Below, piece after piece: positions 1 through 64,000 of a DNA stretch of 64,000 nt. The notes below the pieces were generated by a model that made no database searches, was not told the origin of the DNA, and was given only the letters and a program-made list of their open reading frames with translations. Origin of the DNA: Chromatiales bacterium (GTDB lineage: Bacteria; Pseudomonadota; Gammaproteobacteria; JAGRGH01); the NCBI GenBank assembly GCA_020445605.1, contig JAGRGH010000050.1:1-64000 (forward strand), in the 5' to 3' direction. Numbering within the stretch: position 1 is the stretch's first letter; each line of letters starts with the position of its first letter. Position numbers and translations under genes: made by a program.

Positions 1-644
1 AAGGGGTGACCAGCAGCCGGCGCATCGAGCGGCTGTGCCGCGAGAACATCGTGTTCATGGCGCTCGGCGCCGATCTGCAACCCGACCACAGCACGATTGC
101 CGATTTCATCTCGCGCTCGCCTGAAACGATCAGTGCGCTGTTCACCCAGGTCGTGATGACCTGCGACCAGCTGGGCCTGATCGGCAAGGAGATGTTCGCC
201 ATCGACGGCTGCAAGCTGCCCTCCAATGCCTCGAGGCAGTGGAGCGGCACACACGAAGAGCTGGACAAAAAGCGCAGGAAGATCGACCGGGCCGTGCGCC
301 GCATGCTGCAACGCCATCGGGAAGAAGACACCGCAGCCACAGAACCTGACATCCACGAGCGCGAACAGGCGCAGATCAAAAAACTCAGGGCGGCCTCCAG
401 GAAGATCAAGACCTTCCTCGACACGGAGCCCGAACGCCGTGGCGTCAGTGGGGCGGTGGTCAAGGGCAACCTCACCGACAATGAATCGGCGAAGATGAAG
501 ACCAGCCACGGGGTCATCCAGGGCTACACCGGCGTGGCGGCGGTCGATGACCGACACCAGATCGTCGTCTACGCCGAGGCCTTTGGCCAGGGGCAGCACG
601 CGGCTCACGGCGAATGTTTGCCGAAAAACGTCATAGCGTTATAG
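1..644 (+). pseudogene. IS1182-like DDE transposase remnant
   Basis: Reading frame open at the window's left edge, so the N-terminal part lies outside. The visible protein has the features of IS1182-family (DDE) transposases: a 'DHSTIADF' segment, 'MFAIDGCKLPSNAS' carrying a DDE-type Asp, a Lys/Arg-rich helical middle, and 'GVIQGYTGVAAVDDRHQIVV'. After 'AEAFGQGQ' the family match stops and the frame ends in an unrelated tail (CLPKNVIAL), so the C-terminal part with the last catalytic acidic residue is missing. The break, near position 610-625, abuts the promoter/operator of the first toxin-antitoxin pair. Probably inactive. Family assignment is from motif memory; the truncation is seen directly. 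Confidence 0.8.
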
Positions 645-657
645 CGTTATAGTGCTA
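634..657 (+). promoter_or_regulatory. Tandem 8-bp operator-like repeats upstream of toxin-antitoxin pair 1
   Basis: Three consecutive 8-mers TAGCGTTA, TAGCGTTA and TAGTGCTA occupy the 24 bp lying 26 bp before the antitoxin start codon. The last two units contain a TATAGT -10-like hexamer (648-653). Ribbon-helix-helix antitoxins commonly bind short tandem sites over their own promoter, so autoregulation is the likely role (inference). Confidence 0.5.
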
Positions 658-682
658 CAATTAGCAACAGGAGGTGCCTTTT

Positions 683-916
683 ATGAGCGAATTATCCAAA
701 AGATCAACAGTTTACTTCGACCCCGAGATTCACCATGCCCTTCGGGTTATGGCTGCAAACACTCATCAATCTGTGTCCGAATTCGTCAATGAGGCCGTTC
801 GTATGGCCCTGCGCGAAGATCAAGAAGATCTGAGTGCGTTTGAAGAACGGGCGGCTGAGCCAACGCTGAGCTATGAGGAGTTGCTGGAAGATTTGAAATC
901 TCATGGCAAATTATGA
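683..916 (+). CDS. Ribbon-helix-helix antitoxin (RelB/CopG type)
   Basis: A 77-residue protein opening 'MSELSKRSTVYFDPEIHHAL', the beta-strand plus helix pattern of ribbon-helix-helix DNA-binding proteins, then an acidic C-terminal half (EDQEDLSAFEERAAEPTLSYEELL) of the kind that wraps a RelE-type toxin. The ATG at 683 follows a strong AGGAGG (669-674); an in-frame GTG nine bases upstream lies inside that ribosome site and is unlikely. The 3' end overlaps the toxin gene by 14 bases, as usual in type II toxin-antitoxin operons. It should neutralise the downstream toxin and repress the shared promoter. Confidence 0.85.
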   Translation: MSELSKRSTVYFDPEIHHALRVMAANTHQSVSEFVNEAVRMALREDQEDLSAFEERAAEPTLSYEELLEDLKSHGKL

Positions 917-1166
917 AATCCAGTTCAAAAAATCAGTTGCCAAAGATCTTCGCAGCATTCCGAAGAACGATGTTAGGAAAATACTGGAACGAATAGACGC
1001 TTTAGCGAAAAACCCAAGAGCCGAAGGCTGCATCAGATTGTCCGGCCAGAAGCGCTACCGCACACGGCAAGGTGTTTATCGAATTATCTACGAGGTTAAG
1101 GATGCCGAGATTATCGTGGTTGTGGTCAAGATTGGGCATCGTTCCCAAGTCTACAAAGGCAGCTGA
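903..1166 (+). CDS. RelE/ParE-family toxin, pair 1
   Basis: An 87-residue basic protein with the RelE-fold pattern: 'YEIQFKKSVAKDLRSIPK' at the start, a long helix, a central Arg-rich stretch 'RLSGQKRYRTRQGVYRIIYE', and the final strand 'VVVVKIGHRSQVYK'. In RelE ribonucleases such Arg/Lys/His residues mediate mRNA cleavage on the ribosome; ParE members target gyrase instead, and sequence alone does not separate them here. The gene overlaps its antitoxin, so translation is coupled. Length matches intact RelE toxins, and no frameshift is visible. Confidence 0.87.
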   Translation: MANYEIQFKKSVAKDLRSIPKNDVRKILERIDALAKNPRAEGCIRLSGQKRYRTRQGVYRIIYEVKDAEIIVVVVKIGHRSQVYKGS

Positions 1167-1324
1167 CAAGCAAGGCCGCCAGCAATGTTCGCTTCGCTCA
1201 CTGGGACGTCAGCTTCGTCTCCGCCCGTTACGGCTGGCCTTATAGCTAGTGAACCAGATTCACAGCAACGAAAAACTGCTTCTCAGTACTGACCACCTCG
1301 CGCTGCTGCTGTTGGTCGCCGTTC

Positions 1325-1381
1325 TTGAAGCCCATTCCTGAGGCTGCTATAAAGACCTTTTAACAGCACCTCTGAAGAGGT
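1325..1381 (+). promoter_or_regulatory. Promoter and operator of toxin-antitoxin pair 2
   Basis: TTGAAG (1325-1330), a 17-bp spacer and TATAAA (1348-1353) form a near-consensus sigma-70 promoter. Downstream, ACCTCT-GA-AGAGGT (1368-1381) is a perfect 6-bp inverted repeat whose right arm (AAGAGGT) is also the ribosome-binding region of the antitoxin ATG at 1386. It may be an operator or a hairpin hiding the ribosome site. Confidence 0.6.
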
Positions 1382-1385
1382 CTAC

Positions 1386-1655
1386 ATGGGCACCAAGTTC
1401 TCCGAGGACGTCGTTCCACTCTCTGATCTAAAGGTCAATCCCGGCAAGGTTGTGAATCACGCCAGGGACAGCCATCGGCCTATACTGCTAACGAGTCGCG
1501 GGCGGGGTGTGGCAGTCGTTCAAGCTATTGATGAATATGAGAAAAATGAGGAAGAAAGGACTTTTCTCAGGGCGATTGCCAAAGGCATGATGGATGTGAA
1601 GGAAGGGAGACAACTCTCCTTGGCCGAGGTGCGCGAAAAGCTTGGAATGGGTTGA
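1386..1655 (+). CDS. Phd/YefM-family antitoxin
   Basis: An 89-residue protein with the Phd/YefM N-terminal pattern 'VVPLSDLKVNPGKVVNHARDSHRPILLTSRGRGVAVVQAIDEYEK': a DNA-binding fold made by a pair of strands and helices, followed by a variable C-terminal toxin-neutralising segment (KEGRQLSLAEVREKLGMG). It ends immediately before the toxin ATG (TGA then ATG with no gap), a translationally coupled pair. Expected to repress its own promoter through the adjacent palindrome. Confidence 0.87.
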   Translation: MGTKFSEDVVPLSDLKVNPGKVVNHARDSHRPILLTSRGRGVAVVQAIDEYEKNEEERTFLRAIAKGMMDVKEGRQLSLAEVREKLGMG

Positions 1656-1955
1656 ATGAAGGTCGTCGTTACTCGATCGGCTTTCGACGATCTCGAGTCG
1701 GTTAAAGAGTACTACGCGACGGAAGCGGTTCCCCAAATCGGGGAAAAATTCCAAAGGGAAATCTTCGCGCAAATCGAGCTTCTGGAAACCCATCCCGATC
1801 TCGGAAGGATTGTTCCAGAACTGAACACCACTTCAGTTCGGGAGCTGATTCACCCGCCCTTTCGCATTGTGTATCTGCGGGAGGAGTCGTCCGTTCATGT
1901 TATCCGTGTGTGGCGCAGCGAGCGTCTGCTAGTCCTGCCAGACAACGACAAATGA
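1656..1955 (+). CDS. RelE/ParE-family toxin, pair 2
   Basis: A 99-residue protein resembling ParE/RelE toxins: 'VVVTRSAFDDLESVKEYY' at the N-terminus, 'LLETHPDLGRIVPEL' in the middle (a typical ParE/YafQ-like stretch), and 'VRELIHPPFRIVYLREESSVHVIRVWRSERLL', matching the last strands of the fold. It has no detectable identity with the toxin of pair 1 beyond the fold, so the two pairs are separate acquisitions rather than a duplication. The gene starts directly after the Phd-type antitoxin stop codon. Confidence 0.87.
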   Translation: MKVVVTRSAFDDLESVKEYYATEAVPQIGEKFQREIFAQIELLETHPDLGRIVPELNTTSVRELIHPPFRIVYLREESSVHVIRVWRSERLLVLPDNDK

Positions 1956-2020
1956 ACATACAAGCCAGTCAGGCCCGGATGGGCGCGACGCTGACCTGAT
2001 CTGAATCTCGCTGGCGGGCC

Positions 2021-2039
2021 GGTGAAGGCTCCCTTCACC
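2021..2039. terminator. Hairpin between the toxin gene and folE2
   Basis: GGTGAAGG and CCTTCACC pair around a 3-nt loop in the gap between the convergent toxin and folE2 genes. There is no T-tract on either side, so intrinsic termination is uncertain. Confidence 0.35.
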
Positions 2040-2060
2040 CTTCAGGTGCGGGCCGCGGGC

Positions 2061-2891
2061 TCAGACCCCGGCTTCTTCGGCGTCCTTGTCGCGCTCGATC
2101 AGCGCGTAGGCGGAGTGGTTGTGGATGGACTCGAAGTTCTCGGCCTCGACCATGAACGAACGGATGCGCGCATCGTCGTTCAGTTTGCGGGCGATATCAC
2201 GAACGAGGTCTTCGACGAATTTCGGGTTTTCGTAGGCGCGCTCGGTGACGTGCTTTTCGTCCGGGCGTTTGAGCAGGCCGTAGACCTCGCAGGAGGCCTC
2301 TCCTTCCACGACGTCAATGAGTTCCTCGAGCCACACGAAGCCGTTGGTGCGCGCGGTGACCGTGACATGCGAACGCTGGTTGTGCGCACCGTATTCTGAA
2401 ATCTCTTTCGAGCACGGACACAGGCTCGTGACCGGCACCACGACGCGGATGAACATCGACGGCTGGCCGTCGCGCACCTCGCCGATGAATGTAACGTCGT
2501 AATCCATCAGGCTGCGGATGCCGCTGACCGGCGCGCGCTTTTCGACGAAGTACGGGAAGCGCATCTCGATGTGACCGACTTCGGCCTCCAGCCGCTCGGC
2601 GACCTCGTTGAGCATCTGCTTGAACGACTGCACGCTGACTTCGCGCTCATGGGCGTGCAGGATTTGCACGAAGCGCGACATGTGCGTGCCCTTGAAGTTG
2701 TGCGGCAGGTTCACGTACATGTTGAACGTGGCCACGGTGTGCTGCTCGCCCTCGGAGCGATCGCGAACACGGACCGGGTGGCGGATGTCCTTGATGCCGA
2801 CCTTCTGGATCGGCAGGCGGCGCGTGTCGGCGCTGCCCTGCACATCGGCAATTTCTTCGCTACCGGGCACCGGTTGCAGATTCGTTTTCAC
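2061..2891 (-). CDS. folE2: GTP cyclohydrolase FolE2 (type IB)
   Basis: Converts GTP to 7,8-dihydroneopterin triphosphate, the entry step to folate and to queuosine/preQ0. The FolE2 signature '[20 protein letters not shown]' is intact (Cys158, Cys160 and His170 from the chosen start; one of these cysteines binds the catalytic metal in FolE2 proteins). I chose the GTG at 2891 because GGAG lies nine bases before it; a GTG at 2957 would add 22 residues with no good ribosome site. The segment '[15 protein letters not shown]' near the N-terminus is typical of the family. The gene is monocistronic here; queE and queC lie 26 kb away. FolE2 is known for flexible, zinc-independent metal use; whether a classical FolE also exists cannot be seen. 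Confidence 0.93.
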
Positions 2892-3223
2892 AGCTTCTGG
2901 CTCCGTGTCGCCCGGAAGGGAGGGATTTCCTACTCGGCGGGCAGGTAATTTAACCACGAGAGGCCCATGCGCTCAAGCTGGGTCAGACGGTCGGGTGGCG
3001 CGGGCGTTCGGCATTTGCCGATTGAAAACATGGGCTTAGCGACGCGCCCGCGGATACCGGCGGAACACCGGCTCGCGCCCGCTTCGGGGCAGACTCGGGC
3101 CGCATCGTCACCGGCCATGCCCATGCACCGCCCGCGCCGGCCGCGCCGTGCACGAATCCGCGCGCAAGCGGGCTTCGCTGATAAAATTTCGCGATCCGAA
3201 ACCTTTGAAACGAGTCCGTCCGC

Positions 3224-3535
3224 ATGTCCAAGAATCGCCAGTACGTCGGGATCCACCGCGATCCGGAAGGCGGAATGAACCAGACCGGCAACATCATCCG
3301 CGACGCATGGGTGTTCGGGCTGCTGCCCGAGACCGAGACCTGCGAAGGCTGGGAGCCGGGCCGCATCGAGGCCCTGTGGGGCGAGGTCACCAAGGCTTGG
3401 GCGCCCTACGGCCACCTGCCCTCGCAGCTGCCGCCGGAGCTGCGCGAGCGCCATCAGCGCATCTACGCCGCGGCGATCAAGCACGCGCACGAGATGGGCT
3501 GGGACCCGGACTCGGCCCTGGACAGCGACCACTGA
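3224..3535 (+). CDS. Small conserved-looking protein of unknown function
   Basis: A 103-residue soluble protein with no signal peptide or membrane segment. It opens 'MSKNRQYVGIHRDPEGGMNQ' and contains 'IIRDAWVFGLLPETETCEGW' and a helical stretch 'LPPELRERHQRIYAAAIKHA'. I do not recognise the family. Its stop codon lies 4 bases before the next gene, so the two form an operon. A TATAAT-like 'GATAAAATTT' (3180-3189) about 40 bp upstream is a plausible -10 region. Confidence 0.7.
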   Translation: MSKNRQYVGIHRDPEGGMNQTGNIIRDAWVFGLLPETETCEGWEPGRIEALWGEVTKAWAPYGHLPSQLPPELRERHQRIYAAAIKHAHEMGWDPDSALDSDH

Positions 3536-3539
3536 GCGG

Positions 3540-3992
3540 ATGCACTACCAGCGGCAGACGTTCTTCCGCCCGGCGGAGTTCAAACGCGAATCCAGCACGC
3601 TGCGCGCGGACGTCTACAACGCACTGCGCCTGCTGCTCTCACGAAGCCAACGCGACTGCGTGTTCGTGCCGATCCGCGAGATGCAGTTTCTGGCCGTGAT
3701 CACCAACGACGAGGTGATCTTCGTCGACAGCCAGGCCTATGCGGTGCGCGACGGCGAAGGCGGCCGCATGATCCTGGTCGCCTGGCAGAAGAACCAGACG
3801 CCGCGACCCGCGTCACTGAACGAATCCGTACCGGTCGACATCGTGCACTACGAGACGGCGCAGGACGAGGTCCAGCGCCGCCTGGTCGGTGCGTTTCTCG
3901 GTGCGATGAAGCTGATCCTCGAACGCCAGCACGATGCCGAACCGGAACCCTGCGCGAAGGTGATTTCCATTTCGTCCGCGCCGCGCGTGTAG
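3540..3992 (+). CDS. Protein of unknown function, second gene of the pair
   Basis: A 150-residue predicted cytoplasmic protein without recognisable domain. Visible features: 'LRADVYNALRLLLSRSQRDC', then alternating hydrophobic strands ('VFVPIREMQFLAVI', 'DEVIFVDSQAYAV', 'RMILVAWQK') suggesting a mixed alpha/beta fold, and a C-terminal helix 'RRLVGAFLGAMKLILERQ'. It follows its partner by 4 bases, indicating co-transcription. Codon use and GC match the neighbourhood. It ends 10 bases before the convergent cbbO stop codon with no terminator in between. Confidence 0.68.
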   Translation: MHYQRQTFFRPAEFKRESSTLRADVYNALRLLLSRSQRDCVFVPIREMQFLAVITNDEVIFVDSQAYAVRDGEGGRMILVAWQKNQTPRPASLNESVPVDIVHYETAQDEVQRRLVGAFLGAMKLILERQHDAEPEPCAKVISISSAPRV

Positions 3993-4002
3993 CAGGTTTC
4001 TG

Positions 4003-6393
4003 TCAGCCGGTCAGGGCCGCAAACACCTTCGGCAGACGCTCCGGCAGGCGCTCCACATCGTCGACGATGGAATAGCGGTTCTCACCGAAGATGCGCGCGA
4101 CGTAGCGGTCGGCTTCCGGGTCCAACGTCAGGCAGTAAGTGTGCACGCCCTGCATGGCGAGGTCTTCGACGGCCTTCTTGGCATCGTGACGCAGATACTG
4201 CGGATCGCGTTCGTCGATGTCGGCCGGTTCGCCGTCGGTGATCAGCAGCACCAGCCGCTTCTGCGCGTTCTGCTGCGTGAGGTGCCAGCCGGCGTGACGC
4301 AGGGCCGCGCCCATGCGGGTTGAAAGTCCGCCCTGCATGCCGGCCATGCGCGCCTTGGCTTCATCGTCGTAGGGCTTGTCGAAATCCTTGAAGCGGAAAT
4401 ACTGCACGTCGTGGCGGCCGTCCGATGCGAAGCCATGCACGGCGAAGCTGTCACCGATCGAGTCGATCGCCCAGGCCAGCAGCCCCGTCGACTCGCGCGT
4501 GAGATCGAGCACGCTCGGCGCCTCGTCATAGCCGGGGTCCTCTTCGGTCAGACCGCCGATCTTTTCGTTGGTGGATTCAGACAAATCCATCAGCACGACG
4601 ATCGCGAGATCGCGCACATGCCGGGTGATGCGGATGTTGATGCGCGGGTCCGGCATGATGCCGCGCCGGATGTCGATCATTGCGCGCACCGCGGCGTTCA
4701 GGTCGAGTTCCTCGCCCTCCTCGTAACCGCGCCGACGCATGATGCCCTGCGGTTGCAGGTGGTCAATCAGGTGACGAATCCGCGAGGCGATGGGTTTGTG
4801 TTTCTCGAGGATTGAATCCATGAGTTCCGGGTCGCCGCGGCCCTGGCGCCGCTCGATGACGGTTGCCCAGTCCGGGCGCGCGAGCTGAACCTGGTAGTCC
4901 CACTCGGCATAGTGATAGGGATCGGAAACCGGCTCGACACCCTCGGTCGCGTTGAAACTCTTGGTGGTTTCGAGATCGTCTTCGTATGGGAACAATTCGG
5001 TCGCGAGGACCCAGACCTCCTGATGCTTGTCGGTGACCAGCTCGGAGTTGATCTCGTTGACCATCTCCATGACCGAGACATACTTGCGCACGGTCTGCTG
5101 GCTGCTCGGCATGTAGTCCACGCCGCGGCTCTCGAACATGTTCTCGGCGAAATCCCAGAAGTAGCGATTGTCGTCGCGATACGGAATCGGCCACTCCGAG
5201 AGCACCCGCACTGACGGGATCGCGGCACGCTCCACGATGCGGTTGTAGAAATTCACGCCCGCCATCCAGGACATGCGCGGGTTGTACGGGTCTTTCGCGA
5301 GTTCCGCGCGAAACGCCGCAGCCGCCTCGTTGACGAAGTCGGCCGAGTCTCGAAACGACGGGTCCATGATGGCGCGCGCCGTGCGCAACATCAGATCCAT
5401 GGTCTCGTGCGGCTCACCGTAGTCGTCGTCTTTCGTGCGTTCCGCGGTGAAAAACTTCAACCAGAGTTTGCGCAGCCCCGGAAACTCGTTGTAGGCAAGG
5501 TACTCCACGCGCGCATCCTCGAACAGCTCGATGAAGCGCATCTGCGCCTGCGACAGCTGCTCGGCGGAAATCGGGTTGCGGGTATAGACCATGTGCGCCG
5601 CGGCGTGCGCGGCCGCCGCTCGATAGATCTCCAGGCCGTCGATGCCACGGAACGGATCGAAGGCATCGGGCAGGTGAATCTGAAAATCGCTGATGAACGG
5701 CTTCAGGCCGCGCCGCGATTCATAGTCGCCCGCCGTCGGGCGCATGAAAAACGCCCGGCCCCAGAGCGCGCGCAGATAAAAGTTCAGCTTGCGCTGGTTG
5801 TCGATGAACAGCGTGCCGCGCCGCTCCTTCTGCAAGACGCTGCGCGAGGATTCGGTCTTCAGCCCGTAGTAGGCCAGCTGTCCGTCGAGATCGCGCTGAT
5901 GCGCCTGCGCGCCCCACATCGCCCAGCGGCGCAGGCCACCCAGCGTGAGCTTTGAGAGCAGCTCGTCCATGTTCTCCATCATCGGGCGCAGGCCCCGCGG
6001 GGCCTTGCCGGCGAGCTGATGCAGAAGCTTCAGATACCCGCGCATGACTTCCGCATCGCCGAGCCGCTGCGCCGCCAGCGGCATCACGCCCAGCACCATG
6101 GTGATGACGCTGCCGGAGGTGTGCGAGGCCAGTTTCATCATGGACTCGACGATATCGGGAACGACATCCTCGCCGACTTCCTTGGCGACGATCGGCAGCT
6201 CCTGGACGTAGGTCAGCACCAGATCCTGCCCGCGGTTCAGCGAGCACATGGCCTTGATGCCCTGCAAATAGTTCTCCAGCCCGCGCGGCGACATCACGCG
6301 CTGCGCCTCCTGATACGACGACTCGAGCGCCGCGAGGTGCTCGTGGTCGTCCGGATTCAGGCAGCTAACGTAGGCGGAAAAATCAATCGTCAT
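4003..6393 (-). CDS. cbbO: CbbO, VWA-domain adaptor of the RuBisCO activase CbbQO
   Basis: About 796 residues with a helical N-terminal and middle region, including 'LNFYLRALWGRAFFMRPT', and a C-terminal von Willebrand A domain with a MIDAS motif 'MDLSES' (DxSxS) near residue 600 and the later 'LLITDGEPADIDERDP'. CbbO binds RuBisCO through its VWA domain and recruits the CbbQ ATPase hexamer, which removes inhibitory sugar phosphates. Length and layout fit the CbbO/NorD group. The frame has TTG at 6396 and ATG at 6393; I use the ATG. No Shine-Dalgarno sequence is visible, because the edge of an inserted cassette lies 7 bp upstream. It belongs to the cbbLS-cbbQ operon. Confidence 0.93.
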   Translation of the reverse strand: MTIDFSAYVSCLNPDDHEHLAALESSYQEAQRVMSPRGLENYLQGIKAMCSLNRGQDLVLTYVQELPIVAKEVGEDVVPDIVESMMKLASHTSGSVITMVLGVMPLAAQRLGDAEVMRGYLKLLHQLAGKAPRGLRPMMENMDELLSKLTLGGLRRWAMWGAQAHQRDLDGQLAYYGLKTESSRSVLQKERRGTLFIDNQRKLNFYLRALWGRAFFMRPTAGDYESRRGLKPFISDFQIHLPDAFDPFRGIDGLEIYRAAAAHAAAHMVYTRNPISAEQLSQAQMRFIELFEDARVEYLAYNEFPGLRKLWLKFFTAERTKDDDYGEPHETMDLMLRTARAIMDPSFRDSADFVNEAAAAFRAELAKDPYNPRMSWMAGVNFYNRIVERAAIPSVRVLSEWPIPYRDDNRYFWDFAENMFESRGVDYMPSSQQTVRKYVSVMEMVNEINSELVTDKHQEVWVLATELFPYEDDLETTKSFNATEGVEPVSDPYHYAEWDYQVQLARPDWATVIERRQGRGDPELMDSILEKHKPIASRIRHLIDHLQPQGIMRRRGYEEGEELDLNAAVRAMIDIRRGIMPDPRINIRITRHVRDLAIVVLMDLSESTNEKIGGLTEEDPGYDEAPSVLDLTRESTGLLAWAIDSIGDSFAVHGFASDGRHDVQYFRFKDFDKPYDDEAKARMAGMQGGLSTRMGAALRHAGWHLTQQNAQKRLVLLITDGEPADIDERDPQYLRHDAKKAVEDLAMQGVHTYCLTLDPEADRYVARIFGENRYSIVDDVERLPERLPKVFAALTG

Positions 6394-6399
6394 CAATAG

Positions 6400-6858
6400 A
6401 ACCGCAGAGGCGCTGAGTGCGCAGAGTTCAACTCAGTCAGACAAAACCACACGGCGCACACCAGATTTCATAATCGTAACGTTGAAATTTAGTAGCAGGC
6501 CAAGGTGTACACCAGTCGTGCGCAAATACGAAATAATCTGTGCAGTATGAATTGGCAACAGAGATTCAACAGCCTTTAATTCGACGATCAGTTCCCGCTC
6601 GACCAAAAAATCAGGACGGGCAATACCCACCTCACGACCTTTGTAGGCTTGTTTGAATTGAGGTTGACGCTCAAAAGTAACATTTCGAAGTTCGAGTTCA
6701 ATTGCAAATGCAGCCTCGTAGACAGATTCCAAATAACCCGGCCCAGGCGCCTTATGCACCTCGATTGCCGCGCCGATAACACGCTCTGTCAACTCATTCA
6801 GGCGTCGATCCGGCTCTTTCAATACCAGGTTCTCCGCGTCCTCTGCGTCTCTGCGGTT
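6400..6858. mobile_element. GxxExxY cassette bounded by about 30-bp imperfect inverted repeats
   Basis: The left end (6400-6429, AACCGCAGAGGCGCTGAGTG then CGCAGAGTTC) and the reverse complement of the right end (6829-6858, AACCGCAGAGACGCAGAGGA then CGCGGAGAAC) match at both extremities and in most internal bases. Between them lies only the GxxExxY gene. The unit sits between the cbbQ stop codon (7 bp away) and the cbbO start codon (7 bp away). The arrangement suggests a small passively mobilised cassette; no transposase is inside, and I did not find an obvious target-site duplication. Confidence 0.6.
6433..6822 (-). CDS. GxxExxY protein (PD-(D/E)XK-like fold)
   Basis: A 129-residue protein of the GxxExxY family, named after its N-terminal motif, here 'GPGYLESVYEAAF'. 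The motif 'RPDFLVERELIVELKA' supplies D...E.K, the PD-(D/E)XK nuclease core. The C-terminus 'GLLLNFNVTIMKSGVRRVVL' (family: NFG..L..GI.R) is also typical. The biochemical role of the family is unknown to me. TTG start preceded by GGAG with nine-base spacing. It has lower GC than cbbQ and cbbO on either side, consistent with acquisition, and stands in the same direction within the cbb operon. Confidence 0.88.
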   Translation of the reverse strand: MKEPDRRLNELTERVIGAAIEVHKAPGPGYLESVYEAAFAIELELRNVTFERQPQFKQAYKGREVGIARPDFLVERELIVELKAVESLLPIHTAQIISYLRTTGVHLGLLLNFNVTIMKSGVRRVVLSD

Positions 6859-6864
6859 AGCACG

Positions 6865-7671
6865 CTAAAAGTAGGTGTTTACCGCCGCGTGGAGGGTGTC
6901 GCGCATGTCCGGGTCGTCGGTGAGCGGGGTGACCAGTGCCATCTGGCAGGCCGACTGCGGTTCGATGCCCTTGCCGATGAGTTGTGCGGCGTAAACCAGA
7001 AGACGCGTGGACATGCCCTCGTCCAGCCCGTGTCCTTTGAGGTTTCGCGAACGCTGCGCGATCTGCACCAGCTTGCCGGCAATGTCCGCGCTCACACCGC
7101 CCTCGTGCTCGACGATCTCCGTTTCGATCTCGCTGGAGGGATAGTCGAAATTCATTCCGCCAAAGCGCTGTTTGGTGGACTGCTTAAGGTCCTTCATCAG
7201 CGACTGGTAGCCGGGGTTATAGGAAATGACGATCTGAAAGTCGGGGTGCGCATGCACCAGTTCGCCCTTTTTCTCCAGCGGCAGTACGCGCCGATGGTCG
7301 GTGAGCGGGTGGATGACGACGGTCGTATCCTGCCGGGCCTCGACGACCTCGTCGAGATAGCAGATCGCGCCGATGCGCGCGGCCACGGTCAGCGGTCCGT
7401 CCTGCCACTTCGTGCCGTTGATGTCGAGCAGGAACCGGCCGACGAGGTCCGATGCCGTCATGTCCTCGTTGCAGGCCACCGTGATCAGAGGCTTGCCGAG
7501 TTTCCAGGCCATGTATTCGACGAAGCGGGATTTTCCGCAGCCGGTCGGCCCCTTGAGCATGACGGGCATGCGCGCGGCATAGGCGGCCTCGTACATGGCC
7601 ACTTCGTCACCAACGCTGCGGTAATAGGGTTCGTCGCTGATCTTGTACTGGTCGTTGTTCGGTTCGCTCAT
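6865..7671 (-). CDS. cbbQ: CbbQ, MoxR-type AAA+ ATPase of the RuBisCO activase
   Basis: A 268-residue AAA+ protein with Walker A 'GPTGCGKS' (41-48), Walker B '[10 protein letters not shown]' (about 103-112) and sensor 1 '[12 protein letters not shown]'. CbbQ forms a hexamer that docks on CbbO and remodels form I RuBisCO. The extended C-terminal helical domain ends '[11 protein letters not shown]'. It lies downstream of cbbLS after an intrinsic terminator, and normally abuts cbbO; here a 0.46-kb cassette separates them. NorQ, the nitric-oxide-reductase homologue, is the main alternative but is excluded by the adjacent RuBisCO genes. Confidence 0.95.
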
Positions 7672-7762
7672 GTCTGGCCTCCAGCGGCCAGCCGCCGGCT
7701 TGCAGCGTGAGCCTCTTCGTTGGTCGAGGCCAGCTTCAATTGGCGTACTGATCGCTCAAACG

Positions 7763-7797
7763 AAAAAGCCCCTGCCCCGCCGGGCGGAACAGGGGCT
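7763..7797 (-). terminator. Intrinsic terminator or attenuator between cbbS and cbbQ
   Basis: Read on the minus strand: AGCCCCTG and CAGGGGCT form an 8-bp stem with an inner GC-rich stem, followed by a T5 run. It lies 30 bp past the cbbS stop codon and before cbbQ, so it should make most transcripts end after cbbLS while read-through gives lower cbbQ and cbbO expression. Confidence 0.8.
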
Positions 7798-7827
7798 GCG
7801 GTCAGGTGCGGCTGTTCCGGGGCCGGA

Positions 7828-8184
7828 TCAGACCGGCTTGCCGCGGTAGATCACCAGCGCGGTGCCCTGCGATTGCGCGTAGTTGTCGTAGCCGATCAGA
7901 CGCACATGATTCTTCGGGTTGGCAGCGCGACAGGCGGCCGCTTCAGCCAGAATGGCATCCACATCGGTTTCGCCGAACATCGGCAGCTTCCACATGTACC
8001 AGTAGGAACTCGTCGCGTTCTCCGGCTCGGTGTGCTCGATGGCCGGGTTCCAGCCCTTCTTGACGATGAACTCCACCTGGGAGCGGACCTGCGCGTCGGT
8101 CAGCGCAGGCAGATACGAAAGGGTCTCGAACTTGCGACTGCTCGGATCGGACAGACGCGAGCTGTAGTCTTGAACATCACTCAT
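7828..8184 (-). CDS. cbbS: RuBisCO small subunit, form IA
   Basis: A 118-residue form I small subunit. Conserved stretches include '[20 protein letters not shown]', '[11 protein letters not shown]', '[14 protein letters not shown]' and '[15 protein letters not shown]'. Eight copies cap the L8 core and are needed for activity. It follows cbbL by 143 bp, a gap holding a large hairpin. There is no N-terminal targeting extension and no carboxysome gene nearby, and cbbQO are present, which fits the non-carboxysomal IAq subgroup (inference from context). Confidence 0.96.
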
Positions 8185-8261
8185 GTACGTAAACCTCTGG
8201 TTGTGCCGTTTCCGAACCTGATCGGAATCCGGCGTTCAACGGATCTATTCGGCTTTAGCCG

Positions 8262-8305
8262 CCAGCCTCCAGCTACCAGCGGAAAAGCTGGAAGCTGGTT
8301 GCTGG
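8262..8305 (-). repeat. Large stem-loop in the cbbL-cbbS intergenic region
   Basis: Arms 8262-8280 and 8287-8305 pair over 19 positions (16 Watson-Crick pairs, three mismatches) around a 6-nt GGAAAA (plus strand) loop. Further GCTGG/CAGCTGG units continue to 8325, so the segment also looks like a degenerate 7-9-bp tandem repeat. It lies directly downstream of the cbbL stop codon and may stabilise or process the cbbLS mRNA (inference). Confidence 0.6.
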
Positions 8306-8327
8306 TTGCTGGCAGCTGGCAGCTGTT

Positions 8328-9752
8328 TTACTTGTGCGCCACGTCCAGCTTGTCGACCGTGTCGAATTCGAACTTGATCTCTTTCCAGGTCTCCATCGCC
8401 GCGGCCAGCTCGGGGCTGTGCTTGGCGGCTTCGCGCAGGACGTCCCCGCCACGCTTCTCGAGACCGTCGACACCGTTGCGGTTGCGGTCCTCGACGCAGG
8501 CTTCGAGTGCGACGCGGTTCGCCGCGGCTCCCGCGGCGTTGCCCCACGGATGGCCCAGCGTGCCGCCGCCGAACTGCAGGCAGGCATCGTCGCCGAAGAT
8601 CGTCACCAGCGCCGGCATGTGCCACACGTGGATACCGCCGGAGGCGACCGGGAACACGCCCGGCATCGAACCCCAGTCCTGGTCGAAGAAGATGCCTCGG
8701 CTGCGGTCTTCCTTGACGTAGGAATCGCGCATCAGGTCGATCCAGCCCAGCGTCGCCTCGCGGTCGCCCTCGAGCTTGCCGACGACGGTACCGGAGTGCA
8801 GGTGGTCACCACCGGACAGGCGCAGCGCCTTGGCCAGCACGCGGAAGTGGATGCCGTGGTGCGGGTTGCGGTCGAGCACGGCGTGCATGGCGCGGTGGAT
8901 GTGCAGCAGCATGCCGTTGTCGCGGCACCACTGGGCCAGACCGGTATTGGCGGTCAGGCCACCCGTCAGGTAGTCGTGCATGATGATGCGCGCACCCAGT
9001 TCCTTGGCGTGCTCGGCACGCTTGAACATCTCGTCCGGAGTCGACGCGGTGCAGTTCAGATAGTGGCCCTTGCGCTCACCGGTCTCGGCCTCGGCCTTGT
9101 TGACAGCCTCCTGCACGAAGTCGAAACGCTGGCGCCAGCGCATGAACGGCTGGCTGTTGATGTTCTCGTCGTCCTTGGTCAGGTCCAGACCACCACGCAG
9201 GCATTCGTACACGGCACGGCCGTAGTTCTTCGCGGACAGACCCAGTTTCGGCTTGATGGTGCAGCCGAGCAGCGCGCGACCGTATTTGTTGAGAATGTCG
9301 CGCTCGACCTGGATGCCGTGCGGCGGGCCGTTGCAGGTCATGACGTAGGCGACCGGGAAGCGTACGTCTTCCAGGCGCAGGGCACGGATGGCCTTGAAGC
9401 CGAACACGTTGCCGACCAGCGAGGTGAACACGTTGACGACGGAGCCTTCCTCGAACAGGTCGATCGGATAGGCGACGAATGCGTAATAGCAGGAATCGTC
9501 ACCCGGCACGTCTTCGATGGCGTAGGCGCGACCCTTGTAGTAGTCGAGATCGGTCAGAAGATCGGTCCAGACCGTGGTCCAGGTGCCGGTCGACGACTCG
9601 GCGGCGACCGCCGCAGCGGCCTCTTCGCGCGGCACGCCCGGCTGCGGGGTGATCTTGAAGCACGCCAGGATGTCGGTGTCCTTCGGCGTGTAATCCGGCA
9701 TCCAGTATGTCTCGCGGTACTCTTTTACGCCCGCGTCGTATTTCTTGGCCAT
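8328..9752 (-). CDS. cbbL: RuBisCO large subunit, form IA
   Basis: A 474-residue complete catalytic subunit of ribulose-1,5-bisphosphate carboxylase/oxygenase. The carbamylation/metal motif is '[20 protein letters not shown]' with carbamylated Lys193, Asp195 and Glu196; catalytic Lys167 and Lys169 are in '[16 protein letters not shown]', His286 in '[10 protein letters not shown]', and loop 6 Lys326 in 'GTVVGKLEG'. The usual Phe of GGLDFTKDD is Leu here. '[10 protein letters not shown]' and the overall form fit the form IA lineage of proteobacteria. ATG preceded by AGGAG. First gene of the operon and divergent from cbbR across 195 bp. Confidence 0.98.
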
Positions 9753-9947
9753 CGTGGACTCCTAACTCGTAGGGTAGAAAACGGGTGAGCGAGCGCCCGC
9801 CCGGGTATGCCCACCGGCAAGGCAGGCGTCTTGGTTGTGCAAGGACGGACACCTTAGCCGAGCCCGACCCATCAATAAAAATCAATTTAACTGATCGACG
9901 ATATTAGATAGGATTATGGTTTACCCCCCTACCCTAAGCCTTTCTAA
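9753..9947. promoter_or_regulatory. cbbL-cbbR divergent control region with LysR-type box
   Basis: AT-rich stretch between divergent cbbL and cbbR. ATCAATTTAACTGAT (9881-9895) is an ATCA...TGAT inverted repeat that fits the T-N11-A pattern of LysR-type operators; a second AT-rich dyad (ATATTAGATAGGATTAT, 9901-9917) lies closer to cbbR. CbbR most likely binds here to activate cbbLS and repress itself. Confidence 0.6.
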
Positions 9948-10868
9948 GTGAACATCACCCTGCGCCAGCTGCGTGTATTCGAAGCGGCCGCCCGGCATCT
10001 GAACTTCACGCGCGCTGCCGAGGAGCTGTTCCTGACCCAGCCCGCGGTGTCCATGCAGATCAAGCAGCTGGAACAGCAGGTCGGCGAACCGCTGTTCGAC
10101 CAGCTGGGCAAACAGATCCAGCTCACCGAGACCGGCCGCGAGGTCTATCGCTACAGCGTGGCGATCGCCAACCAGATCGACGAGTTGCGCATGGTCCTAG
10201 AGGAGCGGCACGGCCTCCAGACCGGTCGCCTGCAACTGACGGCCGCGAGCACGGCGAACTATTTCGTGCCGACCCTGCTTGGCGTGTTCAACCGCCGGCA
10301 CGCCGGCATCACGGTGAACATCGAAATCACCAACCGCGAGAATCTGCTGAAGGCCCTGACCTCGAACACCACGGATTTCGCGATCATGGGTCAGCCGCCG
10401 GAATCCGCGCAGGACATCGAGGCGCACGCGTTTCTGGACAACCCGCTGGTCGTGCTCGCCCCGCCGGATCACCCCCTCGCCGGGGAACGCGCGATCTCGC
10501 TCGAACGCCTGAGCACGGAGACGTTCATCGCCCGCGAGCGGGGTTCGGGCACGCGCGCGGCGCACGAGCGCTTTTTCGCCCAGCACGGCATGACGGCGTT
10601 TCCCCTGTGCATGGAGATGAACAGCAACGAGGCGATCAAACAGGCGGTGCAGGCCGGGCTCGGTGTCTCGGTGCTGTCGGTCCACACCGTCGAGGTCGAG
10701 CTGTTGCTCGAGCGGCTGGTCATTCTCGATGTCCAGGGCTTTCCGATCATGCGCCAGTGGCACATCGTGCACCGGCGCGGGAAACGGTTCTCCGCGGTCG
10801 CTGACGCATTCCGCGAGTTCGTGCTGAGTGAGGCACGCAATCTGATCCAGGTACCCTCGGCTGCGTAG
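9948..10868 (+). CDS. cbbR: CbbR, LysR-type regulator of the cbb operon
   Basis: A 306-residue LysR-family protein: N-terminal winged helix-turn-helix 'LRQLRVFEAAARHLNFTRAA' and 'LTQPAVSMQIKQLEQQVGEP' (about 5-60), linker helix, then a two-lobed effector domain. Position next to and divergent from cbbL identifies it as CbbR, the activator of Calvin-cycle operons, which usually senses metabolites such as RuBP, PEP or NADPH. GTG start. The effector-domain segment 'MNSNEAIKQAVQAGLGVSVLS' is standard for the family. Confidence 0.94.
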   Translation: MNITLRQLRVFEAAARHLNFTRAAEELFLTQPAVSMQIKQLEQQVGEPLFDQLGKQIQLTETGREVYRYSVAIANQIDELRMVLEERHGLQTGRLQLTAASTANYFVPTLLGVFNRRHAGITVNIEITNRENLLKALTSNTTDFAIMGQPPESAQDIEAHAFLDNPLVVLAPPDHPLAGERAISLERLSTETFIARERGSGTRAAHERFFAQHGMTAFPLCMEMNSNEAIKQAVQAGLGVSVLSVHTVEVELLLERLVILDVQGFPIMRQWHIVHRRGKRFSAVADAFREFVLSEARNLIQVPSAA

Positions 10869-10916
10869 CTTCTGTCACGCCCCCCTTCCGCACGCCTGTA
10901 ACCCGATAAAACGATC

Positions 10917-11609
10917 ATGCGAATCATCTATACGCAACACGTCCCGTTCGAAGACCTCGGCGCGATGGCGCCGTGGTTTCGCGCGCGCGGCATTGAACCT
11001 GGGGCCGTGCGCCTGGACCTCGGTCAGGCCCTCCCCGAATCGGACTCGTTTGACGCGCTGATCGTCATGGGCGGCCCGATGGGCGTGAACGACAACGATC
11101 AGTACCAATGGCTGGAGCCCGAGCGTGAGCTGATTCGCTCGGCGATCCGCAACGGGCGGCACGTGCTGGGGGTCTGTCTGGGCGCCCAGCAGATCGCGGC
11201 GGCCATGGGCGCGCGCGTGTACCGCAACGCCGAACGCGAGATCGGCTGGTTCGACATCACGTCCACACCGCAGGCCGGCAGCCATCCGCTCGGTCGCGCC
11301 CTGCCCGCACGCGACGCGGTGTTTCACTGGCATGGCGATACGTTCGATCTGCCGAATGATGCCGTGTGGCTGGCGAGATCCGACGCCTGTGCGCACCAGG
11401 CCTTCGCGCTGGGCGATCGCGTACTGGCGTTGCAGTTTCACCTGGAGACGACAGTCGAATCCGCGACCGCGCTCACGGTGAACTGCGCGGACGAGATGGT
11501 GCCGGCGAAGTATGTTCAGAGCACGGCCCAGGTGCTTTCCGATCCGCAACGATTCGAGGTCCTGAACCGACACATGGCGGCGCTGCTCGAGGCGTGGATC
11601 GCTGCCTGA
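10917..11609 (+). CDS. Class I glutamine amidotransferase-like protein
   Basis: A 230-residue stand-alone glutaminase-type domain. The nucleophile is Cys87 in 'GVCLGAQ', and His175 and Glu177 in 'LQFHLETT' complete the triad. 'ALIVMGGPMGVND' forms the oxyanion region. It resembles the GMP-synthase-like GATases that occur without a synthetase partner; the substrate is not known. It is a lone gene between cbbR and dodecin, with separate upstream sequence of 48 bp. Confidence 0.88.
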   Translation: MRIIYTQHVPFEDLGAMAPWFRARGIEPGAVRLDLGQALPESDSFDALIVMGGPMGVNDNDQYQWLEPERELIRSAIRNGRHVLGVCLGAQQIAAAMGARVYRNAEREIGWFDITSTPQAGSHPLGRALPARDAVFHWHGDTFDLPNDAVWLARSDACAHQAFALGDRVLALQFHLETTVESATALTVNCADEMVPAKYVQSTAQVLSDPQRFEVLNRHMAALLEAWIAA

Positions 11610-11690
11610 CACACACTGACACAGCGCTCGCCCGAGGCGGCCCTGTCCGCCTGCTATGCTTGAAACTCCAACTTCGAAGGAGTCTTGAAC

Positions 11691-11891
11691 ATGTCCGTCG
11701 CCAAAGTCACCGAGATCATCGCTTCATCCGACAAGAGCTTTGAGGACGCCGTGCGCAAGGGCGTCAAGCGCGCGTCGAAGACCCTGCAGGGCGTAACCGC
11801 GGCCTGGGTCAAGGATCAGCAGGTCACCGTCGAAGACGGCGTCGTGAAGGAATATCGCGTCACGTTGAAGGTCACTTTCATCCTGAAGTGA
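11691..11891 (+). CDS. Dodecin (flavin-binding dodecamer)
   Basis: A 66-residue dodecin: 'VAKVTEIIASSDKSFEDAVR' at the N-terminus, 'ASKTLQGVTAAWVKDQQVTV', with the aromatic Trp that stacks on flavin, and 'EYRVTLKVTFILK' at the C-terminus. Dodecins store or buffer riboflavin/FMN and sometimes CoA. ATG at 11691 with AAGGAG eight bases upstream; an in-frame TTG two codons earlier is less likely. Monocistronic and convergent with ppsA. Confidence 0.95.
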   Translation: MSVAKVTEIIASSDKSFEDAVRKGVKRASKTLQGVTAAWVKDQQVTVEDGVVKEYRVTLKVTFILK

Positions 11892-11932
11892 CACAGCAGT
11901 GGCCGGCCGTGTGGCCGGCCACGGTTCCCGAT

Positions 11933-14308
<2,376 letters not shown>

Positions 14309-14379
14309 GGCACTACCCCTGGAGTTTGTTGTGGCTCAGAGTAAAGTAATGAAAACGAAAAATCTCATTGGATGATTCA

Positions 14380-15192
14380 ATGCAAAGGCAAGTCTATTTC
14401 GTCTCCGACTCGACCGGACTCACCGTCGAGCGCCTCGGCCGCGCCCTGCTCACCCAGTTCCCGGACTTCGAGTTCCGCACCCAGACCCTGCCGTTCATTG
14501 ACAACCGGCCGAAGGCCGAACTCGCCGCTGACCGGATCCGGCGCAGTCTCGGCGACGGCGAACCGCCGATCGTGCTGACCTCGATCGTCGACCCGGCGGT
14601 ACGCGAGGTCGTCGACGCCTGCGGCGGGGTCGTGCTCGACGTGCTCGAGACCTTCATCCACCCGCTGGAGGCCGCGCTGGGCGCAAAGGCCGCGCCGATT
14701 GTCGGCCATTCGCACAACATGAGCACGAACGGGGCCTATGCACGGCGCGTGGACGCCATCAACTACGCACTTGCCCATGACGACGGCCTGCGCCCGAAGG
14801 AACTCGAGGAAGCGGCGGTCGTACTGATTGGCGTGTCACGCTCGGGCAAGACCCCGACGAGTCTGTATCTCGCCATGCAGTTCGGCATTCAGGCCGCGAA
14901 CTACCCGCTGACCGACGACGACTTCGAACGCGGCGGGCTGCCGGCGCAGGTCCTCGCGTATCGGGCCAAGCTGTTCGGCCTCACGATCGACCCGGAACGC
15001 CTCGCCGCGATCCGCCAGGAACGTTACCCGAACAGCCGTTACGCGAGTCTGGAGGTATGTCGCCGCGAGGTCCGCCAGGCCGATGCGATTTTCAAGCGCC
15101 TGGGCGTGCCGGTGCTCAATTCCACGCAGATGTCGATCGAGGAACTCGCAACCAGCATCCTCGAGCAGGCCGGACTGCGGCGGCAGGCCTGA
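14380..15192 (+). CDS. ppsR: PEP synthase regulatory protein (kinase/pyrophosphorylase)
   Basis: About 270 residues of the DUF299 family, which inactivates PEP synthase by ADP-dependent phosphorylation of a Thr next to the active-site His and reactivates it by phosphorolysis. P-loop 'GVSRSGKTPTSLYLA' near residue 151; the N-terminal 'YFVSDSTGLTVERLGRALL' and the C-terminal 'NSTQMSIEELATSIL' are family signatures. I chose ATG 14380; a TTG four codons upstream is also in frame. Immediately divergent from its target ppsA, the standard arrangement. Confidence 0.95.
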   Translation: MQRQVYFVSDSTGLTVERLGRALLTQFPDFEFRTQTLPFIDNRPKAELAADRIRRSLGDGEPPIVLTSIVDPAVREVVDACGGVVLDVLETFIHPLEAALGAKAAPIVGHSHNMSTNGAYARRVDAINYALAHDDGLRPKELEEAAVVLIGVSRSGKTPTSLYLAMQFGIQAANYPLTDDDFERGGLPAQVLAYRAKLFGLTIDPERLAAIRQERYPNSRYASLEVCRREVRQADAIFKRLGVPVLNSTQMSIEELATSILEQAGLRRQA

Positions 15193-15227
15193 GCCAGCGA
15201 CCATTTCACGCATCGCGGTTGGAGCTT

Positions 15228-15393
15228 AACAGGTTGTTGAAAAAGGCCAATCCATGGCCTTTTCAACATCGCAACCGAAAAGCGCGGTTTTCGGTTGCTC
15301 ACGAAAATCAAACACTTGTGTGTTCGATTTTCGGGCGAGACGTCCCTGTCTCGCGTTAACAGGCCGTTGAAAAGACAATTTCAACAGCCTGTT
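15228..15393. repeat. 166-bp five-hairpin repeat, copy 1 (MITE-like)
   Basis: Outer ends AACAGGTTGTTGAAA and TTTCAACAGCCTGTT are near-perfect inverted repeats. Inside are successive stem-loops: GTTGAAAA.GGCC/GGCCTTTTCAAC, GCAACCGAAA/TTTTCGGTTGC, CGAAAATC/CGATTTTCG, GCGAGAC/GTCTCGC, and a terminal 15-bp hairpin (15358-15393). It is a direct copy of 16291-16456, of identical length. It lies between ppsR and the cupin gene and codes for nothing. Confidence 0.85.
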
Positions 15394-15440
15394 CAATCGC
15401 CCCTCAGCTACACTGGACCGCCCTTCGCTAGGACACCCCA

Positions 15441-15716
15441 ATGCAACCGATCCTCTACGAACGCCGCCCCGCCCCTGGCAAGCTCGATGTCATGGGCGTG
15501 GATGACTGGCCGATCTGGGAGAAGGAAGTCTCGGTGTTTCCGTGGACCTACGATGCACAGGAGACCTGCTACATCCTCAAGGGCCACGTGATCGTGACAC
15601 CGGATGGCGGCGAGCCGGTGGAACTCGGCGCCGGCGACCTCGTGACCTTCGCCAAAGGCCTGAGCTGTACCTGGGACATCCGCGAGCCGATAAAAAAGCA
15701 TTACAGCTTCGACTGA
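15441..15716 (+). CDS. Small cupin-domain protein
   Basis: A 91-residue single-domain cupin of the cupin_3/DUF861 type: 'WPIWEKEVSVFPWTYDAQET' followed by 'CYILKGHVIVTPDGGEPVEL' and 'GAGDLVTFAKGLSCTWDIRE'. The motifs lack the full His set of metal cupins (a Glu and Lys remain), as in other members of this group. Its function is unknown. The gene stands between the first 166-bp repeat (ends 48 bp upstream) and tRNA-Phe; the promoter may lie in or beside the repeat. Confidence 0.85.
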   Translation: MQPILYERRPAPGKLDVMGVDDWPIWEKEVSVFPWTYDAQETCYILKGHVIVTPDGGEPVELGAGDLVTFAKGLSCTWDIREPIKKHYSFD

Positions 15717-15797
15717 ACGCGGCTGAGACCACGCAGCGCGACGGGATTGCAGGCGCACGCGTGCATTGCGCAGCGGGTCTATTACGGGGAAGTAAGG

Positions 15798-15873
<76 letters not shown>

Positions 15874-16290
15874 GTATTCGGCAAAACTGCGTTGCTGTGC
15901 TTACATCCCTGTAGCGTCGCCCGGCCCGGCCATCCACGGCCGGTCGTTCGCACCTTCGAAAGCCATGTTAAATGGCTTTCGATGGCCTTAAGGCCACCGG
16001 CGCTCACCCAACTGGCAGGCTCGCCAAAAATGCAGGCCGGCTATTAGACCCGCGGGGCCCGGGAGCGTCAAGCGCACCCACGCCGGAACCGGTCTGAAGA
16101 CGCCCCGCCGTCGAGACCATGGCGATCCTTGAACGCCGGCAAGGCGCAGCGAGCACGGTGCAGCTGTCGCCGCAGGCGCAGGCCGCACATCCAGAGGGAA
16201 ACTCGACCCGGCCGCAAGGGACGCAGCTGAAACCGTATCCCGACTGAGTTGCCTGGCGGCTTGCCGGCACCCGGGATTCAGGCAGGTCCT
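15874..16290. other. Non-coding, hairpin-rich interval between tRNA-Phe and repeat copy 2
   Basis: About 417 bp without a credible gene. It contains a strong hairpin CGAAAGCCAT-GTTAA-ATGGCTTTCG (about 15957-15981), directly followed by the palindrome TGGCCTTAAGGCCA, and a GGCCGG-rich dyad near 15927-15950. These may be remains of another repetitive element. Open frames here are GC-driven shadows. Confidence 0.6.
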
Positions 16291-16456
16291 AGTAGGTCGT
16301 TGAAAAAGGCCCATCCATGGCCTTTTCAACGTCGCAACCGAAAAGCGTAGTTTTCGGTTGCTCACGAAAATCAAACACTTGCATGTTCGATTTTCGGGCG
16401 AGACGTCCGTGTCTCGCGATATCAGGCTGTCGAAATGAGAATTTCAACAGCCTGCT
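16291..16456. repeat. 166-bp five-hairpin repeat, copy 2 (MITE-like)
   Basis: Same length and order of stem-loops as copy 1. Most sequence differences fall in loops (for example CGCGG to CGTAG, and TGTGTG to TGCATG) or keep pairing, so structure is what is conserved. CTAG occurs at both junctions (16289-16292 and 16455-16458), a possible target duplication. The right end runs into the 3' end of the OsmC-like gene and provides its last codons. Confidence 0.85.
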
Positions 16457-16869
16457 AGACGCAGTTCGGTCTGCGTATCGGGCGGCTCCAGCAGATTGAC
16501 CGAGGCCGGACAGTGCCGCATGCGCTCGACGATGTAGGCGATATCGTCGGAACTTGGCGCGCCCGAAGCGAGTTGTCCTTCGAAGCGAATGTGCAGCCGT
16601 TTCATGCGCCAGTCTTCTGCGGTCAGAACGTCAATCGTGCCGCTTGCACTGCTCAGCACGAACCCGCGCTCGGCCGCATTGGTACGCATGTACAGGTGCT
16701 GACAGTTCAGAATCGCGTAGACGAACATCAGAAAACCCGGCACCTGTGGACCGAGTTCAAACGGAGTCCAGCCCTCAGCGGTCAGGATCTCGGTCCGGTT
16801 CGCAACGGGCGCGTTGTCGCTGCCTTCGTAGCGGCAGTTGCAGCGCATCTGGAACTTGCGGTCGGCCAT
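16444..16869 (-). CDS. OsmC/Ohr-like protein
   Basis: A 141-residue protein resembling the OsmC superfamily: N-terminal strand region, a central helix with one Cys ('MFVYAILNCQHLYMRTNAAE'), 'RMKRLHIRFEGQLAS', then 'YIVERMRHCPASVNLL' with the second Cys. In OsmC/Ohr peroxidases the two cysteines reduce organic hydroperoxides; here both positions are present but the flanking motifs are divergent, so a related thiol activity is only inferred. The last codons (AGC-stop) come from the 166-bp repeat, so the native C-terminus has been replaced or trimmed. Confidence 0.72.
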   Translation of the reverse strand: MADRKFQMRCNCRYEGSDNAPVANRTEILTAEGWTPFELGPQVPGFLMFVYAILNCQHLYMRTNAAERGFVLSSASGTIDVLTAEDWRMKRLHIRFEGQLASGAPSSDDIAYIVERMRHCPASVNLLEPPDTQTELRLAGC

Positions 16870-16938
16870 GAGCGGAACCCGGATCGAAGATGGTTCCGTC
16901 AGCTTGCCGGAGCCGACCGGTGCCGGTGTTGATCCGGA

Positions 16939-17316
16939 TCAGCCGCCGGCGGCGATCGCCTCAAGTGCTGCGCCCACATCGGCCTCGGCCACGGGAAACG
17001 GCAACAGGTGGTCGATGGGGAAGCGCGCCGTGAGCCGCTCGAGCTGGTGGGCGTATTCCTGGTCGTAGAACACGATTGACCGGGCGCCGCCAAATCGCTC
17101 CAGCGTGGCGAGCAGGGTCTCGAGCGAACTGGTGCGGTCGCGAAAATCGGACTGAAAGTTGAACTCGGCCACTACGACATCCGGCATGGTCTTGCGGATC
17201 TGCGCGGTGGCCTTGCGCACGCTTGCAACCGCATCGACCGTGTACCCGTGCCGCTGGTACAGCGGCGTGAAATTCGGATAGCCGCCGAGTTCGACGACGC
17301 TGAGCAATCGCTTCAT
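16939..17316 (-). CDS. Receiver-like small protein of unknown function
   Basis: A 125-residue protein with an alternating strand-helix pattern: 'RLLSVVELGGYPNFTPLYQR', 'GYTVDAVASVRKATAQIRKT', 'MPDVVVAEFNF', 'RSIVFYDQE', 'IDHLLPFPVAEADVGAALEA'. This looks like a response-regulator receiver fold in which 'PDVVVAEF' sits where the phosphoacceptor strand normally is, but with Glu in place of Asp and no clear acidic pocket. A non-phosphorylatable pseudo-receiver is possible. ATG start; it follows the GNAT gene on the same strand after 14 bp. Confidence 0.6.
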   Translation of the reverse strand: MKRLLSVVELGGYPNFTPLYQRHGYTVDAVASVRKATAQIRKTMPDVVVAEFNFQSDFRDRTSSLETLLATLERFGGARSIVFYDQEYAHQLERLTARFPIDHLLPFPVAEADVGAALEAIAAGG

Positions 17317-17330
17317 AAATCCAACGTTAC

Positions 17331-17780
17331 TTAATGATTTATAGTCTTTTTCATTACGCGATGCTCGATTTCACCGAACAGCCGGTGTCCCGGCCCGTCG
17401 TCGTGATATCCCGCACGCGCGTAGAAGCCGACGGCGTTCGTGCGTGCCTCAAGCACGATGCTGGTGAACCCTTGACCGCCGGCAACCCTTTCCAGCTCGG
17501 CCAGAAGCATGCCGCCAACGCCCCTGCCCCGCCCGGATTCGGCCACGGCCATATAGCGGACCTGGGCCTGCCCGTCCGCGCGCCGATGCAGACGCGCGCA
17601 ACCCACGAGTGTGCCGGCAACATCGAACGCCGCGCGGTGCCAGGCCTCGGCATCGTCCTCATCGCGTTCGCTGCCCGGCGACTGTTTCCAAGGCTGTCGC
17701 AACACCTGCCAGCGCAGCGCGTAGTAGGCGCTCCATTCCGCCGGCGTGCCGGGTTCGCGGATCGTAGGCGCGTCAGCCAA
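17331..17780 (-). CDS. GNAT-family N-acetyltransferase
   Basis: A 149-residue GNAT fold. The acetyl-CoA binding motif A is 'VAESGRGRGVGGMLLAELER' (R/Q-x-x-G-x-G/A form), preceded by 'QVRYMAV' and followed by 'IVLEARTNAVGFYARAGY', the typical motif B with the catalytic-region Tyr. The acetyl acceptor is unknown. The start overlaps the 3' end of the 2OG oxygenase gene by 8 bases, so the two are translationally coupled, suggesting a shared pathway or simply a compact operon. Confidence 0.88.
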   Translation of the reverse strand: MADAPTIREPGTPAEWSAYYALRWQVLRQPWKQSPGSERDEDDAEAWHRAAFDVAGTLVGCARLHRRADGQAQVRYMAVAESGRGRGVGGMLLAELERVAGGQGFTSIVLEARTNAVGFYARAGYHDDGPGHRLFGEIEHRVMKKTINH

Positions 17781-18387
17781 ACACGACCCAGGTCGTGGCG
17801 ATGTACTTCACCCCGGCCTCCAGGGTCACGCCGCGGTGCTCGTGGGTCCAGAACGGCGGAAACACGATCAGCTTGCCTGCTTCGGGGCGCACCCGGATGC
17901 CCTGGTACAGGAACTCCGTTTCGCCGCCGGGTCCCGGCACGTCGTTGAGATACCAGACCGCGACGAGCTGCCGATAGGCAAACTGGTGGCTGCCGCCGTC
18001 GATATGCCAGTGGTAGAACTCGCCGGGGTCCGTACGCTGGATGGCGTAGCCCATGTCCTTGAATGGGCCCTTGAAGAACGGGTAGGCCGCGCGGAATTCG
18101 CGCATCGACCGGCCCAGCGACCCGAACAGCCAGCCGTCGACGTCCTTCCAGTCCGGCTTGCCGCTGACGACCAGATCCGTCGAGCGCTTGATGGACGCGT
18201 CGTGATCGGCCTGCTGGCCGATGCGGCCCGGATACTGCTGTTCGAGCTTGTCCTCGAAGCGGCGGATCATTTCGCTGCATTGCTCCGCGGTGAGGGCGCC
18301 GCGGCGCTCGAACACGAAGCTTCCCGGGGCAAGTTCCAGCCAACCCGCCGGTAACGCGTCCGGCGCCTTGCGCCCGTCAACGCTCAC
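17773..18387 (-). CDS. 2OG-Fe(II) oxygenase family protein
   Basis: A 204-residue protein with the double-stranded beta-helix of Fe(II)/2-oxoglutarate oxygenases: HxD in 'YHWHIDGGSHQ', the distal His in 'FPPFWTHEHRGV', and Lys in 'AGVKYIATTWVVF' where the 2OG-binding basic residue usually lies. 'YLNDVPGPGGETEFLY' is the prolyl-hydroxylase-like core strand. The substrate is unknown. It overlaps its upstream neighbour by four bases (ATGA) and the GNAT gene downstream by 8, forming a tight trio. Confidence 0.88.
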   Translation of the reverse strand: MSVDGRKAPDALPAGWLELAPGSFVFERRGALTAEQCSEMIRRFEDKLEQQYPGRIGQQADHDASIKRSTDLVVSGKPDWKDVDGWLFGSLGRSMREFRAAYPFFKGPFKDMGYAIQRTDPGEFYHWHIDGGSHQFAYRQLVAVWYLNDVPGPGGETEFLYQGIRVRPEAGKLIVFPPFWTHEHRGVTLEAGVKYIATTWVVFG

Positions 18388-19454
18388 AGACGGGACGCTT
18401 CGATGGTCGCGACGATCCCCGCATCCGCCGCCGCCGGATCATCGCGATACAACTCGACACAGCGTATCCCGATGTCCAGCCAGTGCTCGCGCCCGCGCCC
18501 GACGGTGTCTCGAAGCGACCTGATCCCCCCGCCCTCGCGCCATGCCTCGTAGCCTCGCCACAGCGCCGGAAAAATCTCCTTGCGCATTCCGGTCAGGCCG
18601 CCAAACCAGAAGTGCAGCCGGGCGGCGTCGTCGGCATCGATCAGCGCAGGCAGGGTTTCGAGGCAATCGGCGAGGTGGTCGCGCACGGCGCGCAGCATGA
18701 TCTCGGCACGTGAACGCGGCAGCGAACAAAGCAGCTCGGGCCAGAATTCACCGAGCAGACGGCCGGCACGAACCTCGCCGATTTCGTGGCGACGCAGCGT
18801 GTCGAGCTCGCTGCGGGTCAGACGTTCGAGCGATTCGTCGAAGTCGTCGTCAAAATCGTAGAACGCGAATGCCCGGCCCAGCGCGGAATCCGGACGGCTC
18901 CAGCGCCAGACCTCCAGGCGTTCCCAGAGCATGCGTTGCAGGGATTCCCGGCGGATATAGATGACCTCGTCGCGCGTCATCGCCGGCGGCGACGTGAGAT
19001 CGCGTGCGTACTCTCGCCCGACGGTATGCACCGTGTAGCCGTCGCGCTGTTCCGTGGACTCACGCTCGCCGAGAAAGAAATGCGCGAGTGCGCCCGAGCC
19101 GTAACCGCCGCTGTAGACAAGGCCATCACGATCCAGTGCCGCGTTGATGCCTACATCGTCAAACGGGTCGAAGTCCTCGGCACCGATCACGACCGGGGCA
19201 AACGGCTCGGCTTCGAGGTCCTCGAGTTCGGCCTCGCGCTCGGCGAGCCATTGCCCGACTGCCTCGTTCGGCAGCGACGCGGTGAACGCCAGGCCCTGCG
19301 CCCAGCGGTAATATTCCCGCATTTTCATGAGGTAAACGCACATCGAGTAACGCGAGGTCGAATGCGCGTCGGCGATGTTGCAGTTGTGCTGAACGGCGCC
19401 ACGCAGGGTCGCGAGGCGAACGTCGGGATCGGTTCGGGAGACGCCGTCAGACAT
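18384..19454 (-). CDS. Conserved-looking protein of unknown function
   Basis: About 356 residues, soluble and acidic. Recognisable stretches: 'NIADAHSTSRYSMCVYLMKM', 'REYYRWAQGL', 'YSGGYGSGALAHFFLGERES' and 'RRHEIGEVRAGRLLGEFWPE'. I do not recognise a catalytic domain. The start is placed at ATG 19454 (MSDGVSRT); longer frames run into the divergent promoter. It begins the operon with the 2OG oxygenase and GNAT genes, and is divergent from the next unknown gene across about 80 bp. Confidence 0.68.
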   Translation of the reverse strand: MSDGVSRTDPDVRLATLRGAVQHNCNIADAHSTSRYSMCVYLMKMREYYRWAQGLAFTASLPNEAVGQWLAEREAELEDLEAEPFAPVVIGAEDFDPFDDVGINAALDRDGLVYSGGYGSGALAHFFLGERESTEQRDGYTVHTVGREYARDLTSPPAMTRDEVIYIRRESLQRMLWERLEVWRWSRPDSALGRAFAFYDFDDDFDESLERLTRSELDTLRRHEIGEVRAGRLLGEFWPELLCSLPRSRAEIMLRAVRDHLADCLETLPALIDADDAARLHFWFGGLTGMRKEIFPALWRGYEAWREGGGIRSLRDTVGRGREHWLDIGIRCVELYRDDPAAADAGIVATIEASRL

Positions 19455-19533
19455 GGGCGCAGGCATGGCTCGGGCGGACAGCCCGGGCGGTACAATACAC
19501 GCCCGGTGGGCAAACCCCAAGGCGCTTCAAGAA

Positions 19534-20103
19534 ATGGCGATTCGCATCAAGAGCCGCTGGCACGACTCGCAACGCAACGAGGCGGCCGACAAATCCCTGC
19601 ACGACGCCGCCGGCGCGCTGGCGTTCATCGCCTGGCGACTCGCGCTGGACAAGGCCAAGAACCTGCACGGCCAGGACTTCGTCTATCGCACCGATGGCCA
19701 GCGCGTCGCCGTGATCTGCGAATATCTCGCGTTCTGCGTACAGATCGCGGATCGGCTCGTGCATCGCATGGGTTACGACGACGGCGACCGTCGCGTGTTC
19801 ATCGAGGCCTTTGCACGACGCGTTGCCGAGCACGTGGAGGACAACGCGATTGATCTGTTCGGCCCCGGCGACTATCGCAGCGGTTTCATCGCGACGCTCA
19901 ATGAGCGCGCCGGAGAATACGCCGACTACGGTTACGACGATGACGGCCCGGCCTACTCGTTTCTGCACCTGCTCGGGCAGAAGATTCTCGGCATCATGGG
20001 CAGCGACCAGACCAACAAATGGGCGATCGATCAGGTCATGGAGATCGACGCGCCGGCCGTCGACGAGCGCCTGCGCAAGGCGCTGACGGATCTGTTGTCC
20101 TGA
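19534..20103 (+). CDS. Protein of unknown function
   Basis: A 189-residue mostly helical protein, 'MAIRIKSRWHDSQRNEAADK' at the start, then 'ALAFIAWRLALDKAKNLHGQ', 'VICEYLAFCVQIADRLVHRM' and 'YSFLHLLGQKILGIMGSDQ'. No membrane segment and no known motif that I can name. ATG 19534 chosen because upstream sequence holds a TACAAT -10-like box (19491-19496). It ends before a strong bidirectional terminator, so it is monocistronic. Confidence 0.7.
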   Translation: MAIRIKSRWHDSQRNEAADKSLHDAAGALAFIAWRLALDKAKNLHGQDFVYRTDGQRVAVICEYLAFCVQIADRLVHRMGYDDGDRRVFIEAFARRVAEHVEDNAIDLFGPGDYRSGFIATLNERAGEYADYGYDDDGPAYSFLHLLGQKILGIMGSDQTNKWAIDQVMEIDAPAVDERLRKALTDLLS

Positions 20104-20124
20104 CGCACCGCGAAACTCGGCCAC

Positions 20125-20153
20125 AAAAAAGGCGGCTCGCGGCCGCCTTTTTC
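20125..20153. terminator. Bidirectional intrinsic terminator
   Basis: A6-GGCGGC-TCGCG-GCCGCC-T5: a GC stem flanked by A and T runs, so it can end transcripts from both convergent neighbours (the unknown gene to the left and the small acidic protein gene to the right). Confidence 0.9.
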
Positions 20154-20199
20154 GTTTCTGGACGTTGACTGGCGCAACCCACCGGCTGCGCCGCCCGAA

Positions 20200-20400
20200 T
20201 CACTTCTTGATCCAGTTCTCGAAGTTGTCGGTCGAACGCTCCTCGCCATCCGAATAACCGGCCTCATAGGCCTCGGTGACGCGCTGTTCTTCGACCTTCG
20301 GGTTCTGCAGATAACCCGACATCCAGCCGATCATGTACTGCTGGTCAACGCCCATTTCTTCCATCTGCGTGACTGCGTCGTAGTAGGTCTGGTCAACCAT
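20200..20400 (-). CDS. Small acidic protein of unknown function
   Basis: A 66-residue acidic protein, 'MVDQTYYDAVTQMEEMGVDQ' then 'YMIGWMSGYLQNPKVEEQR' and 'VTEAYEAGYSDGEERSTDNF'. The two segments 'GWMSGY' and 'AYEAGYSDG' have the aromatic-x-x-G-Y look found in small ribosome-associated or regulatory proteins, but that is only a resemblance. ATG preceded by GGAG; terminator downstream; monocistronic. I do not recognise a family. Confidence 0.7.
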   Translation of the reverse strand: MVDQTYYDAVTQMEEMGVDQQYMIGWMSGYLQNPKVEEQRVTEAYEAGYSDGEERSTDNFENWIKK

Positions 20401-20703
20401 CGTTGTGTTGTCTCCGCGTAATCGTTTTGGAACACCAGATCGGCGCCGCCTTGCGAATGCAGCTCCGCTCGTCCGGATTGTCGTGTGGCCAACCGCAAGC
20501 CGCAGGCGGATGGGGGCCATGCTGCCGCGCAGTAACGCAGATCGTTGTCGGCACGCCTGTGGTTGTCAGGCGCATGATCCGCGCGGGCGCGACGCCCGCT
20601 GCCGTTTGGCGCTCGTCGAGCGCGCTGGCCGCGCAGTCGGGCAGCGCATTAGAATACTTTGCTTTGCTAATGAAGCGCAATCTCACGACCGTGATCTGAA
20701 TCA
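20401..20703. promoter_or_regulatory. Divergent intergenic region upstream of the MoxR/VWA pair
   Basis: About 300 bp without a gene. A CATTAG (20647-20652) ... CTAATG (20667-20672) inverted repeat with a 14-nt spacer overlaps a TAGAAT -10-like box roughly 50 bp before the ATPase start, a possible operator. The rest is GC-rich with no clear structure. Confidence 0.35.
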
Positions 20704-21753
20704 ATGCGTCCAGCCCAGCTCGCAACCGTCCTCGACCGGGAATTCTCCAGCGCCGACGCCGGCCATCACACGCCCGTGATGCTCTGGGGCCCGCCGGGCG
20801 TCGGCAAGTCGCAGATCGTCGCCCAGATCGGCGCCCGCCACGGCGCGCCGGTCATTGATATTCGCCTGTCGCAGATGGAACCCTCGGACCTGCGCGGAAT
20901 CCCGTTTAGGGCCGGCGACCTGGTCGAGTGGGCGGTGCCGGCCATGCTGCCCGACACGGGCCGCCACGGTCCGAAGGGCATCCTGTTCCTAGACGAGCTG
21001 ACTTCGGCCTCGCCAAGCGTCTCGGCGGCCGCCTACCAGCTGATCCTGGACCGTCGGCTGGGTGCCTACGAGGTGCCGGGTGGCTGGGCGATCTTCGCGG
21101 CCGGCAACCGTCAGGGCGACCGCGGCGTGACCTACACGATGCCGGCGCCGCTGGCGAACCGTTTCTCGCACTTCGAGTTCGAAACCAATCTGGACGACTG
21201 GGTCGCCTGGGCCTATGCGAACTCGATCAGCGAAACGGTGATCGCATTCCTGCGGTTCCGGCCCGAGCTGCTGTTCGATTTCGACCCCGCGCACAACCCG
21301 GTTGCGTTCCCCTCGCCGCGCTCCTGGGAATTCGCGCACCGCGCCATGGCGAAATTCGCCGACCGGCCGGACCTGCTGCAAGGGGCCTTGCAGGCCTGCG
21401 TCGGTCCCGCGGCCGGCATCGAGCTGAACGCCTTCCACCAAAACCTGGAGAAAATGCCGGACCTGGACGCCATCGTGCGTGGCGAAGAGATCGCGGTACC
21501 CAGGGAGATCGATCTTCAGTACGCGGTCGCCGCGGCGCTCGTCGGCCGGGCGATCCGCGCACGCGGCGAGTCCAACGCACGGACCGTGCTCGGCCACATA
21601 CTCGACTACGCCGCGCGGTTCCCGCAAAAGGAGATGGGCGTCATGCTCGTGTCGGACATGCACCGTGCCGTGGGTGCGGATCTCTTCGAGGTGCCGCAGT
21701 TCCAGTCCTGGGCAAAGAGCATCGCCGACGTGATGCTCTACGACGGTCGCTGA
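20704..21753 (+). CDS. MoxR-type AAA+ ATPase
   Basis: A 349-residue AAA+ protein: Walker A 'GPPGVGKSQIVA' (about 29-40), Walker B 'GILFLDELTSA', sensor-1 region 'WAIFAAGNRQGDR' and Arg-finger region 'PLANRFSHFEFE'. MoxR ATPases act as chaperones or metal/cofactor-loading machines with a VWA partner, which is encoded directly downstream with a TGATG overlap. It is different from CbbQ in the same window, which belongs to a shorter subfamily. The client protein is not identified. Confidence 0.9.
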   Translation: MRPAQLATVLDREFSSADAGHHTPVMLWGPPGVGKSQIVAQIGARHGAPVIDIRLSQMEPSDLRGIPFRAGDLVEWAVPAMLPDTGRHGPKGILFLDELTSASPSVSAAAYQLILDRRLGAYEVPGGWAIFAAGNRQGDRGVTYTMPAPLANRFSHFEFETNLDDWVAWAYANSISETVIAFLRFRPELLFDFDPAHNPVAFPSPRSWEFAHRAMAKFADRPDLLQGALQACVGPAAGIELNAFHQNLEKMPDLDAIVRGEEIAVPREIDLQYAVAAALVGRAIRARGESNARTVLGHILDYAARFPQKEMGVMLVSDMHRAVGADLFEVPQFQSWAKSIADVMLYDGR

Positions 21754-22961
21754 TGAAGCCCGAGGCGATCGAGACCAAACTCGCCGCGGCGCGCACACGC
21801 CTGATCCTCGACAAACCGTTTCTCGGCGCCCTAGTGCTGCGCCTGCCGCTGGTAGCGGCCGGCGACTGGTGCGAAACAACGGCTTCCGACGCGCGCAAGC
21901 TTTACTTCAACCCGGAATACATTGACAGCCTGAGCCTGTCCCAGACCCAGTTCGCCCTCGCGCACGAGGCCCTGCACTGCGCCCTGTCGCACTTCGCGCG
22001 CCGTGGTCACCGTCTCAAACACCGTTGGGACGTGGCCTGCGACTTCGCCGTGAATCCGCTGCTGATCGACGACGGACTCGAACCACCGCCGGGCATCCTG
22101 CACGAGCCCAGCTTCGCCGGCATGACGGCGGAGGAGATCTATCCGTACACGGACGATCTCGAAGACGTTGAGACCCACGACCAGCACCTCTGGGACGAAA
22201 CACCACAGAGCGAAGGCCGCGGCGAAGCCCCACCGCGCGGAAACGAACCCGGTGGCGATGGGCCAAAACACGAGCCCGACGAGGAGCGCTCCGGCTCCGG
22301 CGCGCCACCTCCACCACTCGCGCCGGACGAGGCCGACACGCTGTCCGTCCAGTGGCAGCAGCGCATGGCCGGCGCCGCACAGCAGGCCCTTGCGGCCGGC
22401 AAGCTCGGCGGCGCACTCGCGCGGATGCTCGACCACCTGCTGCAGCCACAGTTGCCGTGGCGCATGCTGCTGGCGCGCTACATGACGCCGCACGCACGCG
22501 ACGACTACAGCTACATGCGCCCGTCCCGCCGTGAGGGCAGCGCGATCCTCCCGTCGCTGCGCTCCAGCGAGATCAATGTCGCTGTGACCGTTGACACCTC
22601 GGGCTCCATCACACGTGCGGAGCTGGACGAGTTCCTTTCTGAAATCAATGCGTTGAAGGGCCTTCTTCGAGCGCGAGTCACGTTGATCGCCTGCGACGCC
22701 GAGATCTGCGGCGACGGGCCATGGCTATTCGAACCGTGGGAGCCACTGAAACTTCCGGAGCGCCTCGGTGGTGGTGGCGGCACACGCTTCACGCCGGCAT
22801 TCGAGTGGCTCGCCGGCCAGGATCGCGCGCCGGACCTGCTCGTCTACTTCACGGATGCCGTCGGAGAATTTCCGCCGCTTGCGCCCAACTACCCCGTGCT
22901 GTGGCTGGTCAAGGGGCGGCAAAGGGTGCCCTGGGGACAGCGCATCCAGCTGAACGGCTGA
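21753..22961 (+). CDS. VWA-like protein with HExxH motif (DUF2201-type)
   Basis: A 402-residue protein in three parts. The N-terminal metallopeptidase-like domain has a zinc-binding HExxH, 'LAHEALHCALSH' (His71, Glu72, His75). A Pro/Glu/Gly-rich linker (about 150-200) follows. The C-terminal VWA-like domain has 'VTVDTSGSIT' (MIDAS DxSxS, near residue 280) and 'LLVYFTDAVGEFPP'. The start codon overlaps the ATPase stop (TGATG), so the two are co-translated. I infer an AAA+/VWA chaperone pair; peptidase activity is unproven. Confidence 0.88.
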   Translation: MKPEAIETKLAAARTRLILDKPFLGALVLRLPLVAAGDWCETTASDARKLYFNPEYIDSLSLSQTQFALAHEALHCALSHFARRGHRLKHRWDVACDFAVNPLLIDDGLEPPPGILHEPSFAGMTAEEIYPYTDDLEDVETHDQHLWDETPQSEGRGEAPPRGNEPGGDGPKHEPDEERSGSGAPPPPLAPDEADTLSVQWQQRMAGAAQQALAAGKLGGALARMLDHLLQPQLPWRMLLARYMTPHARDDYSYMRPSRREGSAILPSLRSSEINVAVTVDTSGSITRAELDEFLSEINALKGLLRARVTLIACDAEICGDGPWLFEPWEPLKLPERLGGGGGTRFTPAFEWLAGQDRAPDLLVYFTDAVGEFPPLAPNYPVLWLVKGRQRVPWGQRIQLNG

Positions 22962-23068
22962 TTGAAACCGCTCTCAAGCTTTCCCGGACGGTCGCGTTGC
23001 GGACCGCCGGCCCGGGGTCGCTGATAAGCTTGGCGGAACCGTTGCCCGGCCGCGAGGTCCATCCCGGC

Positions 23069-24547
23069 GTGACCGTCAGCCAGCCATTGCGTTCTTGCCT
23101 TTGCGGCGCGCTGCTGTGCGTTGCCGGCGGCGCCGATCCGGCGCTGGCCGACGACGAACGTATCCGGCTGCCGGACATGGGCGATTCCTCGTCCACCGTG
23201 TACACGGCAGCGGACGATGCCAAGCTCGCGCGCGAGTTCATGCGCCAGATCCGCCGCCGCGCGAAGGTCATCGAGGACCCGGTGATCGCCGACTACGTCG
23301 CACGCCTCGGGGCGCGGCTGGCCGCCCATGCCGAAGACCCGTTGCGGGGTTTCACCTTCTTTGTACTGCTAGATCCGACAATCAATGCCTTCGCCGGACC
23401 CGGAGCCTACATCGGCGTGCACACGGGCCTGATCACGACCGCGCAGACCGAGGGTGAACTCGCGGCCGTGCTCGCGCATGAGATTGCCCACGTGACCCAG
23501 AACCACCTCTCGCGGCGGTTCGAGCTGGCGAGTCAGATGGCCCTGCCGACTGCGGCGGCGCTGATAGCCGCGATCGCGCTCGGCATGTCGGCGGGGGCCT
23601 CGGGTGGGATTGCGGCAGCGGCCGCCGTGCAAGCCGGCGCCCTGCAGCAGCAGATCAATTTCACGCGCGCCAACGAACAGGAAGCGGATCGGATCGGGCT
23701 TGCCCTGCTTGCCGGAACGGGGTTCGATCCCCGCTCGATGCCGGCCTTTCTCGAACAGATGCAGCGTGCGACCCAGATCGAGCAGACCAAGCTGCCCGAG
23801 TACCTGCTGACCCACCCCATCACCTCCAATCGCGTGGCCGACACCAGGGCCCGGGCCGAAACCTACCCGTACAAGCAGACCGAAAGCGAACTCGAATTTT
23901 TCATTGTGCGCGAGCGCATCGCGCTGGCCGACGAGACCCGCACCGACCTGGCCGTATCGCAGCGCCGCGCGGCGCTGGAGTCCGGGCGACACCGAAATGC
24001 CGACGCCGCCCGCTACGGGCTGGCCCTCGCGTTGTCGAGGGCCGGACGCCATGACGAAGCCGAGGCAGAGGCCGCCTCGCTCGCCCGCCGGCTTCCCGAC
24101 GAACCCACGATCGCCGCGCTGCGTGGGGAAGTCGCGTTTGCACGCGGCAATTTCGCCCAGGCGCGGAACCTTCTCGCCGGCGCGATTGCCACCCATCCCG
24201 GCAACCCGGTGCTCGCCGTGCCCTACGCACGGGCCCTGCTGGCCGTGAACGAGCCCGCCGAGGCCCGCAGGGTGCTCTCCCGTCTCATAGAAGATGGCTA
24301 TGGTGGGGTAGAGGTCTATCGGCTGGCGGCGGATGCAGCCAGCCGGGCCAACGACCTTGCCGACGGATACCTGTTCCAGGCCGAGTTTCATTACCTGTCG
24401 GGTAATACGGAAGCGGCAGTGCGACAACTAGAACTCGCACAGGGGCTCAAGAACGTGGATTTCTATCAGCGTGCACGAATCGACGCGCGCCTGAAGGAAG
24501 TTCGCGAGGTCCTGGCAGAGGAAAAAAAGGACAAGCGGACCGGTTAG
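23069..24547 (+). CDS. Periplasmic M48 metalloprotease with TPR domain (BepA-like)
   Basis: About 492 residues. Signal peptide 'LRSCLCGALLCVAGGADPALA', then an M48 domain with HEIAH (His137, Glu138, His141), the third ligand in 'NEQEADRIG', and a C-terminal run of TPR-like helices (about 290-490). BepA-type proteases assist or degrade outer-membrane proteins such as LptD and BAM substrates. The start is the GTG at 23069, which gives a proper signal peptide; longer frames extend into the VWA gene. The gene is followed by the sox cluster after 168 bp. Confidence 0.9.
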   Translation: MTVSQPLRSCLCGALLCVAGGADPALADDERIRLPDMGDSSSTVYTAADDAKLAREFMRQIRRRAKVIEDPVIADYVARLGARLAAHAEDPLRGFTFFVLLDPTINAFAGPGAYIGVHTGLITTAQTEGELAAVLAHEIAHVTQNHLSRRFELASQMALPTAAALIAAIALGMSAGASGGIAAAAAVQAGALQQQINFTRANEQEADRIGLALLAGTGFDPRSMPAFLEQMQRATQIEQTKLPEYLLTHPITSNRVADTRARAETYPYKQTESELEFFIVRERIALADETRTDLAVSQRRAALESGRHRNADAARYGLALALSRAGRHDEAEAEAASLARRLPDEPTIAALRGEVAFARGNFAQARNLLAGAIATHPGNPVLAVPYARALLAVNEPAEARRVLSRLIEDGYGGVEVYRLAADAASRANDLADGYLFQAEFHYLSGNTEAAVRQLELAQGLKNVDFYQRARIDARLKEVREVLAEEKKDKRTG

Positions 24548-24556
24548 ACATTCATG

Positions 24557-24715
24557 GTTGCAAAATGCAACTTGCATGCGAAATCAACGTCAAATCGTCT
24601 GCGAAATTTGCCTTGAGGCCGAATTGCGGTATGCTTGCAGGGCCTTGGAGGAGATTGTGGGCCCGGCCCCCGGAGCCCCGTTGAAACTACAACCCTAACC
24701 CTGAGGAGGAGCACC
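24557..24715 (+). promoter_or_regulatory. sox promoter region with overlapping palindromes
   Basis: GTTGCA-AAA-TGCAAC (24557-24571) overlaps ATGCAA-C-TTGCAT (24565-24577): two palindromes sharing a half-site. Further downstream TTGCCT (24608-24613), 16 bp and TATGCT (24630-24635) could be -35/-10. GAGGAGGA (24703-24710) is the soxX ribosome-binding site. The palindromes are candidate operators for the sox genes. Confidence 0.5.
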
Positions 24716-25075
24716 ATGCGGAAATCCGCGCTGCACCTGAAGGCTTCCGCCGTCGCGATCGCTCTCGCAGCGACACTGGCACCGTCACTCGGCTTTGCCG
24801 AAGGTGCCGCTGAGGAAGGCAAGAAGCTGGCAACCGACCGCAAGATCGGCAACTGTCTTGCCTGTCACATGATGGGTGACGGCGAGAGCCCCGGCGACAT
24901 CGGTCCACCGCTCGTCGCCATGCAGGCCCGTTTCCCCGATAAAGCCAAATTGCGCGACATGGTCTGGGACATGACCAAATACTACCCGGATACATTGATG
25001 CCGGCGTTTGGCAAATACGGCGCTATGAGTGAAGACCAGATCGACAAGGTCGTCGAATACATCTATACGCTGTAA
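24716..25075 (+). CDS. soxX: SoxX, c-type cytochrome subunit
   Basis: A 119-residue exported monoheme cytochrome: signal peptide to about residue 28, heme motif 'CLACH' (Cys47, Cys50, His51), and likely Met95 axial ligand in 'DTLMPAFGKYG'. SoxX pairs with SoxA; SoxAX attaches thiosulfate oxidatively to the SoxY cysteine in the periplasm. Strong ribosome site; first gene of soxXYZA. Confidence 0.95.
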   Translation: MRKSALHLKASAVAIALAATLAPSLGFAEGAAEEGKKLATDRKIGNCLACHMMGDGESPGDIGPPLVAMQARFPDKAKLRDMVWDMTKYYPDTLMPAFGKYGAMSEDQIDKVVEYIYTL

Positions 25076-25144
25076 CAGCGTTCGTGCGGGCGCTTGTCGT
25101 TCCGCCGCACCGTTACGTTTCCCAAAGATTCGAGGAGATACTCC

Positions 25145-25615
25145 ATGAGTGAAATCGACACCCGCCGGACCTTCCTGAAAGGTTCCATGGCGGCCGGCGC
25201 CGTAGGCGTTGCCATTGGTGCCGGTCTGTTGCACCCGGGCGTTGTGCTGGCGCGCAACGACAACGCGTTCATGGCCAAAGCATCTGGAGACGCGATGAGC
25301 GCCGCCTTCGGCTCCGGCGATTCCGCGGCCAGCGACGCGATCACAATCAAGGCCCCGGACATCGCCGAGAACGGCGCCGTCGTGCCGGTCACGGTTGAAA
25401 CGACCCTGGCCGCCGATGAAATTGCCATCCTTGCCGACAAGAACCCAACCCCGATGGCCGCACGGTTCATGCTGTCGTCGAGCGCCACGGGCGACGTTTC
25501 CACGCGCATCAAGATGGGCAAGACCGGCGATGTCATCGCCGTCGTCAAGTCTGGCGGCAAGCTCTATTCCGCCCGCAAGCCCGTCAAAGTCACCATCGGT
25601 GGCTGCGGCGGCTAA
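25145..25615 (+). CDS. soxY: SoxY, sulfur-carrier subunit
   Basis: A 156-residue carrier protein with a twin-arginine signal 'DTRRTFLKGSMAAGAVGVA' and the diagnostic C-terminal swinging arm ending GGCGG, whose Cys carries thiosulfate-derived sulfur. It dimerises with SoxZ. ATG 25145 with GAGGAG nearby; an earlier in-frame ATG at 25094 would add 17 residues before the Tat motif and is not needed. It lies between soxX and soxZ. Confidence 0.96.
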   Translation: MSEIDTRRTFLKGSMAAGAVGVAIGAGLLHPGVVLARNDNAFMAKASGDAMSAAFGSGDSAASDAITIKAPDIAENGAVVPVTVETTLAADEIAILADKNPTPMAARFMLSSSATGDVSTRIKMGKTGDVIAVVKSGGKLYSARKPVKVTIGGCGG

Positions 25616-25652
25616 GCCGCGCGCTGGCAACGAACACGAGAGGTAATCAAAC

Positions 25653-25964
25653 ATGTCCACGATCAAGATTCGCGCGAAGGCTTCCGGCGACGTCACGACT
25701 GTCAAATGCCTGGTCACGCATCCGATGGAAGTCGGCAACCGCAAGGACAAGGCCACCGGCAAGGAAATCGAGCCGCACTACATCACCGATGTGACGTGCA
25801 CCCACAACGGCAAAGAGGTTCTCTCGGCCGAATGGGGCGGCGGCGTCTCGAAGAACCCGTACCTGGCGTTTGGCTTCAAGGGCGGCGCTGCCGGTGACAC
25901 CGTTGTCGTCTCCTGGAAAGACAACAAGGGTGAAAGCGACTCGGAGGAGGCCAAGGTCGGCTGA
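25653..25964 (+). CDS. soxZ: SoxZ, partner of SoxY
   Basis: A 103-residue leaderless protein, exported as a complex with Tat-targeted SoxY. The immunoglobulin-like fold is indicated by 'IRAKASGDVTTVKCLVTHPM', 'EPHYITDVTCTHNGKEVLSA' and 'AAGDTVVVSWKDNKGESDSE'. It supports the sulfur-carrier SoxYZ on which all Sox reactions take place. Start preceded by AGAGG; 37 bp after soxY. Confidence 0.95.
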   Translation: MSTIKIRAKASGDVTTVKCLVTHPMEVGNRKDKATGKEIEPHYITDVTCTHNGKEVLSAEWGGGVSKNPYLAFGFKGGAAGDTVVVSWKDNKGESDSEEAKVG

Positions 25965-26053
25965 CCTTGCGCTGTCCGCAAGATAAAGGGTGCGCAGCCG
26001 GCCGAGAGCCGGCCGCGCACCCCACAAAACCCCGACTGGAGGAGAGTCCCGAA

Positions 26054-26890
26054 ATGAAAAGAATACTCATGGCTGCATCCGCGCTGGCGTTGTGTTGCGG
26101 TGTCACGGCACCTGCATTCGCCAGTCCGGCCGATGACATCGAAACCTACCGCAGCTACTTCATGAAGCGATTCCCGGGCGTGCCGTTGCAGGAATTTGCC
26201 AACGGCGTGTATGCCATCGATTCGGTTTCGCGCGAAAGCTGGGAAGCATTGGAAGAGTTTCCCCCGTACGAGCCGAACATCGACAAGGGCAAGGGCATCT
26301 GGAACCAGTCGTTCGCAAACGGCAAGTCCTTTTCCTCATGCTTCCCGAACGGTCCCGCCATCAACGGCAGCTACCCGTACTGGGACAAGGGCCGTGGCGA
26401 GGTCGTGACGCTGGCGCTCGCGCTGAACGAGTGTCTCGAAGCGAATGGCGAGAAACCCATGAAGTACAAGAAGGGTCCAATCGCCGATCTGCTCGCCTAT
26501 ATCGCATACGAGAGCCGTGGCCAGGTCACCAACGTGACGGTGCCGAGCGACGATCCGCGCGCCATGGAGGCCTACGAGGACGGCAAGCGGTTTTATTTCA
26601 CGCGCCGCGGCCAGTTCAATATGTCGTGCGCCCACTGCCACTTCAAGCATTCAGGCCAGCACCTGCGCACCGACGTGCTGAGCCCGATGCTGGGGCATAC
26701 AACCGGCTGGCCGGTGTACCGTTCGGCTTGGGGTGAACTCGGCACGCTGCACCGTCGCTACGATGGCTGCAACAAGCAGGTCCGTGCCGCACCGTTCAAG
26801 GCGCAGGGTAAGGAGTACCGCAATCTCGAGTACTTCATGACCCACGCCAGCAACGGCATCGAGTTCAACGGGCCGTCCGCTCGCAAGTAA
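26054..26890 (+). CDS. soxA: SoxA, c-type cytochrome (single heme motif)
   Basis: A 278-residue exported cytochrome with signal peptide 'KRILMAASALALCCGVTAPA', one heme motif 'CAHCH' (Cys192, Cys195, His196) and the active-site persulfide Cys239 in 'RYDGCNKQVRA'. The N-terminal half, which in diheme SoxA carries a second CxxCH, shows only a lone Cys96 ('FSSCFPNG'), so this is the monoheme type. It couples thiosulfate to SoxY together with SoxX. GGAGG site upstream. soxB, soxC and soxD are not adjacent. Confidence 0.95.
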   Translation: MKRILMAASALALCCGVTAPAFASPADDIETYRSYFMKRFPGVPLQEFANGVYAIDSVSRESWEALEEFPPYEPNIDKGKGIWNQSFANGKSFSSCFPNGPAINGSYPYWDKGRGEVVTLALALNECLEANGEKPMKYKKGPIADLLAYIAYESRGQVTNVTVPSDDPRAMEAYEDGKRFYFTRRGQFNMSCAHCHFKHSGQHLRTDVLSPMLGHTTGWPVYRSAWGELGTLHRRYDGCNKQVRAAPFKAQGKEYRNLEYFMTHASNGIEFNGPSARK

Positions 26891-26934
26891 CTCGTGCACG
26901 CCGTCAACGACCAGTTGACGGGAACTGCCGAAAC

Positions 26935-26962
26935 AAAGCCCGGGGAAGCCCGGGCTTTTTTA
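26935..26962 (+). terminator. Intrinsic terminator after soxA
   Basis: AAAGCCCGGG-GAAG-CCCGGGCTTT followed by further T residues. It closes the soxXYZA transcript; the A run on the other side lets it act on the convergent acyltransferase gene as well. Confidence 0.9.
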
Positions 26963-27862
26963 TTTCGGGGCCACCTTGTAGTGCCAGCGACTTCCATCCG
27001 GGCGCACACGGAATCGTTTGTACGACCACAGGTACTGCGCGGGACACTGTCGCACGCACCGCTCGACCGCGGCATTCAGCGCCGTCGCTGAAACGACCGA
27101 ATCGTCCGACCTAATTTCGTCGCCAACGGGGTCGGCATGTAGCCGATAGCCCTCCGCCCGCGCCAGCCGCTGTGCGAAACACGCATACACCGGTGCCGGC
27201 TCACGCCGCGCCAGCGCGGCAACCAAGTTCATGGTCCAGGCCGGGATGCCGAAGAACGGCGCAAAGGTACCAGTGCCACCCTTGGGTTCCTGATCGGGCA
27301 GGATCGCCACGATGGCACCATCGGCAAGCGCCTTGCGCATGGTTGCGACCCCGCGCCGATCGGCGCGGACGAGTTCCAGGCCACCGCCTTTGCGGCCGCT
27401 CACGATGAACTCATCAAGCGCTGAATACTTGCCCGGCTTGTACATCACCACCATGCGCTTGCGGCTGACGATGTACAGGCCCAGGTACTCCCAGGAACCC
27501 AAGTGCGGCGACAGGATGATTGCACCGCCGGGCGCGTTGCAGATCGCGTCGATCGTGTCACGACCCGGCGAGTCGACAGCCAGCGAACGGCGCTTCTCGA
27601 TCGACAGGCGCCATAGCCGCAGCGGTTCAGACATGGCCTTGCCGGTCTCGCGCATACTCTCCTTGAGCATCTGCGCGCGGCTGGCCGCGTCGAGCTTGGG
27701 CCAGCACAGATCGATGTTGATACGCGCGACCCGCCACTCACGAGGCATCAGGCGACGCATCGCGAAAGCGCCCAGCGAAGAACCCAGCGCATGATTCAGC
27801 CGCAGCGGAACGGCGCCCATGGCGTTGGTCGCTACACGTAACAGGGCGTGCCGAAAACCCAC
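26960..27862 (-). CDS. LpxL/HtrB-family lipid A acyltransferase
   Basis: 300 residues of the lysophospholipid/lipid A late acyltransferase family. The HxxxxE catalytic motif is 'SPHLGSWEYLG' (His120, Glu125); 'LPDQEPKGGTGTFAPFFGIP' is the second conserved block. It adds a secondary acyl chain to lipid A at the inner membrane (family knowledge); LpxL versus LpxM cannot be decided. Single gene between soxA and tRNA-Lys. The stop codon overlaps the sox terminator. Confidence 0.9.
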   Translation of the reverse strand: MGFRHALLRVATNAMGAVPLRLNHALGSSLGAFAMRRLMPREWRVARINIDLCWPKLDAASRAQMLKESMRETGKAMSEPLRLWRLSIEKRRSLAVDSPGRDTIDAICNAPGGAIILSPHLGSWEYLGLYIVSRKRMVVMYKPGKYSALDEFIVSGRKGGGLELVRADRRGVATMRKALADGAIVAILPDQEPKGGTGTFAPFFGIPAWTMNLVAALARREPAPVYACFAQRLARAEGYRLHADPVGDEIRSDDSVVSATALNAAVERCVRQCPAQYLWSYKRFRVRPDGSRWHYKVAPK

Positions 27863-27898
27863 GGAGCGGTCCAGGGAGCAAGGAAACGAGGGAATGAG

Positions 27899-27974
27899 TG
27901 GTGGGCCGTGTAGGATTCGAACCTACGACCAATGGATTAAAAATCCACTGCTCTACCGACTGAGCTAACGGCCC
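27899..27974 (-). tRNA. tRNA-Lys (UUU)
   Basis: A 76-nt cloverleaf on the minus strand: acceptor GGGCCGT/ACGGCCC, D arm GCTCAGTCGGTAGAGC, anticodon stem GTGGA/TCCAT with loop TTTTTAA (anticodon TTT), T arm GTAGG-TTCGAAT-CCTAC, discriminator A and encoded CCA. It follows queC as in many gammaproteobacteria. Confidence 0.95.
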
Positions 27975-28145
27975 GCGATTGGCGTCATTTTACGGGATCG
28001 GGTCGCAGATGTCGGACGCATGCCTGCGCCGTTTCGACCGCCCGGGGCGATCGCGCATCGTACTTTCAGCGACTGCGGCGTGCAAACCCCCACTGCTCCG
28101 CGGCGAACCGCACCTCGCCCCTCGCCCGGCGCCGACCGGCCGGAT

Positions 28146-28832
28146 TCATCGGTAGCGGGTCGGATCAGCGATACCCGCGGCCGCAAACCCGGCCCGACGC
28201 AGCCGGCAGGCGTCACAGGTCCCACATGCCCGCCCGTCGTCATCGGCCCGATAGCACGAAACCGTGCGTGAAAAGTCCACGCCGAGCTGCATTCCCAGAC
28301 GAATGATGGCCGCCTTGTCGAGATCGAGGAGCGGTGCCTCGATGCGAATCCTTGCGCCTTCCGCCGTGGCCTTCGTCGCGACCTCGGTCAGGCGCTGAAA
28401 TGCCTCGATGAATGCAGGCCGGCAGTCCGGATAGCCGGAATAATCGACCGCGTTCACGCCGATAAAGATGGCCTCGGCTGCCACGACCTCGGCATATCCG
28501 AGCGCGAGCCCCAGCAGCACGGTGTTGCGCGCCGGCACATAGGTGACGGGGATCCCGTCTGCCGGCTCGTCGGGAACGCGAATTGAAGTGTCGGTGAGTG
28601 CCGAGCCGCCAATCGCCGCGAGATCGACATTCACGACACGATGCTCGACTGCGCCGAGTTGTTGCGCAAGCTGCCGGGCGGCCACGAGTTCCGCATCGTG
28701 ACGTTGGCCGTAGGCGACACTCAGGGCGTGCATTCGATAGCCACGCCTGCGCGCGACCGCCGCGACGGTCGCCGAATCGAGCCCGCCGGACAGTAACACC
28801 ACGGCGCGCGACTGGCCCGCATCAGCGTCCAC
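28146..28832 (-). CDS. queC: 7-cyano-7-deazaguanine synthase
   Basis: About 228 residues. Converts carboxy-deazaguanine to preQ0 with ATP and ammonia, in queuosine synthesis. N-type PP-loop '[15 protein letters not shown]' near the N-terminus and a C-terminal zinc site formed by 'SCYR' and 'CGTCDAC'. GTG start at 28832, overlapping the queE stop region by 11 bases; longer in-frame sequence lies within queE. Placed directly after queE and before tRNA-Lys. Confidence 0.95.
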
Positions 28833-29499
28833 GTTCGTCGCCCCACAGAAACTTGTGCAACTGGATCTGGAAACGCACGGGCAGGCGGTCACGCACGATC
28901 CAGTCGGCCAGCGTGCGCGGCGCGAGTCCCGGCGTGACGGGCGAAAACAGCACTTCGCAACGCTGCGCAAGCTTGTGCGTTCGTACGAAATCCACGGACC
29001 AGTCGTAGTCCGCAGCATCACAGATCACGAACTTCACCTGATCGAGCGAGCCCAGCAGCGCGAGGTTTTCCAGGCGATTGCGCGCGCACTCCCCAGAACC
29101 CGGCGTTTTCATATCCACGATACGCGCAACGCGCGGGTCGATCGCACTAATATCCAGCGCACCCGACGTCTCGATCGAGACCGCGTAGCCCAGATCACAC
29201 AGCGCACGCGTGAGTTCGAGACTGGCCGGCTGCGCAAGTGGCTCACCGCCAGTGATCGTGACGTGTCGCACGCCGGCATCGGCGACCCGTTCGACGACCG
29301 CCTCGATTCCCATGCGCTCGCCGCCGTGAAACGCATACGCCGTATCACAGTAACCGCAGCGCAACGGGCATCCGGTCAGGCGTACAAAAACGGTCGGCAG
29401 CCCGACGCTGCGGGTCTCGCCCTGGAGGGAAAGAAAGATTTCGGTTACCCGCAGCACACCGGCGACCGCTTTCGTTGCCGGGTGAATGTCGGCCTGCAT
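28822..29499 (-). CDS. queE: 7-carboxy-7-deazaguanine synthase (radical SAM)
   Basis: 225 residues. Rearranges carboxy-tetrahydropterin to 7-carboxy-7-deazaguanine. Radical-SAM cluster motif 'CPLRCGYC' (Cys44, Cys48, Cys51), followed by '[16 protein letters not shown]' (SAM-binding GGE). '[20 protein letters not shown]' at the N-terminus is the QueE signature. Coupled to queC by overlap. It is the last but one gene of the run from ruvC through tol-pal. Confidence 0.95.
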
Positions 29500-29566
29500 A
29501 GGAAGGACAGATTATGCGCGGGCCGCCCCATCCACGCGGACGGGCGTCTGCGCGGACCGACCGAAA

Positions 29567-30400
29567 CTAGTGAGCTTCCAGGCGCATGCGGTCGAGGCGC
29601 CGCGAGGCCAGCCGGGCCGCCGTTGAGCCTGGGAAGCGATCTATCACGGTCTGCAGGGCGGTTCGCGCGGCGTCCCACTCCTGCCGGTCGTAATGGATGA
29701 AGCCGATCTTCAGAAAGGCATCCGGGACCTTGGATGTCCCCGGGTAACGCTGTTCGACGCTGCGAAACCGCTCCAGCGCCCGGTCAAAATCACGCGCCAC
29801 GTAGCTGGTCTCCGCCAGCCAGTACTGTGCATTCGGGGCGAGTTTGCTGTTCGGATGGCGCGCCAAGAATGAATCAAACAGTAACCCGGCCCGCTCGTAT
29901 TCCGTGGCCTTGAGTGCGGCAAAGGCATCGCGATACATGGCGTCGGCCGCGGCGTCGTCGTCTGCTCCAACCAGCGGTGCGGATTCAGCGCTATCAGGCG
30001 TGCTCGCAGAGGCGGGCGTACCGACCTCCGTCGGCGGTGGTTCAGCCGGTGTCGCTCCGGCAAGCGGCGGTGCAACCGGAGCCGGCGGGGCCGCGGGTGC
30101 GACCGGCGCTACGGGCGGCGGAGCGCTCCAGTGTGGCGGGGCGGCGGACGCATTGTCGCGTTGAAGCCGGGTCAGCCGTTGGTCCAGGTCGCCGTAGAGG
30201 TCACGCTGGCGCTGTTTGAGGCGTTCGATTTCGTGCCCCTGTAGCTCCACGGTCCCGCGCAGGCGCTGCAGCTCGTCCTGCATCTGCTGCATGCGCAGGA
30301 CCAAGTCCGGCGCAAACGCGTCGTCACCCGGCGCACCCTGCGCGCCGGCGCCGCCGGCGAGCAGGGTCGCAAGGACGCCGAGCGTGACCGAGCGAAGCAT
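29567..30400 (-). CDS. cpoB: CpoB (YbgF), Tol-associated periplasmic protein
   Basis: About 277 residues: signal peptide 'TLGVLATLLAGGAGAQ', N-terminal coiled coil ('MQQMQDELQRLRGTVELQG'), a Pro/Ala-rich linker (about 90-140), then TPR repeats ('YRDAFAALKATEYERAGLLF', 'NAQYWLAETSYVARDFDRAL'). CpoB links PBP1b with the Tol system during constriction. ATG 30400 is used; a GTG six codons upstream is also possible. Last gene of the tol-pal group. Confidence 0.92.
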   Translation of the reverse strand: MLRSVTLGVLATLLAGGAGAQGAPGDDAFAPDLVLRMQQMQDELQRLRGTVELQGHEIERLKQRQRDLYGDLDQRLTRLQRDNASAAPPHWSAPPPVAPVAPAAPPAPVAPPLAGATPAEPPPTEVGTPASASTPDSAESAPLVGADDDAAADAMYRDAFAALKATEYERAGLLFDSFLARHPNSKLAPNAQYWLAETSYVARDFDRALERFRSVEQRYPGTSKVPDAFLKIGFIHYDRQEWDAARTALQTVIDRFPGSTAARLASRRLDRMRLEAH

Positions 30401-30426
30401 CGGAAGCCTGCCTGTCACCCGATCAA

Positions 30427-30996
30427 TCAGCGCTGATAGACGATTTCAACGCGACGGTTCTTCGACCAGGCGCCGTCGTCGTGCCCCGGATCGACCGGCC
30501 GCTCTTCGCCGAAGCTCACAAGTTCGATCTGGCGCTGACCGGCACCATGCGCCGCCATCAGGTTGCCGACCGAGCTCGAACGCCGTTCACCGAGCCCAAT
30601 GTTGTACTCGCGCGTTCCGCGCTCGTCGCAATGCCCTTCGAGGACCACACGCGTGCCCGGATTCTGCGCCAGATACTCGGCGTGGGCCGCAACGACATCG
30701 CGGTATTCGCTGCGAATCGACGATGAGTCGAAATCGAAATAGATCACGCGCTGGGCGAGCACGCTGGTCGGATCCTCGAGCGGATCGATCTGTACGCCGC
30801 CCGGGCGTTGCGCACCGCTGGTCGTCACTCCATCGCCCGTCGTCCCCGAACCGCTGCCAGAACCACCACCGGTTACCGGTGCCGGCGCGCTGCTTGACGA
30901 TCCACCGTCGCCATCCTTGTCACCCGTGGTGCTGCAACCACCGAGCACGAGTGCCCCGGTCACGATGGCCAGGCCCACTAGCTTGGAAAACTTCAT
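30427..30996 (-). CDS. pal: Pal, peptidoglycan-associated lipoprotein
   Basis: A 189-residue outer-membrane lipoprotein. Lipobox 'LVLGGC' with lipidated Cys21, a Gly/Ser-rich tether (about 22-65), and an OmpA-like domain with 'VIYFDFDSSSIR', 'EGHCDERGTREYNIGLGERR' and 'WSKNRRVEIVY', which bind peptidoglycan diaminopimelate. It interacts with TolB. ATG at 30996 chosen; the preceding codon is also ATG. Confidence 0.96.
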   Translation of the reverse strand: MKFSKLVGLAIVTGALVLGGCSTTGDKDGDGGSSSSAPAPVTGGGSGSGSGTTGDGVTTSGAQRPGGVQIDPLEDPTSVLAQRVIYFDFDSSSIRSEYRDVVAAHAEYLAQNPGTRVVLEGHCDERGTREYNIGLGERRSSSVGNLMAAHGAGQRQIELVSFGEERPVDPGHDDGAWSKNRRVEIVYQR

Positions 30997-31110
30997 CAAC
31001 GTACTCCTCTTCTGGTGTTCACAGCCGGCAGGCGACGCCCCGGAGAGCCAGTACCGGGTCGTGTGTCATCGGCCGAATGAAATGGGTCAAAGGTTGAATT
31101 CCGCGGCAGG

Positions 31111-32427
31111 TTACCGGCTGCGCAAATAGGGACCCCAGACCGGCTCCTGCACGCTGCCGGCCTGTAAGGCCAATCGTTGCTGGACACGACCGTCGACCGA
31201 CGTTGCCGCCAGCACCCCTCGGTCGCCCGCTTGAGTCGCATAAATTAGCATGGTGCCGTTCGGCGCGAAACTCGGCGACTCATCCAAATGTCCGTCGGTG
31301 AGCACCTGGCTCTGCCCCGTGGCCAGGTTCATGACGGCAATCCGGAACGCCCCGTCCTCGCGATGCACAAAGGCCAGCTCCTTGCCGTCGGGCGAAAACC
31401 GGCCGCGCGCATTGTAATCGCCGTCGAAGGTGATCCGTTCAGGTTCGCCGCCCTGGGCCGAAATCCGGTAGAGCTGCGGCCCACCGCCGCGGTCGGAGGT
31501 GAAGATCAGGGAGCGACCATCCGGCGCCCAGTCCGGTTCGGTATCGATCGCGTAGTGGTCGGTCAGCCGGCGCAGCCGTTGCGTGGCGACCTCCATGACG
31601 TAGATATCGGGATTGCGCTGCTTGGAAAGCGTCAGCGCCAGCTGTCGGCCATCCGGAGACCACACCGGTGCGCCATTGATGCCCTTGAACGAGGCCAGCC
31701 GCACGCGTCGGCCCGTGTAGACCTCCTGCATGTGGATCGACGAACGCCCGCCCTCGAAGCTGACGTAGGCCAGTCGTTCGCCGTCCGGCGACCAGCTCGG
31801 CGACATGATCGGGTCGCGCGAGGTCAGAATCGTCTGCGGGTTATAACCGTCGACATCCGCCACATGCAGCGAGTGGACCCGTGACTGCACGGCGCCCGAC
31901 ACGGTCACGTAGGCGATCCGAGTGGCGAACGCGCCCTTTTCGCCGGTGATCTTCTCGTACACCCAGTCGGCGATATGGTGGGCCGTGGGACGCAGATCGG
32001 CGGCCGAGGTCGGTATGCGCGCGCCAACCATCAGCTCGCCGCGCAGCACATCGAACAGCCGAAAGAACACGTCATAGCCACCGGCCGGGGCCGGGGTGAT
32101 TTCGCCAATCAGCAGATATTCGCGGCGCATGATGCGCCAGTCGCGAAAGTCCACGTCCTCGGCGCTCGTCGGATAGGCGAGCATGTCGACCCGGCGCAGG
32201 GCATCGAAGCGCCCGGAGCGCACCAGATCGGCCTCGACGATCTCCGCAACGTCCAGTTGCGGTTTCGGGCCATCGGAACGCCAGCCGAACGGCACGATCG
32301 CGACCGGGGTCGCGCGAACCTCGCCCTTGGTGATGCGAATTTCGAGTTCGGCCCGTGCGGTAGCCAGGCCAAACAGGCCCCACGCCAGGACCACAGCCCC
32401 TGCCAAAATATTTTTGAATTTCAACAC
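31111..32427 (-). CDS. tolB: TolB, periplasmic beta-propeller
   Basis: 438 residues: signal peptide ending '[15 protein letters not shown]', N-terminal alpha/beta domain with '[12 protein letters not shown]', then a six-bladed propeller with repeated 'SPDG' turns ('[14 protein letters not shown]', '[13 protein letters not shown]', '[14 protein letters not shown]', '[13 protein letters not shown]'). TolB shuttles between TolA and Pal. Ends '[15 protein letters not shown]' as in orthologues. Confidence 0.96.
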
Positions 32428-32428
32428 G

Positions 32429-33382
32429 CTAGAGCAACTCCTTCGGGTCGAACACGAACCTCAGTTCGCGAAAAGCGGCCGCGAGCTTCGGATCACCCGG
32501 CACCGGCAGCGGATCGGCGGCATAGATCGCCTTCTCGACCGAGTCATCGAAATGTACATCACCGCTGCCGCGCACGACCGCGACCGAAAGCACGGTCCCC
32601 GCAGTGTTCAAACGTACACTGACTTCGGCGACCCGACCAGTCACGTCGCCGGCAGGCAGACGCCAGTTTCTGTGCATCTTTTGCTGGATCAGCCATTTGT
32701 ATCGTGCGATTTCGGTCTGATTGCGCTGTTCCTCTTCGGCGGCCAATGCCTCGGCGAGTTCCGCCTCGCGCGCGGCACGGGCCTCGGCCTCGGCTATACG
32801 CTTGCGCTCGGCCTCCGCCTTGGCCTCGGCCAGCTTTTTGGCCTCTTCCTCGGCGCGACGCTTCTTTTCGGCCTCTATCTGGCGTTTTTTCTCCGCCTCG
32901 GCCTGGCGCTTCTTTTCCGCCTCGGCCTGTTTCTTGACCTGTTCCTCGGCGGCCTGCTTCTTTTCGGCCTCGACGCGCTTTTTCTCCTTTTCCGCGGCGA
33001 TCCGCTGTTTTTCTACCTCGGCACGCTTTTTGGCCTCGTCTTCGGCGCGGCGCTTCTTTTCGAGCTCGGCCCGCTTTTTGGCTTCTTGTTCGGCACGCCG
33101 CTGCTTTTCGAGCTCGGCCCGTTTGCGCGCCTCCTCGTCTGCACGGCGCTTCTTTTCCGCCTCGGCCCGCTTGCGCGCCTCTTCGGCCAGACGCCTTTTT
33201 TCCGCTTCGGCCCGCGCCTTCGAGTCGTCGACCACGACCTGCGCCTGAATCACGGGCGTCCGCGTGCCGGTGTGACGCTCGAACATCTGCCAGCCGCCGA
33301 ACAGCAGCAGCCCGATGACGGCGGCGTGCAGCAGGATCGCAACGGCGAAGGCCCACGCGCGTGGGCGTGCGGGTCGGTTCAT
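32429..33382 (-). CDS. tolA: TolA, inner-membrane spanning subunit
   Basis: 317 residues: one N-terminal membrane helix ('[20 protein letters not shown]'), a long Lys/Glu/Ala-rich helical domain (about 50-215) made of repeats such as '[17 protein letters not shown]', and a C-terminal domain ending '[13 protein letters not shown]'. It spans the periplasm to contact TolB-Pal, powered by TolQR. Repeat-rich DNA here may be prone to length variation. It overlaps tolR by four bases. Confidence 0.95.
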
Positions 33383-33806
33383 CGCACCGGCAGTGGCGGT
33401 TCGGTCACCAGCCCGACGCTCGGGGCACCGGCGGCCTGAATCAGCAGCATCGCCTCGGTCACTTTCCCATATGCGACCCGACGATCGCCCTTCACCATGA
33501 TCGGAGTTTTGGGTTCCACGCGCAGCACCGCCGCAATGCGTTCGCGGATCGTATCGCCGTCCGCCGGTTTGCCCTTGGCTTCGCCGATGTCGATGTACAG
33601 ATTGCCGTCCGCATCGACGGAAACCACGACCGGATCAAGCGACTCCGGCGGCAGCGGTTCGGCACTGGCCTGCGGCAGTTCAACCTCCACGCCCTGGGTC
33701 AGCAGCGGCGCGGTGACCATGAAGATCACCAGCAGCACGAGCATGACGTCGATATACGGCACGACGTTGATCTCGGACATCAGCCGGCGCCGGCCGTAGC
33801 GCGAAC

Positions 33807-33810
<4 letters not shown>
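33379..33810 (-). CDS. tolR: TolR, proton-motive-force subunit
   Basis: 143 residues of the ExbD/TolR family. 'MSEINVVPYIDVMLVLLVIF' holds the conserved Asp of the single membrane helix that takes part in proton translocation with TolQ. The periplasmic domain ends in strands 'PIMVKGDRRVAYGKVTEAML'. Four-base overlaps on both sides with tolQ and tolA indicate one transcript with coupled translation. Confidence 0.96.
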
Positions 33811-34475
<665 letters not shown>

Positions 34476-34880
34476 TTAACTGATGATTCCGTTGCGAACT
34501 GATTCGGGGATCGGACACGGCGTGAAGGCGTCCGCATCCACACAGGCCACGGTAAAAACGCCCTCGACGCACAGGCTGTCGGCGACGCTGACGCGCTGGT
34601 GAAACACCAGACTCGCACGACGCGGCGGGTCCACGCGGACGCTCACCCTGAGTTCGTCGTCCAGCCGCGCCGGTCGACGATACCGGATCTGCGCGTCGCG
34701 AACGGCGAACAGAATACCGTGTTCCGCACGCAAAGCCGTCTGCTCCAGACCACGCGCTCGCAGCCACTCGGTCCTCGCCCGCTCCATGTACTGCAGGTAG
34801 CGCGCGTAGTAGACAACACCGCCCGCATCGGTGTCTTCGTAGTAGACGCGAAGCGGCATCGAGAAGTCGCTATCAGGCAT
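34476..34880 (-). CDS. ybgC: YbgC, acyl-CoA thioesterase of the tol-pal cluster
   Basis: A 134-residue hot-dog thioesterase. 'RVYYEDTDAGGVVYYARYLQ' holds the catalytic Asp of the 4-hydroxybenzoyl-CoA thioesterase type. In tol-pal operons YbgC is the usual first gene and acts on short acyl-CoA or acyl-ACP linked to phospholipid metabolism. The stop codon immediately precedes the tolQ start. Confidence 0.94.
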   Translation of the reverse strand: MPDSDFSMPLRVYYEDTDAGGVVYYARYLQYMERARTEWLRARGLEQTALRAEHGILFAVRDAQIRYRRPARLDDELRVSVRVDPPRRASLVFHQRVSVADSLCVEGVFTVACVDADAFTPCPIPESVRNGIIS

Positions 34881-34929
34881 CGGGCGAGCGCCAATCTCCG
34901 GTCTCTAGAACCACGACCGAACCGGAAGT

Positions 34930-35979
34930 TCACGCACCATTACGGTGCTCCTGTTCAAACAGCCCGCCCTGCGAACCCCCTGCGGGCGCCGGCAGGCCCA
35001 GGTGCAGGTAGGCGCTGCGCGTGGCGACCCGCCCGCGCGGCGTGCGCATCAGGTAGCCCTGCTGAATCAGGTACGGCTCGATCAGGTCCTCGAGCGTGTC
35101 GCGTTCCTCGCCGAGCGCCGCGGCCAGATTGTCAATGCCGACCGGACCGCCATCGAACTTGATGGCGATGGCCTCGAGCAGCTTGCGGTCCAGCGCGTCG
35201 AACCCGGCCGCGTCCACGTCGAGCATGCGCAGGGCCGCATCGGCGACACGGGCGTCGACATGGCCACCGGCCCGGACCTCGGCAAAGTCGCGGACCCGTC
35301 GCAGCAGACGGTTCGCGATACGTGGCGTCCCGCGCGACCGCCGCGCAATCTCGCCGGCGCCGTTCGGATCGATGCCGATGCTCAGCAGGCCGGCCGAACG
35401 CGTGACGATGCGGCTCAGCTCGGCCGGATCATAAAACTCCAGCCGTTGCACAATGCCGAACCGGTCGCGCAGCGGTGAGGTCAACAGTCCGGCCCGGGTG
35501 GTCGCACCGACCAGGGTGAACGGCGCCAGATCGAGTTTGATGGATCGCGCCGCAGGGCCCTCGCCGATGACGATATCGAGCTGGTAGTCCTCCAGCGCCG
35601 GGTACAGAACCTCCTCTACAGCCGGACTCAGCCGATGAATCTCGTCGACGAACAGGACGTCGTTGGGTTCGAGGTTCGTCAGCAGCGCGGCCAGATCGCC
35701 CGCGCGCTCGATCACGGGACCGGAGGTCTGGCGCAGGTTCACACCGAGCTCGTGCGCGATGATGTGCGCGAGCGTGGTCTTGCCGAGCCCGGGCGGACCG
35801 AAAATCAGCACATGGTCGAGCGCCTCGGACCGCCGCCGCGCGGCCTCTATGAACAGACCCATCTGCTCGTGCACCCCGGGCTGGCCGATGTAGTCGGCGA
35901 GCCGGCGCGGCCGCAGGGTGCGGTCGACGCGGTCTTCGTCCGGGGTGCTCGACGCACTGACGACACGTTCGTCACGCAC
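34930..35979 (-). CDS. ruvB: RuvB, Holliday junction branch-migration ATPase
   Basis: 349 residues: Walker A '[12 protein letters not shown]', Walker B '[20 protein letters not shown]', sensor and Arg-finger regions ('[18 protein letters not shown]'), and the winged-helix C-terminal domain '[17 protein letters not shown]'. Hexamers pump DNA through the RuvA tetramer. It overlaps ruvA by 8 bases. Confidence 0.97.
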
Positions 35980-36568
35980 GACCGGCCACCTGCTTCAGGG
36001 ACTGACGGATCAGTTCGTCGCTGCCATTCGCGCCTTGTTCGGCGGCAACGGCCACCATGCGGTCCGCCTCGCTGGCGCGATAGCCCAGGGCGATCAGCGC
36101 GCTGACCGCGTCGCGACGCGCGATTCCGGCCTGGTCCGTGGGTGCGGGTCCCAATTCCGCGCTGGGTGCCAGCGCCCCGTCGCGAAGTTCCATGACCAGT
36201 CGCTGAGCGGTCTTTTTGCCAACGCCGGGCAGCCGTGTGAGGGTCGCCGAATCACCGGTTTCGACACAACGCTCGAAATCGGCAACGCTGAGCCCCGAAA
36301 GCACCGCCAGCGCGAGTTTGGCGCCTACACCGCTGACCTTGATCAGCGAACGAAACAGACGCCTTTCGGCCAGCGACGCAAACCCGAACAGCAGGTGAGC
36401 GTCGTCGCGCACGGCGAGATGGGTATGCAGGTGCACCGGCTGGCCGATCGCTGGCATCGCGAAGCAGGTCGACATGGGCGCTTCGATTTCATAGCCCACG
36501 CCGTTGACCTCCACGAGCAGCCACGGTGGCTGCTTTGCCATGAGCGTGCCGCGCAGCGAACCGATCAA
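35972..36568 (-). CDS. ruvA: RuvA, Holliday junction binding protein
   Basis: 198 residues with OB-fold N-terminus ('[20 protein letters not shown]'), tandem helix-hairpin-helix motifs ('[18 protein letters not shown]' and '[20 protein letters not shown]') and the C-terminal RuvB-binding helical domain ('[20 protein letters not shown]'). Lies between ruvC and ruvB in the standard order with a 6-bp gap to ruvC. Confidence 0.97.
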
Positions 36569-36574
36569 GCGTCC

Positions 36575-37072
36575 CTACCCCGCGCCGTGCGCGCGCAGTC
36601 GGCCGCGCAGACCCTGACCATGTGCATGATGCACGGCGATGGCGAGTGCGTCGGCCGCATCCGACTCCGGTTCGGCTGCAAGCGCGAGCAGCCGGGCGAC
36701 CATCTGTGCGACCTGCCCCTTTTCGGCGGCGCCATAGCCCGCGATGCCCTGTTTGACCTCGCGCGGGGTGTATTCACTGATCGGCAGCCGATGTGCAACC
36801 ACCGCACAGATCGCCGCGCCGCGCGCATGCCCCAGCCGCAGCGCGGAATCCACATTGCGGTGCACGAACACCCGCTCGATCGCGATCTCCTGCGGAGCGA
36901 AGTCGTCGATGACCGTGTTCAAGCCTGAAAAAATTCCCGCCAAACGCAGATTGAAGTCCCGACCATCCAGACGCAGACAACCATGTGCGACATGCCGCAA
37001 CCGTCCTGCTTCGTAGTCGATCACGCCGTAGCCGGTGACACGCGATCCCGGGTCGATTCCGAGGATGCGCAC
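36575..37072 (-). CDS. ruvC: RuvC, Holliday junction resolvase
   Basis: 165 residues of RNase H fold. Acidic active-site residues lie in 'ILGIDPGSRVTGYGVID' (Asp7), in 'PQEIAIERVFVH' (Glu) and in 'ESDAADALAIAVHHAH' (two Asp). It cuts junctions in the RuvABC resolvasome. It follows yebC after 11 bp. Confidence 0.97.
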   Translation of the reverse strand: MRILGIDPGSRVTGYGVIDYEAGRLRHVAHGCLRLDGRDFNLRLAGIFSGLNTVIDDFAPQEIAIERVFVHRNVDSALRLGHARGAAICAVVAHRLPISEYTPREVKQGIAGYGAAEKGQVAQMVARLLALAAEPESDAADALAIAVHHAHGQGLRGRLRAHGAG

Positions 37073-37083
37073 ACGCGTATCGC

Positions 37084-37830
37084 TCAGGCCGTCTCGGCGA
37101 GCGCGGCCTCGTCGAATTCGGCGTTCGAATAGACGTTCTGCACATCGTCGAGATCTTCGAGCATCTCGAGCATGCGCAGCAATGCGGGCGCCTGTTCGCC
37201 ATCCACCGCGACGGCCGTGGCCGCGCGCATGGTCTGCTCGGATTCATCGGGCACCAGACCGGCAGCGTTCATGGCATCGAGTACGGCGTGAAACTGTTCG
37301 GGCGCGGTGATCACTTCAATGGAACCGTCATCGTTGGTGGCCACGTCCTGCGCACCCGCCTCGATCGCCGCTTCCATGATCGCGTCCTCGTCACTGTCCG
37401 CCGGGTAATACAGCACGCCTTGCGCCGAAAACAGGTAGGCAACCGAACCATCGGTGCCGAGATTTCCGCCGTTTTTCGCAAACGCATGGCGAACATCCGC
37501 CACGGTCCGCTGACGGTTATCGGTCAGACAGTCGACGATCACCGCCACCCCGCCCGGACCGTAGCCCTCATAGCGGAGCTGCTCGTAGCTCGCGCCGTCC
37601 ATATCGCCCGAGCCGCGTTTGATTGCGCGTTCGACGGTGTCCCTGGACATGTTGTTCGCATAGGCCTTGTCGATCGCCGCGCGCAGGCGCGGGTTGGACG
37701 CCGGGTCCGGACCGGTTTCGCGCGTGGAGATCGTGATCTCGCGAATCAGCTTCGTGAACAGCTTGCCGCGACGGGCGTCCTGGGCGCCCTTGCGAAAGCG
37801 GATATTGGCCCATTTGCTGTGACCGGCCAT
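37084..37830 (-). CDS. yebC: YebC/PmpR-family protein
   Basis: 248 residues beginning '[20 protein letters not shown]', the family signature; '[20 protein letters not shown]' and '[18 protein letters not shown]' are the central blocks. Long YebC proteins are described as transcriptional regulators, and family members also relieve ribosome stalling at proline-rich stretches. ATG 37830 is clear from the conserved N-terminus. Upstream of ruvC as in most gammaproteobacteria. Confidence 0.95.
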
Positions 37831-37970
37831 GAGAATACCGAATGAGTGGGGAGCGACTGGCTCCGGATGGCGGGCCAGTTTATCACCGCCCAGAGGCGCA
37901 TTCAGCGGCGCAACGCCCTCCAAACCGGCAGGCACCGGGCAGCGCGTGTCCGGCGCCGAAACCTGTTGAC

Positions 37971-38573
37971 TCAAACGGTCCGCAGGCGTTTGCAGAGCAC
38001 ATCCAGCACCGCCGGGGAAAAAAGCAGCAACGTATGGGCCTGCGCAATCGCGTGCACGACATGTTCGGTCGGCGCACATTCGTCGAGCGCAACGGCGCCA
38101 TCGTTCGGGCGCGGCAACCCGGCGAGCAGGCGGCCGAGCCCCACCCCCAGCGTTCCGGCGATCACGATCGCGTCGCCGGGGAACCGGCCCGGATCGATGC
38201 CCGACGCCAGCGCATCCACGTTGCGCCCCACCAGCCAGCGCTTCCAGGGCACGACCGCCGCGGCCCGCGCGGCGCGACTGCCCAGAGCCGGCGATGCGAT
38301 CAGCACCAGCCCCGCGCGGACCCCATCGGGCAGCAGGCGGCGGGTCTCGACCGCGACCAGCCCGCCGAGGCTGTGGCCCACCAGTACGACTGGACCTCGC
38401 GGCCCCGCGGCGATCCGGGTCGCCAGCCGTCGTGCGGCCACGGTGACGCCTTCAGCGCGCGAGCGCCAGGGGAATCGCACCACCTCGGCGCCGAGGCAAC
38501 GACCTAGCCGTCCACCCAGCCAGAGCATTTCGTGCCCGGTCGTGAACAATCCGTGTATCAGGTAGACCCGCAT
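37971..38573 (-). CDS. Alpha/beta hydrolase
   Basis: A 200-residue single-domain alpha/beta hydrolase: '[13 protein letters not shown]' (oxyanion HG), nucleophile elbow '[12 protein letters not shown]' with Ser68, and a likely catalytic His in '[20 protein letters not shown]'. It is similar to short esterase/acyltransferase-like proteins; the substrate is unknown. It is divergent from fabA across 156 bp, placed between the fatty-acid genes and yebC. Confidence 0.85.
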
Positions 38574-38587
38574 GCCAACCCCACATG

Positions 38588-38617
38588 GTTCTGAAAGCAG
38601 AACGCTTTCGATATACT
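38588..38617 (+). promoter_or_regulatory. fabA promoter with overlapping inverted repeats
   Basis: TATACT (38612-38617) is a good -10 box. Just upstream, GTTCT-N6-AGAAC (38588-38603) and GAAAGC-N5-GCTTTC (38593-38609) overlap each other and the -35 region, so a repressor site for fabAB (a FabR-like role) is plausible. The sequence does not resemble the E. coli FabR site. Confidence 0.45.
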
Positions 38618-38729
38618 CTCGTACTTGCCCGCTTCGTGGCGAGACCGCGCCGCGCCCTGCCGCAGCGCGCCTATGCGCACCCAGCGGACCGAAAGACCGC
38701 ACCGACACCCAAAACGACACAATCCGCCA

Positions 38730-39266
38730 TTGAACGATCACACCCCACGCTTCACGCCCAAATCGGCTTACGGATTCGATGACCTGCTCGCCTGTGGGCG
38801 CGGTGAGATGTTCGGCCCGGGCAACGCCCAGCTGCCGATGCCGCCGATGCTGATGATGAGCCGCATCACGCACATCTCGGCGGACGGTGGGGTGCATGGC
38901 CGCGGCGAGATTCGCGCTGAACTCGACGTGAAAGACGATCTGTGGTTTTTCGACTGTCACTTTCCCGGCGATCCGGTCATGCCCGGCTGCCTCGGCCTCG
39001 ACGCCATGTGGCAGCTCATCGGCTTTTTTCTGGCCTGGAAAGGCGGACTGGGCCATGGCCGCGCGCTCGGCGGCGGTGACATCAAGTTCACAGGTCAGGT
39101 CACGCCCGCGAATCGGCTCGTGACCTACCAGATCGACGTCAAGCGCGTCGTCATGCGCCAGCTGGTGGTCGGCATTGCCGATGCGCGGATGAGCGTGGAC
39201 GGGCGTGAGATCTATTCCGGCAATGACCTGCGGGTCGGACTGTTCCAGTCGACGGAGGGCTTTTGA
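38730..39266 (+). CDS. fabA: FabA, 3-hydroxydecanoyl-ACP dehydratase/isomerase
   Basis: 178 residues. Hot-dog dehydratase that introduces the double bond in anaerobic unsaturated fatty acid synthesis. '[20 protein letters not shown]' is the N-terminal signature; catalytic His77 and Asp91 lie in '[11 protein letters not shown]' and '[12 protein letters not shown]'. TTG 38730 is the best start by comparison of the N-terminus, although no strong ribosome site is present. It overlaps fabB by four bases. Confidence 0.94.
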
Positions 39267-40492
39267 ACCTCTCAGGCACGCAACGCCGGGTCGTCGTAAC
39301 CGGCCTGGGCATCGTCTCGAGCATCGGCGTCGGGGCGCCCGCGGTCAGCGCCGCACTGCGCGACGGCGCAAGCGGAATCGTACGCTGCGAACAGTATGTC
39401 GAACTCGGCCTGCGCACCGCGGTGCATGGTGCGGTCGACATCGACCCGGCCGAGCACATCGACCGGCGCGTGCTGCGTTTCATGGGCGATGCCGCAGCGT
39501 ATGCCTACATCGCCATGCAGCAGGCCATCGACGACGCGGGTCTTCAGGAAAACGACATCTCGAATCCGCGCACCGGTCTGGTCATGGGCTCCGGCGGCGC
39601 TTCGACCTCCAACAACATCGCTGCTGTCGATATCCTGCGTGAGAAGGGTGTGCGGCGCATTGGACCGTACATGGTGCCACGCACCATGGGCAGCACCACT
39701 TCCGCCTGCCTGGCAACGCCCTATCGCATTCGTGGCGTGAATTATTCGATCAGTTCGGCCTGCTCGACCAGCGCGCATTGCATCGGACACGCCGCGGAAC
39801 TGATCCAGTTCGGCAAGCAGGACCGTGTGTTCGCCGGCGGCGGCGAGGAACTGCACTGGTCGATGACCTGCCTGTTCGACGCGATGGGTGCCCTGTCGTC
39901 GAACTACAACGACACACCGGCGCGCGCCTCGCGCGCCTACGATGCCGCACGCGACGGTTTCGTCATCGCCGGCGGTGGCGGCGTGGTGGTTCTGGAGGCC
40001 CTGGAGGTCGCCGAGGCACGGGGCGCGAAGATCTACGGCGAACTGGTCGGCTACGGCGCCACGTCCGACGGTTACGACATGGTGCAGCCATCCGGCGAGG
40101 GCGCCGTGCGCTGCATGCAGCAGGCGCTGGCAACCGTCGACACACCGATCGACTACATCAACGCCCATGGCACGTCCACACCGATCGGCGATCTGCGCGA
40201 ACTCGAAGCCGTGCGTGAGGTATTCGGTGAAAAGGGCCCGCCGATCTCCTCGACCAAGTCGCTGACCGGGCACGCCCTCGGCGCCGCCGGCGTCAACGAG
40301 GCGATCTACTCGCTGCTGATGCTGCGCGATGATTTCATCGCCGCCTCGGCGCATATCGACGAACTCGACCCGGCCGCGGACGGTTTCGACATCGTGCGCG
40401 AGCGTCGTGACCAGGCCGGCCTGCGCACCGTCATGTCGAACAGCTTCGGCTTCGGCGGCACCAATGCGACGCTGATTTTCCGCAAGGGCTAG
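39263..40492 (+). CDS. fabB: FabB, 3-oxoacyl-ACP synthase I
   Basis: 409 residues, the expected KAS I length. Catalytic Cys167 in '[12 protein letters not shown]', His in '[12 protein letters not shown]' and '[10 protein letters not shown]', and Gly-rich C-terminus '[13 protein letters not shown]'. It elongates the cis-3-decenoyl-ACP made by FabA, forming the unsaturated fatty acid branch. Translational coupling with fabA. The convergent nudB follows after about 60 bp. Confidence 0.96.
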
Positions 40493-40553
40493 TAGTCTTT
40501 GAAATTGGCGGCGCGTCCCGTGCCGCGGAAAACTCGAATTCTTCAGGGTTTCC

Positions 40554-41024
40554 CTACCGAAATCCAGGCAGCGCTCGAATCGCTTTCTGATTCGTCCATG
40601 AAGCCGCCTGCCCTGCGGCCTGCCCCGCCGGCAACCAGCGGTAGCAATCATGCGCAGCTGAATCGAGCCGAATAAGTCGCCGGCTTGGCAGCGGCAGGTA
40701 GAACAGATGCTCCAGGTTGAAGCGCGCCCCGGGGCGATAGCGCGCCGTCCACGGCGGAACGATCCGAAAACGAAACCGCCGATGCGCGTCGACCAGGCCG
40801 TTCGCACCCAGGCCGGTCTCTTCCCACAGCTCACGCACCGCCGCGGCGCGTGGTGATTCGCCCGCCTCCAGACTGCCGGTTACCGACTGCCAGAAGCCGG
40901 GTGCATCGCGCCGCCGGAGCAGCAGCACCTCGCCGGCATGGGTGAACACGACGACCTGTATCGACTCGGGCCGCTTGTACCGCGGCCCGACCGATTTGGC
41001 CTCAGGCTGGTTCGCTGGTGCCAC
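40554..41024 (-). CDS. nudB: NudB-type dihydroneopterin triphosphate pyrophosphatase
   Basis: 156-residue Nudix hydrolase. '[20 protein letters not shown]' and '[20 protein letters not shown]' match NudB; the Nudix box is '[20 protein letters not shown]' plus TG. NudB removes pyrophosphate from dihydroneopterin triphosphate, the FolE2 product, in folate synthesis. The GTG start overlaps the aspS 3' end, the usual aspS-nudB neighbourhood. Confidence 0.9.
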
Positions 41025-42792
41025 CGGGCTGTTTGCGCAGTCGCAGGTTCAGCTCGCGCAGCTGACGTTCGGCGACCGGCGCCGGTGCATCCGTCAGCGG
41101 GCAGTGCGCGGTCTGAGTCTTCGGGAAGGCCATGACGTCGCGAATGGAACCGGCGCCGGCCATGAGCATCACGAGCCGGTCGAGTCCAAACGCGATGCCG
41201 CCGTGCGGTGGCGCACCGTAGCGCAGCGCATCGAGCAGAAAGCCAAATTTCTCACGCGCCTCGTCAGCACCGATGCCGAGCAGTTCGAACACGGCTTCCT
41301 GCATCTCGCGCCGATGGATACGGATCGAACCGCCACCGATCTCCGAGCCGTTCATCACCATGTCGTAGGCGCGTGACAGTGCATTGCCCGGATCGGCGCG
41401 CACGGCATCGAGATCGCCCGAGGGTGCCGTGAACGGATGGTGCAACGCCTCGTAGCGCTTCTCGTCCGGGTTCCAGCCGAACATCGGGAAATCGACGACC
41501 CACAGCGGACGCCAGTCGCCCTCGCGCAGGCTGCGGTCGGTGCCGAGCTTCACCCGCAGTGCACCGAGCGCCTCGTTGACGACCTTGGCCTGATCCGCGC
41601 CGAAGAAGATCAGATCGCCGTTCTGCGCGCCGGTACGCTCGAGTATCGCGCTGATCGCGCCGTCCGGCAGGAACTTCAGAATCGGTGACTGCAAGCCATC
41701 GCGGCCGGCTGCAATATCATTGACCTTGACGTAGGCAAGGCCTTTCGCGCCGTAGATCGCCACGAACTTCGTGTAATCGTCGATCTCCTTGCGGCTCAGT
41801 TCCCCACCGCCCGGCACGCTGAGTGCCGCAACGCGCGAGGCCGGATCGTTCGCGGGCCCCGAGAAGACCTTGAAGTCGACCTCACGCATGACGTCATCCA
41901 GATCGACGAGTTCCAGCGGCACGCGCAGGTCAGGCCGGTCGGTGCCGAATCGGCGCATTGCCTCCGCATAGCTCATGCGCGGAAACGGATCGGGCAACGC
42001 AACGCCCAGCACATCCTGGTAAAGATCGCGGATCATCGTTTCCATCAGCGACATGATCGCGTTCTCATCGAGAAACGAGGTCTCGATGTCGAGCTGCGTG
42101 AACTCCGGCTGGCGGTCGGCGCGCAGGTCCTCGTCGCGAAAACAGCGCACGATCTGGTAGTAGCGATCGATGCCGCCCATCATGAGCAACTGTTTGAACA
42201 GCTGCGGCGACTGCGGCAGCGCGAAGAAGCTGCCCGGATGCGTTCGGCTCGGCACGAGGTAATCGCGCGCACCCTCGGGCGTGGCCTTGGTCAGAAACGG
42301 CGTTTCTACATCCATGAAGCCGTTGGCGTCCAGATAGTCGCGCAGGTGCCGGGCGACCGTCGCGCGCAGGCGCAGCCGCGCCTGCATCTCCGGCCGGCGC
42401 AGGTCGATGTAGCGATAGCGCAACCGGGTTTCCTCGTGGATGTCGACATGCGCATCCAGCGGAAACGGCGGCGTCTCGGCGCTGTTGAGAATCTCCAGTT
42501 CGAGGCCCAGCACCTCGACACGCCCGGAGCGCAGATCGGTATTCTCGGTGCCCTTCGGTCGCGCACGGACACGACCACGAATGCGCAACACGAATTCGCT
42601 GCGTACACGTTCGGCGAGCGAGAAAACGTCCGGCGTGTCCGGGTCGCAGACCACCTGCAACACGCCCTCGCGATCGCGCAGGTCGATGAAAATCACGCCG
42701 CCGTGATCACGGCGCGAATGCACCCAGCCGCAGACCGTGACTTCGGAATCGATCAGGGATTCATCGACCGTACCGCAATAATGTGAACGCAT
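41002..42792 (-). CDS. aspS: Aspartyl-tRNA synthetase
   Basis: 596 residues of the bacterial type: N-terminal OB anticodon-binding domain ('[20 protein letters not shown]'), class II motif 2 '[20 protein letters not shown]', the bacterial GAD insertion (about 300-410) and motif 3 '[15 protein letters not shown]'. Charges tRNA-Asp; whether it also charges tRNA-Asn cannot be judged from this window. Confidence 0.97.
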
Positions 42793-42886
42793 GGGGTCTC
42801 TACGGGGTTGAAGAACGCGGAAACGAAACGGGGCGCCTGGCGGCGCCCCGCATCAAACATGGATGGTCAGGGACTGCAATCGTGCG

Positions 42887-43162
42887 TCAGGCGCAACCGC
42901 AGGCGCCGGCACCACAGCCGTGCGTGCCGCCGCCGGACTCGCTGGACGAACCGGATTCGCTTTTCGACGACTTAGCGCCGCCGCCCTTGAAGTCCGTCGC
43001 ATACCAGCCGCTGCCCTTGAGCTGAAAGCCAGCGGCGGACACCAGTTTCTTGAGCGCCTGCGCATGACACTGCGGACATTCGACAAGCGGTGCATCAGCG
43101 ATCTTCTGCATCGCCTCCAGCTCGTGCCCGCACGCCGTGCAGCGATATTCATAAATGGGCAT
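42887..43162 (-). CDS. FmdB-family zinc-ribbon protein
   Basis: 91 residues: 'MPIYEYRCTACGHELEAMQK' with CxxC and 'LVECPQCHAQ' with the second CxxC, giving a Cys4 zinc ribbon. A Ser/Gly-rich tail ends in a Cys-rich 'HGCGAGACGCA', as in many FmdB proteins. Its role is not known with certainty. It is encoded upstream of aspS, a common arrangement. Confidence 0.92.
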   Translation of the reverse strand: MPIYEYRCTACGHELEAMQKIADAPLVECPQCHAQALKKLVSAAGFQLKGSGWYATDFKGGGAKSSKSESGSSSESGGGTHGCGAGACGCA

Positions 43163-43310
43163 GTTCGCACCTCATTGGATTCGATTGCGGCTTTCCGGCA
43201 CATGCGTGCGCGGAGCCGGTAAAAACCGCGATATATTAGCACGTTAACGGGTACGCGCCGACCGTCGTCGTGGGCGCGCCAGTCGCCAGATCTGGGGTCG
43301 TCAGCCACTC

Positions 43311-44153
43311 ATGCCAAGCCCTGCCACGCACGAAACGCGCAGCGTGCTGATCACCGGATGCTCCAGCGGCATCGGGCTCGACGCCGCCCGCACCCTGCGT
43401 GCCCGCGGCTGGCAGGTCGTCGCCTCGGCCCGCGACCGCGCCGCTGTCGAGCGTCTGCGGGCAGAAGGCCTGGATGCCGTGGTCCTGGATGTGGCCGACA
43501 GCACCAGCCTGAAGGCCGGCCTCGCCGCGGCGCTGGAGCGGACCGGCGGCCGGCTCGACGCGCTGTTCAACAACGCCGGCTACGGTCAGCTCGGCGCCAT
43601 CGAGGACCTCGCGCGCGAGGTCTTGCGCGAACAGTTCGAGACCAATTTCTTCGGTGCGATCGAGCTCGGCAATGCCGTCGTGCCGATCATGCGGGCACAG
43701 GGGGCCGGCCGAATTGTGCAGAACAGCTCGGTGCTCGGACTGGTCACCGGGCGCTTCCGCGGTGCGTATTGCGCAACCAAGTACGCGCTGGAGGCAGCCA
43801 GCGACGCCCTGCGGCTGGAACTCGCCGGCTCCGGCGTGTATGTGAGCCTGATCGAACCCGGGCCGACCCTCACGCGTTTCCGCCCCAATGCCCACAAGGT
43901 ATTCCGCCGTACGATCGACTGCGAATCCAGCCCTCATCGGCGGGCCTATTCGGCACTGGACGCCAGGCTGCAAATCGAGGGCCCCGTGCGGCGCGGCACC
44001 GTCGGGCCGGACCGGGTCACGCGCGCCCTGATCCATGCGCTGGAAAGCCCGCGTCCCAAGCCACGCTACGCCGTGCACTGGACGACGTTCGGTGCCGACC
44101 TCGCCCGCCGCCTGCTGCCGACACGCTGGCTGGATCGTCTGCGCACGCGTTGA
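43311..44153 (+). CDS. Short-chain dehydrogenase/reductase
   Basis: 280 residues of the classical SDR fold: NAD(P)-binding 'VLITGCSSGIGLDAARTLRA', 'LFNNAGYGQ' and active-site 'YCATKYALEAASD' (Tyr-x-x-x-Lys) with an upstream Ser in 'QNSSVLG'. The C-terminal part resembles SDRs acting on steroid- or retinol-like and other hydrophobic substrates, but the substrate is unknown. It lies 83 bp upstream of three tiny secreted genes on the same strand. Confidence 0.9.
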   Translation: MPSPATHETRSVLITGCSSGIGLDAARTLRARGWQVVASARDRAAVERLRAEGLDAVVLDVADSTSLKAGLAAALERTGGRLDALFNNAGYGQLGAIEDLAREVLREQFETNFFGAIELGNAVVPIMRAQGAGRIVQNSSVLGLVTGRFRGAYCATKYALEAASDALRLELAGSGVYVSLIEPGPTLTRFRPNAHKVFRRTIDCESSPHRRAYSALDARLQIEGPVRRGTVGPDRVTRALIHALESPRPKPRYAVHWTTFGADLARRLLPTRWLDRLRTR

Positions 44154-44235
44154 CGAGCGCGCGCCCCGACGTTGACCCCGCGATTCGGGCCGACTACCCT
44201 TGATCGAACCTGCGTTCATGACAGGGGTGTGCATA

Positions 44236-44403
44236 ATGAGATTCATCGGCCTGCTTGCAGGCGTTTTGGGGGGATCGGTGGCCACGGCCCAGCCGATCGA
44301 GGCATCCCACGTCCCCGCACTCGATAGCTGGGGACTGGTCGGGATCGGCGCGGCGCTGGGCGTCGCGGGCGTCATTGCCATGATGCGGCTGAAAAAGTCC
44401 TGA
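44236..44403 (+). CDS. Tiny secreted protein with IPTL-CTERM-like tail, paralogue 1
   Basis: A 55-residue protein made of a signal peptide (to about 'VATA'), a seven-residue spacer (QPIEASH), and the tail 'VPALDSWGLVGIGAALGVAG' that ends VIAMMRLKKS. The tail has the plan of the IPTL-CTERM sorting domain (I-P-T-L-x-x-W-G motif, membrane helix, basic end). There is no passenger domain. ATG preceded by AGGGG. Two paralogues follow immediately. Confidence 0.7.
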   Translation: MRFIGLLAGVLGGSVATAQPIEASHVPALDSWGLVGIGAALGVAGVIAMMRLKKS

Positions 44404-44410
44404 GATCAGA

Positions 44411-44593
44411 ATGAAACATTCAATTTCTATCGCCGGTCTGTTCACCCTTATCGGTGCGAATGCAGCGCTCGCAACTGTTGCAGCACCGCCACCAAACGCG
44501 GTTCCGGCACTGGATGGCTGGGGCCTCGCCGGCATCGCCGCGGCGCTCGCCGTCGCCGGACTCCTGACGGCGGCCAAGGTCCGAAAGCGCTGA
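44411..44593 (+). CDS. Tiny secreted protein with IPTL-CTERM-like tail, paralogue 2
   Basis: A 60-residue protein: signal peptide 'MKHSISIAGLFTLIGANAAL' plus A, a Pro-rich spacer (TVAAPPPNA), then 'VPALDGWGLAGIAAALAVAG' and a basic tail ending VRKR. It starts 7 bp after paralogue 1, so the two are co-transcribed. Its body is again limited to about ten residues between the cleavage site and the sorting-like motif. No known function. Confidence 0.7.
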   Translation: MKHSISIAGLFTLIGANAALATVAAPPPNAVPALDGWGLAGIAAALAVAGLLTAAKVRKR

Positions 44594-44731
44594 GCGCCGG
44601 CCAGCGGGGCGAACCGCGTCCGACGCATCCCCCGCGGTTGTCACGCCGGCCCCGGCAGCCTTGCTGAAAAGAGAATCTCGTTGGCCTGCCGGACGACCAG
44701 CGAGCATCAACGGTCCTCACCGGAGAACGTC

Positions 44732-44917
44732 ATGAGCCAGCTTACGTCCCGTCGCCATACCCTCCTGCTCGTCGCGGGATTTTCCGCGCCGGCGTCGGCG
44801 CTGGTGGCCGCCCCGGGTCCGGCGCAGGTGCCGATGCTGGACAGCTGGGGCCTGGTCGGTCTCGGCGTATCGCTCGCCCTCGCCGGATTTATCGCCGCAA
44901 AACGCCTGCGCAGGTAA
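44732..44917 (+). CDS. Tiny secreted protein with IPTL-CTERM-like tail, paralogue 3
   Basis: A 61-residue protein: signal peptide with a twin-Arg-like start ('SRRHTLLLVAGFSAPASALV'), a spacer of about seven residues (APGPAQ), then 'VPMLDSWGLVGLGVSLALAG' and a basic end KRLRR. ATG 44732 has GGAGA five bases before it; a longer frame from 44681 lacks a ribosome site. It is separated from paralogue 2 by 138 bp, perhaps with its own promoter. Confidence 0.68.
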   Translation: MSQLTSRRHTLLLVAGFSAPASALVAAPGPAQVPMLDSWGLVGLGVSLALAGFIAAKRLRR

Positions 44918-44963
44918 CTCCGCCACGGCCGTTTCAGACCGGTCGGACCCGGGAGCCCGGAAT

Positions 44964-45995
44964 CTACCGACCGCCTGTCAACGCAAGCCCATCGGGTTCG
45001 GCGCCAGCGCGCCATTGCGTCCGTACCTGAAGTCGATCCAGATCGAGTTCGAGCACGACGCCGCCATGGGCCAGGGCCACAAACGCGGTGCCGACTGATC
45101 CGGGTGCCGCAATCAGGCCGATCGGGACGGGCTTGCGCCCGAGCCAACCGCCCATCGAAATGCCGTTGGCGAGGTCGTAGTAACCCCGCACGTCGATTGC
45201 GCCAATCAGTTCCGCCTCCGGCGTCGAGAACATCAAAACCCGCCCGCCTGCCGCGTCGCTGACCAGGGCGCGAGTTCCCGTCGAATCGAAGGCGACGCGA
45301 ATCGGAAACTCACCCGCGGGGCCACTGCGCACGACGGCCAGCGAATCCGGATCAATCAGGCTCAGCGTGCCCGCCGCACGGTTCACCACCCAGACGATGC
45401 CGGTGGCCGGATGCACTGCAACGCCCTCCGCACCCGCCCCGGTGGGAATCCGGCTGACCACCCGGTGTGTCGCAAGGTCGATCACCGCGACATCCCCATC
45501 CACGATGCTGCTGACGTAGGCGCGATTGCGTCCGGAATCGACCGCCAGCATGTGCGGCAGTGCCTGCGCGGTCGGAATCACCGCCTCAATCCGACCGGCC
45601 GTCGTATCCACGATCAGAACCGCGGCGCTCGCTTCGATACTGACCAGCAACCGCCGATCGTCGAGCCAGGCCAGCCCGTGCGGACGCCGATGGTCGCCGA
45701 GATCGATGCGGGATGGGGCGCCCGACGCAAGCTCGATCAACAGCAGCGAGTTGCCGGCGGCGCGGTCCGGCCCGTATTCGGCGACGACCGCGCGCGCCCC
45801 ATCCGGCGAGACCGCGACTTCGTGCGGTCCCGGCGCCGTCGGCCAGCTTCGCAGCGTCGCGCCGTTGCGTGGATCGAGCGCCGTGACGCTCGCGCCGCTC
45901 TTGTTCACGACCAGCAGTTCCGCGGCCGATGCTGCACCGGCGAAGAGGGTCAGCAGCGCAAACGCCCAGGTCATGGCGTGCCAGAGGACATTCAT
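44964..45995 (-). CDS. YncE/YVTN-type periplasmic beta-propeller
   Basis: 343 residues with a signal peptide ('WAFALLTLFAGAASAAEL') and seven YVTN-like blades, e.g. 'GPHEVAVSPDGARAVVAEYG', 'RRPHGLAWLDDRRLLVSIEA', 'LPHMLAVDSGRNRAYVSSIV' and 'GAEGVAVHPATGIVWVVNRA'. Such propellers bind or present ligands; the function is unspecified. Overlaps the downstream neighbour by four bases. Convergent with the third mini-gene. Confidence 0.88.
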   Translation of the reverse strand: MNVLWHAMTWAFALLTLFAGAASAAELLVVNKSGASVTALDPRNGATLRSWPTAPGPHEVAVSPDGARAVVAEYGPDRAAGNSLLLIELASGAPSRIDLGDHRRPHGLAWLDDRRLLVSIEASAAVLIVDTTAGRIEAVIPTAQALPHMLAVDSGRNRAYVSSIVDGDVAVIDLATHRVVSRIPTGAGAEGVAVHPATGIVWVVNRAAGTLSLIDPDSLAVVRSGPAGEFPIRVAFDSTGTRALVSDAAGGRVLMFSTPEAELIGAIDVRGYYDLANGISMGGWLGRKPVPIGLIAAPGSVGTAFVALAHGGVVLELDLDRLQVRTQWRAGAEPDGLALTGGR

Positions 45996-46789
45996 GCCGG
46001 CCGCGCTCGAAACGGCAGGACCAGCAGGTCGCGCAGCCGGATCGCCGCGGGCAGATCCGCCAGCCCGAAACGCAGGCCCGACTGGCCGGCCGCAGGCTGT
46101 GCGACGTAGGTGCCGAACAGGCGATCCCAGATGCTCAGCACCCCTCCCAGGTTGCTGCCGCCCTCACCCGGCTCGACCGAATGGTGAATGCTGTGCATTG
46201 GCGGCGTCACCAGCACCAGGCGCAGCAGTCGATCCGCCCTGGTCGGAACACGCAGATTGCCATGGGTATAGAAACCGAATGCAATGATCAGCAGTTCGTG
46301 GACGAGCATCGCGATCAGCGGCGGACCCAGCAACGCGGCGACTGCGGAGCGGTAGGCGACCGTGACGACGGTTTCCAGCGGGTGAAAACGCACGCCGGTC
46401 GAGATATCGAAGTCCGCGTCAGCGTGATGCGTGCGGTGCAGGCGCCAGAGCCATGGCAGTCGATGATAGGCAAGGTGCAGCAGATAAAGGCTCAGGTCCA
46501 ACACCAGCCAGGCGCTGAACACCACCCATGGACCGTCGCCAAGCTCAAACCACTGAAACAGGCCAAAGCCATTGGCATTTGCGGCGATCGCAACCCCGAA
46601 TGCCGAGATTGGCGCGGCGAACACGAGCGCAAAATTCATCGCATAGAGCGCGCCATTCACGCGCCAGCGAGGCGCCACCGGCACCAGCGCGGCACGCGCG
46701 GGCCAGAACAGCTCCAGCGCCACGACGAGGATGAACATCCCAAGCGTGGTAACGATCACGCCCAGACCATGAACCTGTTCGATCGGCAT
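45992..46789 (-). CDS. Sterol desaturase/fatty acid hydroxylase family membrane protein
   Basis: 265 residues with about four membrane helices and the His clusters of di-iron membrane hydroxylases: 'HLAYHRLPWLWRLHRTHHAD', 'VRFHPLETV', 'THGNLRVP' and 'PPMHSIHHSVEPGEGGSN'. The product likely hydroxylates or desaturates a lipid; the substrate is unknown. It overlaps the propeller gene by four bases, so the two are co-expressed. Confidence 0.92.
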   Translation of the reverse strand: MPIEQVHGLGVIVTTLGMFILVVALELFWPARAALVPVAPRWRVNGALYAMNFALVFAAPISAFGVAIAANANGFGLFQWFELGDGPWVVFSAWLVLDLSLYLLHLAYHRLPWLWRLHRTHHADADFDISTGVRFHPLETVVTVAYRSAVAALLGPPLIAMLVHELLIIAFGFYTHGNLRVPTRADRLLRLVLVTPPMHSIHHSVEPGEGGSNLGGVLSIWDRLFGTYVAQPAAGQSGLRFGLADLPAAIRLRDLLVLPFRARPA

Positions 46790-46794
46790 CGAAC

Positions 46795-49530
46795 CTACAG
46801 ACGCAGATCGACGCGCCCCTTGGCATCGGCCGCGCTGTCGAGTTCAGGCTCACACAGGAACAGGCGGTCCGCGCCGATTTTGTGACGCTCGATCAAAAGA
46901 CCCTTCAGCGCATCACCGCGCTGATGCGCAAGCGTCAGCAGTTCTGCGTCTGTGACGCCCGGCACCGGCGCGGGCGGGGCGCTGACTGCCGCTGCACCCG
47001 CAGGCTTTGGCGCGGTCTGGGCGGCCGCCTGCGCCTTCGCCGCTGCGGCGGCGGCACGCGCCGCGTTCAATGCGGCCCGATCCGCATCGGTCGCAACTCC
47101 ACAGAGCTTCAGCCCGAGGCCCGGCCGGTCGTTCATGAGTGCCGCGAGCTTGTCCAGATAATCGGCATTGGCGGCGCCGACCTCGCCCGCCCCGGGGTCG
47201 AAACCGATGGCCTGCAATTCGGCCGTCGTTCCGGCCTGACCGGCGATCTTGGCGATGGCCAGGATGGCGCCATAGGGTTGTAACGCCACGGTCAGGGTCG
47301 CCAGCGCGGCGCCCTTGAGCGCCTTGCCCAGCGCCTGACGCACGATATCGTCGACGCTGAAGTCCGGCGCGTCGTAACGGCCGGTCACCGGCAGATCGAT
47401 CTCGATGTTGCCGTCGCGGTCGCGCAGCATTGCGAGTCCGGCCTCGAGCGGAACCCCGAGGCTGTCGGGCGCATCCGGTACCGCCTCGACCGTGAGCTTG
47501 CCGATGCGCAGGGTGTTCTCCACGTCCATGTTGCCCTGATCGATCTTCGCGCTGATCTTCGCGCTGAGCTGGCCGCTCGTGATTCGGTAGCCGATCAGCC
47601 GGCTCGCATACGCCGACAGCGGCGGCATCTCGACCGCTTTTATTTCGCCGGCCAGATCAACGATGGGTGGCACGGTGAGCGGCGCGAAGACGCCGTCGAG
47701 GGCAATTTCGGAATGCCGGTCGGTTGCGGCCCGCAGGTGCAGCTTGCCCGGAGTCCCGGGGTTTTCGGTGTCCAGTCCGGTCGCCTCGAGTTCCCGTATG
47801 AGAATGGCCGTCTCGAACGCAGGTTCGACACCGTGATCGACAAACTGCACGCGGCTGTCGCCGACGATCGCGATCCGGTCCAGACGAATGCGCAGGGCCG
47901 GCGGCGCCGTCGCGTCGCCCGCGGCCGATTCCGTTTCAGGTTCGACCGCCGGCGCACCCACGTCAGCACTGACAGCTTCCGCGCCCGGCGCGGAATCGGC
48001 GATGCCCTCGATCCCGCCCTCGGCGGTGCGCACCAGACGGGCGACGAGATCCGTGAACTCGACCGTGGCCGCGTTCACCTCGGTTTCGGGCGCGAAGCGC
48101 ACGGCGCTGATCCGCAGGGATTTCGCCTCCGCGAGTCCCGACGGGGCGTCGGCGCCGCCGGTCGGCAGGGCCAGTACATCGTTCGCGCCGAATCCGGCCA
48201 CGTCCACGACCCCGGCGGCGTTGCGCCGCGCGTCGGTGATGTCGGTCTCCCCGATGGCGGCCAGTGTTCGCCCGCCGCCGTCGGCAACACGCAGGTCACG
48301 GGCGGAAAACCTTGCGAACCCGGCAGCGCCCGAGGCATCGGCAGACAGCGACTGGGCATTGAGCCCGGCCCAGGAGAGCTGCATTCCGGAGCCGGTATCC
48401 AGCGTCACGCCGCCACCTTCAGTTGCCAGGTCGCCGCCCAGCTGCCAGCTGGCGTCGCCGGCCGACTCGAAGCCGGCGGTGCCGGTGAAGTTTACTGCCG
48501 CGAGATTGGCCTGTGTGGTGCCGGCGCGCGCCTCCAGGGCGCCCGCCGCGATGGCCGTCTTGACCCCGAGCGTCGTGCCCGCATCGGTCAGCGCGAGTTC
48601 CAGGTCGACGTCGGACAGCGCGAGGCTGCCGATCCCCGCATCAAGCTCCGCCTCCGGCATCACCACGCGCGCCTGATCGAGAGCAAGCTGGCCGCTGAGA
48701 CGCATGCGGGCCTGCGTCGCCGAACTCATTGCGCCATCCAGGTTCAGATCGAATCCCAGCCGGCCAGCGAGTTCACCCACCCCGCCCGCCTGCGCCATGC
48801 GTGTGAACGGCGCGAGCTCGAGTGCCTCGGTATGGATCCGCCCGCGGACCCCGGCCTGCTTCGCGAACGGGCTGAGTTCCAGATCCAGCTCGATCGAAGC
48901 GTCATTCAGCGCGCCCTTGAGCGTGAGCTGACCCGGTGTGTCGGGCGTCCACGCCTTGAGATTGAGCAGGCTCGCCCGCTCGATGAGCAGGCGCCGATCG
49001 AGGTCTGGTGAGCGGAGGTCGACGCTGGTGTGTTCAATCAGAAGCTGCCCGATCCCGATCAGCCACGGCTCTTCGGGCTCCGCGGGCGGCGGTGTGGCCT
49101 TCGACGGGTCGCCGGTCGCCAATCCACCGGCCTGAATACGCCCATCCGGGTGAAACTCGACGACGATCTCGGCATCGCGCAGGCGCAGATCGTTGACGAG
49201 CACCTGGCGACTCGCCAAAGGCCACCAGTCGACCTCGACCCGGGCATTCTCGAACCGCAGCACCGTGTGTTCGCCAAGGCGCGTCACCAGCCCATGCACC
49301 TCGAGTTCGCCGGTGAACGGATTCAGATCCACGTCATCGATATGCGCCTCATGCAGTCCGCGTTCGACCAGCCAGTTCTCCGCGGCGTGGCGCACCACGA
49401 CCGGTGCGAGCACCAGCAACAGGCCGCCGATGAAGGCGAGCACCGCGAGTACCCGTACCCAGCGTCGCGAGTGCCAGCGACGCGGCTTCGATCCCGGGAC
49501 TGATGCAGTCTGTTCGGAAGGATTGGCCAT
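46795..49530 (-). CDS. DUF748 (AsmA-like) envelope protein
   Basis: 911 residues: an N-terminal membrane anchor ('VRVLAVLAFIGGLLLVLAPV'), then a long AsmA/DUF748-type repetitive beta region in the periplasm ('LRLRDAEIVVEFHPDGRIQA', 'LLIEHTSVDLRSPDLDRRLL'). A short OmpA-like C-terminus ends 'LCEPELDSAADAKGRVDLRL'. DUF748 proteins resemble lipid-transfer/AsmA proteins. The Ala/Ser-rich composition is normal for the family. Five bases upstream of the desaturase gene, so possibly co-transcribed. Confidence 0.87.
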   Translation of the reverse strand: MANPSEQTASVPGSKPRRWHSRRWVRVLAVLAFIGGLLLVLAPVVVRHAAENWLVERGLHEAHIDDVDLNPFTGELEVHGLVTRLGEHTVLRFENARVEVDWWPLASRQVLVNDLRLRDAEIVVEFHPDGRIQAGGLATGDPSKATPPPAEPEEPWLIGIGQLLIEHTSVDLRSPDLDRRLLIERASLLNLKAWTPDTPGQLTLKGALNDASIELDLELSPFAKQAGVRGRIHTEALELAPFTRMAQAGGVGELAGRLGFDLNLDGAMSSATQARMRLSGQLALDQARVVMPEAELDAGIGSLALSDVDLELALTDAGTTLGVKTAIAAGALEARAGTTQANLAAVNFTGTAGFESAGDASWQLGGDLATEGGGVTLDTGSGMQLSWAGLNAQSLSADASGAAGFARFSARDLRVADGGGRTLAAIGETDITDARRNAAGVVDVAGFGANDVLALPTGGADAPSGLAEAKSLRISAVRFAPETEVNAATVEFTDLVARLVRTAEGGIEGIADSAPGAEAVSADVGAPAVEPETESAAGDATAPPALRIRLDRIAIVGDSRVQFVDHGVEPAFETAILIRELEATGLDTENPGTPGKLHLRAATDRHSEIALDGVFAPLTVPPIVDLAGEIKAVEMPPLSAYASRLIGYRITSGQLSAKISAKIDQGNMDVENTLRIGKLTVEAVPDAPDSLGVPLEAGLAMLRDRDGNIEIDLPVTGRYDAPDFSVDDIVRQALGKALKGAALATLTVALQPYGAILAIAKIAGQAGTTAELQAIGFDPGAGEVGAANADYLDKLAALMNDRPGLGLKLCGVATDADRAALNAARAAAAAAKAQAAAQTAPKPAGAAAVSAPPAPVPGVTDAELLTLAHQRGDALKGLLIERHKIGADRLFLCEPELDSAADAKGRVDLRL

Positions 49531-49614
49531 GGTTGTAAGTTATCACGGGAAAACCGGTCATCTATACTGGTCGGGCAAGCGATCGCGCCGTCCGAACAAT
49601 AAGGGAACCAACGA

Positions 49615-51249
49615 ATGAAAGCCGCCGAACTGCTCGTCCGCGCCCTCGAGAACGAAGGCGTCGAACTGATCTTCGGCATCCCTGGCGAAGAGAATATAGA
49701 CGTCATGGATGCGCTGCTCGATTCGAAGATACGATTTGTCACAACCCGTCACGAGCAGGCCGCCGCGTTCATGGCCGACGTGTACGGCCGACTCACCGGC
49801 CGCGCGGGGGTTTGTCTTGCGACACTCGGACCGGGCGCCACCAATCTCATCACCGGCGTGGCCGATGCGGACATGGACCGCGCGCCGCTCGTGGCGATCG
49901 CCGGCCAGGGCGCAACCACGCGCCTGCACAAGGAGAGCCACCAGATCCTGGATCTGGTGAACATGTTCGAACCAATCTCCAAGTACGCAACGCAGGTCCT
50001 GGAGCCCGAGATCGTCCCCGAAGTCGTGCGCAAGGCGTTCAAAGTCGCCGAGGCCGAAAAGCCCGGCGCATCATTCATCGACCTGCCCGAAAACATCGCC
50101 AGGATGACGGTCGAGGGCAAAGCACCCTTGAAAGTACAATCCGCGCGAGCGCCGGTGCCGCCGCCAGACAAGATGCATCAGGCCGCCGAGATCATCTCCG
50201 CCGCCCGGTATCCGATCGTCATGGCCGGCAATGGCGTGATCCGCGCCCGTGCGTGCGAGGAACTCGTCGCCTTCGCGGAACGACTGAACATCCCGGTCGC
50301 GACCACCTTCATGGCGAAGGGCGCGATCCCGTTTTCGCACGAGCTGGCACTGGGCGCCGTGGGCCTGGCCGCCAGCGACTATGTTTCCTGCGGATTCGAT
50401 CGCGCCGACGTGGTGATCTGCGTCGGCTATGACATCGTCGAATACCATCCGCACCTGTGGCACGCGGACAAGCACGCCAAGATCGTGCACATCGATTCGA
50501 TGGCGGCCGAAGTCGACGAGCACTACATCGTCGAGGTCGGGGTGATCGGCTCGATTCGCGCGGCACTTGAGGGCATCGCCGCGCAAGCCAGGCCACAATC
50601 CACGCGACTGGCGTCGGGCCTGCGCGAAACCATTGTTGCCGAGTTCGCCCGATACGCCACGGACGACGGGTTTCCGGTCAAGCCGCAGAAGATCATGTCC
50701 GATCTGCGCCGCGTGCTGGCGCCGGAAGATATCGTGATCTCCGACGTCGGCGCCCACAAAATGTGGATGGCGCGCATGTACCAGGCCGAGCGACCCAACA
50801 CCTGCATCATCTCCAACGGCTTCGCCGCAATGGGCATCGGCGTACCCGGCGCCATCGCCGCGAAACTCGCGTTTCCCGATCGGAACGTGGTCACCGTCAC
50901 CGGCGACGCCGGTTTCATGATGAATTCCCAGGACATCGAAACCGCCTTGCGCATCGGCACGCCGATCGTGATCCTGATCTGGACTGACGCCAAATACGGC
51001 CTGATCGAATGGCATCAGCTCAAGCGCTTCGGCCGATCGAGCCACATCGAGTTCGGCAACCCGGATTTCGTGCGCTACGCGGAAAGTTTTGGCGCCCGCG
51101 GCTATCGGGTCGGTGCGGCCGCCGAACTCGAACCGACGCTGCGCCAGGCCATTGCCGACAACACCGTCGTGGTGGTCGACTGCCCCGTTGACTACAGCGA
51201 GAACATGAAGCTCACCGAGCAGCTCGGCAAGCTGGTCTGCCCGATATGA
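49615..51249 (+). CDS. Acetolactate-synthase-like TPP enzyme
   Basis: 544 residues of the TPP-dependent POX/ALS family. 'GVELIFGIPGEENIDVMDAL' at the N-terminus, catalytic Glu47 in 'TTRHEQAAAFMADVYGRLTG', and the TPP/Mg2+ site 'VTGDAGFMMNSQDIETALRI'. It looks like an AlsS-type catabolic enzyme rather than FAD-dependent IlvB, and no small subunit gene follows. Acetolactate synthase is the likely but not proven reaction. Heads a four-gene unit on the plus strand. Confidence 0.88.
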   Translation: MKAAELLVRALENEGVELIFGIPGEENIDVMDALLDSKIRFVTTRHEQAAAFMADVYGRLTGRAGVCLATLGPGATNLITGVADADMDRAPLVAIAGQGATTRLHKESHQILDLVNMFEPISKYATQVLEPEIVPEVVRKAFKVAEAEKPGASFIDLPENIARMTVEGKAPLKVQSARAPVPPPDKMHQAAEIISAARYPIVMAGNGVIRARACEELVAFAERLNIPVATTFMAKGAIPFSHELALGAVGLAASDYVSCGFDRADVVICVGYDIVEYHPHLWHADKHAKIVHIDSMAAEVDEHYIVEVGVIGSIRAALEGIAAQARPQSTRLASGLRETIVAEFARYATDDGFPVKPQKIMSDLRRVLAPEDIVISDVGAHKMWMARMYQAERPNTCIISNGFAAMGIGVPGAIAAKLAFPDRNVVTVTGDAGFMMNSQDIETALRIGTPIVILIWTDAKYGLIEWHQLKRFGRSSHIEFGNPDFVRYAESFGARGYRVGAAAELEPTLRQAIADNTVVVVDCPVDYSENMKLTEQLGKLVCPI

Positions 51250-51259
51250 GGCCCACTGA

Positions 51260-52708
51260 ATGAACGATTCCGCCGAAACCTTTCCGCTGATGATTGCAGG
51301 CGCCGCGACGTCCGGCCCGGCGATCGAGCTGCGCGCGCCCTACGATGGACGACTGCTCGCAACACTGGAATCCGCCGATGCACGGGCCGTCGAGCAGGCA
51401 CTGGAAACAGCGCATGCCCTGTGGCGCGATCGCGACGGCTGGCTGACGCCGGCCAATCGCATCGAAATTCTCGAGCGCACGCAGGACATCATGCGCGAAC
51501 GCGCCGAAACCCTGGCACTTGAAGCGGCCGAGGAAGGTGGCAAGCCGCTTGCCGATTCCCGCGTGGAGGTCGCCCGTGCCATCGACGGCATCCGCATCTG
51601 CATCGACGAACTGCGCACGGTGGCCGGCCGGGTCATCCCGATGGGCATCAACGCCGCATCCTTGAACCGCGTCGCATTCACGCAACGCGAACCCATCGGC
51701 GTCGTCGTGGCGATCAGCGCCTTCAACCACCCGCTGAATCTGATCGTGCATCAGGTTGCGCCGGCGGTCGCAACCGGATGTCCCGTGATCGTCAAGCCGG
51801 CCGAGAAAACGCCGCGCTCCTGCATGCGGTTCGTTTCCATCCTGCGTGAGGCCGGCCTGCCGGCCGCCTGGTGTCAGGCGCTCGTCACCCCGGATCTGGC
51901 GGTTGCCGAGCGCCTCGTCAGTGATTCGCGCGTCGGGTTCCTGAGTTTCATCGGCAGCGCACGCGTGGGCTGGATGCTGCGCTCTAAACTCGCGCCCGGC
52001 GCGCGCTGTGCGCTCGAGCACGGCGGTGCCGCGCCGGTCATCGTCAGCGCCGACGCCGATCTCGACGCCGCCGTGCCGGCACTTGCCAAGGCCGGTTTCT
52101 ATCATGCCGGACAGGTCTGTGTTTCGGTCCAACGCGTGTTTGCCGAACGCGCCATTGCAGCGGAGCTGGCCGAGCGGATTGCCGCCGCCGGTCGTGCGAT
52201 GCGCATCGGCGACCCCACCGACCCGAAAACCGAAATCGGACCGCTGATTCGCGCCAGCGAAATCGATCGCGTGGACGCCTGGCTGAAAGAGGCCATCGCT
52301 GCCGGGGCGCGGCACATCAGCGGCGCAAAGCGCGTCGGCGCGTCGTGCTATGAGGCGACGGTGCTGCTGGACGCGCCGGGTGACGCACGCGTGAGTCGCG
52401 AGGAGATCTTCGGCCCGGCGATCATGGTCTACGGCTATGACGAACTCGATCAGGCAATCGAACGTGCCAACGCCCTGCCCTACGCATTCCAGGCCGCCGT
52501 GTACACGCGTGATCTGGACACCGCGCTGCGCGTATCGCGGCGCATCGATGCCTCGGCCGTCATGGTCAACGATCACACGGCGTTTCGCGTCGACTGGATG
52601 CCGTTCGCCGGCCTGCGACATTCGGGCCACGGCGTTGGTGGAATCCCCTACACCATGCACGACATGAGCATTGAAAAAATGACCGTGATCCGGTCATCGG
52701 CATTGTAA
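51260..52708 (+). CDS. Aldehyde dehydrogenase family protein
   Basis: 482 residues. Catalytic Cys287 in 'YHAGQVCVSVQRVF' and general-base Glu253 in 'CALEHGGAAPVIVS'. NAD(P) binding in the first half ('TGCPVIVKPAEKTPRS'). The EHGGAAP variant replaces the common ELGGKSP. The C-terminus ends 'YTMHDMSIEKMTVIRSSAL'. The start codon lies 10 bases after the ALS-like stop. The aldehyde substrate is unknown; co-location suggests a shared pathway. Confidence 0.9.
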   Translation: MNDSAETFPLMIAGAATSGPAIELRAPYDGRLLATLESADARAVEQALETAHALWRDRDGWLTPANRIEILERTQDIMRERAETLALEAAEEGGKPLADSRVEVARAIDGIRICIDELRTVAGRVIPMGINAASLNRVAFTQREPIGVVVAISAFNHPLNLIVHQVAPAVATGCPVIVKPAEKTPRSCMRFVSILREAGLPAAWCQALVTPDLAVAERLVSDSRVGFLSFIGSARVGWMLRSKLAPGARCALEHGGAAPVIVSADADLDAAVPALAKAGFYHAGQVCVSVQRVFAERAIAAELAERIAAAGRAMRIGDPTDPKTEIGPLIRASEIDRVDAWLKEAIAAGARHISGAKRVGASCYEATVLLDAPGDARVSREEIFGPAIMVYGYDELDQAIERANALPYAFQAAVYTRDLDTALRVSRRIDASAVMVNDHTAFRVDWMPFAGLRHSGHGVGGIPYTMHDMSIEKMTVIRSSAL

Positions 52709-52735
52709 TCGGTTCGCCCGCGGGAGAACGGCCAG

Positions 52736-54259
52736 ATGAACAGCGCGTCCATGCACGAGTTTCTGTTCAAGTCCATCGAGATCATGGTCGCGCTGTTCAT
52801 CTTCGCGATCGGGCTCGGCGTGCTTGCGCTCATCGTCGTCTACATACTGGACATCACGCAGACCAAACAGGCGATCCGGCGCAATTTCCCGATCATCGGC
52901 CACTTCCGGTATTTCTTCGAGCACCTGGGCGAGTTTTTTCGCCAGTACTTTTTCGCGATGGACCGCGAGGAGCTGCCGTTCAATCGGGCCCAGCGTTCCT
53001 GGGTCTATCGCGCCGCCAAGGACATCGACAATACCGTTGCATTCGGCTCGACCCGCGATCTGCGCCCGATCGGCACGGTGATGTTCGTCAACACGCCGTT
53101 CCCGACCCTCGGCGAGGATGCCGTGCCGCCGCACGAGATCACCATCGGCCCGCAGTGCGAAAAGCCCTACACGACGAACTCGCTGTTCAACATCTCCGGC
53201 ATGAGCTATGGGGCGATCTCAAAGCCCGCCGTGCTGGCGCTGTCGAAGGGCGCGAAGCTGGCCGGCTGCTGGATGAACACGGGCGAAGGCGGGCTGTCGC
53301 CGTATCATCTGGAAGGCGGCGCGGATGTCGTCTTCCAGATCGGCACCGCGAAGAACGGCGTTCGTGATCTCGACGGCAATCTGTCAACCGAAAAGCTGCA
53401 CGAGATCGCAACGCACGAGACGGTGCGCATGTTCGAGATCAAGATCAGCCAGGGCGCGAAACCCGGCAAGGGCGGCATCCTGCCCGGCGCCAAGGTCACC
53501 GAGGAGATCGCGCGCATCCGCAACATCCGTGTCGGCGAGGATGCCATCAGTCCGAATCGCCACCCCGATGTCGACAACAACGGTGAACTGCTCGACCTGA
53601 TCGGCCGCGTGCGCAGCGCGACCGGCAAACCCACCGGCATCAAGGTCGTGCTCGGTGGAAGCGAGTGGCTCGATGAACTGTTTGCCGAAATCAACGCACG
53701 CGGCATCGAATCGGCACCTGATTTCATCACCGTGGACGGTGCCGATGGCGGCACCGGCGCGGCCCCACTGCCGTTGATCGATGACATGGGTCTGCCGCTG
53801 CGCGAGGCATTGCCGACACTGATCGACAAGCTCATCGAACACGGGTTGCGCGAGCGCGTGCGCGTGATCTGTTCCGGCAAGCTCGTCACGCCGGCCGATG
53901 TCGCCTGGGCGCTGTGCATGGGTGCCGACTTCGTCACTTCGGCGCGCGGCTTCATGTTTGCGCTCGGCTGCATTCAGGCCCTGCAATGCAACAAGAATAC
54001 CTGCCCGACTGGCATCACGACGCATAACGTGAAGCTCCAGCGCGGACTGGATCCGGCTGACAAGGCCGTGCGCGTTGCGCATTATCACAAGAACATGACC
54101 TACGAGGTCGGGATCATCGCGCACTCCTGCGGCGTGCCGGAACCGCGCCTGCTCAAGCGCAAGCACTGCCGCGTCGTGTCGAACAACGGGCTGTCCATTC
54201 CACTGGACCAGCTGCATCCGACACCGGCCGTCCGATCGTCGGCATCGGCCCGGCCGTAG
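52736..54259 (+). CDS. Membrane-anchored FMN-binding glutamate-synthase-like protein
   Basis: 507 residues: an N-terminal membrane helix ('ALFIFAIGLGVLALIVVYIL'), then the glutamate synthase FMN-binding barrel. 'GEGGLSPYHLEGGADVVFQI', 'SQGAKPGKGGILPG', 'VDGADGGTGAAPLPLIDDMG' and the iron-sulfur-type Cys set 'QCNKNTCPTGITTHN' are clear. There is no glutaminase domain. The family is common in proteobacteria and its reaction is not established. Third gene of the unit. Confidence 0.9.
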   Translation: MNSASMHEFLFKSIEIMVALFIFAIGLGVLALIVVYILDITQTKQAIRRNFPIIGHFRYFFEHLGEFFRQYFFAMDREELPFNRAQRSWVYRAAKDIDNTVAFGSTRDLRPIGTVMFVNTPFPTLGEDAVPPHEITIGPQCEKPYTTNSLFNISGMSYGAISKPAVLALSKGAKLAGCWMNTGEGGLSPYHLEGGADVVFQIGTAKNGVRDLDGNLSTEKLHEIATHETVRMFEIKISQGAKPGKGGILPGAKVTEEIARIRNIRVGEDAISPNRHPDVDNNGELLDLIGRVRSATGKPTGIKVVLGGSEWLDELFAEINARGIESAPDFITVDGADGGTGAAPLPLIDDMGLPLREALPTLIDKLIEHGLRERVRVICSGKLVTPADVAWALCMGADFVTSARGFMFALGCIQALQCNKNTCPTGITTHNVKLQRGLDPADKAVRVAHYHKNMTYEVGIIAHSCGVPEPRLLKRKHCRVVSNNGLSIPLDQLHPTPAVRSSASARP

Positions 54260-54268
54260 GATCGAATC

Positions 54269-55495
54269 ATGGCCGAAGTTGTTCTATCGCTGATGTTGAT
54301 GCTGCTGCTGGCGCTTCTGGCCCGACCGCTGGCCGAACGCATGCGCCTGCCGTTCAGCGCCGTGTTGGTCGTGATCGGGTTCATCGGATCCGAACTGATG
54401 ATCCATTTCGGCGGCGATACCGGTGTGCGCGCCGAGCTGTTCCACGATCTGGTGTTCTTCGTGTTTCTGCCGATCCTGATATTCGAGTCGGCGTTCGTCA
54501 TCGACGCGGAAATGTTGTGGAAGAACCTCGCCGCCACGCTGATCCTGGCGATTCCGATCCTGCTGTTCTCGACCTTTGTCACCGGCGCGCTGATCTACTG
54601 GGGCATTGCCCATCCCGATGGATTCCCGTGGATCGCGGCACTGCTCGCCGGTGCGCTGCTGTCGGCGACCGACCCCGTCGCGGTCGTCGCACTGGCGCGC
54701 CGCTCCGGCGCGCCGAAACGGCTCGTCACCCTGCTCGAAGGGGAAAGCCTGTTCAACGATGCGACCGCGATCGTCGTGTTCGGCATCTTTCTGTCGATCG
54801 CATCAATGCCGGAACAGCCGGTCAGCTTTGGCACCGCCGCCATGGAGTTCAGCATCGTGTTCTTCGGCGGCACGATCATCGGAATCCTCGTGGCGCTGCT
54901 CACGGTGCTGCTGCTGCGGGCGTTTGAAGACCCGACCACCCAGGGCATCATCTCGGTCATTTCTGCCTACTGCGCGTTCATTGCGGCCGAGCACTACCTG
55001 CACGTCTCCGGCGTCATGGCGGTGCTGGCGCTGGGACTGGTCGTGGGCCGACTGATTCGTGCCGACTATGAAAAAGGCGGTTTTGTCGAACGTCTCTGGG
55101 AGCTGGCCGGTTTCGTCGCGAATTCGCTGGTTTTTCTGCTCATGGGCGTCACCATCACGCTGGCGATGTTCGAACAGCGCTGGCTCGCGATTCTGATCGG
55201 CATCGCCGGGGTGCTGGTGGCGCGGGCGGCCGGGATGTTCGCGCTGATTCCGCTCGCCAACCGCTTCACGCCACAGGCGCCGATCGACTGGCGCTACCAA
55301 GCCGTGCTGTTCTGGGGCGGGCTGCGCGGCGCCGTGACGCTGGCGCTGGCGCTTTCGATCCCGGTGTCGCTCGATTACTGGTGGACGATCCAGTCGATCG
55401 CCTTTGGCGTGGTCGTGTTCACGCTGTTCGTGCAGGCGCCGACGATGCCGTGGCTGTTGCGGCGTCTGGCACTGCGCGATTCCGATCGTTCTTAG
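54269..55495 (+). CDS. CPA1-type Na+(K+)/H+ antiporter
   Basis: 408 residues with about 12 membrane helices. Cation-proton-antiporter signatures: 'LLSATDPVAVVALARRSGAP', 'LLEGESLFNDATAIVVFG' (Asp pair) and 'ALGLVVGRLIRADYEKGG'. NhaP-like. The downstream end overlaps a convergent GGDEF/EAL gene by about 77 bases. It may be part of the four-gene unit by its 10-base spacing from the glutamate-synthase-like gene, or have its own promoter. Confidence 0.92.
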   Translation: MAEVVLSLMLMLLLALLARPLAERMRLPFSAVLVVIGFIGSELMIHFGGDTGVRAELFHDLVFFVFLPILIFESAFVIDAEMLWKNLAATLILAIPILLFSTFVTGALIYWGIAHPDGFPWIAALLAGALLSATDPVAVVALARRSGAPKRLVTLLEGESLFNDATAIVVFGIFLSIASMPEQPVSFGTAAMEFSIVFFGGTIIGILVALLTVLLLRAFEDPTTQGIISVISAYCAFIAAEHYLHVSGVMAVLALGLVVGRLIRADYEKGGFVERLWELAGFVANSLVFLLMGVTITLAMFEQRWLAILIGIAGVLVARAAGMFALIPLANRFTPQAPIDWRYQAVLFWGGLRGAVTLALALSIPVSLDYWWTIQSIAFGVVVFTLFVQAPTMPWLLRRLALRDSDRS

Positions 55496-57941
55496 CCTCG
55501 ACGACGGCGGGCGGCTCGAACGGTGCCGGACGACCGATTGCGAACCCCTGGGCAAAATCGATGCGCAGTTCCGCGAGTGTGCCGAGCACGCGGGGGTCCT
55601 CGACGTACTCCGCCACGGTGCGAATGCCCAGCACACGCGACCAGTTCGCAACCGACTCGACCATTCGAAAGTCGATTTCGCTGGAACTGATTTCACGGAT
55701 GAAACTGCCGTCGATCTTCAGAAAGTCGACCGGCAGGCGCTTCAGATAGGTCAGCGAACTCAAGCCGCTACCAAAATCATCCAGCGCGAAGCGACAGCCG
55801 CGCTCACCGATCCGCCGCATGAACGCAAGTGCTTCATCCACGTTCGACATGACGGCGCTTTCGGTCACTTCGAAGCAGAGCCAGCGAGCGCAGTCGGACG
55901 CGGCATCGAGCGCCGCCTCCAGGAAGCGATGGAACTCATAGTTTGATAGCGACTGACCCGACAGGTTGACGTTCAGGGTCGTGTAGGGCGCGGCTCCGCG
56001 ATCCCGTTGCAGCCGTTCGATGACACGGGTTACGACAAAGCGGTCGATCTCCGGCATCATGCGGTAGCGTTCAGCCGCGGCGATGAACGCACCCGGCGGG
56101 ATGATCTCGTCGTCGTCGCCACGCATGCGCAGCAGGATCTCGCCCATGCGCTCGTCTTCACTCGTGCCACGCACGGGCATGATCGGTTGCACATACAGCA
56201 GCAGGCGATCCTCGGCCAGCGCCGCCTGCAGGCGCGTGAGCCAGCGCCCGAGCAGCTGCTGCTCGGCGAGTCGCGGGTCGGCCGCGGAGTACCGATACAC
56301 CACACCGCCGCCCTGGTCCTTCGCCAGATAACAGGCCGCATCGGCATTGCTCAGCAGCTGCGCTGCGCTGAGTTCTCCGGAATCGATCATGACCATGCCG
56401 ACACTCGCACCGATTGCGTAGACATCGCCGCCCCAGGCGAGCCGATACTCCGTCACGGCCCCGACGAGCGCATGCGCCAGCGACGCGGCGGCGTGTTCAT
56501 CCGTGTCACGCATGAGCACGGCAAACTCGTCACCGCCGATACGCCCGGCAATTCCGGCGTCACCGACCGCGGTTTGGATGCGGCGGGCGATCTCGGTCAA
56601 CAGATGATCGCCCGCGGCATGGCCGCAGGTGTCGTTCAGCACCTTGAACTTGTCGAGGTCCATGAACATCAATGCATGCCGGGCGTCTGCCTTGCGGCTG
56701 ACCACGGCGGATTGCAGGCGCCGTTCGAACTCGCGGCGACTCATCAGGTGGGTGAGCCCGTCATGCGAGGCCTGAAAACGCATCTTGCGATTGAGATTCC
56801 GGATCTCGGTCTGGTCATGCAGCACCAGCACCATGCCCCCGGGCGCCGCATCCATATCCGCTTCTTCGCTGTCACCGCCGCCTTCGATCGGCGCGACCGA
56901 AACCGCGACCGACAGACGCAACACCCCGTCGCGGCGGACCACGACCAGGTCGTCCGGCGGCTGTACCGCCGCGGGGTCACGCAACCAGGTATCCAGATCA
57001 ATTGGCTGGTTGGTTCGCTCGGAACCAATCACGACAATCTCACGCACCGGCCGCCCGGCGGCCTCGGCCAGGGTCCAGCCCGTGAGCTCCTCGGCGCGGG
57101 GGTTCAGGTAGTCCACGATGCCGTCTCGATCAGTCGAGACCACGGCGTCGGCAATGGCCTCGAGAGTCACGTGCGCGCGCTCGCGCTCTTCCGAAAGTGC
57201 GAGTTCGATGCGGGCGCGTTCCCCCGCCACGGTTTCCAGCGTGAGCGTGGCTTCTTTCGTGCGCGAGCGCTCGCGCATCAGCGAGCGCGCGAGCTGGCGA
57301 TTGATCATGCCGGCCTCGATGGATTCGACCATGAGCTTGCCCCAGCGCCGGCTGATCAGCAGCAGAGCGCCCAGCCCGACCAGCAGCACGGCACCGAGCG
57401 CGATCTCGGCGACACCGCCGCGCACGGCGAACGCAGCCGCGGCGGGCGCCAGCATCGGTCCGGCGAGCAGGCCATAGCTGAGGGTGTGGGGCGCGACCAC
57501 GGCAATGGAAACCGTCGCCATCCCGACGATGATCAGCGTGACGGAAATCGCTTCGAGCTGCGGCGCAAAGACCGCGGCCAGGGTGCCCATGCTGCCCCAG
57601 AGGATGCCGTTACCGAGCATCATCGCGGCGTAGCGCGTGAGCCATTTCGGCAGCTCGTCCACTGCACGCATCTTGCTACGAAAACGCCGCACGACACCGT
57701 AGCGCACTGCGTACAGCACTGCGCCGACCAGCCACCACGCCGTCAGCGCGGCCTTGGGCAGATGGGGCCAGATCAGGATGGTGATGATGACGGCCGCGAA
57801 CGCCCCACCACCGGTGGTATTGAGCGCCTGGGCGTAGAGCAGCCGGACGCGGCGCGCGAGCAGCGCATCAGCAGTCGGCGACGGAAGTACGTCGTTCGCA
57901 CGAACGACCCGCGGCGCCGTTGACGTAGTGGTGCCCTGCAT
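55419..57941 (-). CDS. Membrane GGDEF/EAL protein with PAS domain
   Basis: About 840 residues: five to six N-terminal membrane helices (to about 200), a coiled region, a PAS domain (about 250-360; 'AIADAVVSTDRDGIVDYLN'), a GGDEF domain with intact 'RIGGDEFAVL' near 470, and an EAL domain with a modified motif 'GEILLRM' for EALLR (near 585) while 'DDFGSGLSSLTYLKRLPVDF' is retained. It probably makes and/or breaks cyclic di-GMP. ATG 57941 chosen over a longer frame whose extension lies in the upstream region; TATACT (58051-58046, minus) may be its -10. Confidence 0.9.
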   Translation of the reverse strand: MQGTTTSTAPRVVRANDVLPSPTADALLARRVRLLYAQALNTTGGGAFAAVIITILIWPHLPKAALTAWWLVGAVLYAVRYGVVRRFRSKMRAVDELPKWLTRYAAMMLGNGILWGSMGTLAAVFAPQLEAISVTLIIVGMATVSIAVVAPHTLSYGLLAGPMLAPAAAAFAVRGGVAEIALGAVLLVGLGALLLISRRWGKLMVESIEAGMINRQLARSLMRERSRTKEATLTLETVAGERARIELALSEERERAHVTLEAIADAVVSTDRDGIVDYLNPRAEELTGWTLAEAAGRPVREIVVIGSERTNQPIDLDTWLRDPAAVQPPDDLVVVRRDGVLRLSVAVSVAPIEGGGDSEEADMDAAPGGMVLVLHDQTEIRNLNRKMRFQASHDGLTHLMSRREFERRLQSAVVSRKADARHALMFMDLDKFKVLNDTCGHAAGDHLLTEIARRIQTAVGDAGIAGRIGGDEFAVLMRDTDEHAAASLAHALVGAVTEYRLAWGGDVYAIGASVGMVMIDSGELSAAQLLSNADAACYLAKDQGGGVVYRYSAADPRLAEQQLLGRWLTRLQAALAEDRLLLYVQPIMPVRGTSEDERMGEILLRMRGDDDEIIPPGAFIAAAERYRMMPEIDRFVVTRVIERLQRDRGAAPYTTLNVNLSGQSLSNYEFHRFLEAALDAASDCARWLCFEVTESAVMSNVDEALAFMRRIGERGCRFALDDFGSGLSSLTYLKRLPVDFLKIDGSFIREISSSEIDFRMVESVANWSRVLGIRTVAEYVEDPRVLGTLAELRIDFAQGFAIGRPAPFEPPAVVEAKNDRNRAVPDAATATASSAPARTA

Positions 57942-58191
57942 CAGGCGCCCGTGGTTCAAGAGGGCCGGCCCAGAGTCTAGGTGCTCGTAGTGTTCCGCCG
58001 GCTTCGTGAATTTCGGTGCGCGCCCCCGCACGCACGACCGAATCGAGTATAGCAGCGCCGTTTGGCGACCGAGGAAGCCGGCGCCTGTGTCGGACAGGGT
58101 GTCCATGCGCTGGATCTGGGCCCTGCCGGCGCCGCCGGGCTGTAGGACAGCGGCTTCACCACCATCCGGCCGTGATCAAATCGACAGCGAC

Positions 58192-59409
58192 TCAGCGTCC
58201 CCTGCGTCGCGACGCGGCAATGCGCATGCGCAATGCGTTGAGCTTGATGAAGCCGCCGGCGTCCTTCTGGTCGTACGCACCGGCGTCTTCCTCAAACGTC
58301 GCGATCGCGGCGTTGAACAGGCTGTCGCTCTCCGACTTGCGCCCGGCCACGCTCACGCCGCCCTTGTAGAGCTTCAGACGCACGCTGCCGTTCACGTTCG
58401 CCTGCGATGCATCGATCAGGCCCTGGAGCATTTCCCGCTCGGGACTCCACCAGTAGCCGTTGTAGATCAGGCTCGCGTAGCGCGGCATGAGTTCGTCCTT
58501 GAGATGGGCCGCTTCGCGGTCCAGCGTCAGCGACTCGATCGCACGATGCGCCTTGAGCAGCACGGTGCCACCGGGCGTTTCGTAGCAGCCGCGTGACTTC
58601 ATGCCCACATAGCGGTTTTCGACGATGTCCGCCCGGCCGATGCCGTGTGCGCCGGCGATCCGGTTGAGCTCGGCGAGCAGCGACGCGCCGCTCATGCGCT
58701 TGCCGTCCAGCGCCACCGGGTCGCCGCGCTCGTATTCGAGTTCGATGTACTGCGCGGCATCCGGCGCCGCTTCCGGTGCCACGCTCCAGCGCCACATGTC
58801 GTCCTCGGCCTCGACCCAGGGGTCTTCCAACGGACCGCCCTCATAGGAGATGTGCAGCAGGTTCGCGTCCATCGAATACGGCGAGCCGCGCCCGCGTTTC
58901 ATCTCGACGGGAATGCCGTGCTGCTCGGCGTAGGCCAGCAGCTTCTCACGCGAGTTCAGCGTCCACTCACGCCATGGCGCAATGATCCGCACGTCGGGTT
59001 TGAGCGCGTAGGCGCCCAGTTCGAAGCGGACCTGGTCGTTGCCCTTGCCGGTCGCGCCGTGCGAGATGGCATCCGCGCCGGTTTCCTCGGCGATCTCGAC
59101 CAGCCGCCGCGCAATCAGCGGGCGCGCGATCGAGGTGCCGAGCAGATACTCGCCCTCATAGATCGCGTTCGCGCGAAACATCGGAAACACGTATTCCGCG
59201 ACAAAGCGCTCGCGCAGGTCGTCGATGTAAATCTCGCGCACGCCCATGGCCTTGGCCTTCGCGCGCGCGGGTTCGAGTTCCTCACCCTGTCCGATGTCGG
59301 CCGTGAAGGTCACGACCTCGCAGCCGTAGGTCTCCTGCAGCCACTTCAGGATCACGGAGGTATCCAGACCGCCGGAGTACGCCAGAACGACCTTTTCGAC
59401 CTTGGACAT
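58192..59409 (-). CDS. argG: Argininosuccinate synthase
   Basis: 405 residues. Joins citrulline and aspartate with ATP. N-type PP-loop '[19 protein letters not shown]' at the N-terminus, '[20 protein letters not shown]' and '[20 protein letters not shown]' as citrulline/aspartate sites, and C-terminal tetramerisation helices. Monocistronic in this window. The 250 bp between it and the GGDEF gene holds no gene. Confidence 0.97.
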
Positions 59410-59590
59410 GGTGTTGGAGGGGGTTGCCGCAAAGCGCGCGATTATACGCGGGCGCGTTGCGCGGGGCGTCGGCGGGCGGGGGACCCGGGCCGTACCAGTG
59501 GCGGGTCAGCGCGAGCGACACCGATGCGCCGGGCGCTTTGTGGTGTAATTTGGGCTTCTTCAGCGATCCGCACCGGGGAGGAACCGCAGC

Positions 59591-59896
59591 ATGTCCGCCG
59601 AGGGTTATCACGAGCCAGTCAACGAACTTTCCGATGAAACCCGCGACATGCACCGGGCCATCCAGTCGCTCATGGAGGAACTCGAGGCGGTCGACTGGTA
59701 CAACCAGCGCGTCAACGCCTGCAAGGATCCGGAACTCGCGGCAATCCTCGCCCACAACCGCGACGAGGAAAAGGAGCACGCGGCCATGGTGCTGGAATGG
59801 ATCCGCCGGCACGATCCCGTCATGTCGAAGGAACTCGGGGAGGTGCTGTTCTCGGAGGGATCGATCATGGATCACGAACACGGCGAACGCGACTGA
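59591..59896 (+). CDS. EncFtn-like encapsulated-ferritin family protein, without targeting tail
   Basis: 101 residues strongly resembling the encapsulated ferritin (EncFtn): 'ETRDMHRAIQSLMEELEAVD', 'WYNQRVNACKDPELAAILAH' and 'NRDEEKEHAAMVLEWIRRHD'. Ferroxidase ligands are kept: Glu30, Glu60 and His63 correspond to Glu32, Glu62 and His65 of the Rhodospirillum rubrum protein. The C-terminus stops at 'SIMDHEHGERD'; the encapsulin-binding tail (typically LGIGSLK-like) is absent and no encapsulin gene is within reach. GGAGG ribosome site. Confidence 0.88.
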   Translation: MSAEGYHEPVNELSDETRDMHRAIQSLMEELEAVDWYNQRVNACKDPELAAILAHNRDEEKEHAAMVLEWIRRHDPVMSKELGEVLFSEGSIMDHEHGERD

Positions 59897-59930
59897 ACCC
59901 AGCAGCGTCCCCGCCAGCGCCGCACAAGCC

Positions 59931-60719
59931 ATGAACGCAACGGCCCAGGCCGTGAACGGCCCGGTGTTCATCGTCGGCGCCCCGCGTTCGGGGACCTCCC
60001 TGTTGCACTGGTCCCTGCTCGAACACCCGGACTTCTGGGGCAGCGAGGAGACCGAATTCCTGCGACCCATCGCGCAGGCCGTGGAACAGGGCTACACCGA
60101 GGGCACGCGGTTCAATGACCACAGCTGGCTCACCGCACAGGGCGTCGACCAAGCCGAATTCGCCCAGGCAGTCGGCAGCGGGCTGGATGCGCTGTTCCGC
60201 TCACGCTCGGGCGGACGACGCTGGGTCGACCAGACACCGCTCTACGTTCACATCGGCGCCCCACTCGCGCAGATGTTTCCGGATGCGCGATTTCTGTTTC
60301 TGGTGCGCGACGGGCGCAAGGTGGTCAGCTCCATGCGGCGCATGTGGGGCTGGGACATGGAACGGGCTGCGCACATGTGGAACCGTGCCACCCGCAACGG
60401 CTTCCAACTCGCCGACTCACTGGGCGATCGCGTGCTGCGCGTGCATTTCGAGGCACTGATCTCGCGCCCGGAAGACAGCTTCTGGCGCATTCTGGAGTTT
60501 GTCGGTGCGCCCCAGAATCCGGCCTGCGCGGCCTACGTGCGCGACCGCCCGCCCATCAATGCAGCGCCCGGATCCCAGCACGAAACGGCCACGGACAAGC
60601 TGCGCTTTTCGCCGGCCGACTGGTCCGCCGAAGAACAGGCGCAGTTCGACGCCATTGCCACGGAAACCATGCGCGCCCTTGGCTATTACGAACAGGCGGC
60701 AGCGGCGCCGGCCAAGTAG
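59931..60719 (+). CDS. Sulfotransferase-family protein
   Basis: 262 residues with the PAPS-binding 5'-phosphosulfate loop 'VFIVGAPRSGTSLLHWSLLE' at residues 11-30, the 3'-phosphate region 'ARFLFLVRDGRKVVSSMRRM', and a C-terminal 'FSPADWSAEEQAQFDAIATE' typical of the group. It would transfer sulfate from PAPS to an unknown acceptor. It starts 34 bases after the EncFtn-like gene, so co-transcription is possible. ATG 59931 without strong ribosome site. Confidence 0.85.
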   Translation: MNATAQAVNGPVFIVGAPRSGTSLLHWSLLEHPDFWGSEETEFLRPIAQAVEQGYTEGTRFNDHSWLTAQGVDQAEFAQAVGSGLDALFRSRSGGRRWVDQTPLYVHIGAPLAQMFPDARFLFLVRDGRKVVSSMRRMWGWDMERAAHMWNRATRNGFQLADSLGDRVLRVHFEALISRPEDSFWRILEFVGAPQNPACAAYVRDRPPINAAPGSQHETATDKLRFSPADWSAEEQAQFDAIATETMRALGYYEQAAAAPAK

Positions 60720-60728
60720 CCCCTTGCC

Positions 60729-61406
60729 TCACGCCGACCCGCGCGGCGGCCGAAGGTAGCGACGGTCGTCGAAGCTCATGACCCACTGCGGCCGGTACAC
60801 GACGAAAATCGCGAGCAGGAAACCGCCTGTAAACGCTTCGGGAAACGCGGCCAGCAGCAGGTAAGGACGATACAGTTCGTAGAGCATGTGTCGCGTCAAC
60901 GCGCCGGCAAGATCAATACAAAATACGACCACGAATGCCGAGACGATCACGCTGAACGCCCCGGCCGCAAACCCGCCGGCAATCAGATAGACAAAGATGT
61001 TCTTTGGCAGCCAGCGTTCGATCGCCATGGCCCAGAGCCGCGCCGCGACGACCGGCATCAGGGCGACCGCCACATAGGCCGGGGCAATGGTCGTCCATGG
61101 TTGCCCGTGCGCGAGGACATGGGCGGCAACGACTGCCGCCAGCCCGATCAGCGCGAAGGCCCAGCCGAACATGTAGGTCAGCACGGCCGCGCCGATCAGA
61201 TGCAGGTGCCCGCCCTCCGGCAGCTCGGCGCGGATCTGCCAGATCGCCAGGGTGATGCAAAGGCCAGCCAGCCACGCGCTGACGTCGGCCGGATTGCGCA
61301 GATGAAACCAGGGCGCCCGCCACGCGGCGGCGACGAGCGCGATGACGGTCAGCGCCCACCCCGCTGCAATCCAGCTCGACCCGAGCCACTCGCCGGGCAG
61401 GTCCAT
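60729..61406 (-). CDS. CbiM-like ECF transporter permease component
   Basis: 225 residues with about seven membrane helices. 'LPEGGHLHLIGAAVLTYMFG' is the CbiM/ECF-S-like motif region with metal-binding His residues, in place of the N-terminal His of true CbiM. It may import cobalt or nickel, but no ATPase (CbiO) or CbiQ gene is adjacent. Last gene of the minus-strand operon; its start overlaps the nudL stop codon by a base. Confidence 0.8.
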   Translation of the reverse strand: MDLPGEWLGSSWIAAGWALTVIALVAAAWRAPWFHLRNPADVSAWLAGLCITLAIWQIRAELPEGGHLHLIGAAVLTYMFGWAFALIGLAAVVAAHVLAHGQPWTTIAPAYVAVALMPVVAARLWAMAIERWLPKNIFVYLIAGGFAAGAFSVIVSAFVVVFCIDLAGALTRHMLYELYRPYLLLAAFPEAFTGGFLLAIFVVYRPQWVMSFDDRRYLRPPRGSA

Positions 61407-62041
61407 CAGCCTGCATCCCCGCCCAGCAGCGCCGCGCGCAGGCTCAGCACGATGCGCGCACTCACGCCCCAGAGGTGCTCGCCGTCGTGGTCGTGAAAAT
61501 GCACGACCGGGAGCCGGCAGCCCCAGTCGTGCAGATCGTGCTCGCGCACCTCGAAGTTGCGCGTATCAAGCAGCCACGCGAGCGGGATCGTGAACACGCG
61601 CTCGACTTCACGCGCATCGGGCCGCGGTACGAACGGAGGTGCCACGGCACCCACCCAGGGACGAACGACGAAATTGCTGACCGAGCGATACTCCGGCAGC
61701 GCGCCCAGCACGGTGACATCGTCCGGGCTGAGGCCGACTTCCTCATGCGCTTCGCGCAGCGCCGCGGCGCAGGCATCAGCATCGCCGGCGTCGATCCGGC
61801 CACCCGGAAACGCCACCTGACCACTGTGCCGATCCGCGGGGTGACACGCCCGCCGGATGAACAGGACCTCCGGCCCCGCGGCGCCGAGAATCAGCGGAAC
61901 GAGCACGGCCGCGGGCGTCGGCGGGCGATCGAAGAACCCGTCCGGATACGGCTCGCGCCAGCGTTCCGGGCGATACGCGCCCAGCCGCCGCGCGATTTCC
62001 GCGGGCCCGAGACCGGCCAGTTCGGTTAAGGATCCAGCCAC
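61406..62041 (-). CDS. nudL: NudL-type CoA pyrophosphatase (Nudix)
   Basis: 211 residues. The Nudix box is 'GGRIDAGDADACAAALREAH' followed by EEVGL; 'EVLFIRRACHPADRHSGQVA' with 'FPGG' is the CoA-diphosphatase signature preceding the box. Hydrolyses CoA and related compounds to phosphopantetheine and 3',5'-ADP. GTG start overlapping the upstream small gene by 16 bases. Part of the six-gene minus-strand operon. Confidence 0.88.
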   Translation of the reverse strand: MAGSLTELAGLGPAEIARRLGAYRPERWREPYPDGFFDRPPTPAAVLVPLILGAAGPEVLFIRRACHPADRHSGQVAFPGGRIDAGDADACAAALREAHEEVGLSPDDVTVLGALPEYRSVSNFVVRPWVGAVAPPFVPRPDAREVERVFTIPLAWLLDTRNFEVREHDLHDWGCRLPVVHFHDHDGEHLWGVSARIVLSLRAALLGGDAG

Positions 62042-62268
62042 CGGGTCAGGTAGTAGAGCCGCAGGCCTTCCGACGACACTGAAGGACCATAGACCTCGGC
62101 CGCATGCCGGTTGTGTTCGGGATCGGCACCGGCGCGTGCCTCGGCCTCAGTGGCACAGACCTCGACAACCCCGGCCGGAAACCGCGCGCGCTTGCGCCGC
62201 GGGGCATGGATCACGGCATATCGCACTTCAAGCGATCGCGACTGGGGGTCGACGATGATCTTCGGCAT
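62026..62268 (-). CDS. Small protein of unknown function in the nudL operon
   Basis: 80 residues: 'MPKIIVDPQSRSLEVRYAVI' then an Arg/Lys-rich stretch 'HAPRRKRARFPAGVVEVCAT' and 'EAYGPSVSSEGLRLYYLTRW'-like end. No signal peptide or membrane segment. The ATG shares bases with the upstream stop codon (TGATG) and its end overlaps nudL, so it is coupled on both sides. I do not recognise the family. Confidence 0.75.
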   Translation of the reverse strand: MPKIIVDPQSRSLEVRYAVIHAPRRKRARFPAGVVEVCATEAEARAGADPEHNRHAAEVYGPSVSSEGLRLYYLTRWLDP

Positions 62269-62786
62269 CACCCGGAGACCTGTTCGGCAAGCCACATGCG
62301 CAGGCGCAGTCCGGCGCCCGTGACATAGCCACGCTCGACGAACCGCATGCGCCCGTCGGCGTCGATCACGAACGACATCGGCACCCCGCGCACGCCCCAG
62401 CGTTCACCGAGCGCGCCGCTTTCATCAAGCAGCACCGGAAACGCGGCGCCCTGCTCGCGCAGATAGGCGCCAACCTCGGCCGCGTCGCCGGACTGCATGG
62501 CCACGCTGATCACCTCGTAGTCGCGCGCCAGCGCATCGATCGAATCCAGCTCCAGCCTGCAGATGGGGCACCAGCTGGCCCAGAAATGCACCAGCACGAC
62601 CCGTCCCGGCGGCGCTTCGCCGGACAGCGCAACGCTCGACCCGTCAAGCATGCGTCCACCCAGCGCGGGCGCCGGATCGCCGGCCCGCACCCAGCCGATC
62701 ACGAACTGCGCGATCGCGATCGCAACGAGCAGGCCAAGGAACTGCGCGCCGAACACCAGCCAGCGACGGCGACGTGCTTCAGCCAT
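62268..62786 (-). CDS. TlpA-like membrane-anchored thiol oxidoreductase
   Basis: 172 residues: an N-terminal membrane helix ('FGAQFLGLLVAIAIAQFVIG') and a periplasmic thioredoxin domain with CxxC in 'FWASWCPICRLELDS' (Cys73, Cys76) and cis-Pro 'GVRGVPMSFVIDADGR'. It resembles ScsD/TlpA-type reductases for cytochrome or disulfide maturation. Coupled to its downstream neighbour by TGATG. Confidence 0.88.
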   Translation of the reverse strand: MAEARRRRWLVFGAQFLGLLVAIAIAQFVIGWVRAGDPAPALGGRMLDGSSVALSGEAPPGRVVLVHFWASWCPICRLELDSIDALARDYEVISVAMQSGDAAEVGAYLREQGAAFPVLLDESGALGERWGVRGVPMSFVIDADGRMRFVERGYVTGAGLRLRMWLAEQVSG

Positions 62787-62798
62787 CGCGCAACGCGC

Positions 62799-63491
62799 TC
62801 ACAGTCCGCTCAGGTCCAGCCGCGTATAGCCGGCCGGCAGCTCGAACAGGCGCGCGTCCACGGTCGCGTCCGTATCGAAACGCGCGAGCTCCCGCTGCGC
62901 GCCATCGGCATGCCATTCGATCACCGGCACACCGTCGGCCCAGGGCCAGTGCGGCGCAAACTGGCTCCAGGCCTGGGTGCAGGGCGACTCCGCTTCGGGC
63001 AGCGCAATCGCCATACTGGACTGCTGTTCGGCGAGCGCCTGCCGATAATGCAGGGCCACCGCGACCGCCTCGCCAGAGAACCCCTGCGCGACGACCGCAC
63101 CGCCGCAGTCGTTGCCTTCGGCGAAATACTGCATGCGCACCGGAACGCGGCCCGCGACGGGTGGCGCGCCGGCATCCACGGCACGCTTCGCGTCCAGCGC
63201 AAACGGCACCACCGGCTGCTCGCCGCCGGGCGGCCTGAGTTGAAGGATGCTGCGGTCGTCGTGCACGACGCTGTAGATCGTCCGGCTGCGATCGTCAAAC
63301 AGCACGTAACCATCGCCGCCATCGTCGATGCGCAGCCACGGCGGCTGGATCGTCCAGCGCGATGAAACCACTGGCTGACCAGGGTCAGTCGCAACAAAAT
63401 CCAGCACCAGCACACCGCCGGCCGGTGCTGGTGTCGCGAACATCGCGAGCACGCCCATCAGGAGAGCCCTCAGGCCAGTTGTTCCAGCCAC
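62799..63491 (-). CDS. Putative exported protein of unknown function
   Basis: 230 residues with a signal-peptide-like start ('LRALLMGVLAMFATPAPAGG'), then beta-rich sequence including 'VSSRWTIQPPWLRIDDGGDG' and 'YVLFDDRSRTIYSVVHDDRS', resembling proteins that act on bound dyes or lipids, but no family can be named. GTG 63491 has GAGGAAA upstream and overlaps the DUF455 gene; an internal ATG at 63458 is the alternative start. Confidence 0.75.
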   Translation of the reverse strand: MAGTTGLRALLMGVLAMFATPAPAGGVLVLDFVATDPGQPVVSSRWTIQPPWLRIDDGGDGYVLFDDRSRTIYSVVHDDRSILQLRPPGGEQPVVPFALDAKRAVDAGAPPVAGRVPVRMQYFAEGNDCGGAVVAQGFSGEAVAVALHYRQALAEQQSSMAIALPEAESPCTQAWSQFAPHWPWADGVPVIEWHADGAQRELARFDTDATVDARLFELPAGYTRLDLSGL

Positions 63492-64000
63492 TCGATTTCC
63501 TCGTCGGTAAAGCCCGCGGCACGCCGCCGGGCCAGGTCGAACGGACCGCGCAGGCCGCCGGCGAACAGGGTCTGCATCAGATCACGAAAGGTCGGCACGG
63601 GTTCCAGTTTGCGCTGCGCACAGATCGCTCGAAACCAGCGACTGCCTGCGGCCACGTGGCCGATTTCATCGGCGGCAATCACGCGCAGCGCGGCCGCGGA
63701 CGCGGTATCGCCGGCCTGCTCGAAGCGTTCGATCATCGGCGGAGTCACATCCAGCCCGCGGGCCTCGAGGCCGCGCGGAACCAGCGCGAGCCGCGCGAGC
63801 AGATCGTCCGCGGTGCGTACGGCGGCATCCCAGAGCCCACCATGCGCAGGCAGATCACCGTAGACCAGACCGTATTCGGCCAGCCGCTCGCGCAGCAGCC
63901 CGAAATGCCGCGCCTCGTCGCCGGCCACCGCGATCCAGTCCGCGTAAAACTCTGGCGGCAAGCCGCGGAAACGATACACGGCATCGGCCGCGAGGTGGAT
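63470..64000 (-). CDS. DUF455 ferritin-like protein, 5' end cut by the window
   Basis: At least 177 residues visible, open to the window edge. Helical segments with di-iron type pairs: 'DWIAVAGDEARHFGLLRERL' (E..H) and 'VIAADEIGHVAAGSRWF' (DE..H), separated by 'YGDLPAHGGLWDAAVRTADD' and 'ALVPRGLEARGLDVTPPMIE', which match the DUF455 family of ferritin-like proteins. The metal-dependent reaction is not established. First visible gene of the six-gene operon. Confidence 0.9.
   Translation of the reverse strand: MHLAADAVYRFRGLPPEFYADWIAVAGDEARHFGLLRERLAEYGLVYGDLPAHGGLWDAAVRTADDLLARLALVPRGLEARGLDVTPPMIERFEQAGDTASAAALRVIAADEIGHVAAGSRWFRAICAQRKLEPVPTFRDLMQTLFAGGLRGPFDLARRRAAGFTDEEIEWLEQLA

Follow-up and report, generated by a model that had tools for sequence, protein, structure and literature searches.

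Passenger-less mini-proteins with exosortase-type sorting tails, encoded beside membrane hydroxylase genes in a Chromatiales genome, are candidate exosortase H substrates

The window, that is, the whole 64,000-nucleotide stretch of Chromatiales DNA analysed here, carries on its plus strand three tandem genes for very small proteins (hereafter, minis), all of which start with ATG. Mini 1 (44236..44403, 55 aa) consists of a signal peptide, the spacer QPIEASH, the motif VPALDSWGL, a membrane helix and the basic end RLKKS, and the same plan was found in mini 2 (44411..44593, 60 aa; spacer TVAAPPPNA, motif VPALDGWGL, end KVRKR) and mini 3 (44732..44917, 61 aa; spacer AAPGPAQ, motif VPMLDSWGL, end KRLRR). 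The signal peptides were called by eye from a charged start, a hydrophobic core and an A-x-A-type site, and the spacers past the likely signal-peptidase site, of 7, 9 and 7 residues in minis 1, 2 and 3, were delimited in the same way. The ribosome-binding sites AGGGG and GGAG precede mini 1 and mini 3, respectively, and mini 2 starts 7 nt past the stop of mini 1. The identity to mini 1 was 38% for mini 2 and 44% for mini 3. An earlier note on this DNA, made from the sequence alone, had described three tandem genes with a signal peptide, a short spacer, VPxLDxWGL, a helix and a basic end, and this description was confirmed for each of them at the positions given above.

A gene for an SDR-family oxidoreductase (43311..44153, plus strand; Pfam adh_short, 142 bits) lies 82 bp upstream of the trio. 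It scored 344.5 bits against NCBIfam PRK05993, under the cut-off of 387, lies on the same strand as the minis and may be co-transcribed with them. A frame of 381 aa that is open on the minus strand (43236-44381), antisense to both mini 1 and the SDR gene, is probably a shadow ORF. Downstream, on the minus strand and convergent to the trio, a gene for an FA_hydroxylase, or sterol-desaturase-type membrane hydroxylase (45992..46789; PF04116, 93.8 bits), was found at a distance of 1.1 kb, with the histidine motifs that are conserved in seven mini-linked homologues. Between the trio and this hydroxylase lies the gene of a YncE-like beta-propeller protein (44964..45995, minus strand; Pfam YNCE, 37.1 bits), which is on the same strand as the hydroxylase gene and shares 4 bp with its end. 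No sigma-70-like promoter or terminator was conspicuous within the window.

The trio was compared with the known families of sorting signals. In NCBIfam, all three minis matched midcut_by_XrtH (NF033207) best, at 16.6-18 bits (18 for mini 1) versus a cut-off of 45, and these matches spanned only the N-terminal third of the profile (positions about 14-62 of 175). Proteins of this family share with the minis a signal peptide, a short segment, a VP-type motif, a helix and a basic stretch near the N-terminus, but continue past the helix for about 110 residues, in which a further hydrophobic stretch and a C-terminal domain are found. Each member of the trio accordingly resembles a midcut protein of which only the front part is present. 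The earlier note had called the tails IPTL-CTERM-like. Their plan does fit that layout, starting with a signal peptide and closing with the motif, the helix and a basic tail, and a distant relative described below passes the Pfam model, whereas the trio itself stayed under both curated cut-offs: TIGR04174 (20.5) gave 14.8 bits for mini 1, 15.4 for mini 2 and no match for mini 3, and Pfam IPTL-CTERM PF18203 (20.8) gave 6.6, 19.1 and 13.8, respectively. A known IPTL-CTERM normally ends a larger exported passenger, whereas the minis are without one. With a three-row profile built from the trio, its own members scored 96-104 bits and the next best match of the genome, a passenger-bearing tail, scored 32 bits.

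The source genome (3.36-Mb, 63 contigs, 100% complete) was searched for the corresponding machinery and for further IPTL-CTERM proteins, both of which the earlier note had proposed to look for, and both were found. One exosortase H (XrtH) is encoded on contig C49 (TIGR04177, 194.5 bits versus a cut-off of 86), and Cys, Arg and His are visible in the expected motifs of its translation. The xrtH gene adjoins a gene for the XrtH-associated membrane protein XrtH_assoc (NF041730, 171.6 bits), and the pair (L048 / L008, G000:C49:80-82 kb) is distant from the mini loci. Seven passenger-bearing IPTL-CTERM proteins and eight midcut-by-XrtH proteins exceeded their cut-offs in the genome. Five of the latter are encoded in tandem (L043, G000:C40:129320-132725), and their N-terminal parts are strongly conserved, GMIxxEPFARxVPT-like. 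The minis thus share with the IPTL-CTERM (TIGR04174 / PF18203) and XrtH (TIGR04177) system the motif, the helix, the basic C-terminus and an XrtH in the same genome.

The trio, which the earlier note had described as a triplication, belongs to a set of at least 16 passenger-less minis of 49-61 aa at nine loci of the genome, 13 of them outside the trio. Nine further minis (54-61 aa) were traced from matches below threshold and with a profile built from the minis, singly at C57, C51, C63:24k, C40:47k and C49:180k and as pairs at C63:110k and C32:29k. The remaining four (49-53 aa), identified by reading upstream of the C6:47k hydroxylase gene, form a tandem on the minus strand (L122, G000:C6; starts 6200, 5993, 5774 and 5553) whose last member ends 29 bp upstream of that gene, and their motifs are PVSEPN/VPEPN. 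Three of these C6 minis passed Pfam PEP-CTERM PF07589 (24.9, 22.7 and 24.5 bits versus 20.7), the fourth scored 20.6, and one reached the cut-off of TIGR02595. They resemble PEP-CTERM proteins (PF07589 / TIGR02595) in this respect, but differ from them in being passenger-less and in standing four in tandem upstream of an FA_hydroxylase gene. None of the minis reached the midcut-by-XrtH cut-off, those outside the trio scoring up to 27.7 bits; they end after the helix and basic tail, and the midcut C-terminal region is absent. In the L080:1910-2047 region of G000:C10, an ORF of ~80 aa (MSRSPHSRWLVV...VPAYSIPGLALIAAGLSLIAACAYRGRR) is longer than the minis but may be related to them.

All 16 minis start with ATG, and nearly all have a GGAG/GGGG-type ribosome-binding site. 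Their pooled synonymous-codon score was 0.172 nats/codon, as compared with -0.212 (sd 0.043) expected from composition alone and 0.326 for known genes. Selection was judged by pN/pS between paralogues inside the genome. For tandem paralogues, the tails showed a pN of 0.10-0.32 and a pS of 0.47-0.65, and the N-terminal parts showed a pN of 0.31-0.62. On the strength of the ribosome-binding sites, the codon bias and the low pN in the tails, the minis are almost certainly real genes, and the lower pN of the tails than of the N-terminal parts indicates stronger selection on the tail than on the spacer.

The earlier note had taken the SDR gene as the context of the trio, but the recurrent partner turned out to be another enzyme. 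A gene for an FA_hydroxylase (PF04116; 87.7-111.7 bits versus a cut-off of 31) lies near eight of the nine mini loci, and at seven of them it is the next gene downstream of the minis, on the same strand, with a gap of 61 bp (C57), 30 bp (C51), 187 bp (C63:24k), 29 bp (C63:110k), 171 bp (C32), 43 bp (C49) or 29 bp (C6). No hydroxylase gene was found near the mini at C40:46921. The trio is the weakest case for the pairing, its hydroxylase gene being convergent rather than downstream and its same-strand neighbour being the SDR gene. The hydroxylase was the sole recurrent neighbour; neither a receptor gene nor a transporter gene was seen repeatedly near the mini loci, and the remaining neighbours examined vary among them. 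An alignment of the eight neighbouring hydroxylases showed invariant HxxxH, HxxHH and HxxHH columns. Their nearest named family is OlsE (NF052566), which they matched at 62-102 bits, under the equivalog cut-off of 475, and a sequence search with the hydroxylase profile gave no match among solved structures.

The frequency expected by chance was estimated from 20 random 15-kb stretches on contigs known to carry hits, so that the background is if anything overstated. These 300 kb contained three FA_hydroxylase genes, two of which were behind minis and one of which, C32:141967, has no mini and sits behind an apparent RND transporter gene. If about 1% of genes encode such a hydroxylase, at least seven of nine loci would have one by chance with a probability of about 4e-13. 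A functional pairing of the minis with the hydroxylases is very probable. Upstream of 14 related hydroxylase genes on plasmids (8) and viral contigs (6), no mini was found by scanning or with the profile; the sole hydrophobic small ORF there encodes 85 aa and is unlike the minis. A tblastn search of the minis against plasmids gave no match either. In the hydroxylase tree, the mini-less enzyme of the source genome fell together with one from a plasmid (support 99/97), and the enzymes of C57 and C63:24k, both with a mini of the SVP[IV]DSP type, formed a pair (100/96); most other branches lack resolution. No co-evolution was detected between the distances of the minis and those of the hydroxylases (Mantel r 0.147, p 0.27).

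In a search of 369 genomes of the class, minis turned up in only one besides the source, a distant genome designated G327. In this respect the tandem arrangement, for which the earlier note had suggested a look at related genomes, does have a counterpart, but a single one. G327 encodes two minis in tandem (57 and 62 aa), with the motif APALDEWGL (L093:8393-8806, G327:C22), located 18 bp upstream of a gluconate-2-dehydrogenase-3/GMC-oxidoreductase operon, and one of the two passes Pfam IPTL-CTERM (21.9 versus 20.8 bits). The five other genomes of the order of G327 gave no mini at E 1e-4. XrtH exceeded its cut-off in 13 genomes of the class (12 of the 368 besides the source), including G327, and this one independent case inside the XrtH-bearing genomes is suggestive without being proof. 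When genome contigs were searched with a profile of the trio and the G327 pair, a single locus was obtained, in Simplicispira, which was rejected as the match is antisense to other genes.

We give a probability of about 0.5 to the reading in which the minis serve as dedicated substrates of an exosortase and share their cassettes with oxidoreductases that act on lipids. The tails belong to a type that exosortases recognise, the enzyme is encoded in the genome, and recognition by XrtH is probable. The signal peptide would export the N-terminus of the mini, and the tail would anchor it in the inner membrane with the N-terminus out and the C-terminus in. After a cut at the V-P-x-L-D/S-x-x-G-L region, XrtH would hand the stub, which is some 8-15 residues long, to an acceptor, for which a membrane aminolipid is plausible, and the adjoining hydroxylase, or the GMC oxidoreductase in G327, would chemically tailor the lipid or the conjugate. 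The output of a cassette would be a short lipid-bound surface peptide, and minis in tandem, as many as four and each with its own stub, would serve as parallel substrates of one enzyme. We know of no identified acceptor to which exosortases attach their substrates. A lipid as the acceptor or the product is suggested by the repeated pairing with OlsE-like hydroxylases and by the oxidoreductase of G327. OlsE hydroxylates the ornithine in ornithine lipid (PMC3972451), and a link between N-acyl amino acid synthases and PEP-CTERM/exosortase genes has been published (Craig et al. 2011, cited in PMC7293339); an aminolipid acceptor is plausible because of these two precedents.

The strongest rival explanation makes each mini a helper subunit, which, like CydX or AcrZ, would cross the membrane once and stabilise or regulate the adjoining hydroxylase; its exosortase-like tail would be the binding helix or would, alternatively, be trimmed by XrtH for maturation. 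The tight arrangement of minis and hydroxylases in cassettes agrees with such a role, as do the conservation of the tail rather than the spacer and the mini subtype common to the best-supported hydroxylase pair. It accounts less readily for up to four diverged tandem minis per enzyme, for minis before the unrelated GMC-oxidoreductase operon and after the SDR gene, and for homologous hydroxylases elsewhere that have no mini. Several of the tails, moreover, reach curated cut-offs for sorting signals, which a binding helix need not do. With the varying copy number of the diverged minis and the non-hydroxylase partner in G327 both weighing mildly against it, we regard the helper subunit as possible but not probable. 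That the minis have a substrate and tailoring role rather than a helper role was itself put at somewhat short of an even chance.

The earlier note had also raised the release of peptides, and extracellular signals of about 10-15 residues, freed by XrtH, would follow from the layout if this enzyme, which is present, hydrolyses its substrates. This idea was weakened by the observation that the spacers vary without a common sequence and with a pN above that of the conserved tails. As the loci also lack a recurrent receptor or transporter gene, we consider it very improbable. Decoys that compete for XrtH, or leftovers of sorted proteins that have lost their passengers, would explain why the tails are like the N-terminal part of midcut proteins. 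Against this stand the separate start of every mini, the ribosome-binding sites of nearly all of them, their codon usage bias and the purifying selection seen in the tails, as well as the tight length range (49-61 aa), which a gap and not a continuum separates from the midcut proteins of about 180 aa or longer; the repeated linkage to hydroxylases would also be left unexplained, and this origin is very improbable. Hydrophobic small proteins of a holin-like or toxin-like kind with no tie to sorting are the least credible reading, as a sub-cut-off match of mini 1 alone to Phage_holin_3_2 (20.3 bits versus 25) stands against the absence of any phage or antitoxin context and the occurrence of motif, helix and basic tail in 16 genes that lie mostly beside metabolic enzymes.

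Returning to the reading of the minis as exosortase substrates, the components (sorting tails, exosortase H, midcut proteins and FA_hydroxylases) are already known. No description of passenger-less tails at multiple loci in hydroxylase cassettes was found in the literature searched, which included few subscription papers, and no paper there tied a sterol desaturase to an exosortase or to PEP-CTERM. The earlier note, which knew of no description of such a peptide-based system, had not mentioned the midcut-by-XrtH proteins, the best NCBIfam match of each mini in the trio, which already possess a very short segment before the motif. The partner enzymes and OlsE both belong to the PF04116 superfamily, and the partners have conserved His motifs, but they lie far under the equivalog cut-off, and related plasmid hydroxylases have no mini. 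The N-acyl amino acid synthase system (Craig et al. 2011, cited in PMC7293339) likewise places a lipid-amino-acid enzyme beside exosortase-system genes, but the enzyme is of another family and its neighbours are sorting-system genes, not tail-only minis.

The most specific form of the proposal, a ribosomally encoded lipopeptide system in which XrtH would move variable peptides to an aminolipid and the OlsE-like hydroxylase or other oxidoreductase of the cassette would tailor them, is speculative and, in our estimate, rather unlikely; if it were true, some eight such cassettes would run in parallel in one genome. Short ORFs like those of the minis are easily overlooked by gene finders, and the mini-hydroxylase cassettes may therefore be under-annotated. 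The sixteen minimal substrates would provide small natural peptides for mass spectrometry, with a lipid as the candidate acceptor or partner. The findings suggest that sorting tails can be selected without any passenger, and that a known surface-sorting system also serves near-cargo-free peptides within lipid chemistry.
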